64,000 nucleotides of DNA from Chamaelirium japonicum (Eukaryota > Streptophyta > Magnoliopsida > Liliales > Melanthiaceae), in assembly GCA_947650365.1 (NCBI GenBank), contig CANTAL010000192.1:1-64000 (forward strand). The letters run 5' to 3'. The notes under the pieces were generated by a model. The model saw only the letters and a list, made by a program, of their open reading frames with translations. It ran no database searches and was not told where the DNA came from. The position numbers were made by a program, and so were the translations under genes. How positions within the stretch are numbered: position 1 is the first letter of the stretch; each line of letters begins with the position of its first letter. Below are positions 1 through 64,000 of this stretch, piece after piece.

Positions 1-1559
1 CCTAAACATGTTGAATCAAGCACGATTTTGCCAATTCAAGACAGAATAGGTGAATATGATTGGCTAATCAAACTCAAATCAATCGAACAAGGCCTGAATT
101 AGCTGAATTAGATATGAATTTCTTTGGTGTATATACTCAACCACCTCCGTTCCTGCTTCTATTTCGCACGACGTGTGGAGGGGAGAAAGTCACACAGATT
201 TTTGTGAGACTCACTCCCGTAGTACATCCCCTCTATCTCTTTTTCTCATCTCTCTCATTTTCTCTCACGTTTTCCCCACATGGCCTTCCATCTCCCCCAT
301 GCAATTCCTTTTTTACTTGAATTCTATAAAAGGAAAAAAAAAATAGCGTTTTCTGCTATTTTCAGATTGAAGGTTCAATCAAAAAACCATGAAAGCATTG
401 GATTTCACTTCTTTAACACCCCCCCCCCCCCCCCCCCCCTCCAATACACACACACACTCACGCACACACACAGACACACCCACCAGGTCCACCACTCTCT
501 TCTCCCTTTCTCTTGGTATTTCACCCGACTTTTTGGTCACCCCCAAGGCCCCAACTTCTCCACCATTCATCTTCTCAATACTTATTGCAAAATCTGCACA
601 CTACAAGGGTGCAGATTTCAAGTCTTATTTTTCCCGGAAACTCCTATAGCTTTTAACCTATTTTTTGTAACCCGCTTTCTATTTCCAGCACCATCTCATC
701 CTCTTATTTTGGGACTGTTTGAGGGCAGATGATCGCTTTACACGCTTGGGGAGCGGCCAAGAGATATCTAAGGCTTCATCTCAGCATCTATCTTGTTGTT
801 GTTGGTATTATTTCTATTCTTGAAAACCTATTTGCTGAATTTATTTTAGATCTGACTTTATTAGAGCCCATCAAGAACACCTAGATCTTTATAGCTTCAC
901 ATTAATTTCCTATTATTTTGTGCTTCGTATGGACTGATTGGTGTTTGTTTGTGCTACTATTTTGATGCAACACTGCAAGTTTTTAAGTGAAAATCTAAAT
1001 ATGAATCTAAAATCATATTAACCAAAGTAGAAGGCAAATCTTTCCAAGTTTTACTTTCTACTTAGTTCTGGACAGCAAACAAGGAGTTGTTGCTAGCATC
1101 CGAAATTGTGTCAAATGTGTTTACTAAGAGGCCCAGCACAAGTATACACTTTACCTTTGCTTTCACATCATTTGCCACCTAGTACATTAGAAAATCTAAA
1201 AATAATCATAGAACTTTTCAACATATGAAAAAAAATTTCTATCCAACCTTGCTTACCTTAATGCTACTTGAGGCTGATATTTGTGTACTCTCAGACTTTG
1301 CTTTGGACTTGGCATTTGAAGCTTCTTGGAAGGAGCGGGGTCTTATTGGATAATTCTTTCTTTTGCCTTGCTTCAGTATACACTCTGTGCATGTTGTCTG
1401 GTATTTTGCTTTAGCTTTGCATTGCGTTCTTAAATCAACTTGGGGAATTCAGTTGCTTTTGTGCCTGGTTTTCCATTGATGCTTCCCTTCAATTGTTAGT
1501 TTACTATACTGGGATTGGAAATAAAACCTCGTGTTTCATCTTCTCTATTAGATATTCTC
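1..1559. other. No gene recognised; pyrimidine-rich and poly-C/CA tract
   Basis: I see no supported coding exon here. From about 180 to 560 the + strand is pyrimidine-rich, with a run of C at about 420-439 followed by CA repeats to about 475. This could be the promoter or leader of the EF-hand gene downstream, but no start codon or recognisable N-terminal exon could be tied to it. The short open frames here are low-complexity and resemble no family I know. Confidence 0.4.
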
Positions 1560-1921
1560 ACACCCCAAAACCTGGGTCGTAAGGGGAGGTCCACAGCGGG
1601 TATATTAAGTGGGTGATGGGTGCCACCCTCACCGATGTGGGATTATCCGTTAACACTCCCCTTCACGCGGAGCACTCGTGGTAAGGTTCCTCCCATGCGG
1701 AGCACCCGTGGTAAGGCATGATATGTGGGGAGCACTTGGAGCGGGATCAGGAGCAGGAGACGGGCCAGCTCTGATACCATGTTAGGAGATGACGGATAGG
1801 GTTTGGAGAGAATGAGAATACTCTTCATTGAGGGACTAAGCCCAATATATGAATACCGTATTACATAGTGAACCCGACTCAACTGTACATGAAATCGACC
1901 CGTATCTATTATACGTTAACA
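1560..1921 (-). mobile_element. Very short LTR-element fossil (TRIM-like)
   Basis: Read on the - strand, a roughly 140-bp LTR (1780-1921, starting TGTTAACG and ending CTAACA) is followed directly by a primer-binding site of the initiator-Met tRNA type, TGGTATCAGAGC (1768-1779). After about 110 bp of non-coding interior, a purine tract GAAGGGGAG leads into a second LTR start TGTTAACGGATAAT at about 1655. Both sides are flanked by the 5-bp duplication TTCTC (1555-1559 and 1922-1926). The size and lack of coding suggest a TRIM-type non-autonomous element. The two LTR copies differ over most of their length, so it is an old, degraded fossil. Confidence 0.6.
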
Positions 1922-4846
<2,925 letters not shown>

Positions 4847-6062
4847 ATGAAGATTCCAATGGCGCGATTGATCCAGAAGAATTGAAGCATTGTTTCCACA
4901 AGCTAGAAATCTCTTTTACGGATGAGGAGATTAGTGATCTCTTTGAGGCATGTGATATTAGTGAGACTATGGGAATCAAATTCAACGAGTTTATTGTTCT
5001 TCTCTGCCTTGTATATCTTCTCAATGAGCCAACCGCTACACAAGCAGTATCCTTAATATATTTGTTACTTGCTATATTTTCTTTTTATTAAATCCCTTCT
5101 CATTCAGGGCATAGCATTGTAACATAGAAGTATTCATATCTCTGACCCTAACATGATATAATTTTGATGGTTATAGTATCTCCTTTCTTTGCATGGGTAG
5201 GTCATATCATTTCATTGCCTATTATTATACTGAAATCATTTTTATGCGATTGCAATTCTTTCCTTTATTGTTATTTGAAAAAACCGTGCTTCCATAAAGT
5301 GAAATTAGCTACTCAAGTGTAGGATCCCCTATATAGGGTCAGGATCCACAGCCAACTATTCTGATGCCAACACATCCATAGAGGTTTCAAAAATTAATAA
5401 AATTTGGTAAGATGATCACCTTCCTATAGATATGTCCACAAAAAATTAGAACATTCTAAAGCTTCTAGGTGCGTCAAATGATCATCTTCAAATGAACGGT
5501 TAACATGGACGGTTGATAAAATCTCTTCACGTTTAACGCATCTAGAAATTTTAGAATGTTCTAATTTTTTGTGGACATGCTATCTATAGGAAGGTGATCA
5601 TGCTCACAAATTTTATTAAATTTCGAAACCTCTATGGATGTGTTGGCACCAGTGTTCGCACCAAAAGTGTTGGCTATTGATTCTGATCCATATATATATA
5701 TATATATAAGGAGACTAATACCCTGGACCCGGGTGTAGTAAAGAATGTGCACCTCAATGGTCTTTGACCACCTTGCAAGTTTCAAAATTTGGTGGGCGTG
5801 TTGTCTAGTGTAAGATGATCATCCTCACCAAATTTCAACAAATTCCAAAACTTCTAGGGTCATCAAATGGTAGAAGGTTTATCAACCGTCCATAGTAATA
5901 GTTAATTTTTTTTAGCACGTTTGATAGCTCCAGAAGTTTTGGAATTTGTTGAAATTTTGTGAGAATGATGACCTCATCATAGATTGTACCTCCTCCAAAA
6001 ATTAGCAAATTCTAAAACCTATAAGTTGGTCAGACACCATTCGGGTGTGGCAAGGATGCTAC

Positions 6063-6115
<53 letters not shown>

Positions 6116-9100
6116 GTCAGGATCGGATGACCCAGCAAATTTTGACCCATTAATAACCCAGCACCCTTTGAGGCACTTAGAGGTTATAGAATGGGCTGAT
6201 TTTTTGTAGGGATGTTGTCTATGGTATGTTGATCATCCTCACAAAAAATCAGCCCATTCTAAAACCTCTAGGTGCATCAAATGCGCACTTCAAATCAACA
6301 GTTTTTGACTGTCAATTTTAACCGTTGATTTGAAGAGCACCATTTGATGCACCTAGAGGTTTTAGAATGGGCTGATTTTTTGTGAGGATGATCAACATAT
6401 CATAAACAACATGTCTACAAAAAATCAGCCCATTCTAAAACCTCTAGGTTCCTCAAAGGGTGCTGGGTTATTAATGGGTCAAAAATTTGATGGGTCATCC
6501 GATCCTGACCCTGTATATATACACCAATTGAGTGAAGTATCCATTGGTCCACAACTTTTATTCACATATGTGATGAAGCTGGCTGAGTTAGATTGGCATG
6601 GGTACCGCATGCATTTGCACTGTCTTTATTGTGGCGTCTGTACTCTGTAGCTGCAATAATCGGCTGGTTTGTTTTGAGCCTGCAATGTAGGGTTCACTAG
6701 ATGTTGGAAAAATTCGACTCCAACGGAAGGTCCAAATGGGAGCACCTTGTTTTTTTCTTTTCAAGCAAAAAATTCATCACATGTTCCATAATGTCACCCG
6801 CAACTTTGACACATGCCATAGCGTCGCTCTTCCCTGTACCCAAGTGGTGCTTAAGACGGTTGAAACCATATACCTCTTTTCCACGATACTTGCATATGAC
6901 TTTGTTGTTCTTTGTCCCATCAACAATTGTACCGTAGTCTTCCCTTTCTTGCTTCACTCGTACTCATCGTTCGAATTGAAAGCAAGTGTTTTATACTAAT
7001 TTTCGAAACCGTAAAAGCCTTGACTTGAAAGGACCATTTGGTCAAGTGTCACTTTTTGATTAGTTTGCACAATTTTTATATACTTGGAACCTATGATCTG
7101 TGGACATGGACATGGGTGTTGACACGGTCATAGGATTCGGACATGGCAACATCATAAAAAATGGATACGGGGACACACACACACACACCCCAACAAAATT
7201 ATGAAATTGATATAAACTGAAAATTACTACCCCTTTGGAATTCGACTCCTACATGGTCTACCATTTCCCTCTGTTCACCCAATTGGAGAAGGGAGAGACT
7301 CACAACATTCAGTTTAATAACATGGAGCGATGGTATCATGTCGTGTCGACACAGGAATCCATGTTGGCACGGGTTGACACAGCTCCGAGGGATCAATTTG
7401 CCGTGTCCCCCATATCATAGCTTGGAACTTAAAAGGACACGATAGAAAGAAATCAGGGTTAAACAGAAGAGAGAAGACTTTAGTCGTCATTAACCATCTC
7501 ACTTTTTCCCTTATTTTATGCTTCAGGAGTAACACGAGGTTATGCTCTTTCATTAAACCAGGGAGCATGGATTTGTTGATTGTGTTGTGCAATATTTCCA
7601 TTGATGATAAAGTCACACAACTCAGACATTTTAACAATATTTTCCATTGGACTCTCATAGTGCCCATGCTTCCAACCAAGATCCTTAAACGCCTTGAGTT
7701 GGATAATTCTAGTAGAGCGGGGAGAGTAGTTAGAGAGCAAGAGAGTGGTTAATGCTAGAGGCATTAGAAAGTTTAGAAAGTGGTTAGGTTTGGGAGAGTG
7801 ATTAGAGTACTTATGGGAGAGTTAAGAGGGCTTGGGAAGAGTTAGAGAGGTTAGGGGAGAGTAGTCCTTAGGAAAAGTTAGAAATAAGTTAGAGAATTTG
7901 TAGGATGAAAAGGGGGAGGTGAGGGATATGTAGACTCTCACCCAATAAAGATATATAAATCCTTTATAAAAAATCTCAACGAACAAATTTGATCTCATGT
8001 AATTATTGAGGGATATGTTTTATAGTCGCACATTTCAGCAACAAATGACAGAATGAACAAAAATGGCCTCTTCCTTTAATGATGGTCCTGGATTCAACTT
8101 TATATTGAGGGATAGTTTGTTTCTTTCATATAATGGTCAACTCCCGAGGCATTATTGGAAGATGACTATTTATTCATCCATCTCACACTTGGTTTCTATA
8201 AATCATGGTTGTTCTAGGGTCCAGATCAACCCTTCAATTTGTGGGTAAGATCGTGCCTTCTGTATTTTAACTCTTGAGCGCTCCATATAGAAGTCTTCTT
8301 CAGGTAGAGAGTTAAGATGATTCTAGGATGGATCTTTTTGTTTCCATGAATGTGGCTTATGGGATTTCGATCACTAAAAGGACAGTACCCTTACTCCATC
8401 CTTCTCACATGTCACTAGCATAATTGGCAGTAGTGCAGAAGAAGTCTGTTGAGCAAAAAATGACCTTTTTTATTCTAAGAGTTCGTGTATAGTCGCATAG
8501 TGTGACTGTGTGATGTAGTGAAACCCTTGACTCGTAGCTCCTTGAATGCTAGTTAAATTTTTTTTTTTGGTTTTTACTAACCTAATTGAACTTATTGTAA
8601 AGGAACAAATGGGGATAGAAATTGCCAAAAAATTATGGACTAGCAATCAATAGGTTGAGAGACAAGGGTCTCACTATGCAACTGGATATACTGACCAGCT
8701 AGTTCCTGAAAAAAAATAGAAACCATAGACAAATATTTAACCAATCAAGTGAAGAAGGTAATGAGTGGTATGATCGTATATAAGATGTCGAAGGTAAGGA
8801 AGGTCTAAATGTCTAATAATTTGAACTTACCCAGAGTTAAGATTTTGGTGGACCACGTAACACTCCCTATAACATGTATTAACGTGGAATATGATTTATA
8901 TGAATGTATTATGTTATGTATTTGAATCATTGTTGCAACATACTTCAATCTGTTGTTAAAGTTATAAGTGAGATCTTATGATTTTGTTCTTAATTATTGC
9001 AATGTACTGGAATCACTATTTTCATTTCTCAATTACCTTATTTGAATTTTTTTAGAACCTTTTGGAATTTTTAAATAAAAGAAAAACCCTGCAAAAATGG

Positions 9101-10929
9101 GCATGTGATTGGGAAACCTAGTCGCACAATCTGCATATGCAAGAATGATAACAATGGTGTATTTCACCTTCTTCCCTGAAAATTTAGTTGAAGGCCTCTC
9201 AACTCTTGTTCCCTTTTTTTAATTGGTAGGACTGTGTCATTTAAACCACCTATAACCCCTTCTAGCCACACTCTATATCTTCTTTTCCACTTAAACTCGA
9301 AAGACAATGAAGAAATCTAGAAAATCCTAAATAGATGTTATGCAACTACTCGATCAACATCAAGAAACCTATGAACACTTTGATGAAGGTTATAAGTTGT
9401 AACTATTGGAGAATCTCTCATTTAGAGATGTTACCATCTAATCTATACTTGAACTCATATAGTTGGAGAGAGGTGGTGAATCGTGATTTCATTCCCGATG
9501 CTAGCCCGAGTGAATTAATGACTAGGAATCCTTATGTTTACTTTTCTCGTGTATATGCTTAGCGTTAAGACAGTTTGAGTTAGGAAATAAATTATAATCT
9601 CATCAACTAATTAAAGAAAGTTATGTCTTCATATTTTTGTCATGTAGGACTAAGTAGCCTTTGTCTACTCCTTTAATTTTACCAATTCAACCAGTCTGCA
9701 GTTTAAGTGACAAACTCTCAATCTTTTGTGCTTCCATGACCTGATTTCTAGAAATCACGGATGGGGTTACCAAACCTTGAGGCCACTTTTGAGACTCTAG
9801 TTGATGCTTTTGTTTTCTTGGATAAGAATAAGGATGGATATGTTAGCAAGAACGAGATGGTGCACGCAATAAATGAGACCACTGCAGGAGAACGATCTTC
9901 GGGACGCATAGCCATGAAAAGATTTGGTTAGTTCCTTCCTCTCGCTTTCTCTCGCATGCACTCACAAACACACACCCACAATAACAGGCACATACGGGAG
10001 ATCCACAAAGCATGTGTGCACTCACATTGATGTCAACACCTTTTGGTGCTCAGTTTTCAAATAAAAAGTCTCGATCATAGATATCTTTGAAATTTTTAAG
10101 GTTTTAAAAAGCGCTAGGCGCTATGCGGGCAGTGGGGGGCTGCCTAGCGCCTAGGTGCTTTGGTTTTTTTTTAAATTATTTTAATTATTATTTTGATATT
10201 ATATATAATATATAATATTGTCAACCAACCTGTCTGGTCCGAGCCTGCCTAGATTCTTTGTATGAAACTGTAGAAAAAATTAGAAAATTGTTAGTATTGT
10301 CAACCAGCTTGTCTAGCCCATCTCAACCCGCCTAGGTGGCTGCCTTGCTCCGCCTGGGAGCTTGGCTACTTTTCTGCAGCACCTAGGGGCTAGGCTGGGC
10401 GGTGGGGGGTTGGTTAGCGTTTAGGCGGCCACCTGGGCCGCTTTTTGGAACAGAGGAAATTTTTATGTGCACGCTATCTGTTTCATCAAATCTTAAGACG
10501 GAGGTGTGAACATGCATCTTCATCCCTTAACTGATATGATGGGAGGACATTGGCATGGCATTTGGACTTGTGCCCAACAGGTCCTTCATTCTTTGAACAG
10601 TTTCTATTCATCTATGTAGCATCCTTTTGCCTGCAATACAATGAGTCGGATTCTGTAATGGCCTTTGAATCTCGAAGCAACCTGGAACAACCTTTGGAGG
10701 ATGAAACGTTTTTGAAGCTAATACTATATCACAAAAAAAATATCCACTTTTATTTTGATTAAGTAAAATTAAGGTGTTAATGATCCGATCTCGTGTGATT
10801 TTAACAGAAGAGATGGACTGGGATAAGAATGGCATGGTGACCTTCAAGGAGTTTCTCTTTGCTTTTACCCGTTGGGTGGGGATCGACGACATTGAAGAAG
10901 AAGACGACGACGATGACGAAGATGAATGA
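4847..10929 (+). CDS. CML21: CML21-like EF-hand calcium-binding protein, last three exons
   Basis: Three exons are visible: 4847-5046, 9752-9926 and 10808-10929 (stop TGA at 10927). All have AG/GT borders, and the codon phases agree: D is split into the first exon, the next junction is phase 0, and E is split at the last. Together they give the C-terminal part of a plant calcium sensor of the Arabidopsis CML21 (At4g26470) type, which would bind Ca2+ and relay it to unknown partners. EF-hand loops are DEDSNGAIDPEE (canonical), a degenerate second hand around EACDISETMGIKF, DKNKDGYVSKNE and DWDKNGMVTFKE. The conserved linker ERSSGRIAMKRF and motif FLFAFTRWVGID are present, followed by an acidic tail. 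The N-terminal exons were not found between 1 and 4846 and may lie left of the window. The 4.7-kb intron carries three foldback elements and a hAT remnant. Confidence 0.88.
5336..5690. mobile_element. Foldback MITE A in TA-rich site
   Basis: A roughly 355-bp near-palindrome opens with GGGTCAGGATCCACAGCC and closes with a diverged inverted copy ending GATCC. Its arms contain the family core TTTTAGAATG-TTC-AATTTTTTGTG followed by the GATGATCA-type motif. It is bordered by CTATATA on the left and (TA)n on the right (5690-5708). No coding capacity is seen. It is an older relative of elements C and D and lies in the CML21 intron. Confidence 0.75.
5709..6069. mobile_element. Foldback MITE B between TA tracts
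   Basis: About 360 bp with inverted ends (GGGTGTAG near 5730 and its complement CTACACCC near 6060) and an internal palindrome centred near 5890. TA repeats flank it on both sides (5690-5708 and 6067-6113). The arm motif CAAATTCTAAAACCT is shared in diverged form with elements A and C. Its outer termini are less certain than those of C. Confidence 0.6.
6067..6113. repeat. (TA)n microsatellite separating two foldbacks
   Basis: Perfect TA dinucleotide tract of about 47 bp joining foldback elements B and C. Confidence 0.95.
6114..6511. mobile_element. Foldback MITE C, about 398 bp, in (TA)n
   Basis: An almost perfect long palindrome. It opens GGGTCAGGATCGGATGACC and closes with the inverted copy ending GGATCCTGACCC-type sequence read on the other strand. 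Arms of nearly 200 bp contain ACCTAGAGGTTTTAGAATG and CTGATTTTTTGTGAGGATG in both orientations, joined by a short spacer around 6300-6320 built on a GACTGTCAATTTTAACC-type motif. TA repeats abut both ends. Element D at 28855-29251 has the same termini, length and arms, which proves a dispersed family. No coding capacity. Confidence 0.85.
6697..7764 (-). pseudogene. Decayed hAT transposase N-terminus with two BED-finger modules
   Basis: On the - strand, about 7560-7680 encodes DLGWKHGHYESPMENIVK followed by CDFIINGNIAQHNQQ. About 6720-6950 encodes NNKVICKYRGKEVYGFNRLK followed by HHLGTGKSDAMACVKV. Both match the tandem BED-type zinc fingers at the N-terminus of plant hAT/DUF659 transposase-like proteins (pattern C-x2-C ... 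RLKHHL ... C). Several conserved cysteines are changed and the modules are in different frames. They are separated by about 600 bp of unrelated GACACGG-rich repeat. The catalytic domain is absent. It is a dead fragment inside the CML21 intron. Confidence 0.6.
7089..7410. repeat. GTGTCC/GACACGG-rich interspersed repeat
   Basis: The flanks of this segment are rich in GGACATGGACA, GACACGG and ACGGGGACAC on the left and GGTTGACACAG and CCGTGTCCCCC on the right, with a short AC microsatellite inside. It is compositionally the same family as the segments at 15341-16038 and 17155-17720. Termini are not clear here. Confidence 0.4.
7765..9751. other. CML21 intron remainder, no gene seen
   Basis: AT-rich intron sequence. 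It includes a purine-rich stretch (about 7770-7900) with a repeated GTTAGAGAG/GGGAGAG motif and otherwise no recognisable element. Short open frames have no family resemblance. Confidence 0.5.
10085..10450. repeat. GCGCTAGGCGC-type inverted repeat element
   Basis: In the last CML21 intron, GCGCTAGGCGC at about 10112 and TGCCTAGCGCCTAGGTGC at about 10141 are mirrored by CTAGGGGCTAGGCTGGGCGG and GCGTTTAGGCGGCCACC near 10385-10430, around an AT-rich centre. Related CTAGGCG-rich foldback repeats are widespread in plants, but I cannot assign a transposon superfamily. Confidence 0.45.
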
Positions 10930-11653
10930 GTTTCTTGTGTGCGTACTTCACCACCGGTCGCCTGCGACTAAGGCTCTGTCGGGTAAAAGCACCACTGACC
11001 CAAGATCTTGTGCCTCTGAAGATGGTTTGCTTTGCTTTTTCCAATAATGGCAATAGAGATCCAGACACTGAGGATCAGGCCTGTGCTCTATTTTAAGAGC
11101 AATGGACATGTGGTTCAACCGAAGATTTCGGCTTCTGTGATCGGGAATGTGTATATATATTATCATTAGAAGGCATCTTTACCCTAAACCGCGTACGTCG
11201 CCTGATGATGTCCTTTGCTTTGCCTGCGAGCCAATCGGCAAACCCGATTTCATTCGCGACGCAGATGAGAAATCTGAAATGTTGAATACACTGAATAACA
11301 CATCTTGAATCATCCTCGATCAATAATTTATCAGGTTCTCTCGCCTCGGCTTTAATATGAGATGACCTAGAAAGTGGAATAGAACCAGTATGACCACTGC
11401 TGTCGTCGGTTCTTGTGCAGTCTGCCACTGCCAGCTGAGTGCAGCGGCCGTCACCTCTGGCGCCGTCGGTCCCATGCAACCCACTGTTGTCACCTCCTTT
11501 CTTGCTCCTCTTACCATCTTCACAACCAAATCCTAGCTAGCCCATGTGTCAGTGGCTAAACGATTGCACACTAAGTTGGTGACTACTGGATGTCTTTGGA
11601 GGAAAAAGGAAAGGAGAAGGAAGAAGGGGAGCAGCAGCAGTGTGAAAGATTGT
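10930..11653. other. CML21 3' flank; no further gene supported
   Basis: The 3' UTR of the EF-hand gene probably occupies the first 100-250 bases. The - strand open frames between 11093 and 11529 have no recognisable domain and no splice context, so I do not call them genes. Confidence 0.4.
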
Positions 11654-11661
11654 GATATACC

Positions 11662-12105
11662 TAGGGTTGGCAATGGGTCGGGTTCGTGTCTAGTGTCGTG
11701 TCCAAAACCCCTAGACCTGGACCTGACCTGTTTAACTAATCGTGTCTAGATCATAAACCCGTACCCGACCCGCTAATAAACGGGTAGACCCGATTAGACC
11801 CGTTTACCACCCGGGTCTACTCAGTTGACCCAATCCGATTCGACCCGACCTGACCCGAAAGACCCGCTGGTATTATATATTATAGTATCAGATTGTGGGT
11901 AGACCCGACACGACCGTTGAATACTAAACGGGTCTTCCCGGGTCTACCGTGTCCAGACGTAAACCCGGACCTGACCCGTTTATTAAACGGGTATACCGTG
12001 TCGACCTGAACCCGTTTATTAAACGGGTATACCGTGTCGACCTGAACCCGTTTAGCCCTGACCCAGACCTACTAACTTCGTGTCGGTCCGAAATTGCCAG
12101 CCCTA
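11662..12105. mobile_element. hAT MITE, CCCGACC-rich, copy 1
   Basis: A 444-bp element bounded by TAGGGTTGGCAAT and ATTGCCAGCCCTA, flanked by a perfect 8-bp duplication GATATACC (11654-11661 and 12106-12113). The interior is made of degenerate ACCCGTTTA / CCCGACCCG units and has no coding capacity. The 8-bp duplication and terminal inverted repeat place it in the hAT superfamily. Confidence 0.88.
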
Positions 12106-12113
12106 GATATACC

Positions 12114-13097
12114 CTTATCCGTGGGGTGCCTCTAGTAGGATCTGACTTTGGGCTGGGTTGCCCATATCAATTTAGAGCTCTCAGTAATTATATAGGTATT
12201 ATTATTATTATTATTATTATTAAAGAAACCAAGCCGTCATGACATCACATCACCTGTAAGTGTGTCTTGGCACAAGATAGATCAATGATCAAACTCACCA
12301 CAAGAGCGAGAGGAATACCTCGATTTTTAGCAAGCCTGTAGGTTGGAAAGACACGACATGTAAGGCGACGAGGCCGGCCATCACTTATTCGAACCCTCGG
12401 CCGAGGCCGACTGAGCTGTGATTTGGAGGCTCTTATCAACATATCACTAAGTCTCCATGGGATGCCCAACAGCTCTGACTCCGGTCCAGTACTGCATTAA
12501 CCAAAGGTCCCGATGCTGCATCCATGGCCACAATGAATGAAGGGTTGTCTATAAAAGGTTTACATGCACACATGGCATGCATCGAGGCCGTCGATTGGCA
12601 CTGACTACTCTCAGTTAAGCTAATAGAGAAAAGGCATTTGTCTCCTATCCCATGGTTTGCAACTTATAACCTTATTCTACATAGCTATGCAAATAGATCC
12701 AACTTAGCAGGTCAGATGAGCAAAAGAAATGTTGCGAAAGTCGCGACAATTGCAAATATTAGCACAATACCAGACCCAGGCTCGATCAAACAGATCGCAT
12801 CAAAGGCCGAAAGAACCCAAAAACATAAGACAAGATCAAACGTACCGCATCAAAGACCGAAAGAACCCAAAAACATAAGACAAGATCATGTTTGGTGATA
12901 CAACTGCCTCTCAGCTAAAAACAAAGGAATCATAGTAGGAGATTCAAGAAAGATACCCTAACATGAAGACACCATGATCTGGCTCGATTCTCCGCCACCT
13001 TCCTATGGATTTATAGTATTCAAGTTCTGTCTTCAAGAAGAGAGAGATAATCAAGGTATCCACCTGCGTCCAAGCTCCCATCTGCCGGCATTGTCTA
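12114..13097. other. Intergenic / 3' flank of the MYB-CC gene
   Basis: This lies between the hAT MITE and the MYB-CC stop codon. A 50-bp period direct duplication occurs at about 12796-12888 (units starting CGCATCAAAG and sharing GAAAGAACCCAAAAACATAA). A TATAAAAGG motif occurs near 12551 on the + strand, but no gene follows it. The right part is probably the MYB-CC 3' UTR. Confidence 0.45.
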
Positions 13098-16000
13098 CTA
13101 TGGCTTCCATTTTAGCTCGGGCAGCTTCTGGTAGAAAAACTGGCCCTCTATAGCTGAACAATGGAATGGCTTCTCCTCGGGGCTGTGCAAACTGATCGCA
13201 CCAACCGAGAACTGGTGAAACACTGATGGGCTCAGCGGGTCGGACAGAGGGGGCATTGTCGATCCGGTTACGAGGTTTGAGGGGTTGGGTCCAGATGCGG
13301 TAACATCAGTTGATGCAATTTGCTCGGAGGCAATCCTGCATGCCTTCTCTAGTAAGGAATCGATGTACTTGTGGTAGGCTTCGACCCGGATCTCCACGTG
13401 CTTCTGGACCTGATCAATCAGATGAGAAAATCTTTGAGTAGAATCCGCAAAATGTTCAGTGCTAAGAATTTTGAAAGAATTGGGTGGATACGTAAATCAA
13501 CTAAGATGGATTAAGTATCTTTTTCTTTGAGGAAAAGCAGAAACGAAATTAGTACTTGAGTTTGTTTTGGGAAAATCAGTAAAGAATCTCTGAACTTTTT
13601 CTAGCCTGGATTCACTGGTTTTATCAATAATCATCATAACCAGTGATTGAATTTTGAAAAGAAATAGAAGTTTTTATGTTTAGTCATTAATCAGATTTTG
13701 ATCGATAACCTTGAGCTGGTTGAGCCCTGAGTTGTTAAATAAATTTACTGTTCAATTATAGCCAAGGGTGACTTCAGCAAAATCTAGAAGTTTTACCAGC
13801 CAGGGCAAAGCCTGGTTGGCACCGCACCTCTCGTAGAGGAGGTCCTTGGTTCGAGTCCTGACAGGGGTGTGTCCAAACTTGATTACCAAGTCTGCTAACA
13901 AGGTAAAAGAAATGGGCTATACATATTTAACCAAAGTTTGCGAATTCGGCTTTGAGTTCGGACCGAGCGAAAAATGAACCGATTTGACCGGTACGGCCAG
14001 TTCGGTTCGGTTGTTTCAGCCCTTCTACAAAAATATTATAAAAACAGAAATTGTCTGATTTGGCTAATTCTGATCTGATTCAATTCATTCAGGTCTGATT
14101 CGGTCAATCAGGGTCTGATTCAGGACTGATTTGATCTATTTTGACCTGATTTAGGCTTGATTAGATCAAATCAGACGGCATTCAGCCTGTTTAAAAAATG
14201 ATCCAGCTGATTTGCGCAAACTAGAACCTAATCAGGGCATATTTCTCGTTCAGCTGGGCATTTCGGTTCGGATCACCCAAAATCTGAACGTTTTCAGGCA
14301 AAATAAATCGGGTATGAATGGGCCCTCAAACCATGATTTTAACTAGACCAGACAAGAGTTTATTTGAATGGTATGATCTTGAAGAAATATGTGATGAAAC
14401 ACATCTAAACTCCAAATTTGATCTCGTTACTCGATTAGTCAGTTTAAATAGGACCAAAGTATCAAAAGGAAGATAATTTTTCTGTTTGTCATTAAGATTT
14501 GGCCTTAAGAGGATTGTTATCATGGAACTCCAAAACACTCTCTATGAGAAGGGTTGATAAGTTACTCGTGGGGTTAATTAAACAAATTGGCAACAATGTT
14601 CTGACGATGGTAGTATAAAAGAATGTGGAAGACTTAAAAGACAAAAAAGAAAAAACAAACAAATGAAAGAAATGAAAAGAGGACAACATACCTCTACTTG
14701 TTCATGCAGTCTTCGTTGCACCTCCATTTGCGCTCTTAATGCCTCTTTGACTTCATGGCCCCTAAAATTAGCACCAACAACAGATTTAATGTTTTTTTAT
14801 TTTATTTTATTTTTTGAATTTACATATTAATTAAAAAAAATTGAACTACTCATCCATGTCAACATTTTTATATTCCATATAAAGTTTATTTGGAAGCACC
14901 ATCTTACTCATTCAGATCCGGAGCAGGCACTCTTGGTGACAATGCACTGCTACTAGAGGCTTCCGAGAGGTATGAAGCTGAGAATTCAAGTTCCAAATCT
15001 TAAATAAGAGGTCAGTTCATGACTCAACAAAGAGGTCAAAGAATGAAAAATGTGCTTTTCTCGTCAAGTGACTCAACAAAAGGAAATTTTTTCAAGTTCA
15101 CCATAATAAGTATAGATTAATAATCTTTCAGTCTCCAGCAGTTTCTGATGAATATTACGAAACGAGGATCACTTTAAGAAAATGATCTTAACATTCAATT
15201 GAAGTGGCCGCTGGATTAAATAAATTTCTGAAAGTTGAACTTGATTGGAGATGTGGTCCCTCCCATTCGACATGTAAAAGAGATGCTTGACCACATAACA
15301 CTTAGTACAAGAGCTTGAACTGCATGCTCACTGAAAACCTAAGAAGCACTGACACTGGTACGGGGACACGGGTACGACACGACACGGGTTCGCCGACACG
15401 GCAAATCCTAAAAAAGGACACGGGTACGGCAGGGACACGGGAAAAAAAATTTATATTTTTAAATCTATATTTATATATGTTTGCAATTCATATATATTTC
15501 GATAACCGAAAAAACCTCATAGAAAACAACTAAAATAAAATTTTAATGCATACTGCATCGCTATCATTAGTTACATCCAGCCCGATTGGTGAATCGCAGA
15601 CAGCTCTAAATGGTATGAAAAATAACGGTTGTGTTTCAGTTTTGACTTCAACCTATCTGAAACCTCAGAGGATAAGATAAGTTAAAGCCAAACCTGAATC
15701 GTAACAGTCCATCATAACCATCCTGACAAGTGAATCACACTCAGGCCCAAATGACATGCAAAAGAACGGCTGCGATTCAGTTTTGGCTTCAACCTATCTG
15801 ATTCTCTGAGGTTATAATCTCAGAGGATCAGATAGGTTGAAGCCAAAACTGAATCACCACAGCTTGTAACCCGACCCTATATCGAATAGTCCGTCAACCC
15901 GCAGTGTCCCGAGTGTCCGGCTCCCGGAGGCACGTAGGACACGGCACATACGTATCCGGTGCGTGTCCGACGAGTGTTGGTGTCCGACACGTGTCCGACA

Positions 16001-19000
16001 CGGGTACGGGAGGTCTGGGGAAGTGTCCATGCTTCCCAGCTGAAAACTAAGTTAGTTCATTGTTGCTCCCGAGTCCTGACCAATCCACTAATATTTGGAC
16101 ATACCAAACAGGAATTTTCTTTTTTAGTAAGCATACCAAATAGGATTGTCCAAATAATACAAGGTTGCTCAGAATTGATGTTCCTAAAATCTTGTTAATA
16201 GGGGAAATTACGGAAGATTCAACAAAGCGTAGGAAAAAGGTAAATTTTTCAATCACGAATAAAAGAAAAGGAATACAATAGTTCGTACCATCTTTTGATT
16301 GCTCTATCATTTCTTTGCCTGATTGTTTACCTAATCTGTATTTCTGACAAACATCAAGGAGTTAAGAACTATTATATAATAAACTTTCAGTTTCATTCTG
16401 CTAACCAGCTTTTCAATAGTTTGGTGTAACTCAATCATTGCATAAGTACCTGAAGATGACTTTTCAGGTGAAAAAGAGTAAGCCCCTTCACACCCATTGT
16501 CCGCAAAATAGTCTTTGGTGTCGCTTCTGCAATGACAACCATATCCAAATAGAATATAAATAAATCAATAACTCTTACCATAATCTTTGGTGAATAACAG
16601 CATCAAGAACTTCTGATAATTTAGTCACAATCTGGTTTCATCAATTTTCAATGTAAGGTTTGAAAGGAAAATAAGCCTAACTTTCGGGTGGCTGTCAAAG
16701 ATGCAAACTATATTTATATGAATGCCTGATCCAAGGCTAAAATTGGAAAAGGAAAGAAAGCATTAATTATGAAACCACGCCTAGAATCATATAAACGAAA
16801 TTGCTTGATAGTCTATGTTGGACCACCACTTATATAGAATAGCAACTCAGCCGCCAAACCATCTTAAAATTGTGAAGCTTCAAGAAAACCAAATGAAGGT
16901 ATATAGCATGGACCAATGCCAAAAGCCTTTTTTTTAGGTTAAGAAAAGGCCATCCTTTCTAGGGGTGAGCATCGGTTTTGTCGGTCGGTTTCGGTGTTGG
17001 TTTTGTCGGTTTTATTTTTTTTTCAGTTTTCAAAAAATCAAAACCGAAACCAAACCCGAAATGGTCGGTTTCGGGTCGGTTTTTGATCAGCCCTAATCCT
17101 TTCATTATATAGACAAGGAACTGACATGAATCAATTGTGTGCTGATGATTATGTCCTAGGAAGCATGGACACTTATCTCGAGGTGCCGTGTCCATTCTGA
17201 CGCATGTCGGACACACCGACACTTTAGGCACGCCTTGGACATGTGTCGAGCATGTTTAGTCCATGTTTATTTTTATTAAACTTTTTTTTTGCGGGTACTT
17301 CTTGGACACATCGCAGGTGGTTCAAGGACAAATGTAAATCATTTTGAACATGATAGTGTCAAAAGTTTTGGGTTACTTGTGTACAATTGAACCTATTGTT
17401 GTTCCAATGAGTTTTTATAAGGAGTGATTTCTTTTTGGAAAAAGGCATTAATGGATGACAAAAAGATTGTGGAGGGTTTGAACCATTCGAACCTTCATTC
17501 TCCCACCCATTGCATGCCCCTTCATATCTGTTTTGAGCTAGTCTTTTTATTTTAGATGGAATCAATTAATAACGATTAAATAATACATAATATAATTTAG
17601 GAATTATGTACCTAAATTAAATTGTATATTTATTGTTGTATCCTCGCCATATCAATGTCCTTTTTTAGGATTTGTCGTGTCACGTGTCTGTATCTGTGTG
17701 TCTGTATCCAGGCTTCCTAGAATATACCTAACAATATGGTAAATGATATAAAATAGTACAAAAATCACATACGTGAAAATTTGTGAAAAATATGATAACC
17801 AACAAAAGATCAGCAAAAAAAAATTAAATGTTACATATTGGACATGGCAAAAGCACAATAGCAGCTTAAGACAAGCATGCATGCGAAGGCAAGTGATCCC
17901 AAGATTGAGAAGAGTAACATATCAAACATCAAAATGAAATTTTAATGAGGTAGATAAAGCAGTTCCAACAAACGCCATTAGTACAATTCAATGGGATAAA
18001 GTCCATGGATTTCCCATAGAGGAGTGGTTGCTTAACCATTAGGTGAAAGGGTTATTGGTGAAAATAGATCGTTACATTCAAATGAAAATTTTAAAGCCGT
18101 AAGTACAAAGACATGTAACTTTCTTCTAATTGTTTCCACATTAGCTACCTCAAGGAGATTGCATATCATTGCAAATTAACCACCTGATTGAGACAAGCGA
18201 AGAACTAAGATCATACAGATGAAACCAAAAAAACTTTGAAGTAAACTCTAACCTTAACCTTGACCTACAAAACTTATCCGACTACATGGGTTCGGTATTA
18301 TAGACTAGAGTATGATCCATTGAAGTTTGAGAGTACTTTTTGATCAGCTCTCACAAATCAACTCTTTATGACGTAGTGCAAAATTCCTTTAAATGCAAAT
18401 TGAGCTGGATACTCGAAGATAGAAAGAGTGTTTCAATTTGATCAAATATGCAATTGAGGGAATGCATGTGCTAACCATAGTAAAAAGTTCGGATTCAACA
18501 CTAATTCGATGGGGGGTCAATTCAGTTCACTTCAGATATGTTTGTGAAAGATTTTGGGGAAAATAAAAAAATTCGGAAGTTTGTCAGAATTTTTGGGATT
18601 TCCCCGATATTTTTAGGGATTAGGGTGGGTGGGTGTCTGTGTGTGAAGGGGGGGGGGGGTTGGTTCTAGAAAATTTCAATAATTTTTTTTTTCTGAATTA
18701 TTCATGATTTTTCAGGATTAATCGGAGAAGGGTGAATCAGAAGATTAATCACCGGGTTATTTGGCATCCTTAATGCACTGAAATTTGAAGAGTTTCACTG
18801 AAATTCGGAGAACTTCGTGACTAGGGTGCTAACTACATCAGTCTGATTTGAACTTTGGGAAAGAGAGTGACCTCTATGAAGGTTAAAATACCGATTAGCG
18901 GCTAGAGAGAACGAATGGGGGGTGAACTTTTAGGGTTTCCCTACACTTGGAAAGGGCCTAAACAAAGAAGAAAGATTTGCAGGTCAAATATCTTGCAAAT

Positions 19001-20624
19001 CTATGAGATACCAAATCATGATCATATGGTATCAGATCTTATGGGATCCGATCATATCTCTAACACATAGGTCATAGAGCCATATAACAATAAATTGAAT
19101 TATGAAGGGAAAAAAATCTAATTCAACAAACATAAATTCAGGAGTCAAATGAGACCATGGTTGTAAAAACAAATCATTAGTGAGCACCAATGTGAATAAA
19201 TCTCAAGATGGAAAAGACCATCAACCAGATAGAACACTAGTTTAGTGAAACACTCCAACAAGAATAACCAATTTGGAATATAACGATAAGAAACATTATC
19301 AAAAGAAATGTTCCATACATAACACAAAAAGTCAAACCAAAACCAAAAATAAGGGGGAGCAGAGACAAATTAATCTTTGAAATGTCACCAAATTCACAAG
19401 AAAAAGAGAAAAGGTTACCATGCACAATGCAGTAAAATTACAAACTTGACCATAGAATACAATGGATTGTACCCTCCTTCAAAAAGGGGCCGGAAAGCGT
19501 GAAATTAATGCACGCTTTTAGAAACAACAAGATAGAAACATTCTCGAAGGTAAAAGACATCCTACAGCCATGAAATCAAATGTCGACAAATTTCCTATGA
19601 AATTATCGAAATATATCTATTTTTTTACGATCCAGCCTTGAAATTGTCCGCAATTATGATAGTACCAAATTTCGGTCTGACCAAAATGACTGACATTTGA
19701 CCGAAAACCAATGTTCCATTTTTTTTTTCCAGACAACTCAACTGAAAATTTCTATCTTTTCTGTAAAAAAAATCCATCTTTGCAGTGAAAATTTCCATCT
19801 TTTTCCTCCATTGCGTTATTTTTCATAATAGACTTGCATCATTTGATCGATATCGATTGAAATATGACCCAAAATCCGACAAATTTCCACTGGAACCTTT
19901 ACTTCAAACTAACAAAATTCCCACCAACCTTCGATCATAATCCGACAAATTCCCTCTTTTTTTTAGAAGACATATCAAAATCGACATTTAAAACCTTGAC
20001 TAGAGCACATCCAAATTAAAAACTATGAGAACTCTTGGCAGCCAATGAACGACAACTGTGGAAATAGGAACCAAGAGAAATGAATTCCCAAAAAAAACAA
20101 CCACAGACCCACCAGAATGGAAATGGGAACCTACAATATTACCATCTGACCACTACTTCCCACTTACCCCAAGAACCCACTTCACCAAATACAAAACATC
20201 CTGCTGCTCAAACAGAAACAAAAAAAAAAAAGGCAAGAAATTTGGAACACGCCCAGCATAAACAACAATAGACAGATGAAAAACCCAAATGAACACAAGA
20301 CCCCAAGCCTATACAATCAATCATCATCACCATCACCCAAGTTTTATCCCATCAAAACTCTAATTAAGAAGGTTCCATAGAAAGTTAGACACGAATTTCC
20401 CCCGACTTGCTGCCAACCCATTTCGTTGAACAGAGGATCTGAGGTAAAAGATACAAACTTTCGGGGCCACCGAGCTGCGCGACGGCGTCGACGAAGCGCT
20501 CGTGGAGGTCGGCCGTCCATCGGAGGCGGGGCTTGGGGTCCGCGGTGAGGACGAGGCTGGGGCCGTGGGGGGTCTCCTCATGGGGAATCGAAGCTTCCGG
20601 GCGGTGGATCAAAGCAGAGAACAT
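13098..20624 (-). CDS. MYB-CC (PHR1-like, PHL) transcription factor, six exons
   Basis: Coding exons in transcript order are 20624-20459, 16526-16450, 16343-16289, 14998-14908, 14761-14692 and 13409-13098. All introns are GT/AG, all phases agree, and the sum is 771 nt (256 residues plus stop TAG). Residues about 32-86 form the GARP/Myb DNA-binding domain (KPRLRWTADLHERFVDAVAQ ... ATPKTILRTMGVKGLTLFHL ... SHLQKYRLGK). Residues about 132-180 form the MYB-CC coiled coil with its LHEQ motif (EALRAQMEVQRRLHEQVE). The family acts in the nucleus as dimers, and PHR1 relatives control phosphate-starvation genes; this member's role is not known. The start ATG at 20624 precedes PEASIPHEET and follows a GA-repeat leader. 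Intron 1 is about 3.9 kb. It is closest in layout to Arabidopsis PHL8/PHL11-type proteins, but the exact orthologue is unresolved. Confidence 0.92.
13797..13925 (+). mobile_element. tRNA-derived SINE
   Basis: AAAGCCTGGTTGGCACCGC resembles a Pol III A box region. GGTTCGAGTCC at 13848-13858 is a perfect B box at tRNA-like spacing, but the segment does not fold as a complete tRNA and is followed by non-tRNA sequence. It lies in the last intron of the MYB-CC gene, antisense to it. Confidence 0.6.
13930..14320. repeat. Degenerate CTGATT(C/T)-rich repeat in MYB-CC intron
   Basis: GGTTCGGTTG-like sequence is followed by about ten spaced copies of TCTGATT(C/T/G) and ends near TTTCGGTTCGGATCACCC. It looks like the subterminal arrays of hAT-type MITEs, but I could not fix terminal repeats or a target duplication. 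Confidence 0.35.
15341..16038. mobile_element. GACACGG-rich element with inverted ends
   Basis: The left end AAGCACTGACACTGGTACGG and the right end, read on the other strand, AAGCATGGACACTTCCCC match imperfectly. CTGAAAACCTAAG on the left and CTGAAAACTAAG just beyond the right end suggest a target duplication of about 9-10 bp, as Mutator-like elements make. The interior contains two related segments (GATTCAGTTTTG and GTTGAAGCCAAAACTGAATC) that form a hairpin. No coding capacity. It sits in the MYB-CC intron between exons 3 and 4. Confidence 0.45.
16960..17095. mobile_element. 136-bp hAT MITE derived from the 43-50 kb hAT family
   Basis: Ends TAGGGGTGAGCATCGGTTTT and CTGATCAGCCCTA-type are flanked by the perfect 8-bp duplication ATCCTTTC (16952-16959 and 17096-17103). 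The left 60 bp nearly match the right end of the large hAT at 43164-49988 read in reverse. The right end, reversed (TAGGGCTGATCAAAAACCG), matches that element's left end (TAGGGCTGTGCAAAAACCG). It is therefore an internally deleted derivative of the same family, in intron 1 of the MYB-CC gene. Confidence 0.85.
17155..17720. mobile_element. GTGTCC-rich element with CTAGGAAGC ends
   Basis: The left end CCTAGGAAGCATGGACAC and the right end, reversed, CTAGGAAGCCTGGATAC form short inverted repeats around a non-coding interior rich in GTGTCC/GGACAC near both ends. It is the same repeat family as 15341-16038. No clear target duplication was found. Located in MYB-CC intron 1. Confidence 0.5.
17721..20458. 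other. MYB-CC intron 1, remaining sequence
   Basis: AT-rich intron. A G-run follows a GGGTGGGTG tract near 18625-18660, and a TTCGG/CCGAA-rich stretch around 19640-19980 looks like degraded MITE arms. No exon or coding domain was recognised. Confidence 0.45.
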
Positions 20625-20900
20625 CACCCTCTTTTTGTTGAGGACCCCCAAAAAGATTGGAGAGCTCAGCGGAAAGGAGGGGATTAAAGAAACAAACAAT
20701 GAGGGGGTGGGAGGGGGGTGGGCAAAGGGGGTCGAGCGAAGCAGAGTCTCCCACTCTGTTCTCCAGTAAAAAACCCAACTGGGTTTTGTCCCGTTATTGC
20801 TTGCTCGTATTCTACACGGTGGGGGGGGGGAAAGACACAGGATGGGATAAGAAAAAGAAGGGAAGGTGAGGGTTTTTTGGCTCTTTCCCTCCATTGGACC

Positions 20901-20903
<3 letters not shown>

Positions 20904-20955
<52 letters not shown>
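20904..20955. repeat. (CT)n microsatellite in MYB-CC leader region
   Basis: Perfect CT tract, GA in the sense of the MYB-CC gene, starting about 280 bp upstream of its start codon. GA-rich leaders are common in plant 5' UTRs, so it may be transcribed. Confidence 0.9.
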
Positions 20956-20957
<2 letters not shown>

Positions 20958-21039
20958 TTGTATTTTGTACTTTGTATTTTGTATTTTTTTCTACTTCATT
21001 GAATATAAATGGTTGGTGGAGAGACTCGATACCAAGGAA

Positions 21040-21255
21040 ATAAATTTTTTTCTTTCTTTCTTTTTTGCTAGTCAAGTTACAACCTACTTGTACAACCGCA
21101 CGGATACCAACCTCTCGTGACAGGGTTCGAAACATACCATCCCAACTGCTTCTTTTCATGCCGACATGGCCACCCCTACTCAACGGTCGCGGGATTCGAA
21201 TTGAGGACCTGCGCCTAAAGGGTGCACCTGTGTGAACAGTCGGGTATCGAAACAA
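21040..21255 (-). mobile_element. Probable tRNA-derived SINE, reversed
   Basis: On the - strand, AATTCGAATCCC (about 21190) resembles a Pol III B box. The sequence runs about 130 bp further to end in GTAACTTGACTAGC followed by an A-rich tail (T-rich on the + strand at 21041-21066). This layout is SINE-like. The A box is weak, hence the moderate confidence. Confidence 0.45.
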
Positions 21256-22299
21256 ATACTCGAAAGGGTAGCTTGTAGGTGAGTATACAGGGTGGAGGAG
21301 CCATGTGAGGATCGGTACTACTGTTCAAGGCCTCTTCATGACATGTGAGGAGGAGGAGGAGGAGGAGGAGACGAGCAATGCTATTTAACCACCCGGTTTT
21401 CCATTCAGATTGGGCCATCCTGATGTGGCACATATCACAGCCGTCCCTTTGCATGCCGATCGAGCTTAGCCGATTCACCTGACGGGCTGGGTGCAATGGA
21501 CGGTTGTGATCAGGTGCCACATGATATAGATGTATGGATGGAAGACTGGATGGTTGAATATCACTTTCAGTGAGGAGCCCCTTACACAGGTACTAGTCCT
21601 ATATAATTCAAGGACAACTGTAGTCGTTAGATGCATTGAATACCTCAGTAGCAGGGTTTGTTAAAAGAATTTATAAACAACAATGAATATTTGAAAACAA
21701 CTCCCCCTGAATTATAGCATGCAATTAGTCTAACATGAATCACAAAACAATTTAGGGTTAAGCAAAAACAAATATGGCTTTATATATAGATATTCATGTT
21801 GAATGTTTCATATGTAAATACTTGGCAAATCAACATAATCAAATCTAATAGTATAATACTAAAATAGAAGCCTCCAACCTATATTCTAATATATGGCGCC
21901 TTTATTAATACAGTTTTTAAATATTCTCACAAATGGATGTTGATAATTATTGTTTAAAATTTTTAATATTTTAATAATTTTACTAGCACTTTGTGGAATT
22001 TGAATGATCCTGTATGAAGAAGGGGCCAAAAGAAAACTGTCATCAGTGTAATGTCTAATGAAAGAGCAATTAATGAAGACAACCTCAACCTGTTCATGCA
22101 TCTTTAACTTTCTTTTTTGGGGGAAATGAGCTAATGGGTTCAGATTCATGTATTCATAGCATCATGACATAAGGACTTCTGGATCCAGGGTGGAACAAAG
22201 AGAGGGTCCCAAGATTGGAATGATGAGTTACAAACCCCAAATCTAGCCAGATTGTATGTGAACGTGTTGGAAACTTGCAGTCCATGATGATAAAAGCTA
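21256..22299. other. Intergenic, AT-rich; possible Helitron 5' end at about 21844
   Basis: A GGA trinucleotide run occurs at about 21348-21370. At 21844 the sequence TCTAATAGTATAATACTAAA and the following AGAAGCCTCC resemble the 5' terminus of the complete Helitron at 26887 (TCTATATATATACTAATATG then GAAGCCTC). No matching 3' end was found, so this is at most a fragment. No gene seen. Confidence 0.35.
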
Positions 22300-23014
22300 T
22301 TCGTCACGGAGGGTTGAGATCAGTGTGAATGAGGAGATCCGAAATAGATTTGGCATCGTCTTCAAAGGTGAGTTGTGACTCCAAAGGTGAGTTGGCATTG
22401 CCTGAGAGGGCTGACTTTATCACGGTCGCTTCAGCAATGAGGGGATATGTGGTGATGATTTTGTAGGTAACCATGGAGATAAGATTGTCGTGGTGATTCC
22501 GAAGCACATATGTGGTTGCTGCTGAGGATGGACCGATACTTGCATCAATGTTGAGTTTAAGTGAGTCCTTGGGGGACGAATTCCATTTGGGAGGAGGTGG
22601 TGGAGCAATGCCGATAGCCTTGGGAGATCTGTTATCTTCCTCATCTTCAGGATTAAAAGGCTTGATCAGAGGTAGTGATCATGGGGTTGATCAAGCTGAT
22701 AGTGCTTGAAGGTGGGATGAGCTTCCTTTCAAAATTTTTGAAAACGTTATGCTTTCAATATGAACCGAAGGGTAATGGCGCAGGAGACATAATTTCTTCT
22801 TTTGACTTCTTATTTCGTCGACTGACCAATCCAATCGATGATCGGAGTGTGAATATCACGAGAATCGAGGTTATCATAGGAACCAAACCAAACCAAACCG
22901 TCCTATAGGGGCAATTGAAGAAAACATGAGCATAAGATTCTTCCTATTTTCGCATAGAAGATAGAGAGTCTTGATGTCATTTATCATTTTGGAAAGTAAA
23001 CGGAGAGTCGCTAG

Positions 23015-23474
23015 TAGGGGTGGCAATGGGTCGGGTCGGGTTACGGCATAGCTATAAGGGTAAAACATCCAATCCGGACGCGACCCGTTTAATAAACGGG
23101 TCAAAAATTTAAACCTAAACCCAACCCGCCTAATAAAAGGGTTGACCCGACCCGACCCGTTTACTAAACGGGTCGGGTCGGGTTGGGTCAACAGAACGCA
23201 TGTAAATCTGTTGGGTTGGGTCAAGAAGGGTCGGATTGGGCCGGGTCTGGTCGGTTTAGGTTGGCTCGGTCGGGTTGACACGACCCATTTGATAAATGGG
23301 TCAAGTCGGGTCAATCGGGTTATAGGTACAAACCCAAACCCGACCCATTAAATAAACGGATCAATCGGGTCGACCCGTTTATGACCCGGACTTGTTTAGG
23401 CCAAACCCAAACTCGCTAACTTCGGGTCAGGTTCAGATTGGGTTGGCGGGTTGGGTCAAGGATTGCCACCCCTA
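23015..23474. mobile_element. hAT MITE, CCCGACC-rich, copy 2
   Basis: Ends TAGGGGTGGCAATGGG and ATTGCCACCCCTA are flanked by 8-bp direct repeats GTCGCTAG (23007-23014) and GTCGGTAG (23475-23482), matching at 7 of 8. The interior consists of ACCCGTTTA/CGGGTCGGGT units. It is inserted in the LINE remnant. Confidence 0.85.
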
Positions 23475-23500
23475 GTCGGTAGTGTACCAAATAGAAGGCG

Positions 23501-23917
<417 letters not shown>

Positions 23918-24186
23918 GAAGTTGATGCAAGGCATCAAGTTCTATCTCTATGCTGAGATGGCCTTCAAGATTCTTCAATTGAGGAGAGGCCATAGCGAGC
24001 AATCAAGTAAGCCGATTTGTTAGAAAATTTTTCACTAGGAGTTGGTCAAAGACTTGTTGTAAGAAGGGCATGTTCCAAGATCTGGAGTCAGGAATAATAA
24101 AGAAAGAGGATTGATCGATAACTGGCACCGGAGGTTTTGGAGGGGAAGGGAGATTTGGTATCCATCAATCTTTCAAGGAAAAAACC

Positions 24187-24667
24187 TAGGGGTGGCAATG
24201 GGTCGTGTCGTGTCGGGTTCGCGTCTTGTCTAGTTTCGTGTTGTGTCCAAAACCCCTGGATCCAGATCCGACCCGTTTAACTAATCGTGTCTATATTTTA
24301 AACCTGTACCTGACCCGTTAATAAACGGATAGACCCGATAAGACCCGTTTATCACCCGGGTCTATTCAGTTGACCCGATCCAACGCAATCCGACTCGACC
24401 CGACCTGACCCGAAAGACCCGCTGGTATTATATATTATAGTATCGGATTGCGGGTAGACCCGACCCGACACAACCCGTTGAATCCTAAACGGGTCTTCCC
24501 GGGTCTACCGTGTCCGGACCCTAAACCCGGACCCGACCCGTTTATTAAACGGGTCTATCCTGTTGACCCGTTTACAACCCAAACCCATTTAGTCCTGACC
24601 CAGACCCGCTAACTTTGTGTCGGGTCGTGTCAGGTCTGCCGTATCGGGTCCGAAATTGCCAGCCCTA
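24187..24667. mobile_element. hAT MITE, CCCGACC-rich, copy 3
   Basis: Ends TAGGGGTGGCAATGGG and ATTGCCAGCCCTA, flanked by AAAAAACC (24179-24186) and AAAATACC (24668-24675), 7 of 8 matching. Its interior closely follows copy 1 (shared TATTATATATTATAGTATC and ACGGGTCTTCCCGGGTCTAC), so these two are recent relatives. Confidence 0.85.
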
Positions 24668-24949
24668 AAAATACCAGGTGTGAGGGGAAACGATACTTGA
24701 TAAGTTTTCCGTACTCAATTATTAGGGATACAAAGGCAGGAATTTTATTAATAATAAAGTCTTTGCTTCTAACTTTTATTACAACATGAAGGAAAAGCAA
24801 TATAAAAGGTTTATCTTTATTTTCTAATCCCTCCTCCTAGGCATAATCCGGAGTTCCCTCCTAGTACGGCTCGTAGATCGGGTCTCCAACTTTCGGCTCT
24901 TTGGGCTTCTCTTCCCCAGATAAACTCTCAAGTCCTGCATTATTATTAT

Positions 24950-25429
24950 TATGGGTGGAAATCCTTGACCCGACTCGCCAACCCGACCCGAACCCGACCT
25001 GAAGTTAGCGGGTTTGGGTTTGGCCTGAACGGGTTCGGGTCATAAACGGGTCGACCCGATTGACCCGTTTATTTAATGGGTTGGGTTTGTACCTATAACC
25101 CGATTAACCCGACTTGACCCGTTTATCAAATGGGTCGTGTCAACCTGACTCAAGCCAACCCGAACCGACCCGACCCGGCCCGGTCCAATCCGACCCATCT
25201 TGACCCAACCCGACAAGTTTACATGGGTTCTGTTGACCCAACCCGAACCAACCCGACCCGACACAACCTGACCTGTTTAGTAAACGGGTCGGGTCGGGTC
25301 AACCCATTTATTAGTCGGGTCGGGTTTGGGTTTAAGTTTTTGACCCGTTTATTAAACGGGTCGGGGTCGGGTTGGGTGTTTTGCCCTTATGCCTATGTCT
25401 CAACCCGACCCGACCCATTGCCACCCCTA
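24950..25429. mobile_element. hAT MITE, CCCGACC-rich, copy 4
   Basis: The left end is TATGGGTGGAAATCC, slightly diverged, and the right end ATTGCCACCCCTA. It is flanked by ATTATTAT on both sides (24942-24949 and 25430-25437). The left copy sits within a short ATT run, so the 8-bp duplication is less decisive here. The interior is a reversed relative of copy 2. Confidence 0.8.
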
Positions 25430-25437
25430 ATTATTAT

Positions 25438-25639
25438 CCTTTGCAACCAGATCATATGTAGGAGGGTGAATCTCCATACATACCCAATAGGTTCATGATA
25501 TACATATTATTATAATAGAATAGTTGCTTAAGAATTTTTATAACATGAGTTTATATCTAATGTCCAAAACATTAATAATCCGATCGGCCTATTTACCCAT
25601 TTGACCTCAGCCAGGGTAGCAACCTAAACCATGTGCTTT
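25438..25639. other. Short AT-rich intergenic stretch
   Basis: Lies between hAT MITE copy 4 and the minisatellite. Nothing recognisable. Confidence 0.4.
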
Positions 25640-25835
25640 AAGGCCGCAACTAGGGCAAGTCCCACACCCTAGGTACATTTCAGGACGAATCCCGGGCAAG
25701 CCTCACACCAAAGGTACATTTTAGGACGAATCTCGGGCAAGCCTCACATCCAAGGTATATTTTGGGATGAATTCCAGGCAAGCCTCATACCCAAGGTACA
25801 TTTCGGGATGAATCCCAGGCAAGCCTTACACCTTT
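25640..25835. repeat. 41-bp minisatellite, about 4.5 units
   Basis: Units begin AGGTACATTT at 25671, 25712, 25753 and 25794, giving an exact 41-bp period. Each contains GGACGAATC/GGATGAATC and GGGCAAGCCTCACAC or close variants. A partial unit precedes the first. No coding frame runs through it. Confidence 0.9.
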
Positions 25836-26093
25836 TTCAGACGATCTCATATTCCATGTTTCTTATAGATTATCACTTAGTCACAGTAACTCTGACAATA
25901 CAGTTATTCATAAATAATAATGTGGATCGACTCCCCTACATGATTGGGTGTGACTGTAGAATTCCTTTGGAGATGGTGTTTTGGTCCAGATGAGTCCTAA
26001 AATCATTTGTTAAATTAGTACTTTTCTAATTGTTGGGTTGTGTTCGATGCCCCAACTATGCGGTCACAATCAGGTTTAAGTTTTGATATGTAT

Positions 26094-26330
26094 GATATAG
26101 TGCATGCTCGTGCCTGTCGGCACTGCAGCGGGCCATCTTCGACAACAACACACCTGAATGCCTTCGACAATAAAACACTTTCAACAACAACACCGGCATT
26201 CATAGGGACAACTATTTTTTCGCCCGTGCCGATTAACACGAAGCAGGCGCCTTCGGCGCGACCAACTCCCCCTCCCCCTAGAATCAATCAATCAAAGTTG
26301 TTTTTATTCGAACGGATTCCTCGAGATTGA
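26094..26330 (-). mobile_element. Helitron-like 3' terminal fragment
   Basis: On the - strand a hairpin GTGCC-GACA-GGCAC (26110-26123) lies about ten bases from the likely end CACTATA near 26096. The neighbouring sequence (CTTCGACAACAAC, GCCTTCGACAATAAA) resembles the interior next to the better Helitron end at 29372. The terminal CTRRT is not preserved, so this is a decayed end. Confidence 0.4.
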
Positions 26331-26886
26331 CCCGATGGTTTGGGATGGCCGAAATTTCAACAGGTGGGTTTATAGTCGTTGATGCGAACAACGATCACGG
26401 GATGAATGGTCAAGTTTAGTGTTGTTTAAATGGGTTGAGATTTTAATGTTTAGTGTAGTTTAAATGTGTCGGGATTTGAAACCAATGGGAGAGAGTTAGT
26501 TGACGGGAAAATAGAGATTGTACGTTGATTTTTGAACGAATGGTTAGATCTATTCGGTTCATTTTTGTCCAGTCAGCTTGTCCTAGTCAGCTTCCGTTTT
26601 GTCTAGTCAGCACAAAACCGATGTGTCATGTTATATAGATGGTTTATAACTCTTTTAATTATATAGGGGTATTTTTGTCATCATTTGTTAATTTCAAACT
26701 CCTTGATATGGTAGGTTTCTCCGTTATGAATCCATGGCCACAGACGTAGTTCGATTCTGAGGTCTGGAGCCCTAGTTATAGCAGAAAGGGCCAATTAGTT
26801 CAATGATGGTTTTGGCGGGTTGCTCTTATTAAAACTGCTGAGTTGCCCGGGTTATTTGGTTGGATTCTGTGAGGGTCAATTGGTTA
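26331..26886. other. Intergenic, no gene seen
   Basis: Contains a short direct repeat (AGTGTTGTTTAAATGGGTTGAGATTT near 26417 is echoed by AGTGTAGTTTAAATGTGTCGGGATTT near 26453, not quoted in full) and TTGTCCAGTCAGCTT echoed by TTTGTCTAGTCAGC. No coding domain. Confidence 0.4.
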
Positions 26887-27059
26887 TCTATATATATACT
26901 AATATGGAAGCCTCTCTCCCGTATTGTGACACGTGGGCATCTTTTAAAGAGCTAGAATTCTTCTTTCGTGTGTGAACACTGCTCTCTTTTAAATCCATTT
27001 AAAATTTACTATAAAGATAATAAATTTTCATTCAATGGCATTTAATGGTCATTTGATGT

Positions 27060-27135
<76 letters not shown>

Positions 27136-27249
27136 AACAAGTGAATCACATTCACTTCAGATTTCACACTTCTTTGAACACTTGCAATGTTGCCTTTGCC
27201 AAATGGCGTGCATCAAGTATAATCGGGCATTGCCCGGGTTTCTTACTAG
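26887..27249 (+). mobile_element. Small complete non-autonomous Helitron
   Basis: Starts TCTATATATATACTAATATG after an A and ends TTTCTTACTAG before a T, as Helitrons insert between A and T without target duplication. A hairpin CGGGCA-TTGCCCG lies about a dozen bases before the CTAG end. It is about 363 bp long and non-coding, with a long (TC)n tract inside (27063-27132). It is one of the clearest elements in the window. Confidence 0.8.
27063..27132. repeat. (TC)n microsatellite inside Helitron
   Basis: Perfect TC dinucleotides, about 70 bp. Confidence 0.95.
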
Positions 27250-27451
27250 TATCACTATGATAGTGGGAATCAGGATGGGCCCAAAATGCATGGGTTGTGC
27301 ATTGTGTAGAAGCCTTGGCCCAAGGCCTTTAGTGTTAAGTAGGCTTCGGCTCTAATTCTAAACTAATGGGAATGGCTTAGGCCCAGGGATCCCCACTCTA
27401 ACTAGTAGTTTGGACTTAATTCCAATGGGCTTTAGCCTAATCTAGTTGTGT

Positions 27452-27482
<31 letters not shown>

Positions 27483-27826
27483 GGGGGGGCAACTTACTGG
27501 AGGTCAGGAGGTCGGGGTGGCGACTGGCAGTGAGAGGTGGTCTGGTAGGCGGTGGCCAGACGTTTGGCAAGTGGCGACCGACGATGGAGGGCAGCGGTCT
27601 AGCAATTGGCTACCGAAGGCGACAACCAATGACTGGAGGTTGTCAGACAGGCGGGCGTCGGCGGTCCGGTGGGCGGCGGCTCTGGCGAGGTGAGGTGGGG
27701 TCGGTTGTGTTTAGGATGTGGTGGTCTCTTCGGTAGTTATGACAAATGAGGTGTGTGGGGGATTCTTTTGCCATGCAAGTTTCCCACCAACAATCAATCG
27801 ATTTAGACTTAGAGGAAGTTTGAGAT

Positions 27827-27831
<5 letters not shown>
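27250..27831. other. Intergenic with (GT)n-G run, no gene supported
   Basis: A GT tract (27448-27465) continues into an uninterrupted G run of more than 20 bases (about 27467-27489). The following GGCGGTGG/GCGGC-rich 250 bases give long open frames without any recognisable domain. Confidence 0.45.

Positions 27832-27893
<62 letters not shown>
27832..27893. repeat. (AG)n microsatellite
   Basis: Perfect AG dinucleotides, about 62 bp, at the border of the LTR-like segment that follows. Confidence 0.95.
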
Positions 27894-27895
<2 letters not shown>

Positions 27896-28440
27896 ACAAG
27901 GATTTGGTAAAGATGTTCGGCCGAAGCCTATGTCTCCGTACGGTAAGTCACAACCTTGAATCCACTATCTCTTATAAACATTTGAGCTATCTCTCGACAG
28001 GCCGAAAGAGGCTTGTACAAAGATGTGAGATAGAGAACTAGAAGGGTACTAGAACTAGATGGTTGGAGAAACTCGTCAGCCCGAATGCAGAGCTCTATAT
28101 ACTCCATGCGAGACTTAGAGTGCTCCAACTGACCAAAAAGTCATTCTGCTGTTGTCTTGAGGTGTATTTATAGGTGTTGTCCTTCCATAACCACATTTGT
28201 TGATGTGGCAAGCTGTAATTGGTCCACATGGCAACCTGTGATTGGTTCACGTGCAAACTTCTGAATGGGCCATGAGCTATCCTCATGGGCTTTTGACGGT
28301 GTGGCATCTTCTGGTTTGCTAGTGGGCCACGGGTTATCATCGTGGGCCTTGGGGATGTGGGCCTCTACTGGCCCGCTTGTTGATGGGTCGTGGGCCTACA
28401 GGCTGGCCTTAGCCGATTTTTGCACCCACAATGTGGTTTA
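27894..28440 (-). mobile_element. Possible LTR fragment of a retrotransposon fossil
   Basis: On the - strand a TATAAATA motif near 28165 is followed by a transcribed-looking region ending GGCTTCGGCCGAACATC and CCTTGTGTTCTCTCTC. This is a layout and motif seen in many plant LTRs. I found no partner LTR, primer-binding site or coding part, so it would be a solo or truncated LTR of undetermined family and age. Confidence 0.35.
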
Positions 28441-28763
28441 GCCACCTATTTATACTACTTTAGGGGTAATAGGATTTATTTAAACTCTGGTGGCTAATTT
28501 AGTCTTAATCATGTTAGAATATGCAAAGCCCCCTTAACAACCCTTATATGTTTTATTAGCTAATTAATCTTTTAGTTTAGTAAATTATTCATCTTCTAAC
28601 CGGCTTATATCTTATAGGTACTATTTCATATCAAAAATCAATTTTGTTAGCATGGTGGTAGTGGTTAGTGTTTATTTGTATTAGGTCTAGGGTTCAAATT
28701 TTTCTATAGATCTATTTTTTTATTTAGATTTTTTAATAGATCATACATGTATCAAAAAGAAAA

Positions 28764-28769
<6 letters not shown>
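28441..28769. other. AT-rich stretch, nothing recognised
   Basis: Lies between the LTR-like segment and the (TA)n tract. Confidence 0.4.

Positions 28770-28854
<85 letters not shown>
28770..28854. repeat. (TA)n microsatellite
   Basis: Perfect TA tract bordering foldback element D on its left. Confidence 0.95.
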
Positions 28855-30030
<1,176 letters not shown>

Positions 30031-31323
30031 ACTCCACCCTCACTCTCTCTCTCTCCCCATCCACCTCACATATTGGATCAACAAAAAAAAATAAAAAAAG
30101 ACATCCAATTTTGCATAAAAATTTGAATAATCAACAGGTCAATACTAACAAACCATTATAAAACCATTAGTTGTCCAATGATTTGCTGAGCTTTACTGAA
30201 TCCACCCTATGTAGAAAAGATGCGCTTTTGAAAATATGGTCAGACAATAGCTCCACCCTCCAAGTTATATCCTTCTTCCTCAATAGTAGCAGCACAAATA
30301 TGTGCTCCTATTAATGTTTACCTCAACAACATCAACTCTAGCCTTTAAAATGAACCATTCATAATTTCTGACACTAAAGACAACACCATTAGCGATAGTT
30401 CATATATCAAGCTCCACAATGATGACATCATAAATATTTTATAGCAAATGTTGTACTCCTCAACAAAATCCCTTAATTAAATGTCAAGAGCACCTATGAC
30501 TCCACGAATACTCCATCATCCAAAGCAGTCCTCAAAACATAATAATACCATCCCATATACCAAAAAACTTAGAAAATATAGCATTCAAAGGCTTTCAATG
30601 ACCTGTTGAGAAACTATCGGACCCTGTAGGTTTGATGTCTGCACTCATATAGCGAACGATTTGCAAGCTTCCAGAGGAACTGACAACTTTTGTGGCATTT
30701 AAGTTCTCATATCTCATACAATGAATGAAATCGCTGCGTGGGGGATTGCAAAGCTGAGTGTAGTGGCAACGTTGCTTTCTATCTTCAACACCAACACACA
30801 CAGACACAATCCCACTTGGCAGGTAACAAACCTATCTTATTGATCACATAATATAAGCTCATGCAACCAAATAACAATCCTCCAAGATTCCACTAATTAG
30901 GAAAAGAGTCCAAACAAAGAGAGCATTCAAGATTTGATCTAATTAGTATTTGTCTCCCGGCACAAATTATAAGCCAAAGAGCCAAAAGTAAAATAACTTG
31001 ATGTAAAGAATGAGAAAGGCACCTCTTTCTTATATTCAATAAAAAAAAAAGTTAATAGGTCACATGAAATGGCAATCACAGGGGTATAAAATTTCCAACT
31101 TCTCCAGACAAACAAAATTAGGAAAGAATATAAAAAAAACTTATCCACTTTTTTTTTTGCAGGAAAAACAAATTCACTACATGAGATGAAAATTAGGGCA
31201 AAACTACAATCAACCCATCCTTGCTGATTTATATGGCACACGCAAAATAGAACATCTCCAGAAATGTAAACACTCTTCCATTATGGCACAATAGCAGAAG
31301 GCTTTTAGCTATCCCGATAGCTT
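30031..31323. other. No gene recognised; possible - strand exon near 30600-30807
   Basis: The - strand frame at 30595-30807 contains KVVSSSGSLQIVRYMSADIK and is less repetitive than its surroundings, but I recognise no family. It could be an unidentified captured exon. The rest is AT-rich. Confidence 0.3.
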
Positions 31324-31700
31324 CTAGAAGGCACTCCGATGATCAGAACCTCGCCTCGGGGAATGTCTCTCAGAAGACTTGAATAGTCCAGTCGAGCCGA
31401 AGGGATCCGCATCATTGAAAGACGGGAAACCCCGGCTGCGATCAAAATTCGCAGTGCTACGCGTCCAGACAAATCTCGTAAAGCTCTCGCTCCGGCTGCG
31501 GTCAAACTCTGCAGTGCTGCGAGTGGAGTCGAATCTCGTAAGCCTCTCAGGTTGAGGGAAAAATACGCTGCCCTGAGTGCTGAAGGAATCAAACCTTCCG
31601 AAACTGTTGTAACAGTGGTCTTCCGGCCCTTTTTTGAACTTCGGCGAAAATCCAAAACTGAACAACGGAGTGCTAGGAACAGAATCCGCAAATAATGTGA
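31324..31700 (-). pseudogene. Last exon of an EPS15/EH-domain protein gene (isolated)
   Basis: On the - strand the frame contains SVPSTPLFSFGFSPKFKKG, RFDSTRSTAEFDRSRSES and FNDADPFGSTGLF, and ends DHRSAF with stop TAG at 31324-31326. This matches the C-terminus of plant EPS15-like EH-domain proteins (AtEH1/AtEH2-Pan1), endocytic adaptors whose end carries FDSF...DPFGSTGPF repeats. No EH domains or other exons were found nearby. A competing open frame overlaps it on the same strand but is a shadow. It is most likely a captured or duplicated last exon, not a working gene. Confidence 0.72.
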
Positions 31701-32801
31701 AAAAAGATTAAGAAAAATATTTCAAAGCAAATACCATCAAATATTCTCTATACAAAAAAGCTAATACCATCAAATTTTGGGAAAAAAAAAGCTAATACCA
31801 TCAAATTTCATAGTTTCCACAGTTACCACAGTTTTGAAATTACAAAACTGTGATTTCAAAACTGTAGAAACTATAATTTCTAAATAGTTTCCACAGTTTT
31901 GAAATCACAATTTCCTTTGAAATGCATCAGTTTTATAATTCATCAACTTTGTAATTCTATAGTTCAAAGAGAAATTAAAAAACTGTAGAAATGAATACCA
32001 CAGTTTTGAAATCCTAATACCACAGTTCAGTGATTTTTCTGCTAAATGAAAAAGATATGATAAGGGATTATGCCGTTATGAATTTCTGAAAGTCTTAGGA
32101 GTTAGGATTAGTAGAAGGATTTATTAATTGAAAATTTTTGGATGAAGGTTTACCTTTGGAAGAAATACCAAAAAAATCTTGCATTTCTACTGCAGTGTTT
32201 TCCCATAATCTAATATTATGTTTCCTACATGCTTCATTATTCCTGATAGTAGAAGAAAAGGTAAAAATAAACAGAAGCCTCTTTAATAAAACATACAAAA
32301 ACATTTTTCAATTTTCTTCTTTGAATTTCACTCCATTAGAAGCTCCACACTGAGATGAAGAAACACTCTATTATTATTCAACCCTAAGTAACATAAGCAA
32401 CTATAGCAAGGGAACTTATATCCAAGACTAATGGTTCATGATCAGTAAAAGAACCCATACCCAAATCACTCAAATTTCCATGAAAGTTGCTGATCAAATT
32501 TCCCAACAACTCAGCATGAGGTAAACTTTTTAAAAGAAAGAATCTTGTAACTCCATAGCATCAGATGAATTTCTAAATTGATTCCATCAAATTGACAGAC
32601 AACGGAAGGGTAGAGTTCAGTAGGATTATAGGATGCAGCACATAATAAGATGGCCATGCAAGAAAAGATTATGCTGGTTGACAAAACTCTTAAAAATTGC
32701 AGCTGCTATTGTTACTAAATAACCAAGTCCATTTTCTTGAAGTACTCCTGAAGAATAAGAAAATATACAACATCAGGCAAAAAAAAGACAGTCATATTTA
32801 C
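31701..32801. other. AT-rich sequence between the two host exons
   Basis: The stretch 31810-32030 contains at least five scattered copies of CACAGTTTTGAAAT or its complement, giving local hairpins. No exon recognised. Confidence 0.45.
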
Positions 32802-32942
32802 CTTCACAATTTGAACTACAATGGTCATATCTTGGGTTTTTAAATTCACTTTATACGGCTGCGGAACAGATTTTGCAACTGCATTTATGATTTTCATCCT
32901 CTCAATACCAGTATTAGAACGTACTTCATATAATACTACAAA
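32802..32942 (-). pseudogene. Isolated exon of a THUMP-domain protein (THUMPD1/Tan1-like)
   Basis: A 141-nt exon with good AG and GT borders on the - strand encodes 47 residues including YEVRSNTGIERMKIINAVAK and QDMTIVVQIVK. This matches the THUMP domain of plant THUMPD1 homologues (yeast Tan1 relatives, adaptors for tRNA cytidine acetylation). Neither the preceding exons nor the conserved C-terminal exon are visible on either side. It sits about 1.1 kb upstream, in the same orientation, of the EPS15-like exon, which comes from an unrelated gene. That suggests a chimeric captured locus. Confidence 0.75.
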
Positions 32943-33020
32943 CTGGATACAACAAAGGATTAGAGAATATGCATCACTCACAACATGGTCTATGGTTTTA
33001 AAAACAAAACTGACAGCAAA

Positions 33021-33605
33021 TTATAAAAAGATGAATACCTGTAACCCATCTTTTGCCAGATCGGGAGTGGAGGGGGGCCGAGCCCCCTTTCCAGCCTCTA
33101 CCGCTCTTGGATTGAGGGTGGTTGTTGCTGTGCCTCCTCTTCTTCCTCCCTTCCCCTCCTCATCTTCTTCATACTCTTCCTCATCCTTCCCTTCAACCCC
33201 AAAACAAAAAAACAAAAAAATAAATAGAGCCCTCTAGATCTTCTTCCTCTCTCCCCCTCCTCCTTGCCGATCGTGGGTAGATGCCGCTGCGCAGATCGAG
33301 TGAGAAAGAGCCCGAGAGAGCCGGGGAGAGAAAGATCTGATGGGAGGTCGTGAGAGAAATCTCAATCAAGAGATTTCTTTGTGTTGATTCCGCTCGTCGT
33401 TCGGTTGAGATCCGCGCCTCTCTTTGCATGCTGTTGGCCTGAGATCAGATCCGCGCCGCTCCACCTACTGCCGACCTGAGATCAGATCTGAACAGCTCCG
33501 ACGACCTGCCATCAGATCTGATCCGCGCCCTTCCGCTAACTACCAACCTGAGATCAGATCCGCCATCACAATGATCGCTACCATCGACAGGGAGAGATTA
33601 AGAGG

Positions 33606-33672
<67 letters not shown>

Positions 33673-33905
33673 GGAGGTGGAGAGGAGATTAGGGTTTAGA
33701 TAGGCGATCGTTGGGAGGGGGATCGAGTTGGGGAGAACAGAGGAGATGAAAGGGTTTGGGGATCAGAGGGCTGAGTGCGATTCAACGATCAGAGAGGTGG
33801 AGGGTTCGGGGGCTGAGAGAGAGAGAGAGGTGGAGGGGTCGGGGGGTTGAGAGAGAGAGAGGTAGAGGGCTCGGAGTGCCCGATCGGTTAGAGAGAGATC
33901 GTGAC

Positions 33906-33943
<38 letters not shown>

Positions 33944-34068
33944 AGTCGGGGACGGGCTGAGCGGTTAGAGAGAAAGAGAGGGATGCAGAGAGAGGGAGAT
34001 GGGCTGAGCAGTTCGATGAGAGGAACGTGGAGAGGGGGGGCATGCTTTGCGGGATTTGGGGAGGGATG

Positions 34069-34128
<60 letters not shown>

Positions 34129-34380
34129 TGGAGGGTTTGATGAGAGCGATCTCGTGCCATGCGGAGAACTGCTGTTCAACCCCCAACCGTTTGTCCCGAA
34201 TGATCATCATGCCGATTGAGGTGGCATATGATCACAACGTTGAAACAGATTCGTACATAATATATAAATACTACCCAATGCATAGAGATCTTGCCCATCA
34301 ACTTCTCTAACCGCCTCTTATGTTTGTATCGAACGGTTCTCTTTATCCGTTCGTAGTGAAATATTATATATATATATATA
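33021..34380. other. GC/GA-rich promoter-like region with four GA microsatellites
   Basis: GA tracts occur at about 33608-33668, 33909-33940 and 34073-34123, with shorter GAGAGA runs between, then a short TA tract at 34362-34381. The - strand frame at 33021-33215 (acidic, ending PDLAKDGLQ before a GT) could be a first exon of a chimeric transcript leading to the THUMP exon, but I recognise no protein. All long Ser/Leu or Arg/Glu frames here are repeat artefacts. Confidence 0.4.
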
Positions 34381-34966
34381 TAATTTAATCATTTTGATGC
34401 GGTTTACACAATGACGGAGCCATGTTTTTTAATTGAATCATTTATAATATTATTTTTTTTTAAATTAGGGTTATTACATAGATCCCACACACATTGATGG
34501 ACCAAAGAACCACTCAAGTGGTTAGTCCAGTGGTCAGGGTTCGTCAGGTTTTTGAACCAACTATCCTAAAGCAGAAACATGGATAATGCACTGGTATCTG
34601 CTTATCGATCCATGTACCATGTTAGTTCCTGTTCAGTACAAGCATTGTTCCCGGTAAGGATCATGATGGGGACTTACCATATTCTATTCTTGCCCACAAC
34701 TTGTCATGACTTAGATAGCTAATCTCGTTAAAGTTGTGAACTTTTATGTCAACCACAGAACCGGTCCACCAGGTCTCCTAAGCATGAAGCCCATCATGCA
34801 CCCCGATGGCTTACTGAGTTACCAAGGCTACTAGCTGTGAAATATATAACAAATATCATAACATGTACCTAAGAAGATTCTATTAAACTCAATTTATTCA
34901 ATTCATATATCTAGTAAAAGGATTAACAAGCTTCATACCACATCAACTCATATACCTAGCATGGTC
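34381..34966. other. Intergenic / retroelement flank, no gene seen
   Basis: AT-rich, with no domain. It probably belongs in part to the copia fossil to its right, but no coding part could be recognised. Confidence 0.35.
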
Positions 34967-36560
34967 TCAGGAATTACCTTTTCCTATATTGTAACTCGAG
35001 TTCACAATGTCACTCAGCCAAGCATAGAAATCACTAAATGACTCAAACTCATCCATCATGAGCTTCTCAAACCGAGTTGTAAGAATCTGCATCTGCAGTT
35101 TGGAAAATTTCACAGAAGTAGTTCCCTCATGTATGATAAGTAGAGTATCCCAAACATCCTTAGTAGTAGTGTAGTTGGATATCCACCGGAACTCTTCAGA
35201 AGTAGATCCATAGAATAGAGCATTCAATGCTTTCGAGTTCCAGTTACTCGCCTCATACTAAAAAATCAACCACTCATATTTGGATTTCAGATCAACCCCT
35301 CCAGTTACCAGAGGTGGCGAATAAACATCCCCAACGCTCATCCACACATGCACATCTATGTCTTTAAATAAAGCCCTCATTTGTGCCTTCCAGTATGGAT
35401 AGTTAGATCTGTCAAACAACATTGGCCTAGTAATCGAACCACCATCTCCTAACAATTCATTATCTTATTTCAAAAACCACACTTAGGCGATTAAACCTAC
35501 AAAGAGTGTACCTACACTCTGATACCACTTGTTGGGTATGTAGAACTAGGATCTATAGGACTGAAGCCTAGAGGGGGTGAATAAGCTACTAATTTTTTCT
35601 CCAAAGAAATTCTCTAGTCGCTTTTGTGAAATAACACAATTTCAAACAACTTATCTCATATTAAATTCACTAAGAGACTAGAGATTGTAATATTAAAAAT
35701 TAATTCAACCACAAAGCACCAGGAAGATCTTTTCAAATTCATGTATAAAATATACTACTAATGAAAAGATGATCCCTTGAACCATAGATACTGCAAGAGA
35801 GATTTTTACGATGTTCAAAAAATTTCTACTTCTTGCGGATTTATCTCCTTTTGAGGTTTCACTTGGCGTACTATACTACCAGAGTTAATACATAGAGATT
35901 ATAATTTCATGGGCATACTTACCACCTAACATGACAACTCTTCGCTTTACTTTGTTTCTTAGTAGATAGATTCACAGATTTGCACTTCTCGTACCTACAA
36001 TCTCTCGCAACAGCTGTAATGTCCTTGTATTCAGATCTGATCCTGCATGGTCACAATTTCCCTCGCAAGGGATTTTCAAAGTTCTCCTAATTTTGTTAAT
36101 TCTCTCGATAGTACATGCCACAAACCAATCCTTGGTTTGTCTTTGGATCGACACATGATCAGTCTTCCAATCTCACATAAACAAGAAGATAAAATTTATA
36201 GGTTTATGCAATCAAACACTTATGCATCTAATAAACCTATACCACATAGACATTCAGATATTTGAATAAAAACCCGATGCAATCATGGATCAATCAAAAA
36301 GAATGCAAACCATGAATGGGACATGAAAATCAACACTCTAATCTAATGAAGCAAACCACAGAGATCTTATGATGCATTCAACATGAGGACATGAGGAGAG
36401 GATAAGAGAAGAATCAAATCTTTTGCTCGAGAAACCTCCGATGAATTAAACCCTAATGCCTTCTTTCTATCTCCCTCTTTTAGGACTACTCATAATGTCC
36501 TTTTATAACCGCAAAACTGCAGGCGTGAAATCCTGGAAAAAAAAAATTTGGCAAAAATGG
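34967..36560 (-). mobile_element. Ty1/copia fossil: gag start and 5' LTR
   Basis: On the - strand, 34967-35455 encodes a copia-type gag start (motifs FDRSNYPYWKAQMRALFKD and KLQMQILTTRFEKLMMDEFE, the UBN2/DUF4219-like family). A TGGTATCAGAG primer-binding site at about 35517-35528 follows an LTR whose inner edge is at 35530 (TGTTGGGTATG). The LTR's outer edge is uncertain, probably near 36.5 kb. Only the 5' part of the element is present and it is broken at least once. It is old enough that no partner LTR was recognised. Confidence 0.6.
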
Positions 36561-38020
36561 ATGCTTAGTTTGGTCTCTAGAACCTATGATCGATCCGTCC
36601 GATCGTCATGATCGATCATCCAAAACTATGTTTTATTTTGCTATAAGATCTCCATCTGATGATCAAATCTGTTCGATGGGGATTGATCCATGGTATAAAA
36701 GGGTACTTGGGGTTCTTTATGAAACTATTCTTCTATTGAAAATTTTATATTTTAGACTTTTTGAGAGCAAGAGTTTTTAAAGATCTTGAGAGGGTTTTGC
36801 TACTTCCTTTAGTTTCTCTCAATGATCTCCTCCCCTTTGATGTTATCGAATAATTGATCCCTCTTTCTCGGGACGTGGATTTCTTCGAGGATTTCGTATG
36901 TTGTTTTTTTTATGATGCCTTCAAGCTTTCCTGTAGATTCAAGCATTGAGTTCTTTCCGATTTTTTATAGGTAAAGACCGTTTCTTTCTCTTTTGGGTTT
37001 AATCTTTATTTCTTTCAACCTCAAAATTTGTGCTCCATTATGTGAAGCAAAGAATCCTTCGAGTGAATCGAAGGCGAAGCTTGGTAGGGTTCATGTGAGG
37101 CGATCCACAAGTTAGTAATTCATCTTATCAGGTATTTGGGGGAACCAAATTAAATGCTTTGAGGTCCATCGTGTTGGTTTAGATCGGTGAAGAAATCCCT
37201 TACCCACAGTGGGATGCGATTCACTCTTGGTTGTGTTCTAGCTTTCACGAAGGCTAATGCGTTGTAAGTGTCTCTGCTTGGGAAGGAGTAGTCCTCATGG
37301 TGTTACTGGTGAGCATCCAAACAGTTTGTGTACGTTGGGGGATCAAATGAAAGGAAACAATATAGGCGGCTTGTGAATGGCTACAGAGAAAAGTGGTATT
37401 TGGTGATGTGTGGCAAACTCCTTAAAGGACCTGCAATACCTTGTCTCAATTCTTGTAATTAGACCTTTCTTTTTTAGTGGAGATTTTTCTTTGAAGGACC
37501 TGCTTAGCTGTCGAGATTTTTCCCACGAAGGGTTTCCTCATAAAAATATTATTGTATATTATATGCATCATTTAGAGCCTTGTATGATTGGTTCTTTATC
37601 ACCCAACATGTCTTATTATTTGATTGTTGAGATATCTTGAGAGGCGAGTGAACATTATCTCTAATTTTTTTAAATTCTACTAGTGTTTGCTGAGAGGTTG
37701 TACAGGAGGTTTGTTTGTTTGAACAAGAGCATATTGCAACTAAACACAAGGATCTTCTGCTGACCACTCCAGTTGTATCTAGATTCATCCTATCTCATGC
37801 TATTGAGAATTAGAAGTGAAATTAGTGGTTCTAGAAATTGAAGTGTGTATCATGTCTTGCTCCGGTCTACCACCACAGGTCTCTGCTTGTGCTCCTTTGC
37901 AAAACACTTTCAATAGGCCGGTATTATAATGGGTCGTTCAGTTGTCCAAGTATGAGTTTCTATAGTTCAAACAGTTCGAGGAGAGAGGAAGGTTAGGAGC
38001 TAAAAGTTTATCTAAATTAT
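36561..38020. other. Unclassified; probable retroelement-related flank
   Basis: A GGTATAAAAGGG motif at about 36694 on the + strand could be an LTR promoter for the copia-like fragment downstream. No coding domain is recognised in this stretch. Confidence 0.3.
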
Positions 38021-38990
38021 TTGTGCCAACTCACTACAAACAGATCCAACGAACTACAGAAGGTCAACAAATCGTTGTTGACTCAGATGAGTGAGCTTGA
38101 AGCTGAGCACGATGTCCTTAACTTAAATTTGATGGATGCTCATGCTAATCTTGACAAGGAGATTATGATAATAAGCATAAGAGAGTTTCTGGAGGTTCAA
38201 TGTGACGAATTCAAAAAGAAACGTGAATAAGGACGCCATTTAACTGAGGCTATGTATAATGATCTACAGAGACTCCTTAAGGATGAACAAGCTAAGAGTT
38301 CAACACTTGGAAATAAAATCGAAAGATTTTAGAAGGATTTAGATGAGTCTCGACTTACCACCAATAGGTTGTCTACTATCATGGCTTGCCTAAACAAGAT
38401 GATCAACACCAGATTGAAAGCCAGTGATAGATTTGGTCTTGTGGTTGTCTATATGTTTGCCTCCTCAATCCAAACCAAGCTTGTCAAGCATACAGACCCA
38501 GTGAGCTTTAATCTCTCCAAGGAAAATTCTAGGAAAAAGAAGAAGAGTCAAAAACCTATAAATAGTTCGAGTTCTATTCTTGCTGCTCGTATGCCAAGAA
38601 CATTCTCATATGCTACTATTGTGGGATGACAGATCATAATCGAAGATGGTACTAAGCATAGTGGAACATACCGGAATACTTTGATGATTATGATCAATAC
38701 AATTATTCGAATTATGGTCCCTCGAGTTTCAAGAAGAGAAGACAACATTGTAAGAAGAAGCAGAAGAATGGTGGAACGATTTCTCAACCACTTCCGAATC
38801 CTAGAAAGGAGAGTGCCACAATAAGCAACTCAAAGACTAAGCAAGTTTGGATACCAAAGAAGGATGAGGCACCCACTATGACAAAAGACATGTCTAAAAA
38901 CCTTTTGATCGAACCTAACAATGAACAAAAAAGAAAAAAGAAAAAAGAAAAAAAAGAAGGGTAAATTAATTAAGGGTCCAAAGTCTGACC
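38021..38990 (+). mobile_element. Copia-like gag fragment (fossil)
   Basis: Several + strand frames carry a coiled-coil segment (MSELEAEHDVLNLNLMDAHA) and then a basic, Asn/Lys-rich segment ending KTKQVWIPKK, the combination seen at the end of gag in plant copia polyproteins. No protease, integrase or reverse transcriptase follows. It is broken several times and old; ends and LTRs were not identified. Confidence 0.45.
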
Positions 38991-39217
38991 CCAATGCAAC
39001 TATAAGTCCCCTGTTAAGACATCTTTAGAGCCCGCCTCAAACTCAAAATTTTTTCAATGCTAGTTCCATTATCGTTATTCATGCATTCTTCATCCCGAAA
39101 CTACCCTTATGATGTGATATCTGACAACTACTGCAATACCTCAACGTTTCACTACAGGACACAATATTTTCGAAGTTATTGTAGCTGTTACATTAACTCT
39201 TTTTTTTTTGTCTTGTA

Positions 39218-39755
39218 GTGAAGCTCTTTCACGTGACTTCGGAGTTACCGTAGCTGCTACAGATATTCCTTCCTTTGTATGTTACCTAATGTGTACTTTA
39301 AATTATTAAATACGTATTTTAGATTACAAAAAGCGTACTGAACATCATCTAAAACGTACTTTAAATTGTCATACAGTGAAGCTCTTTCACGTGACTTTGG
39401 AGTTATTGTAGCTGCTACAGATATTGCTTCCTCTGTATGTTACCTAAAACATATTTAAAATTATTAAATATGTATTTTAGATTACTAAAATCGTGTAGAA
39501 CATTATCTAAAGTGTATTTTAATATACCCATAGCGTCTACAATAACTTCAAAAGAATTGTTCTGTAGTTAAACTCATTCATGTGGCATCGGAGTTACTGA
39601 AGTCGCTACAGTTATTATTTCTTACGTGTGTTACCTAAAACACATTTTAAATAAATAAATAAATATTTTAGATTACTAAAAGTATATTAAATATTATTTA
39701 AAATATATTTTAATTTACTCATAGCGTCTATAATAATTTTTTAAAATATTATTAT
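39218..39755. repeat. Tandem repeat, three units of about 160-190 bp
   Basis: Units start at about 39218, 39376 and 39567 with GTGAAGCTCTTTCACGTGAC or close variants. Each continues with GGAGTTACCGTAGCTGCTAC-type, TATGTTACCTAA and TTTTAGATTAC motifs. The third is the most diverged. The young copia element is inserted in the last unit, and the A/T-rich continuation reappears beyond 53725. Confidence 0.7.
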
Positions 39756-39908
39756 TGTTGGGAAAAACGTATTGTATTATTCATTTACCCCCCTATATAT
39801 AGGCATAATTGGAGGTTGGGATAGAGACGGGGAAATCTCCTATCCCATGAATCTAGGGGTATTTATCCGGTGGGCATCCATATCCGATGCAACCACCGTT
39901 TCATAACA
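39756..39908 (-). repeat. 3' LTR of the copia fossil
   Basis: 153 bp, TGTTGGGAAAAACG ... TTTCATAACA on the + strand, 152 of 153 positions identical to the right-hand LTR. Confidence 0.95.
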
Positions 39909-42900
39909 CTCCCCCTTGGATGACCACCATTTATCAATGATTGCCTCATTAAAACCTTTGATGGAAAAACCCAGTGGGAAAAATCCTATCAAAGGAAAAA
40001 GAGTACAATCTTAGTTCTTCAGGAATAAGTTCTTCAGGAACTATGGTGGGTGCGCATAATGCTGCCTCGTTAAAACCTTTGATGGAAAAACCCTGTGGGA
40101 AAAACCCTACCAAAGAAAAAAGAGTACAGCGCGCATAAATTTGCATCTTCAGGATGCCCTCCGCCTAACTATTACATTATCACTATTACATCTCTCCCCC
40201 TGATTATATCTCCTCCTGATTACATTATTACATCTCTCCCCCTGATTATATCTTCTCCTTATTACATCAATTTGTTTGGTGATTGAGCCATCGCAGTCCG
40301 ATGCCGTACACCATCTTCTGAAAAGTAGACTTGGGCAAGGCTTTGGTGAAAAGATCCGCAAGATTATCGCTTGACCGTACTTGCTTGACTTCAATCTCCC
40401 TTTTCTTCTGAAGTTCGTGGGTGTAGAAAAACTTTGGTGAGATGTGCTTTGTTCGATCTCCCTTGATGAAGCCAGCTTGAATTTGAGCAATACATGCGGT
40501 ATTATCTTCGTGGATAACTGTCGGCTCTTTGGTAACTGATGCCAACTGGCAACTGCTTCTGATATGCTGCACAAGTGACCTCAACCATACGCATTCTCTA
40601 CTTGCTTCATGCAGGGCTAATATTTCAGCATGGTTCGACGATGTAGCCACAAGTGTTTGTTTGGTCGATCTCCAAGAAATAGCTGCATTGTTATTCAAAA
40701 ATACATACCCTGTTTGGGATCGACCCTTATGGGGGTCAGAGAGAAAACCTGAATCTGCATAGCCAATCAAGTGAGGAGTACCACAAGAATAAAACAATCC
40801 TATATCAGTGGTTCCTCGCAAATATCTAAATATTTGCTTTATTCAATTCCAATGCCTAAGAGTCGGTTCTGAACTGTATCTAGCCAATAGATTAACAGAA
40901 AAACATATATCTGGTCTAGTACATTGAGCTAAATACAATAAAGCACCAATAGCACTTAAATACGGTTTTTCAGAACCAAGAATAGTTTCATGTTCCTCTT
41001 TAGGTCTAAATGGATCTTTATGAATATCAAGAGGTCTAACTACCATGGGAGTGCTTAGTGGGTGACATTTATCCATATTAAATTTCTTTAACAAATTTTC
41101 AGTATATAATGATTGATGTACTAAAATCCCACTAGAGTTACGCTCGATCTGCAGGCCGAGACAAAACTTAGTATCACCAAGTTCTTTTATTTCAAACTCC
41201 CTTTTTAGATAATCAGAAGTTTTCTTGAGCTCTTCAGGAGTCCCAATCAAGTTTATGTCATCCACATAAACTGCAATTATAGTAAATCCATTTTCTGATT
41301 TCTTTATAAAAACGCATGGGCATATGGGATCATTCTTATAACCTTCCCTAGACAAGTATTCACTAAGGCGATTGTACCACATCCTTCCGGATTGCTTCAG
41401 GCCGTACAATGCTCGTCTTAGTTTTATCGAGTGCGCACTCTTTGATGTTGCTTCAGGCAACTTGAATCCTTTTGGGACTTTTAATGTTGCTTCAGGCAAC
41501 TTGAATCCTTCTGGGATTTTCATATAAATATCTGCGTCTAGGTTCCCGTATAGATATGCCGTTACGACATCCATTAGTCTCATCTCTAGTTTTTCAGAAA
41601 CTGTGAGATTAATGAGATATCTAAATGTAACTATATCCATAATAGGGGAATAGGTCTCTTCATAATCAATTCCGGGTTTCTGCAGGAATCCCTGGGCTAC
41701 AAGCCTTGCCTTATATCTAGCGATTTCATTATTTTCATTTCTTTTCCTTACAAACACCCATTTGAAACCTACAGGGTTTACGTTATTTGGTGTTTGTACT
41801 ATAGGTCCAAATACTCCACGTTTCTTGAGAGATTCAAGTTCAGCTTGAATAACTTCTCTCCATTTTGGCCAATCAGTTCTATGTCGGCATTCATATATAC
41901 TACGTGGTTCATTATCTTCATCATCGCCCTTTGTTATTTCAGTAGCTACTTTGTATGCAAATATGTCATCGATGACTATTTCCTTTCGGTCCCAAATTTC
42001 ACCCCTCATATGGAATATTGAGCTCTCATTATTTGGTACCGGTACCTTATCCATAATCACTGCAGGGATCTCTTCAGGAGTTTGAGGAAAATTTGGCCGT
42101 TGGGAAATATTTTCTTCTGGAAAAATATGGTCCATAATCTCTTCTGGAGCATTATGACCAGGTTCTTCTAGAACCTTAACTTTTTCTGGAGTTTTAGGGC
42201 ATGATTTCTCATTCAACTTCCTCTTCCGGGGAACTGAATCTTTGGAACCTATAGGTCTGCCACGTTTCTGACATGCAGCAGTTTCATTAGTGGGAGTTGG
42301 AATATTAATTCTTGCAGGTACATTCTTGGCTGGAACAAATGACTTAGTTACATTAGTTGCATCATTAAAGGCATCAGGTAATTGATTTGCAATATCTTGC
42401 AAATGCAAAATCCTTTTTACTTCTACCTCACATTGGGGAGATCTAGGATCTAGATGAGACATAGTGGAAGTATTCCACGATAATTCACGCCGTTCTTCGG
42501 GAACAGGTCGTTGCCTAGAAACTTCTTTATCTCCCCCTAACGGCGGGAAGACTGTCTCATCGAAATGACAATCTGCAAATCTAGCAGTAAATAGATCACT
42601 TGTTAAGGGTTCTAAGAATCTTATGATTGAAGGTGAGTCAAAATCGATATAAATCCCCAATCTACGTTGGGGACCCATCTTAGATCTATTTGGAGGGGGA
42701 ATAGGGACATGTACAGTACATCCAAACTTTCTAAGATGAGAAATATTAGGCTGAATACCTGACACAAGTTGTGCAGGAGAAAAATTATGGTATGAAGTAG
42801 TCTGAGTCTAACAAGATTAGCAGTATGCAAGATAGCATGCCCTCATGCAAAAATTGGAAGTCTGGATTGTAAGAGTAATGGTCTAGCTATTAATTGCAAG

Positions 42901-43412
42901 CGCTTGATAAAAGCTTCAGCAAGGCCATTCTGGGTGTGGACATGGGGGACAGAATGTTCGACTTCTATTCCGATGGATGTGCAGAAGTCATTGAAGATTT
43001 TAGAAGAGAATTCAGCTGCATTATCCAATCGGATAGATTTGATAGGGTTATCAGGAAAACTAGCTCTAAGTTTGATAATCTGGGATAATAATCTAGCAAA
43101 TGCTAAATTTCTAGTGGAGAGTAGGCTCACGTATGACCATCTAGTAGATGCATCTATTAGGACTAGGGCTGTGCAAAAACCGACCCGGACCGTCTAACCG
43201 AACCGAAACCGATCATAATTTAACCGAAAAAACCGACCCGAATATTAAACCGAACCAAAACGGAACCGAACCGACTAAACCGATTAATTCGGTTTCGGGT
43301 TCGGATCCCGGGTACGGAAAACCAAACCGAAACCGAAATACCCGACCCGACTCTGTATAGTGTATATTAGTATTTAGTAATATTACCGCGTGAGTGCGTG
43401 ACTGCGTGTTAT

Positions 43413-43419
43413 TATAAAA
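43413..43419 (+). promoter_or_regulatory. Candidate TATA box of the hAT transposase transcript
   Basis: TATAAAA preceded by a GC-rich segment and followed after about 30 bases by a CT-rich, initiator-like stretch (CCTTCTCTCAG). It lies upstream of the RPS13-derived exons and inside the left end of the hAT element. Prediction by motif only. Confidence 0.45.
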
Positions 43420-43995
43420 GACCCGAGCGAGCGCCGCACCTCCTTCTCTCAGTTTTCTGAGTCCTCGGCCCAAAACCCTAGCGGTGCTTCGGAGTCCTTC
43501 GGACTCGACGCGACGGCGACACCTCCTCGGCGCGACGGCGACACCTCCTCGGCTCGAAGGTGATTCGAAGTCTCGGACCCGCATCTCCTCCTCGACGCGA
43601 CGGCGACGGCCTATTCTGTGGCTTATCGGCTGACGGCGACGGCCGACGCCCGACGGTGACGGCCCTAAATCCGAGCAGCTCCTCCTCCTCGCCGACAGCG
43701 ACGGCCAATGCCCTAAGTCTCGGACCCGCATCTCCTCCTCCTCGCCAACAGCGACGGCCCTAAATCTGAGCAGCATCTCCTCCTCGGCGGCGTCGGCACC
43801 TCCTCCAGCCTCTCTGTCCTCTAAGCCCTCTCTGACCTCTGGCTTGGCCCTCCCCTTACACTCTCACAGGCTCACAGCCTCAGCCCTCAGGCTCTGCCCT
43901 CTGCAGTTTGGACCTCTGCCTCTGGTGCGTTACTACGTTCCCTTCCCTTCCCTCCCCGGCTGGCGAGTGGCGGCTGCATCCTGATTCCCCTCCTC

Positions 43996-44252
43996 AAGGC
44001 TCAGGTCAAGGGCGTCACCGGAAAGGCGAAAACAAGATCCTGCGCATCCTCAAGGCTTACGGTAACGGTATTATCCATTCTCTCTCTCTCTCGAAAGGTC
44101 ATTTTTGTGTTTCTGAATCTCTGAATCTCTGATGGTTTAACTTTGTACTTTTGTAGGGCTGAGGCTGAGGGCTGATCCTAGTGGAGAGCAGGATCCACCG
44201 CCTCTCTCGCTACTACTAGAGGACCAAGAAGCTCCCTCCCGTCTGGAAATAG
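43996..44252 (+). pseudogene. RPS13 (40S ribosomal protein S13, uS15) fragments captured in the hAT
   Basis: Positions 43996-44061 encode AQVKGVTG and, after a small insertion, NKILRILKAYG, then a GT donor. After an intron ending in TTTGTAG at 44156, about 44173-44250 encodes LILVESRIHRLSRYY, a stop, then RTKKLPPVWK. Both blocks match cytosolic RPS13 (AQVKSVTGNKILRILKAHG and LILVESRIHRLARYYK). The central part of the protein is missing. A donor (ATA|GTGAGC at 44253) and an acceptor just before the transposase ATG indicate that these pieces serve as 5' leader exons of the transposase transcript. The presence of introns points to capture at the DNA level. Confidence 0.85.
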
Positions 44253-44785
44253 TGAGCAACCCTCTATTTTTCTGCTTCTTTGATTGCTGAATGAGTGAAT
44301 GCATTATGTTTGGTTGATTATTATACTTTCTTTAAACTAATTAAATTCTGCCCTTCGATCACCTGCATGGTTGGCACGTCTGCTATTAGATTTACACATG
44401 ATTAGTTTAGATTTATCCAATTTGAAGTTGAGAGTTTACTTATGAACGACATAACAATTTTTTTTTTTTTTGAGGATCATCACCTCCCAATTGATAGCAC
44501 ATACATAATTTTTCAGATATTGATTTAGTATTAATCCATAAAGCAAGCTTCATCGATTATTGGGTGATGCTTGTTGAGATTCTTGGGACTGTGATTTGTG
44601 AATGTGTAGCTAGTTAGAAATTTGCTACGCGATACCGAATTGAAAAATGAGATTTGCAACTTGGAGTTGCATTTTATTATTTATTTAACTACTTGAAATC
44701 TTGATTGGATATTTTGCTTTCTTGCAACAAGTATGGTATCCAATTTCTGATTTTTACTAATTTTGATTTTTATTTTAATTTGTAG

Positions 44786-46897
44786 ATGGAGCATGACATC
44801 AATACTCTTCAGGCTAGTACTCCTCCTAGTAGTCATGGTGAAAATATCACACCCGCAAATACTTACACAAGTGGCACTTCCTCCAATCCCACACCAATTG
44901 AACTTCGTGATGATGAAGTTGTTGAATCATTGGAGAAGGGGGAGAAGGGAGCTAAGAGGAGAAAGGCTGAAATTTGGAACCACTTCATAGTGAATGATAT
45001 TGGTGACGTTGCCTCTTGTAAGTATTGCAAATCTGAAATTAAGTGTCATTCCAAAAAAAATGGAACTACTAGTTTACATAATCATTTTGGTTGTTGCAAG
45101 AAAAATCCAAATAAAGGAGATCCAAAGCAAAAAATATTATCTTTTGAAGGCAAGAAGGGTGATGGGTGTAATCTTGTAGCTATTGGGTTTAGCAAAGAGG
45201 CTTGTAGGGATGCCTTGGCTAAGATGGTGATTCTAGATGAGTTACCGTTTAGATTTGTTGAAGGAGAAGGGTTCCGTCAGTTTTGCAGTGTGGCTGTTCC
45301 TAGGTTAGAGCTTCCATCTCGTTTTACAATTTCAAGAAATGTGTGGAGTCTTGTTCAAGATGAGAAAAAGAAGTTGAAAAGTGCACTAGTCAACCATTGC
45401 CAAAGGGTTTGCCTTACCACTGACACATGGACCTCTTTGCAAAACATCAATTACATGGCTCTCACAGCCCACTTTATTGACAATGAATGGAAGTTGCAAA
45501 AGAGGATCCTTAATTTTGCTCAAGTGGTTAATCACAAGGGGGAAACAATGGCTAAAGAAATTGATCGTTGCTTGCGTGAGTGGGGTATTAAAAAAGTATT
45601 CACAATTACAGTTGATAATGCTAGCTCAAATGATGTAGGAGTTGGGTTGTTGAGGAAGAAGCTTGTAAAAGAGGGTCGTTGTGTGTTGAGTGGGGAATTC
45701 CTACATATGAGGTGTTGTGCTCATATAATAAATCTAATAGTGAATGATGGATTAAAAGATCTCCATAATTCAATTCAAAGTATACGCAATGCTGTTAGAT
45801 ATGTAAGATCTTCTCCTAGTAGGTTGACAAGATTTAAAACTTGTGCAAAAGAGGAGCTTATTGAATGTAAGGCAGGGCTAATCTTGGATGTGCCTACTAG
45901 ATGGAATTCCACCTACTTGATGTTGGATTTTGCACTGAAGTATGAAGAAGCTTTTGAAAGAATGACAATTGAAGATCTTGACTATCAAGCTCACTTTGGA
46001 GAGGATGAGGGTGGGAAGAGAAGAATGGGACCACCCAAGTTTCATGATTGGGAGAATGCTAAAGTGTTTGTACAATTTTTGAAGTCCTTCTATGATGTCA
46101 CTGTTAAAGTTAGTGGGTCTAAGTATGTCACTTCAAATTCTTATTTTGCAGAACTTTGTAAAATGCAAGTCAAATTAACTCACTGGTCTCAACAGGAAGA
46201 TGCTTTGTTGAAAAGAATGGCTTTGAGTATGAAAGCAAAATATGATAAGTATTGGGGCTCACTTGATAAGATCAATAAGTTATTGTTTGTTGCAGTTGTG
46301 CTTGATCCTAGGTACAAACTTGAGTACATCATATGGAATTTTAAAAAGATATATGAAGATCATATTGCAGATATGATGACAAAGGGGGTGAGGGACACTG
46401 CGATGCAATTATTTCTGTTTTATAGTATGAGTGACCCTAATCAAGAATCGAATGTTGGAGATTCAAGAGATGAGATTATGAAAGAGAGTGAAAGTGCTTT
46501 TGATGATGCTTATGATTTTGAGTTTGAATGTTTAAAAGATGAGCAAGATGTATTGAAAAACAAAAATGAGCTTGACAGATATTTGGTAGAGCCTAAAGAG
46601 AAAAGCGTACGTGACTTTGATGTCTTGGCTTGGTGGAAAGCAAATATCCCCAGATATCAGATTTTGTCTCAGATAGCACGAGATGTATTAGCCGTTCCAA
46701 TTTCTACTGTAGCTTCTGAATCGGCATTTAGCACTGGAGGTCGTATTCTTGATCCCTTTCGCAGTTCATTGGGTCCTAAGATGGTGGAGGCATTGATATG
46801 TGGACAGAATTGGCTTCGATCTTCACATCTACCGCTTGATCTTCCACCACAAGTGGAGGAAGCTGTTGAAGACCCAGATTTAGATAATTATAAATGA
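44786..46897 (+). CDS. hAT transposase, intact 703-residue frame
   Basis: A single exon with its ATG directly after the acceptor TTTGTAG. Residues about 62-103 form a BED zinc finger (W64, C78-x2-C81, H98, H100). Residues about 205-420 form the RNase H-like core with LTTDTWTS (D213), FTITVDNASSND (D277), CCAHIINLIV and the conserved DVPTRWNSTYLML (W373). Near the C-terminus, STVASESAFSTGGRI (E645, likely third acidic residue) lies in the hAT dimerisation domain with LDRYLVEP and WWKANIPRYQILSQIARDVL. It resembles RICESLEEPER-like plant hAT proteins, which cut and paste DNA with 8-bp target duplications. Such proteins are sometimes domesticated, but the flanking terminal repeats and target duplication show this is still inside a transposon. 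No stop or frameshift, so possibly active. Confidence 0.93.
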   Translation: MEHDINTLQASTPPSSHGENITPANTYTSGTSSNPTPIELRDDEVVESLEKGEKGAKRRKAEIWNHFIVNDIGDVASCKYCKSEIKCHSKKNGTTSLHNHFGCCKKNPNKGDPKQKILSFEGKKGDGCNLVAIGFSKEACRDALAKMVILDELPFRFVEGEGFRQFCSVAVPRLELPSRFTISRNVWSLVQDEKKKLKSALVNHCQRVCLTTDTWTSLQNINYMALTAHFIDNEWKLQKRILNFAQVVNHKGETMAKEIDRCLREWGIKKVFTITVDNASSNDVGVGLLRKKLVKEGRCVLSGEFLHMRCCAHIINLIVNDGLKDLHNSIQSIRNAVRYVRSSPSRLTRFKTCAKEELIECKAGLILDVPTRWNSTYLMLDFALKYEEAFERMTIEDLDYQAHFGEDEGGKRRMGPPKFHDWENAKVFVQFLKSFYDVTVKVSGSKYVTSNSYFAELCKMQVKLTHWSQQEDALLKRMALSMKAKYDKYWGSLDKINKLLFVAVVLDPRYKLEYIIWNFKKIYEDHIADMMTKGVRDTAMQLFLFYSMSDPNQESNVGDSRDEIMKESESAFDDAYDFEFECLKDEQDVLKNKNELDRYLVEPKEKSVRDFDVLAWWKANIPRYQILSQIARDVLAVPISTVASESAFSTGGRILDPFRSSLGPKMVEALICGQNWLRSSHLPLDLPPQVEEAVEDPDLDNYK

Positions 46898-47875
46898 ATA
46901 TGTATTTTATTACTATGCAATGTGCATTATTGGATTTTGAGTTTGTATGTGAACACTAAATGTTTCTGATATTATTTTTATGTTCATTCCTTCAGAAACT
47001 TCTATTTCAGAGAATGCAGACTAAAGTGTTTTTTGGTACTTGGTATGGTCTTTACTCTTTAGTTTTATTAATTTTTCCTTGCTAATTGCATTAAGGGTAT
47101 TTGCTTCTTATGGTTAAGATAATGCTTACTGGTGTGTTTGCTCTCACTTTAGGAACTACAGGAATTAATGTTGGATTTAGCTTTATTGGACGTGACTTTT
47201 ATAATGCACTTGCTAGTAAGTTCAATGCTTTATTCGAAAAATGATGTCCATCATCCAATATTACTGTCTAACATATTCCGCTCTTGTTATATATATATAA
47301 ATGATAACAGTGGCTTACTGGAGCGAACCATAGGGACTGGAGTTGATTTAGATGGCTCGACTGGATGGTGGACATGGTAGATAGGAAGGCGGCAGTTTGG
47401 CCGTAAAATACTAAAATAATTTGCTCATCTTAGTTGTTTGTCTTGTTTTCTCGCTTATTGATTGAAACTTGAAAGTGATGATATGTTTTTTGTTGTTTAT
47501 GTTCTAAATTCTAGGAACCCTATAACATTCTAATTTTTATCATATTCTGAAGTTTCAAATGTGCTTGTATTTGTGATTACAACTGCATGTAGTTGTAGTG
47601 GTGGAATCGGAACTGTTGTAGTTTGGATGCATTTTTTTATTTGTGAGGTCGGATGCAATTTTTTATGTGCTCAGGACCTCAGGTGGAGGTGCTTTACTGC
47701 TTTGTGTTTATACTGTTTGATACTTTGATTTCCATTCACAGTTTTCCACTTCACAGTTCACAGGTATTCCCTACTCATCTATATGCTGGTTCTATAGATT
47801 GATAATTGGCTCCTCTCTACCCACTCACCAACAGAGAGGGCCTGTGTGACGGTTCCCGCTATTGTTTGCCCACAG

Positions 47876-47953
47876 ATTCGTATACACAGGCTCTATCAGA
47901 TCATCAAGGACCGCGGCCCCTTCACCGTCTCCAACACCTGGAACCACGCCAAG
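47876..47953 (+). pseudogene. Captured host exon, family not identified
   Basis: A 78-nt exon between CCCACAG and GTAAAC encodes 26 residues, RIHRLYQIIKDRGPFTVSNT followed by WNHAK. The codon-like composition (GC-rich, no stops) differs from the AT-rich surroundings. It reads like an exon of a conserved plant nuclear gene, but I cannot name it. It lies about 1 kb downstream of the transposase. Confidence 0.55.
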
Positions 47954-48710
47954 GTAAACTCGACCCCCAAACACAACATTTACTTTCGAATCTATTTGGT
48001 GGTAGGTTTTAGTAACCGAGCTTATTCATGGGTCATTCAGGAAGGTGTTTGATGAAATGCTTGTGAAGCTCTTGTTTCGAATCTTGTTTTTGTTGACTGA
48101 TGAAAAACTCTTCCTCCTCATTGTAGTCCCATCAGGCTGATTTTTCTTCAGACCCTTTTTAAAAACATATTGTTGCTTGAGAGAAAGAGTCTGAGCTTCT
48201 TGCATATGTAGTTGATAGGCCGGCCAGTTATCTCATCACTTGATGTTATAGATAAATCAGTTCTCCAAATCGTTAAGTTTGTTCATCATGCATCAAAGAA
48301 CATTCCTATTGCTGATGGATATTAGTCCTTAGAATAGTTTGCCCCAAGATCACGTTGGAATTGAGCTATGTCTGCACTCTGCATTTTCTCATGCTAAGAT
48401 GCATAGAAAATTTCACACGTTACACCACCATCTGAAACTGAAGAAGAAAAATAACCTCAGGATTTGTTTTGGACTTTGTTTACTTGCCTTACCACCAATT
48501 GTTTTGGACCAAATACTGTGGATTAATAAAGGCAACCAAGAAATGGCATTATGGCATGCTGATTGTCATTTTGTATGGCAAACAATTTCTAGATGTGCAT
48601 GTTTTTTCATTACATTGTATACTGTCATGGATACTATATGCCACAAAGTTATTTTGTTTGTGTTCTTTGCTAGACAAGCATTGACTAGATTGGCTTGTTA
48701 GCCTTGTTCT

Positions 48711-48872
48711 TTGTTTTCACTGCCCAAGCCTCATGCTGCCTCACATGGACCAAGGGATGAGACTCCTTTTTATTCAGGTGGAGCTGTCCCTGATTATTTG
48801 GAACAAAAACGAATTCAGAAAATTTTGCTACTTGGACCTCAAGGATCTGAAACAAGCACCATGTTTAAGCAG
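48711..48872 (+). pseudogene. Captured exon of an extra-large G protein (XLG)
   Basis: Encodes GGAVPDYLEQKRIQKILLLG then PQGSETSTMFKQ, followed by a GT donor at 48873. It matches the start of the G-alpha-like domain of plant XLG proteins, around the P-loop GxxGxGTSTIFKQ. The P-loop has E where G is expected. Only this exon is present. It carries the original exon/intron border, so it came from genomic DNA. Confidence 0.8.
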
Positions 48873-49002
48873 GTAAGACCATATGTCTTCTTACAGAGTT
48901 CACTTTAGGTTTAGTAGATGAACAGAATCAAGAAGCAATTGTAAATTGGAAGTTGATGTTTCTCATTGTTTTTCATTGTTTATCTACTCTGCACTCTGCA
49001 GG

Positions 49003-49330
49003 CTAAGAAAGCTCTCCGGGCTCTCAAAGCACTACGACTGCTGGAACTTCCCGGACGGCAGACTATGACTGGTGCATCGCCGGCGACAGCAAGTATCGTT
49101 TCTCCAGCACCGCGCAGAGCACCCCCCGCTACATGAATTCCGTTCCCAACCCGCCCGCGACTCCGGCGAAGAGCGTCAGCGCATCCGAGGGGATCTTCCG
49201 GAGGTTCCTGAACACACCCAACTACCCGGACTACATGAGTACATGGCGAGCACGCAGTCGTTTGTGGCGAAGGTGCGGTCTCAGAGCACGCCGAGGCAGA
49301 GGCCGGAGCCATCTGGCTATTATATGTTTG
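49003..49330 (+). pseudogene. Captured piece of an IQD (IQ67-domain) protein gene
   Basis: AKKALRALKALRLLE at 49003-49047 resembles the IQ67 region (KALRALKALVRLQ). It is followed in shifted frames by YDWCIAGDSKYRFSSTAQST, PRYMNSVPNPPATPAKSVSA, GIFRRFLNTPNYPDYMS and SQSTPRQRPE, the conserved C-terminal order of plant IQD calmodulin-binding, microtubule-associated proteins. An internal stretch between the IQ region and the C-terminus is missing. GC-rich relative to the element. Confidence 0.78.
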
Positions 49331-49554
49331 GTGGTTGTAAAGGTTAGTAAGGTGGTGAAGCTCCCAAATAATTTATCTGTAGCCTATTGTGCCATCAAAC
49401 AGCTTGTGGCCTCTTTCAGTCAGGATCTTGTTCTGTGATTTTTTTTGCACAGTAATGGCTGTAGTAGTGGCAATGTTTATGATTAAGTTTCTATTGAAGC
49501 AGGGACTATATTATCTTTATCAGGTTTAGTTTTGAATTCCTGATTTCCTGATGC

Positions 49555-49690
49555 TTTGATCTGATGTCGGCTGCTGGCGAGTTTTTTGCCCAGTTTTGAA
49601 TTCCTGATTAAGTTTTTTGCCCAGTTTTGAATTCCTGATGCTTTGCCCAGTTTTGAATTCCTGATTAAGTTTTTTGCCCAGTTTTTTAGT
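49555..49690. repeat. Short tandem repeat in the hAT right arm
   Basis: About four imperfect units containing GCCCAGTTTTGAATTCCTGA with spacers AAGTTTTTT or TGCTTT, unit length about 24-36 bp. It lies between the IQD fragment and the CCGAAACCG subterminal array. Confidence 0.75.
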
Positions 49691-52619
49691 CACTTTAGTG
49701 AGGACTCAGAGGGGGGAAGGAAGGGATATAGGGGGTTGTAAAGGTCTATAGGATGGCAGGTGACAGGACCCAATGGAAACAACACGCAATCCAGCTAGCT
49801 CTCTATCGAATGAATGGGCGTAGGAGAGGGGATTCAAACCGAAACCGAACCGAAAACCGATCACACCGAACCGACAAAAACCGACTATTTCGGTTTCGGT
49901 TTCGGTTTTGTTTTTTTGAAAACCGAAAAAAAAAAAAACCGACAAAACCGAAACCGAAACCGACCGACAAAACCGACGCTCACCCCTAATTAGGACCATA
50001 AAATATCTAAATGGACCACTAGGAGGGTGTATAGAACCACAGATATCACCTTGAACCCTCTGCAGGAAGGTAGGTGATTCTGTCTCTATTTTCTTAAAAA
50101 AAGGTCTAGTGATTAACTTCCCTTGGGAACAAGGGTCACAAAAACGGTCATTTGGAAAAGTCAAACTACGATTGTTAAGAGGATGACCATAGGAATTGTA
50201 AATGATCTTTCTAAGCATACCTGACCCTGGGTGACCTAATCTATCATGCCAAAGGACCAAATCTTCAGGATTTGGGAACTTCTGGTTCAAGTGGGTGGCA
50301 TAGGACTCCATAACCCCAATGTGGGTAAAGTATAACCCTAAAGATAGGGTTGAGTATTTTTCTAGTATTGAAATATGCTCTCCGTTTTTAGATGTGATGC
50401 AGAGGTATTCTAGATTGCCTTCATTTGTAGTTTCTAAATGATATCCATTTGCTCGGATGTCTTTGAAACTCAATAAATTTCTTCTGGAATTTTCTGAGTA
50501 TAGAGCATCCTTAATTAGCAAATGAGTACCATTAGGTAAAAGTATATGGGCTCTTCTGGACCCTGTAACTATGTCAGTAGGGCCAGCCACTGTAGTAACC
50601 ATACGTGAATTATATTCAATATTTGTAAAGAATTTTCTGTGTTTCAGTATGGTATGTGTTGTTGCACTATCTATCAGGCAAATCTCTTTGCAGTTGGTCA
50701 TCGTTCCTAAATGATAAGTTATGAGTCAATAAATACCATAAGAGAAGTATCAATGATAAAACTTACTAACACAATTTCTAAGTAAAATCACCAGAACGAT
50801 AATATAAATTGATAATATCCAATAGAATATAAAAATTACTCAACAATGTCTGACAGAATAAAAACTACTGAGTAATGTCTGACTGGAAATAAAAACTACT
50901 TAGCAATGTTTGACAGGAAATAAAGACTACTTAGCAATGTCTGACGGAATAAATAAAAGAAAAACTAAAGTCTTCAGAGATCTCAAGATTCAGGGATTTA
51001 ATGTGCCATCGTCTAACTCATCAAAGTAGTCTAAACTGTCCAGGTACGATGTCTTCAGGGCATCGGTCTGTTTGTGGTAATCTTCAGGCCACTCATTGTT
51101 ATCTTCATTCAAATTTGTCTCTGCAGGTACCCTTGTACTTTTGTACTTATTCTTCTCATGTTTGCTAGCACGGCAGTTTCTGGACCAGTGTCCTTCCTTT
51201 CCACATTCAAAACATATGTCCCTTTTATCTTCAGGTTTAGAGGGATTATTCTTTTCTGAATTCTGAGGAGCGATCCACTTGTTTTTAAAGTGTGTGTCCT
51301 TCCTAGGACCATAATAATCATCTCTTCGAGGATGATTCTGACGTCCACCTCTTCCAGGGTGATTTCTACCTCTTCCAGGGTAGTTATTGCGCCCTCCTCT
51401 GCCGTGTCTTCCACCTCTCCTTCCTCTGCCTCTACCTTGGTAAAAATCATTGGCATTTGCTTCTGGCAATGCCAATGATCCAGTGGGTCTAGAATTATGA
51501 TTCTTTACCAGTAGGGTATTATGTTCTTCAACGATCAGGAGAACCTCTATGAGTTCCGAGTACTTCTGGTACTTCATCCCCCTGTATTGCTGTTGTAAAA
51601 TAATGTTATTTGGGTGAAAGGTAGAGAGTGTTTTATCGATCATCTGAGCATCATCTATTTTCTCCTCACAGAGTTTCAGCTTGCTGACGATGTTGAGTAA
51701 CTTCGAGTTGAACTCAGCCACAGTCTTGAAGTCCTGGAACCTAAGGGTGATCCATTCGCTCTTTGCTGCTGGCAAAGTGATCATCTTCTGGTGATCGTAG
51801 CGTTCCTTGAGTGCCTTCCAGAGATCTGCTGGATCTACTATGTTCATATATTCATTCTTTAGATCTTCGTGTATGTGGTGCCTAAGGAAGATGAGGGCTT
51901 TAGCTTTTTCATCCGGTTTCAATCCATTCTTCTCTTCTAGAGCTTTCTATAAGTTCTTCGCTTGTAGATGTAGCAAACTATCTACTCGCCAATTCAGAAA
52001 ATTGCTTCCATTGACATTTAATGCATGGAAGTCTAATTTTGTAATGTTCGACATCTGAAGATTTAATGAATATTAACATTAATTACTATGATGACCATAT
52101 TCAACATGTGAGTATGTAGAGACATATTATAGAAAACAATTTGACATATCAAGTACAAAGCCTATTAATACTGGGTATTAATAGGGTCCTTTAGAAACCA
52201 CTTGCCAAGGTAGAGCGGGTTCTATGGAACCGTCATGCGCCTTGCCAAGCTTTTCTAAAAGGTTCTAATTACCAAAAGTACATTTAAAGAAGAAAATAAC
52301 AACTTATGCACATGGAATATGTAAAGAAACACAAGATATAAGTGCATCGTAAAGTCTGTTACAATTAAGGACAATTTAGTCCTTATTTGTAAAGCAGATA
52401 TTACATATTGGTCCCTTAGGGGCTAAATAGTTAAATATATAAACAATGTATATGAAATAGCAAAATCTGACCGTACCGATGATTCCGGAACGGTTCGGAT
52501 ACCCAAAATCCATATATGGATCGAATAATTTGGCTATAGATCGGGCTTACAAAAGAGTATTTAAATGAACGGTGTATATCAAAATAGGCAATCAAATATA
52601 TGTGAGTGCATATAAGAAT

Positions 52620-52880
52620 GGACGGGTTGGATATCCAATACGCAGTCGGGTCGGGTATGTACATGCAGTCGGGTTGGTACTATATGTAGTCGGATTGGGC
52701 CTGCATATAATAAACGGGTCGGGCCTACTATATATACAGATCGGGTCTGTACTGTATGTAGTCGGGTCTGTATAAATCCAGTCGGGTCGGGTCTGTAGTA
52801 AATACAGTTGGGTCTGATATAAAAACAGTCGGGGCGGGTCTGTACTAAATAAATATCGGATCTGAGGTTATGGCTCGGGT
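52620..52880. repeat. Tandem CAGTCGGGTCGGGT-type array in copia leader
   Basis: About ten imperfect units (CAGTCGGGTCGGGTCTGTA, TGTAGTCGGGTCTGTA and similar, spaced 20-30 bp) lie in the leader between the 5' LTR and gag of the copia fossil. Non-coding. Confidence 0.7.
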
Positions 52881-53571
52881 CGGGTTCAGTTTTAATCGGG
52901 TTTTAAAAACCCAATGAACAGATAACTGTTCATCATCTTCTCCGCGTCGAAACCGGAGGAAAGAGAAAAAAAAAACTGAACTGCCTCCGCCGGCAGCCGT
53001 TCGGGCGTGCCGCCAGCAACCGCTCGCTCGCACCGCCCGCAGCCGCTCGCAGCGCATCCGCCGCCGCCGGTAAATGCAGCCGCCGACGGTTGCATGCGGA
53101 TGCAGCCGTCGGTCGTGCGGTCTGCTGCCGTCGGTCGTGCGGTCTGCTGCCGCCGGTCGCCAGTCGTGCCGTCAGTCGAGCGTCGGTGGTCCCCGCCCGC
53201 CAGTCGTGCTGGGGTTGTGCTGGGGTTCGCAGTCCGCCGGTCGCCGCTCGCCGGTCGAGCTGGGGTTTGTAGCCGTAGCCGGTTGGTCGGTCGAGCAGTT
53301 TACAACCACTACCGCCGGCTGAGTTGCCGGACGACCTGGGCACGGTCGGAGAGGTCTCCGACCGGCTACTACAATATACGAGAGAGGGCTCTCCGGGCGT
53401 ACCTGGTTTACTGTTCGGTGTTGCTGTTGCAATGAGTCGGAGCAGATCTTCTCTCTCTCCGATCTCTGTTCTGCGATCAGGTCGGCCGGACGTGGGAGTT
53501 GGTGTGGAGGCCTCTCTCTCTCCGATCTCTCTCCTGGATCGGTCGGGTCGATGGCTCTCGTGCTGATAACG

Positions 53572-53724
53572 TGTTGGGAAAAACGTATTGTATTATTCAT
53601 TTACCCCCCTATATATAGGCATAATTGGAGGTTGGGATAGAGATGGGGAAATCTCCTATCCCATGAATCTAGGGGTATTTATCCGGTGGGCATCCATATC
53701 CGATGCAACCACCGTTTCATAACA
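53572..53724 (-). repeat. 5' LTR of the copia fossil
   Basis: 153 bp with TG...CA ends and one mismatch to its partner at 39756-39908. The GC-rich stretch just left of it (about 52.95-53.57 kb) is the element's leader. Confidence 0.95.
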
Positions 53725-54422
53725 ATTATATAATTTTTTTTTATAATTTATATTATTATATAGTGAAACACCAAAAAAAAAAGGTCTCTTAGGGGGTGTT
53801 AGTCAATTGGGATTTTAAAACCATTATTCAGGAGTTCATGGACTTGCGGTCTTTGAGAATCCATGGACTTTTTTTAAAGAGTCTTTGGGATTATTTGGAA
53901 GTCTGCAGACTTTTCTAAAAAGTCCACGGTCTCATAAATCCCTTTTTTAGGAGTTCACGTGGGATTTTTGTTGTGGACTTGGATATAAAATCTCATTTGA
54001 CTAACACATTTGAAGAACAATTTTGATAAATTTTGAAGGCCCAATACGAAAAGTATTAAAACATTCATTAAAAAAATGTACAAGAACAATAAAATAAAAT
54101 TAAGCTCGATTTAATCAATATTGTCTCTGCCATCCAAGATTGCCTCACCACGTTGGACAAATAGTTTGGCCAATTTTAACATATGTCAAATGGTAAAAAA
54201 AATTCATATCAAAGATTTTAGTAATTTTACATATATAAATTGATAATTTTTTCATAAATAAGATCATATTTCAAACAAGATTAACAATTATCCCATACCA
54301 AAAGACTTTAGCATACCATCAACCAAGGAGGTCATTTCCACAAATAACATACAAATTGGAAGCATCATACTAATTAAAATAATAAGTCCAATATATGACC
54401 GAGGAGACAAATGTACCAAAGT

Positions 54423-55785
54423 CTAATTAGTATTCCTTCTATTAAGATGATCCTTCCACATGGATTGAGCAATATTGTTTCGCCACTCTTTTGCTGCCTC
54501 GTGTTCCCCATCTTGGGTCTGAAATACTTCTTCAGGATTCGGCTCGTCCCCTATATTTTCCAAGAGCTCCTCAGATTGATCAATAGGAAACTCATCAAAG
54601 CTACACTCTTGATGAATATAGTTGTGCAAAGCTGCACATGCCATCACTAGTAATGCTTGGGTCTTGTAAGGAAATGGTGGGGCGACTTTAAATATAGTAA
54701 ACCGTGATTTGAACACCCCAAAAATTCTTTCAATTACAGTTCGTAGAGATGAATGACGATGATTAAATAACTCGTTCTCATTCTCTGGGCGACGACCGGG
54801 TCCATACTCCCTCAGGTGTTATCGAACACCGCGATAAGGGGCTAAAAATTACATTCGGTTTGGAAAACCGGCATCTACTAAAAAAAATTTTCCTACAAGA
54901 ATATAAAAATAATTAATATATAGAATTTTTTGGTTACTAATAATCAATGTTAATAGTAATATAGTAATAACAATTTTACCTCGTAAAACTTTAAGCCCAT
55001 CCGTCCGAGACAATGCAATATGCAAGACTCGTGTATCGTTTGCAGAACCCTCCCAACCGCTGAGGACATATATGAATTGGAGATCAAATGTGCATGCTGC
55101 TAATACATTCTGAGAAATTTGACCTTTACGGTTCCGATAATTCACTATTTTCTCCCTAGGAACCATAGCTGGAATGTGGGTACCATCAATAGCTCCAATG
55201 CAATTCTTATAAAAAAAAAATATATTAATAATAGAATGAAATAACAAACTTATATGATGGTAAAATTATACATGTATGTATAAGATAACTTTTTACCTGA
55301 AAATATGGAAAGAATCGCTGGTCGTTCAAGATTTCAGGTGGAGTTGTAGTGGGAGGAGTTGCCATAAGATCTGGTGTTAATAAAACCAAAGCATTTAACA
55401 CTTTATTAAAATTCTTACTAGCAGTCCATCTGGAACGTCCAAATCTTTCCTGAGTATTTCCATATCGATCGTTTTGGCCAACAGTCAATAGAAACATACC
55501 GACCATTTCCTCAACACAAATGAATCTAGTATCTGATATTAGAGATTTCTCTCTAAGTATCCGACATAATTTTCGAAATACGTATGGATACATCCTGTAT
55601 AATTCACGGAACTCAACCGGATTATCATCAAGTTTTGTATGAATATATTTATATCCAGCACTAGTGATAGGGCACCGTGGTCCAACTTGTCGTGCATGTG
55701 ATCTCATAATATATAAAGCTGCAATTGTTACCACAGAATATACAGCATATATAACAGCCGATAACTCATGATGAGGTGGTCTCAT
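54423..55785 (-). pseudogene. PIF/Harbinger DDE transposase, disabled
   Basis: Exons in transcript order are 55785-55297, 55205-54980 and 54892-54423, with GT/AG borders. The N-terminal part (GYKYIHTKLDDNPVEFRELY, ERFGRSRWTASKNF) is the plant HARBI1-like nuclease leader. The catalytic core has GAIDGTHI (first D), GSANDTRVLH (second D) and RHSSLRTVIERIFG (E). The C-terminus is LLVMACAALHNYIHQE plus an acidic tail. Two in-frame stop codons occur in the last exon, near 54847 and 54817, between the second D and the catalytic E, so no full transposase can be made from this copy. Confidence 0.85.
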
Positions 55786-56204
55786 TTTTTACCTGAAATA
55801 AACATTGTACATTCACAATCAAGAACAAACCATATTTGAAATGAGCAAAATATGATTGCATTTATAACTAGTTTTTTATAAACATAATATTTAATAATAA
55901 AGAATAAAAACTCTGATTTTGCATGAGCCGAGGGTGAAGCTGTAAGTTATAAATAAACCAATAATAAAGAACAACATCTACCGATTGTTGATTTTGCATG
56001 AACCGATTGTTGAGTAAGCAATATCTAGGTAATTCTAAAGAATATACAATATGGCCATCGTATGAATGCATTCATAATTTGAACTTTATTAATATAACGT
56101 CCAATAATAAAGATACCATTCCATGATACGAGTGCAAATAAAGAAAGTTTTATTACATCTCAAAACGAGTCCCAAATAAAGCATAGAAATCAACCCTAAC
56201 AACT

Positions 56205-57208
56205 CTAGCATCTAAAGAGTACCCATTCCTTCCTAGTCTCAGGGTCCATCTTCACAAATATGTCCTGCAACGCCGGATTCACCAATATCTCAGCAGCTCG
56301 AAAGCGAAGTGTGCGATCTAGGCCCGGGGTCTCTTCCAGAAGCTTCCACAAGTCAGCCGCTCGCAACTCTCACGTATTGCTTTCATATTTTCAGCAATGA
56401 CTTCCACACTACTCATAAGCCTATCAATCATAGTGTCGACACCCTTGCCTTTACCCTTGGATGAGGAATCTTCTCTGATTTTACGTTTACGCAGGGACCT
56501 ACTGGATCGAGTAGTGGGAGATGCACTTTTAGTATCAGAACTCATACCAGGATGTGACTGACTTGTTAGAAAGGATGAAGGTTCATCGCCGGTGTTATCC
56601 TCCAAACTAACATACATACGGTAAAGCGCATCCATTGGATCTTCCTCCGTCTCCATATCTTCTATGCCAGGTGGAGTCACACCAACTCCCATACCATAAG
56701 ATTGTTTTCCGGTAGCATATGCATTTCCAACCACAATCTTCAAGTCATCAAAGTCCTCAATCCTTTCTGTCACGTGCTTACGAGCGCTAGGGTGGTGCTA
56801 TAAAAGAGAAAGACAACTTTTAATAATAATGACAAACAAATATATACGAGTAAATAATTATTAGATGTGAGTGGATATTACCGTAAAATATTCCTCCCAC
56901 ACCTCATCTGGGGCTGTAATCTTTTGGGTCACAGGGTCCCATCCAAACCCTGAATTAGAAGCCATCAGGTCAGCGACGGGTTGATATTGCCTTTTTCACA
57001 CCCTCAGCTTGCTATGAATGTGCTCTACCGTCTTATTGCCTTTGAATTTTCCATTCAAGGCTGGCAGAATTTTCATCGTTAGCAAGTTCTTTGAGAATGA
57101 CCCATCTACACGTCTGCCGCCATTATTTGTTGCTTCGACCAATAAACATAGCAACTCATCCTTTTCAGCATTACTCCACTTCTCATAGTTTGATTTCTTC
57201 GTTTCCAT
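56205..57208 (-). pseudogene. Myb/SANT-like accessory protein of PIF/Harbinger, disabled
   Basis: Exon 1 (57208 to about 56886) starts METKKSNYEKWSNAEKDELL and ends APDEVWEEYF. It has the Myb/SANT-like fold typical of the DNA-binding partner encoded by Ping/PIF elements, with one in-frame TGA near 56998. Exon 2 (about 56797-56205) has HHPSARKHVTERIEDFDDLK, a Ser/Lys-rich linker with a basic stretch (RSLRKRKIR), then a frameshift near 56370 before the conserved ending ALQDIFVKMDPETRKEWVL. In the family this protein imports the transposase to the nucleus and binds element ends. Confidence 0.8.
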
Positions 57209-57539
57209 TACCTAGTCCAATTATCATAAATTCTTTAATCTCAACAAAATAAGAAGAAAATAGATCATCTAAATCAAAGACAATAAAAAATAGAATTAGA
57301 TTAGGTATTTTAATCGGTTTCGAACCAAACCGACTGATTTTGATCCAAACCAAATCGAATAAAATGACTGATTTTGATCCAAACCAAACCGACTAAACCA
57401 ACCAAACCAAACCGACTGGTTTTGATCGGTTTCGACATATTCAATGGATTGAATTGGATTAGGTATTTTAAAAACCGACATAAGTATTATTATTTTTCGA
57501 CATACACAATATTTTTTCAATCGCATTGAGATCATGGTA

Positions 57540-57770
57540 GAGTAACGTAGTAATGTTTTAAAATTGAGTTTGCGTATGTCCAACATATACGGACGTGACT
57601 TCCATCCAACACATACGGAGCCGGACGGAGCCATAAAGTATTGGACGGCTTCGTCGTGACGTGATGTCCGTCCAACACATACGGAGCCGGACAGAGCCAT
57701 AAAGTGTTGGACGGAGCCATGAAGTGTCGGATTGGAGTTGGGCATCACGACAGTGTTAGACTGAGCCCTG
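57540..57770. repeat. Tandem repeat inside the Harbinger element
   Basis: Three imperfect units contain CCAACACATACGGAGCCGGA followed by CGGAGCCATAAAGTxTTGGAC, spaced about 60-70 bp. Just left of it (57300-57480) lies a CCAAACCGACT-rich tract. Confidence 0.65.
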
Positions 57771-57897
57771 GGCCCGCCATCACTTTATGGCATCATCAAT
57801 TAAACCCTCTCTTTGTATGTGGCTGAGTAAAAAAAAGCATACAAAAATTTGCACAGTTTCAATGTACACAGCCTCACCATCAAGTCATGGGTATCCA

Positions 57898-58213
57898 GAT
57901 TTTGACTTTGCCCCCCAAATTTTACCTTGAATTAGGCTTTACCCCCCACATTTTCATTAATTAGACTTTACCCCCCAAAACTAACTGTTCCGTCAGCACA
58001 CCCCCAAAACTTTATTTCTTTTCCGTCAGCTCACCCTTTCTCTTTAGATGGTTAGCTGACGGAACAATTAGTTTTGGGGGGTAAAGTCAAATTAAAGGCA
58101 AAGTTTGGGGTCTAAAGTCTAATTAAAGGCAAAATTTGGGGTCTAAAGTCTAAATAGACATGAAATATGGGGTCTAAAGTCTAATTCAAGGCAAAATATG
58201 TGGGGCAAAGTCA
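57898..58213. mobile_element. Foldback MITE nested in the Harbinger element
   Basis: GACTTTGCCCCCCAAATTTT and CTTGAATTAGGCTTTACCCC on the left are mirrored by GTCTAATTCAAGGC and GGGGCAAAGTC on the right. TAACTGTTCCGTCAGC pairs with GCTGACGGAACAATTAG around a short centre at about 58030. The right arm has an extra duplicated block (GGTCTAAAGTCTAATT repeated). About 315 bp, non-coding; superfamily and target duplication unclear. Confidence 0.7.
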
Positions 58214-58235
58214 AAATAACCCAAAAAAAAAAAAC

Positions 58236-58730
58236 CTCTGTGTCACGAGGGGATCGCGATCGGACGAGGCAGGCTGGACGGAGCCGGACGGACGGAGCCA
58301 GAGGAGGGCATCGCGATCGGACGGACGGAGCGGGACGGAGCCGGAGGAGGGCATCGCAATCGGACGAGGGGATCGTGATCGGAGCCAGAGCCGGAGCCGG
58401 AGGCGTTGCGATCGGAGTGCGATCCCATCTCGCTGGCCGCGGAGGGCGTCGCTGGCTGCGGAGGGCGGTGGCACCATCGTTGCTGGCACCACGGTTTGGC
58501 ACCATCGTCGGAGGGCGTCACTGGCCGCGGCTCAGCCCAGAATCTCTCTCTCTCTCTTGTATTTGTTTGGACCGACGGGCGGCCGAGAGGGGTTGGGAGA
58601 GGGCGGTCGAGAGGGGTTGGTCTCCCGATCAGGTTTCCGATGGGTTTCCGATGGGTACAAAGAAGACGAAGGAGGGAGATAGAGAGATAGGGAAGGAGAG
58701 AGGGAGATAGAGAGATAGGGATACCTGTGG
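58236..58730. repeat. GC-rich degenerate repeat in the Harbinger right arm
   Basis: Many copies of CGGACGGAGCCGGA, GAGGGCATCGCGATCGGACG and GGAGGGCGTCGCTGG-like units. It gives long open frames on both strands that resemble no protein. It may be a captured GC-rich host 5' region, but that is not shown. Confidence 0.5.
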
Positions 58731-59556
58731 AATATCCAGCAATGGCGATCACCGGCGCTGAAAGAACTAGGGTTTCGGCAAGAGAGCACGTCTCACGTCT
58801 CACGTCTCACGTAAGGGGGGATTCAAAATTCCACCTTTGAGGTGAAACTTTTGCCGGGCAAAAAATATATATAGTAGGGTTTTTGAATCCCTTTTGTTAT
58901 GAAGTCATGGACTTATCCCATGATTATTGACTAACGCCTAGTTTAGGACTCCAAACCCATATGAAATAGTGACTAACGCCTGTAACAGGAGTTCACGCTG
59001 TGGACTCCGCAACCACTAACGCCTAAATCTATAATACCGTAAAGAAGTTCAGAACCACTACTGGTATAATCCTAAATACAAGGAACTCTTCACAAAGTCC
59101 TAATTGACTAACACCCACCTTAACGGGAGACCTTTTATTGCATTGGGGTCAGACTGGACCCTGGATAGAAGAATGAACCGTTTCGAGTTCGGTGTTATTG
59201 CTAACCCAAGCGGCGTTCTGCCGAAGAGCAACCCAAGGGCCGCGCCTCTTCCTTCACCCTAATCGCCGCCCCAAGACTCTAATCGTCGCCCCAAGACTCT
59301 CCAGAAACCCTAACCCTAAGAATGGTCAGCTCTCTCTATCCTCAATCATCATCGTATGTTTTCCTTTTCATCCCTTCGTTCCATCGATTGCTAGGCTTTA
59401 GTGGAAATTTCGGTGGGTTTGTATTCGATTTTATTGTGATCTTTGCTGGGTTTGTATTCGATTTTGTTATGATCGTAATCTTACGAAGTTTGATTTGTTT
59501 GATGGGTATTGATACTAGATGTGTTGTTGATTCTAGCCCATGTTTTGTGATTCTAG

Positions 59557-59913
59557 ATGGGCAGGGGAAGAGGAGGTGGAGGAGGAGGAGGAGGAGGACG
59601 AGGAGGAGGACGGGGCAGATCCCAGGGCCAGTACTCGCCACCCAGGATCGAAGAGAGGGAACGGCGCAGCGGGTGGGGCGTCGCGCCTCCCTCGCGGCAC
59701 TTATGGGTAGGGAACTTGAGCCCCCGCGTGACGGAGAACCTTCTCTCGGAGCAGTTCGTGAGATTCGGCGATATCGAGGACATAGCCTACGTCCCGGGCC
59801 GGAGCTACGCCTTTGTCAACTACAAGAACAATGAGGATGCTGTCATTGCACTGAGAGCCCTCCAAGGGTTTGGTGTCGCGGGGGCGCCTCTTAGGATCGA
59901 GTTTGCGAAGGGG
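59557..59913 (+). CDS. FPA/At4g12640-like RRM protein, first coding exon
   Basis: The ATG at 59557 follows the acceptor GATTCTAG, and a 5' UTR intron probably starts at the donor GTATGT (59354). The 119 residues start MGRGRGG and continue as a Gly/Arg-rich RGG stretch (residues 1-22). An RRM follows with RNP2 LWVGNL (49-54) and RNP1 RSYAFVNY (82-89), ending PLRIEFAKG before the donor GGG|GTTAGT. It resembles the first RRM of spen-family plant proteins such as FPA and At4g12640, nuclear RNA-binding proteins affecting 3'-end processing. Later exons, expected to encode more linker and a SPOC domain, are not in the window; the next intron exceeds 4 kb. The Harbinger element ends about 430 bp upstream, and 59192-59353 is probably its 5' UTR. 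Confidence 0.82.
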
Positions 59914-62767
59914 GTTAGTCACGTCGATCTTCGTTTGCTCCCCAATTGTCATGCTTTATTGGTTTCAAGCTACTCTTGTACTTTCAAGTCATTTAGTGCT
60001 TTATCAAGAAGCCTAAAGTCTTACATTAATAAGAAAAAGAGACTACATCCAATCCCAATGCCACCGAACCATTAACTTCAGCTTTTCATACCTTAAAAAA
60101 TTCTTAATCAATCAGTTAGGTTGCAAAATATAAAGAACGATGACAAAAGAAATTGATCTTATCTTCATTATAAGGAGACCTTTGTCAGATTCCATGCAGC
60201 AGTTCTTTACACTTTACAGTGAGTATTGTTATCAAACCAATACAGGGAAACTTTTCAATGCATGAACAATTGGTATTTAATCCACGCGGATTTAGATTGC
60301 TTCACTCGTTCCGTACTAGCAATGATTTCAAAATACCCATCTAAGGTATTTTAATGTTCTTGGTGAGAATGAACAGATGCATATCTTAAAATAATCAACA
60401 CATGACCGAGTAAGAGAGAGAATGGAAAAGCGTTGCGGAAGATCTGTCTTGTTACCACTTTCCCACAGGCATCTGTTTTCCTTTGGTTATTTTAAATCCA
60501 CAGCTAGAATATTAACTGCTTGAAGTTTCTTTAAATAGTAACCAAACTATATAATTAGGCAAATTATAAATCACTTTTAGGAGATTTAGAGTGATTCATG
60601 CCATTTTGTAGCGAATCACTGCAATTAATAAATATGCTTCACCTACTTTCTTTCTAATTAATTATGAAATTGGTAGAGTGAGACATTGGAGTCAAGTCGG
60701 CTCATATAGCTGAGACCATAGTAACTGTTTGAATGATGTAACTATCAATGATTATAAGTTGTTAATGATCCCTACAACGAATATGAAAATGCATTGCATT
60801 CTACAGATAATGCTATCAGAAGATCAACTCAGCATCGATAAAACAACGTTAACAGCAACATCCAAGTGCTTTATCAATGAGTTGAGGTCAGCCATGGGCG
60901 CCAATTTGTCTGAAACATTGCCATAATATGATTTTTAGTTTCATTCTACCATGAAGGATGGAAATCGATCACCAGTTAAACATCTGTTAAGTTACCGTCA
61001 TTTGATCATTTCCTTAATTGACAAGCTTGGGTATAAATTTATGCAACAGAGAGATCGCATTATGAGAAAATATGGTCACCCCATACAATAATAACAACAT
61101 TCAGGACTTTAGCAAAATTTCTCTATAGGCTCAATTCTAATTAATCCTTAAATAAGCAACGTTTTGCTTGATAGTGCTACAAAAGGCATTGTCTGAATGA
61201 TTAGGTTGCAGTTATTTTGGTGACATATTCAAGAAATAGTTTTATGAATCCAACTTCATTGCTAATTGGTAAAGATCGGGCTTAGATGCATTTGTTGTTA
61301 CCAATGCATGCATCAACTAGGCACAAATATATTATGGTCAGTGGTCACATACATTAAATTGCTTATCGAATTTTTCCACCATACCTTGTAGAAACAAGCA
61401 ATACACCTATGAGTCCTAAATGTTCCTGTTCATCCAATCCGTATTAATTAAACCCTCATAGGTCTTCTTTCGTGGACAACTAACGTGCATTTGTCAGTTA
61501 ATGCCATTTTTATCGATTCTTGTGGAGAAGTATTGACAGACTAAATAATTGGGAATAATCTTAAATTTGTTTGTTCTTGATTTCAGATTCATTGAAACAG
61601 TTGGTGTCCTTTAAGACTTTAAATTCATACTTATCGAAATGTTTTTTTTTTAGTATACCAGTACAATTCTTTTGAGTAGTTTACTCCTTCGATCTACCAA
61701 CGTCCTATAACCTCTCAGTTAATAGGTCCTAGCCATTTTCCTTCTTTTTCTGATTCTTAAGGTAGACCTAAATTGCTATTTAGCATCTTTCCACCTTACA
61801 ACGGAGATGTATAAAAGATAAGCTCCTGATAGCAAATGCCTATATGCTTTCTGCAAATGCTAATAAAAGAACTCTTGCCTGACATAGATTTTGAACTGTA
61901 ACCCATACCAAATATTCAATCTTATAAGCTATCCATACAGAAGCAACTTAGGCAAAATCATTGGAAGATAATGACTTGTGGGGGATCAATATAAGAATAA
62001 TTTAAACTTGCTAAAACTAGAGATCAATTTTAGCAGAGTGAGCCCGAGTAACAGCAGGGCACAAGAACATGGATAATAACATTGTTGCTGCATAAATTTG
62101 AAGTAAATGTTCCCAAATTTGTCAAACATAGGCATCTGATGGAAATAAAAAGTTAAAGGCATCAAAGAGAAGAGCATGAATCTAGTTTACGTAGCAAAAA
62201 ACATAATAAGCTATGACATTACTTTCACTACTCATAAATTTTCAGCATGCATTGGGATATTGTAGCAAATGGAAGTGCAGAAATCAAACAGTAACAGGAA
62301 ATAAAAGCACATGAATATGTGAAACAGGATGCAACCATAGGCAGATCCACAAGGTGAAAGATCTTGGGATGTTATCGGGCATTCCATAGAATTAAAGGCC
62401 TGTTGTCAATCATATTTCTGGAAGAAGTCTGGAGCAACGAGGAAATCCTTCAGAGAAGTTCAATTGGGAGGAAAGTGGGAGGGATTAGAAAGCTGAGGGA
62501 CATAGGGAATCAATTAAAGTTGGCAGAGTAAAGGAGAAAAAATAAGTGTGCCAAGATGATGCACGGGGAAGAAGAAAGAGCAAGGACAGATGTGCTTCAA
62601 GGGGTAGCTAGCTGCTCAGGGTTTTAAGTAATCTCTCAAAAATTATCAAAGAAAATGGTGGTTCCGTTCTAATAGGAAATGATAGAAGCCAAAAGTGTCT
62701 TGCATACCACGCAAGTTTAAAAAAACTCAGTCTTGGCCGATACGACTCGTCTGTAAATAGGGAAAAA

Positions 62768-62769
<2 letters not shown>
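59914..62769 (+). other. Long first intron of the FPA-like gene
   Basis: AT-rich, without a recognisable exon on either strand and without clear transposon ends. Short frames show no domains. Assigned as intron only because the exon at 59913 ends in a good donor and no further exon was found. Confidence 0.5.

Positions 62770-62847
<78 letters not shown>
62770..62847. repeat. (TA)n(GA)n microsatellite
   Basis: TA tract passing directly into a GA tract, at the left border of a decayed foldback cluster. Confidence 0.95.
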
Positions 62848-62851
<4 letters not shown>

Positions 62852-63506
62852 CGGGAAATGAGTTGTCAGCCTATTTTGGCGAAATAGGCAGACACCAATT
62901 TAAAGCCCCTAGGAGTTTTAGAATGTGCTGATTTTTTGTGAGTATAAGCACCTTATCTTTAGATAGAACGCCCACAAAAAATCAGCACATTCTATGTAGG
63001 GGTGTGTAGGATCCAAACCAAACCGATCGGTTAAGGTGATCATTGGGTGCTTATGCTATGTATGTTAAGGTGATCATTCTAAAAAAAATCAGCAAATTCT
63101 GAAACCTCAAAGCATATCAAATATGCTCTACAAATTAACGATTGAAATGGATGAACGACAATGCTTCTAAAATCTTGATATGCCGTGAGGTTTCAGAATT
63201 TGATGAATTTTTATAAGGGTGATCATGTTGCTATAGATAACCAATCTACCGAAAATCATCAAATTCTAAAACCTCTAGTCCCATAAAAATGTTATAAACT
63301 TTATCGGCCGTCCATTTCAACCGTTAATTTGAAGAGCATGTTTGATATGCTTCTAGGTTTCAGAAATTGTTATTTTTTTGTGAGGATGATCACTTTAACA
63401 TAGATATCACATCCACAAGAAATTAGCAAATTCGGAAACCTATGTATGTCATATAGAGGAGCATATAAATTTGGCTTCTTTGCATGGGCATACAAAGTCA
63501 TGCTCC

Positions 63507-63508
<2 letters not shown>
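62848..63508. mobile_element. Decayed foldback cluster E
   Basis: Contains several arms of the A-D family in both orientations: GGAGTTTTAGAATGTGCTGA with TTTTTTGTGAG, then CACAAAAAATCAGCACATTC, then GGTTTCAGAATTTGATGA and ATCATCAAATTCTAAAACCTC. At least two elements appear to be nested or joined. Microsatellites (TA/GA) flank the cluster on both sides. Confidence 0.6.

Positions 63509-63586
<78 letters not shown>
63509..63586. repeat. (TA)n(GA)n microsatellite
   Basis: TA then GA tract, left border of the second GC-rich foldback element. Confidence 0.95.
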
Positions 63587-63589
<3 letters not shown>

Positions 63590-63689
63590 TATAATGTGGC
63601 ATGCGATAGCAGCGATACGTGGTGCTGCGTGCATAGCGGTGCATCAGACGGTTGTCGTGCGGTGCCGCACGTACTGCATTATAGCATGC

Positions 63690-63692
<3 letters not shown>
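63587..63692. mobile_element. GC-rich foldback element in (TA)n, copy 2
   Basis: About 106 bp. It shares the ends TGCTATAATG(T/C)GGCATGCG and CATTATAGCATGCC, and the internal GTGCATCAGACGG, with copy 1 at 23677-23817. The (GA)n part of the TA/GA tract abuts on the left and (TA)n on the right. The arms pair as GCTATAATG...GCATTATAGC. It is shorter than copy 1 in the middle. Confidence 0.8.

Positions 63693-63742
<50 letters not shown>
63693..63742. repeat. (TA)n microsatellite
   Basis: TA tract between the GC-rich foldback and foldback F. Confidence 0.95.
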
Positions 63743-63745
<3 letters not shown>

Positions 63746-64000
63746 GATCCGTAGATCCATCGTATTTTGACCCATACTTTTACCCATCATCCAAACCGTT
63801 GGATAGAAGTTTCAGAATTTGATGGTTTTATGCGAGGAGGATCACATTACCTTAGATTGCTTATCTACAAAAAAATAAGAACATTCTAAAACCTCTAGGT
63901 GTATCAAATGTACTTCTCAAGCTAACTGTTAAAATGGACAGTTGACAAAGCCTTTTAGATTTGATACACCTAGAGGTTTTAGAATGTATTGATTTTTTGT
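63743..64000. mobile_element. Foldback MITE F, cut by the window edge
   Basis: Starts GGATCCGTAGATCC directly after (TA)n. It continues with the family arm ACATTCTAAAACCTCTAGGT, the centre AAAATGGACAGTTGACAAAG, and the returning arm ACCTAGAGGTTTTAGAATG then TTGATTTTTTGT at the last base. The second half of the right arm lies beyond the window. Confidence 0.7.

Follow-up and report, generated by a model that had tools for sequence, protein, structure and literature searches.

The hAT element and its transposase

The window, that is, the whole stretch of 64,000 nucleotides analysed here (Chamaelirium japonicum contig CANTAL010000192.1, positions 1–64,000, forward strand), contains a complete hAT element of 6,816 bp at 43165–49980. 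It is flanked by an 8-bp target-site duplication (TSD), ATTAGGAC, whose left copy occupies 43157–43164 and whose right copy, an exact match, occupies 49981–49988. The left terminal inverted repeat (TIR), at 43165–43175 on the plus strand, is TAGGGCTGTGC, and the right TIR, at 49970–49980 on the minus strand, is TAGGGGTGAGC read inward. Both are 11 bp and mismatch at 2/11 positions. The TIRs of hAT elements are short and start with TA/CA-GGG. An AACCG-rich subterminal region lies next to the left TIR and another precedes the right one; the first and the last 250 bp each hold 12 of the 25 plus-strand AACCG motifs of the element, so that 24/25 lie no more than 250 bp from an end of the element. 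A preliminary description had placed the element at 43164..49988 with matched ends and a perfect 8-bp duplication. Both ends (9/11 bases matching) and the duplication are borne out, whereas the start was off, nt 43164 being the last base of the TSD.

The transposase frame runs from 44786 to 46897 on the plus strand and encodes 703 residues without interruption, as first described. A possible 3′ splice site, TTGTAG, is found at 44780–44785, with the transposase ATG directly after it. The protein matches the Pfam domains hAT-like_RNase-H (2.5e-29) and Dimer_Tnp_hAT (2.9e-29). An N-terminal BED-type zinc finger is also a feature of hAT proteins, not all of which show a Pfam match for it; the 703-residue protein has none at E ≤ 1. 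The 8-bp TSD, the short TIRs with subterminal repeats and the transposase domains place the element in the hAT superfamily.

A near-identical copy of the element occurs on another contig, with the same ends and cargo and a different duplication, TCTGGCAT. This second near-full copy rules out that the outer ends of the window element derive from two different elements. In a comparison of 18 family copies, the full 703-residue frame is present in three, namely the window copy, C1:127.7 Mb and C140, which form one group. The dN/dS ratios are 0.20–0.34 in five comparisons among these three and C6:48.1 Mb, and 0.53 for C10 against C140; they derive from few changes without a significance test, the window and C1, for example, differing by 6 synonymous and 8 nonsynonymous changes. 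From the sequence we infer that the transposase of the window element would be active.

The window copy could instead be a dead relic moved by another member of the family, its intact frame being the chance survival of a young copy. The full-length frame is missing from 15/18 copies, and the transposase regions of the window copy and C1 share 99.3% identity, so that little decay would be expected. The low dN/dS of the three full frames, mutually and against C6:48.1 Mb, and their falling into one group argue against a relic, which we consider unlikely. A probably autonomous element is the preferred reading. The family may be mobile, as was suggested from the window alone; exact 8-bp duplications in 10/18 copies and the low dN/dS, small as the counts are, strengthen the suggestion.

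Captured host gene fragments

The window element holds DNA copies, introns included, of parts of five unlinked host genes: RPS13, XLG (extra-large G-alpha-like), an IQD gene, mL80 (a plant mitoribosomal protein) and an MCTP-type gene. The pieces align to genome loci outside the hAT family. Their lengths of 73–364 bp, their identity of about 90–97% to the donors and the exon borders that several of them keep put these matches far beyond chance. Divergence from the donor is 7–11% for RPS13 and 2–6% for the others.

All pieces lie on the plus strand. The RPS13-derived pieces (43999–44091, 44170–44285 and 44309–44426; donor C7:58.09 Mb) are located in front of the transposase, and retain the exon border AAATA/GTGAGC at 44251/44252. 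Capture of the RPS13 promoter is not supported, since the main donor match starts within RPS13 exon 2 (donor position 461); the element upstream of this match has no significant similarity to the donor, compared up to 79 bp before the ATG. Downstream of the transposase, nt 47889–48465 comprise three collinear pieces of mL80 from C8:57.02 Mb, covering part of exon 1, which ends at 47953, and intron sequence. The exon left unnamed in the preliminary description is real and belongs here. It is followed by an intron-exon-intron stretch of XLG at 48465–48964, two collinear pieces from C6:40.13 Mb with the exon at 48778–48872. The IQD pieces at 48961–49310, related to donor-like loci at C10:3.90 and 3.59 Mb, consist of an intron end with an exon start (48961–49033) and part of a later exon (49035–49310). 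Finally, nt 49311–49581 are 3′ UTR of the MCTP-type gene at C6:15.52 Mb, beginning 6 bp past the stop codon of the donor, which has C2 and PRT_C domains. The earlier count of at least four host genes thus rises to five; RPS13, XLG and IQD had been named correctly and the MCTP-type 3′ UTR missed.

Because introns are retained in the RPS13, mL80, XLG and IQD pieces, capture from mRNA is ruled out. Parental genes that have introns, and borders agreeing with those of the pieces, occur elsewhere in the genome, in line with the proposal that exons were shuffled at the DNA level. None of the alignments across the window cargo junctions shows a fragment with a duplication of its own, as would mark a later insertion into the element.

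All nine fragments that database matches could name run in the same direction as the transposase (two-sided sign test 0.004, post hoc); several further modules, one with long reverse-strand open frames, fall outside this count. The XLG and IQD exons of the window copy are placed so that joining them would preserve the native frame of each. A fusion frame across all the cargo is absent, as the join from mL80 to XLG does not preserve the native frame. One reading of the orientation is that the hAT family is autonomous and keeps a standing slot for cargo, and that captured parts stay sense because they are useful to the element. The RPS13 exon and intron donor would then form a spliced 5′ leader for the transposase, and the downstream exons and 3′ UTRs a readable, terminating transcription unit. 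We consider this reading rather improbable.

Family copies and order of capture

The cargo resides in one slot between the transposase and the right end, which has undergone serial capture and replacement, and the older RPS13 piece sits in the transposase leader. Pieces of all five genes are present in the three full-frame copies. Relatives that share the ends were found both with and without the fragments, as a check suggested at the outset had called for. Several copies have junctions in common, which indicates stepwise capture. RPS13 looks to be the oldest acquisition, followed by mL80-IQD-MCTP and then by XLG, which would have replaced an inner stretch in the lineage of the window. In other copies the slot contains fragments of guanosine deaminase, enoyl-ACP reductase, a PDI-like gene and SYF1. 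The youngest-looking capture, 98–100% identical to its donor, is found in C140 alone. C140, like C6:48.1 Mb, retains the two ends but has no matching TSD.

The C6/C5 pair combines a transposase of the window type with the IQD/MCTP junction of the other lineage, showing that the copies also exchange parts and that a simple tree does not describe their history. When the cargo of C140, C3:64.5 Mb, C2:106.6 Mb and C12:33.3 Mb was scanned against Pfam in six frames, no convincing gene emerged. One reverse-strand ORF in the C3:64.5 Mb cargo has no PDB match, and an antisense capture there is conceivable. No gene source was found for the RPS13-free leader of five copies, and the likeness to BTB at the start of the C3:77.2 Mb cargo is weak (best PDB E 0.28).

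Proposed recombination path

Within each donor the pieces are collinear with forward skips: 404–500/631–739/1501–1857 for mL80, 1051–1236/1501–1811 for XLG and 912–984/1501–1761 for IQD (locus coordinates). At the window junctions, neighbouring pieces overlap by 1, 4 or 16 bp, do not overlap, or are separated by 1–5 bp of unmatched sequence. The C6/C5 pair shows overlaps of 6 and 7 bp, and C140 of 11 and 8 bp. These values, 0–16 bp across copies, are raw lengths. The collinear pieces, forward skips and overlaps fit break repair by template switching.

Other routes to such a collage can be compared with these junctions. Helitrons often hold several host fragments and capture them stepwise (PMC3288121), and a Helitron nested in the hAT element might have assembled the cargo. 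The cargo edges in the window, by reading, show neither a TC start nor a CTRR end, the cargo in the slot and its edges vary from copy to copy, and XLG sits inside the older mL80-IQD stretch. A Helitron origin is accordingly rejected as very improbable. The 5′ TC and 3′ CTRR are the ends by which Helitrons are recognized. Two neighbouring elements could also have enclosed host DNA by using alternative outer ends, as proposed for Pack-CACTA. Joining of alternative ends is described for Pack-TYPE elements in the parts seen of two accounts (PMC8903248, PMC13317346), and the C10 and C8:60.88 Mb copies do show duplicated ends. The window cargo, however, consists of short, skipping pieces from four unlinked loci rather than one stretch between two elements, leaving this route hardly credible for the window copy.

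The model that we favour, and hold to be quite probable, is a recently active, probably autonomous cut-and-paste hAT element that gained host DNA during repair of internal breaks by template switching followed by end joining. The element would move by cut and paste. A break would arise inside it, in some cases presumably from excision; repair synthesis would then copy short stretches of unlinked host genes, switching templates, and end joining would close the break. The complete ends, the full-length frame, the second insertion of the same chimera, the intron-containing copies and the donor loci support this model.

A more serious competitor, though still somewhat doubtful, is that the cargo came from transposition-independent break repair in resident copies, transposition merely spreading the products. 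For the single-copy Pack-TIRs of animals, the preferred origin is gap filling that does not depend on transposition (PMC8277862), and the C140 capture, so close to its donor, is confined to one copy without a matching TSD. On the other hand, elements carrying the XLG and mL80-IQD-MCTP chimeras have exact TSDs at several locations, which shows that the chimeras have also moved.

Comparison with known systems

The preliminary description had called capture less frequent in hAT elements, particularly beside an intact transposase. The novelty of the window element was thereby overstated. Hatvine-6, a grapevine hAT family reported in 2008, combines potentially functional ORFs with captured genic sequence that is variable, and in the available part of the account 17 copies with such ORFs are tabulated with a 'variable' size (PMC2528002). 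A gene-capturing hAT element with a potentially functional transposase is therefore not new in kind. As here, Hatvine-6 members share the transposase and TIRs, and the remainder is often unique and genic-like, with intron and exon sequence; the likeness drawn here is one of description, with a 13-bp TIR and 9-bp TSD there against 11 and 8 bp here (PMC2528002). Here captures and replacements are ordered donor by donor, which does not appear in the portion of the Hatvine-6 account consulted (PMC2528002).

Maize Ds2 and Ds-l4 likewise have hAT ends, intron-containing captured fragments and a donor on another chromosome, but they are non-autonomous, with one or few fragments per element, as far as the source was available (PMC3260210). 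The window element, with host gene fragments between transposon ends, resembles Pack-hAT and other Pack-TYPE elements; these are defined, in the section consulted, as being without a functional transposase, whereas the window element has a full 703-residue frame, predicted to encode one, beside its cargo (PMC8903248). Among animal Pack-TIRs, 208/370 are on hAT elements, with microhomology at the breakpoints, according to the part of that study seen (PMC8277862). Maize Helitrons show sequential capture, loss of inner sequence and putative autonomous copies with cargo, such as ZmhelA1 with eight predicted gene fragments, in the excerpt consulted (PMC3288121). They belong to another transposon class and have neither TIRs nor TSDs.

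The window family is a well-resolved further case of a process known from a few other plant transposon families. It lets one read how, in nature, a hAT element with a full-length transposase frame took up genes one after another: which donors were used, in what sequence and where the pieces were joined, including one capture that is 98–100% identical to its source. This makes it possible to test how the breaks are repaired, whether there is a bias towards the sense strand and what the cargo does to transposition. It is also a warning that chimeras of this kind may be listed as genes in annotation of the Chamaelirium japonicum genome.

Structure of the element

The window is part of the 564-kb contig C204, in a genome of 1.52 Gb and 3,253 contigs; its genes suggest a flowering plant. 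The hAT element occupies 43165–49980 (6,816 bp) and carries the TSD ATTAGGAC at its left and right flanks. Its terminal repeats, TAGGGCTGTGC and TAGGGGTGAGC, have 2 mismatches in 11 bp. Of the 25 plus-strand AACCG motifs, 24 fall in the 250 bp nearest to one or the other end, 12 at each. The transposase ORF (44786–46897, 703 aa) matches two hAT transposase models. The 8-bp duplication and the uninterrupted 703-residue transposase of the preliminary description are both confirmed. Because minus-strand ORFs resembling Ty1/copia pol, assigned by reading, lie on either side (40843–43130 and 49706–50701), the element is nested in what reads like a Ty1/copia retrotransposon.

Host-derived pieces and their donors

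To find donors, parts of the element were used as DNA queries against the plant's genome, and loci outside the family were then aligned. The aligned pieces sum to about 2.0 kb, 30% of the element. The RPS13, XLG and IQD fragments recognized earlier could all be matched to donor or donor-like loci. The three main RPS13 pieces (within 43999–44426) lie in the leader 5′ of the transposase and match C7:58.09 Mb, where the donor exon hits Pfam Ribosomal_S15 at 9.5e-14. The other pieces form the cargo between the transposase and the right end. The first (47889–48465, donor C8:57.02 Mb) is the exon previously left without a name; it is a real host piece, and PDB hits of its donor exon, at 3.2e-13 and 1e-11, identify it as the plant mitoribosomal protein mL80 (At1g73940). 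The next (48465–48964, donor C6:40.13 Mb) is assigned to the XLG family; the G-alpha Pfam model gives 1.8e-4 for the donor frame and 0.011 for the window exon, both under the curated score. A DUF4005-matching piece (48961–49310, 1e-9), assigned to IQD, has two donor-like loci on C10. The MCTP-type piece (49311–49581) comes from C6:15.52 Mb and starts 6 bp past the stop codon of the gene there, which encodes C2 (2.2e-21) and PRT_C (1.5e-82) domains.

Several near-repeats of one segment of the captured MCTP 3′ UTR occupy 49560–49690, and 49623–49648 is a second match to donor positions 1714–1739. The IQD piece at 49035–49310 contains short insertions of 7 and 8 bp (15 gap positions in total) absent from the C140 copy; the 8-bp insertion resembles a hAT excision footprint.

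Introns and splice borders are retained. The mL80, XLG and IQD pieces are collinear with their donors, with forward skips: mL80 at donor positions 404–500, 631–739 and 1501–1857, XLG at 1051–1236 and 1501–1811, and IQD at 912–984 and 1501–1761. At window junctions, the alignments of neighbouring pieces share 1, 4 or 16 bp, meet exactly, or are separated by 1–5 unmatched bp (raw lengths).

Copies of the family

Copy numbers are lower bounds, as 40 of 1,485 first-look candidates were scored. The comparison set holds 18 transposase-bearing copies: the window, L009 (C1:127.7 Mb, the C1 copy), L010 (the C140 copy), L014 to L025, L028, and the C10 and C3:78.67 Mb copies, the last two assembled from neighbouring stretches. 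Three copies (window, C1, C140) retain the whole 703-aa frame. An exact 8-bp TSD flanks 10 of the 18, and L017 has 7 of 8 bp; in L010 and L015 (C6:48.1 Mb) both ends were located and no TSD was found, and in L018, L022, L024, L025 and L028 at least one end was not located in the sequence compared. A search for copies with the same ends recovered the C1 copy, whose cargo is that of the window and whose TSD is TCTGGCAT instead; it is therefore a separate insertion.

The C10 copy (L011–L013, C10:35.66–35.69 Mb) has two left ends, its first 1.6 kb repeated and 13.5 kb of other sequence inside; its outer TSD TTAAGTGG is nonetheless exact. L025 (C8:60.877–60.887 Mb) has two right ends 3.3 kb apart, each followed by the same flank CCCACCAATTCA, which suggests local tandem duplication. 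Two further family members, L054 (C11:43.787 Mb) and L055 (C90:1.202 Mb), still have their ends and a remnant of the RPS13 exon, with no transposase in the stretch examined; they are possible non-autonomous derivatives.

Cargo differs among copies. The pair at C6:48.1 and C5:75.9 Mb carries guanosine deaminase (PDB 6.5e-29), one unnamed piece and enoyl-ACP reductase (7.1e-14), the three donor pieces overlapping by 6 and 7 bp (raw lengths). The C3:78.67 Mb cargo comprises a thioredoxin-domain, PDI-like gene (1.1e-8; 98% to donor C2:5.91 Mb) and a piece from C8:59.35 Mb, and that at C3:77.2 Mb a SYF1 fragment (6.6e-9), which lies within a portion that matches C11:26.35 Mb at 89%. The 1.24-kb C140 cargo is made up of four pieces, collinear with C4:39.369–39.371 Mb and 98–100% identical to it; two of the joins overlap, by 11 and 8 bp, and the third has a 1-bp gap (raw lengths). 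On the same strand, an RRM-coding exon (Pfam 5e-5) lies about 110 bp upstream of the start of the donor stretch. Six-frame Pfam scans gave no convincing gene identity for the modules of L019/L021, L020 and L022. The L019/L021 module has a two-piece collinear match at C1:107.01 Mb. That of L020 (C3:64.5 Mb) matches at least 10 places at 76–91% in a 0.44-Mb cluster, C5:24.85–25.29 Mb, which appears to be a local gene or repeat family.

All nine fragments tied to a database hit, on fragment or donor (RPS13, mL80, XLG, IQD, MCTP, guanosine deaminase, enoyl-ACP reductase, PDI-like and SYF1), are oriented like the transposase (two-sided sign test 0.004, on a small post hoc sample with captures taken as independent). 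The unnamed modules could alter this count; that of L020 has reverse-strand open frames of 67–69 codons.

Order of capture

RPS13 pieces occur in 10 of the 18 copies as compared, and in two diverged ones among these, L018 and L022, the match extends across introns; an eleventh occurrence, at C1:81.43 Mb, lies in the L028 element beyond the stretch compared. MCTP is found in 9 copies, IQD in 8, mL80 in 7 and XLG in 3; hits of the XLG locus in other copies that reflect simple repeats were not counted. A junction pattern scan found one RPS13 left edge shared by seven copies, one mL80 left edge shared by six and both XLG junctions shared by three. The IQD|MCTP junction has the form 1761|1501 in the window, C1, C140 and C10, and 1369|1564 in L015, L016, L023 and L025.

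XLG, confined to the window, C1 and C140, sits between mL80 1857 and IQD 912, a place where the mL80 and IQD stretches of C10, L023 and L025 extend further. In C10, L023 and L025 alike, the alignments join mL80 2897 to IQD 813 and overlap there by 14 bp, owing to which the pattern scan detects none of these joins. Judged from these arrangements, XLG replaced an inner part of an older cargo. Divergence from donors, counted as mismatches, is 7–11% for RPS13 and 2–6% for the others (alignments shorter than 40 bp were set aside, as were the XLG hits of other copies and any C3 MCTP hits lying outside cargo); these figures are rough as dates because donor exons are conserved.

In the unrooted tree, the window groups with C1 at 99; C140 joins them at 100, and C10 together with the C6/C5 pair at 99. 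L018, L022, L024 and L028 separate from the other copies at 92, with intervening nodes at 35–79. The C6/C5 pair combines a window-type transposase with the IQD|MCTP junction of the other lineage; therefore, either parts were exchanged between copies or one junction arose twice. An RPS13-free leader common to L019, L020, L021, L023 and C3:78.67 Mb either replaced RPS13 or is older than it.

The dN/dS values, all from small counts, are 0.20–0.34 in five comparisons among the window, C1, C140 and L015, while C140 gives 0.15 with L023 and 0.23 with L020. They are 0.49–0.63 against C10, L014 and L017, and 0.46–0.65 in comparisons involving L018, L022 and L024.

A model for capture

Break repair by template switching, followed by end joining and later transposition, best fits the sequences. 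A break inside the element would be repaired by copying from ectopic templates, skipping forward and switching from one template to another; the repaired break would be closed through end joining, and the altered element would then transpose. For animal Pack-TIRs, published work describes breakpoint microhomology and gap filling (PMC8277862), and grapevine Hatvine-6 is the closest precedent (PMC2528002). In a search with thin coverage of subscription papers, no report was found of a hAT family replacing its cargo stepwise, or of hAT cargo biased towards the sense direction, which is weak evidence of absence.

The gene-carrying hAT element is real and had been read correctly in outline. A gene-capturing hAT element is of a known kind; the evidence for its donors and for the order of events is unusually complete.
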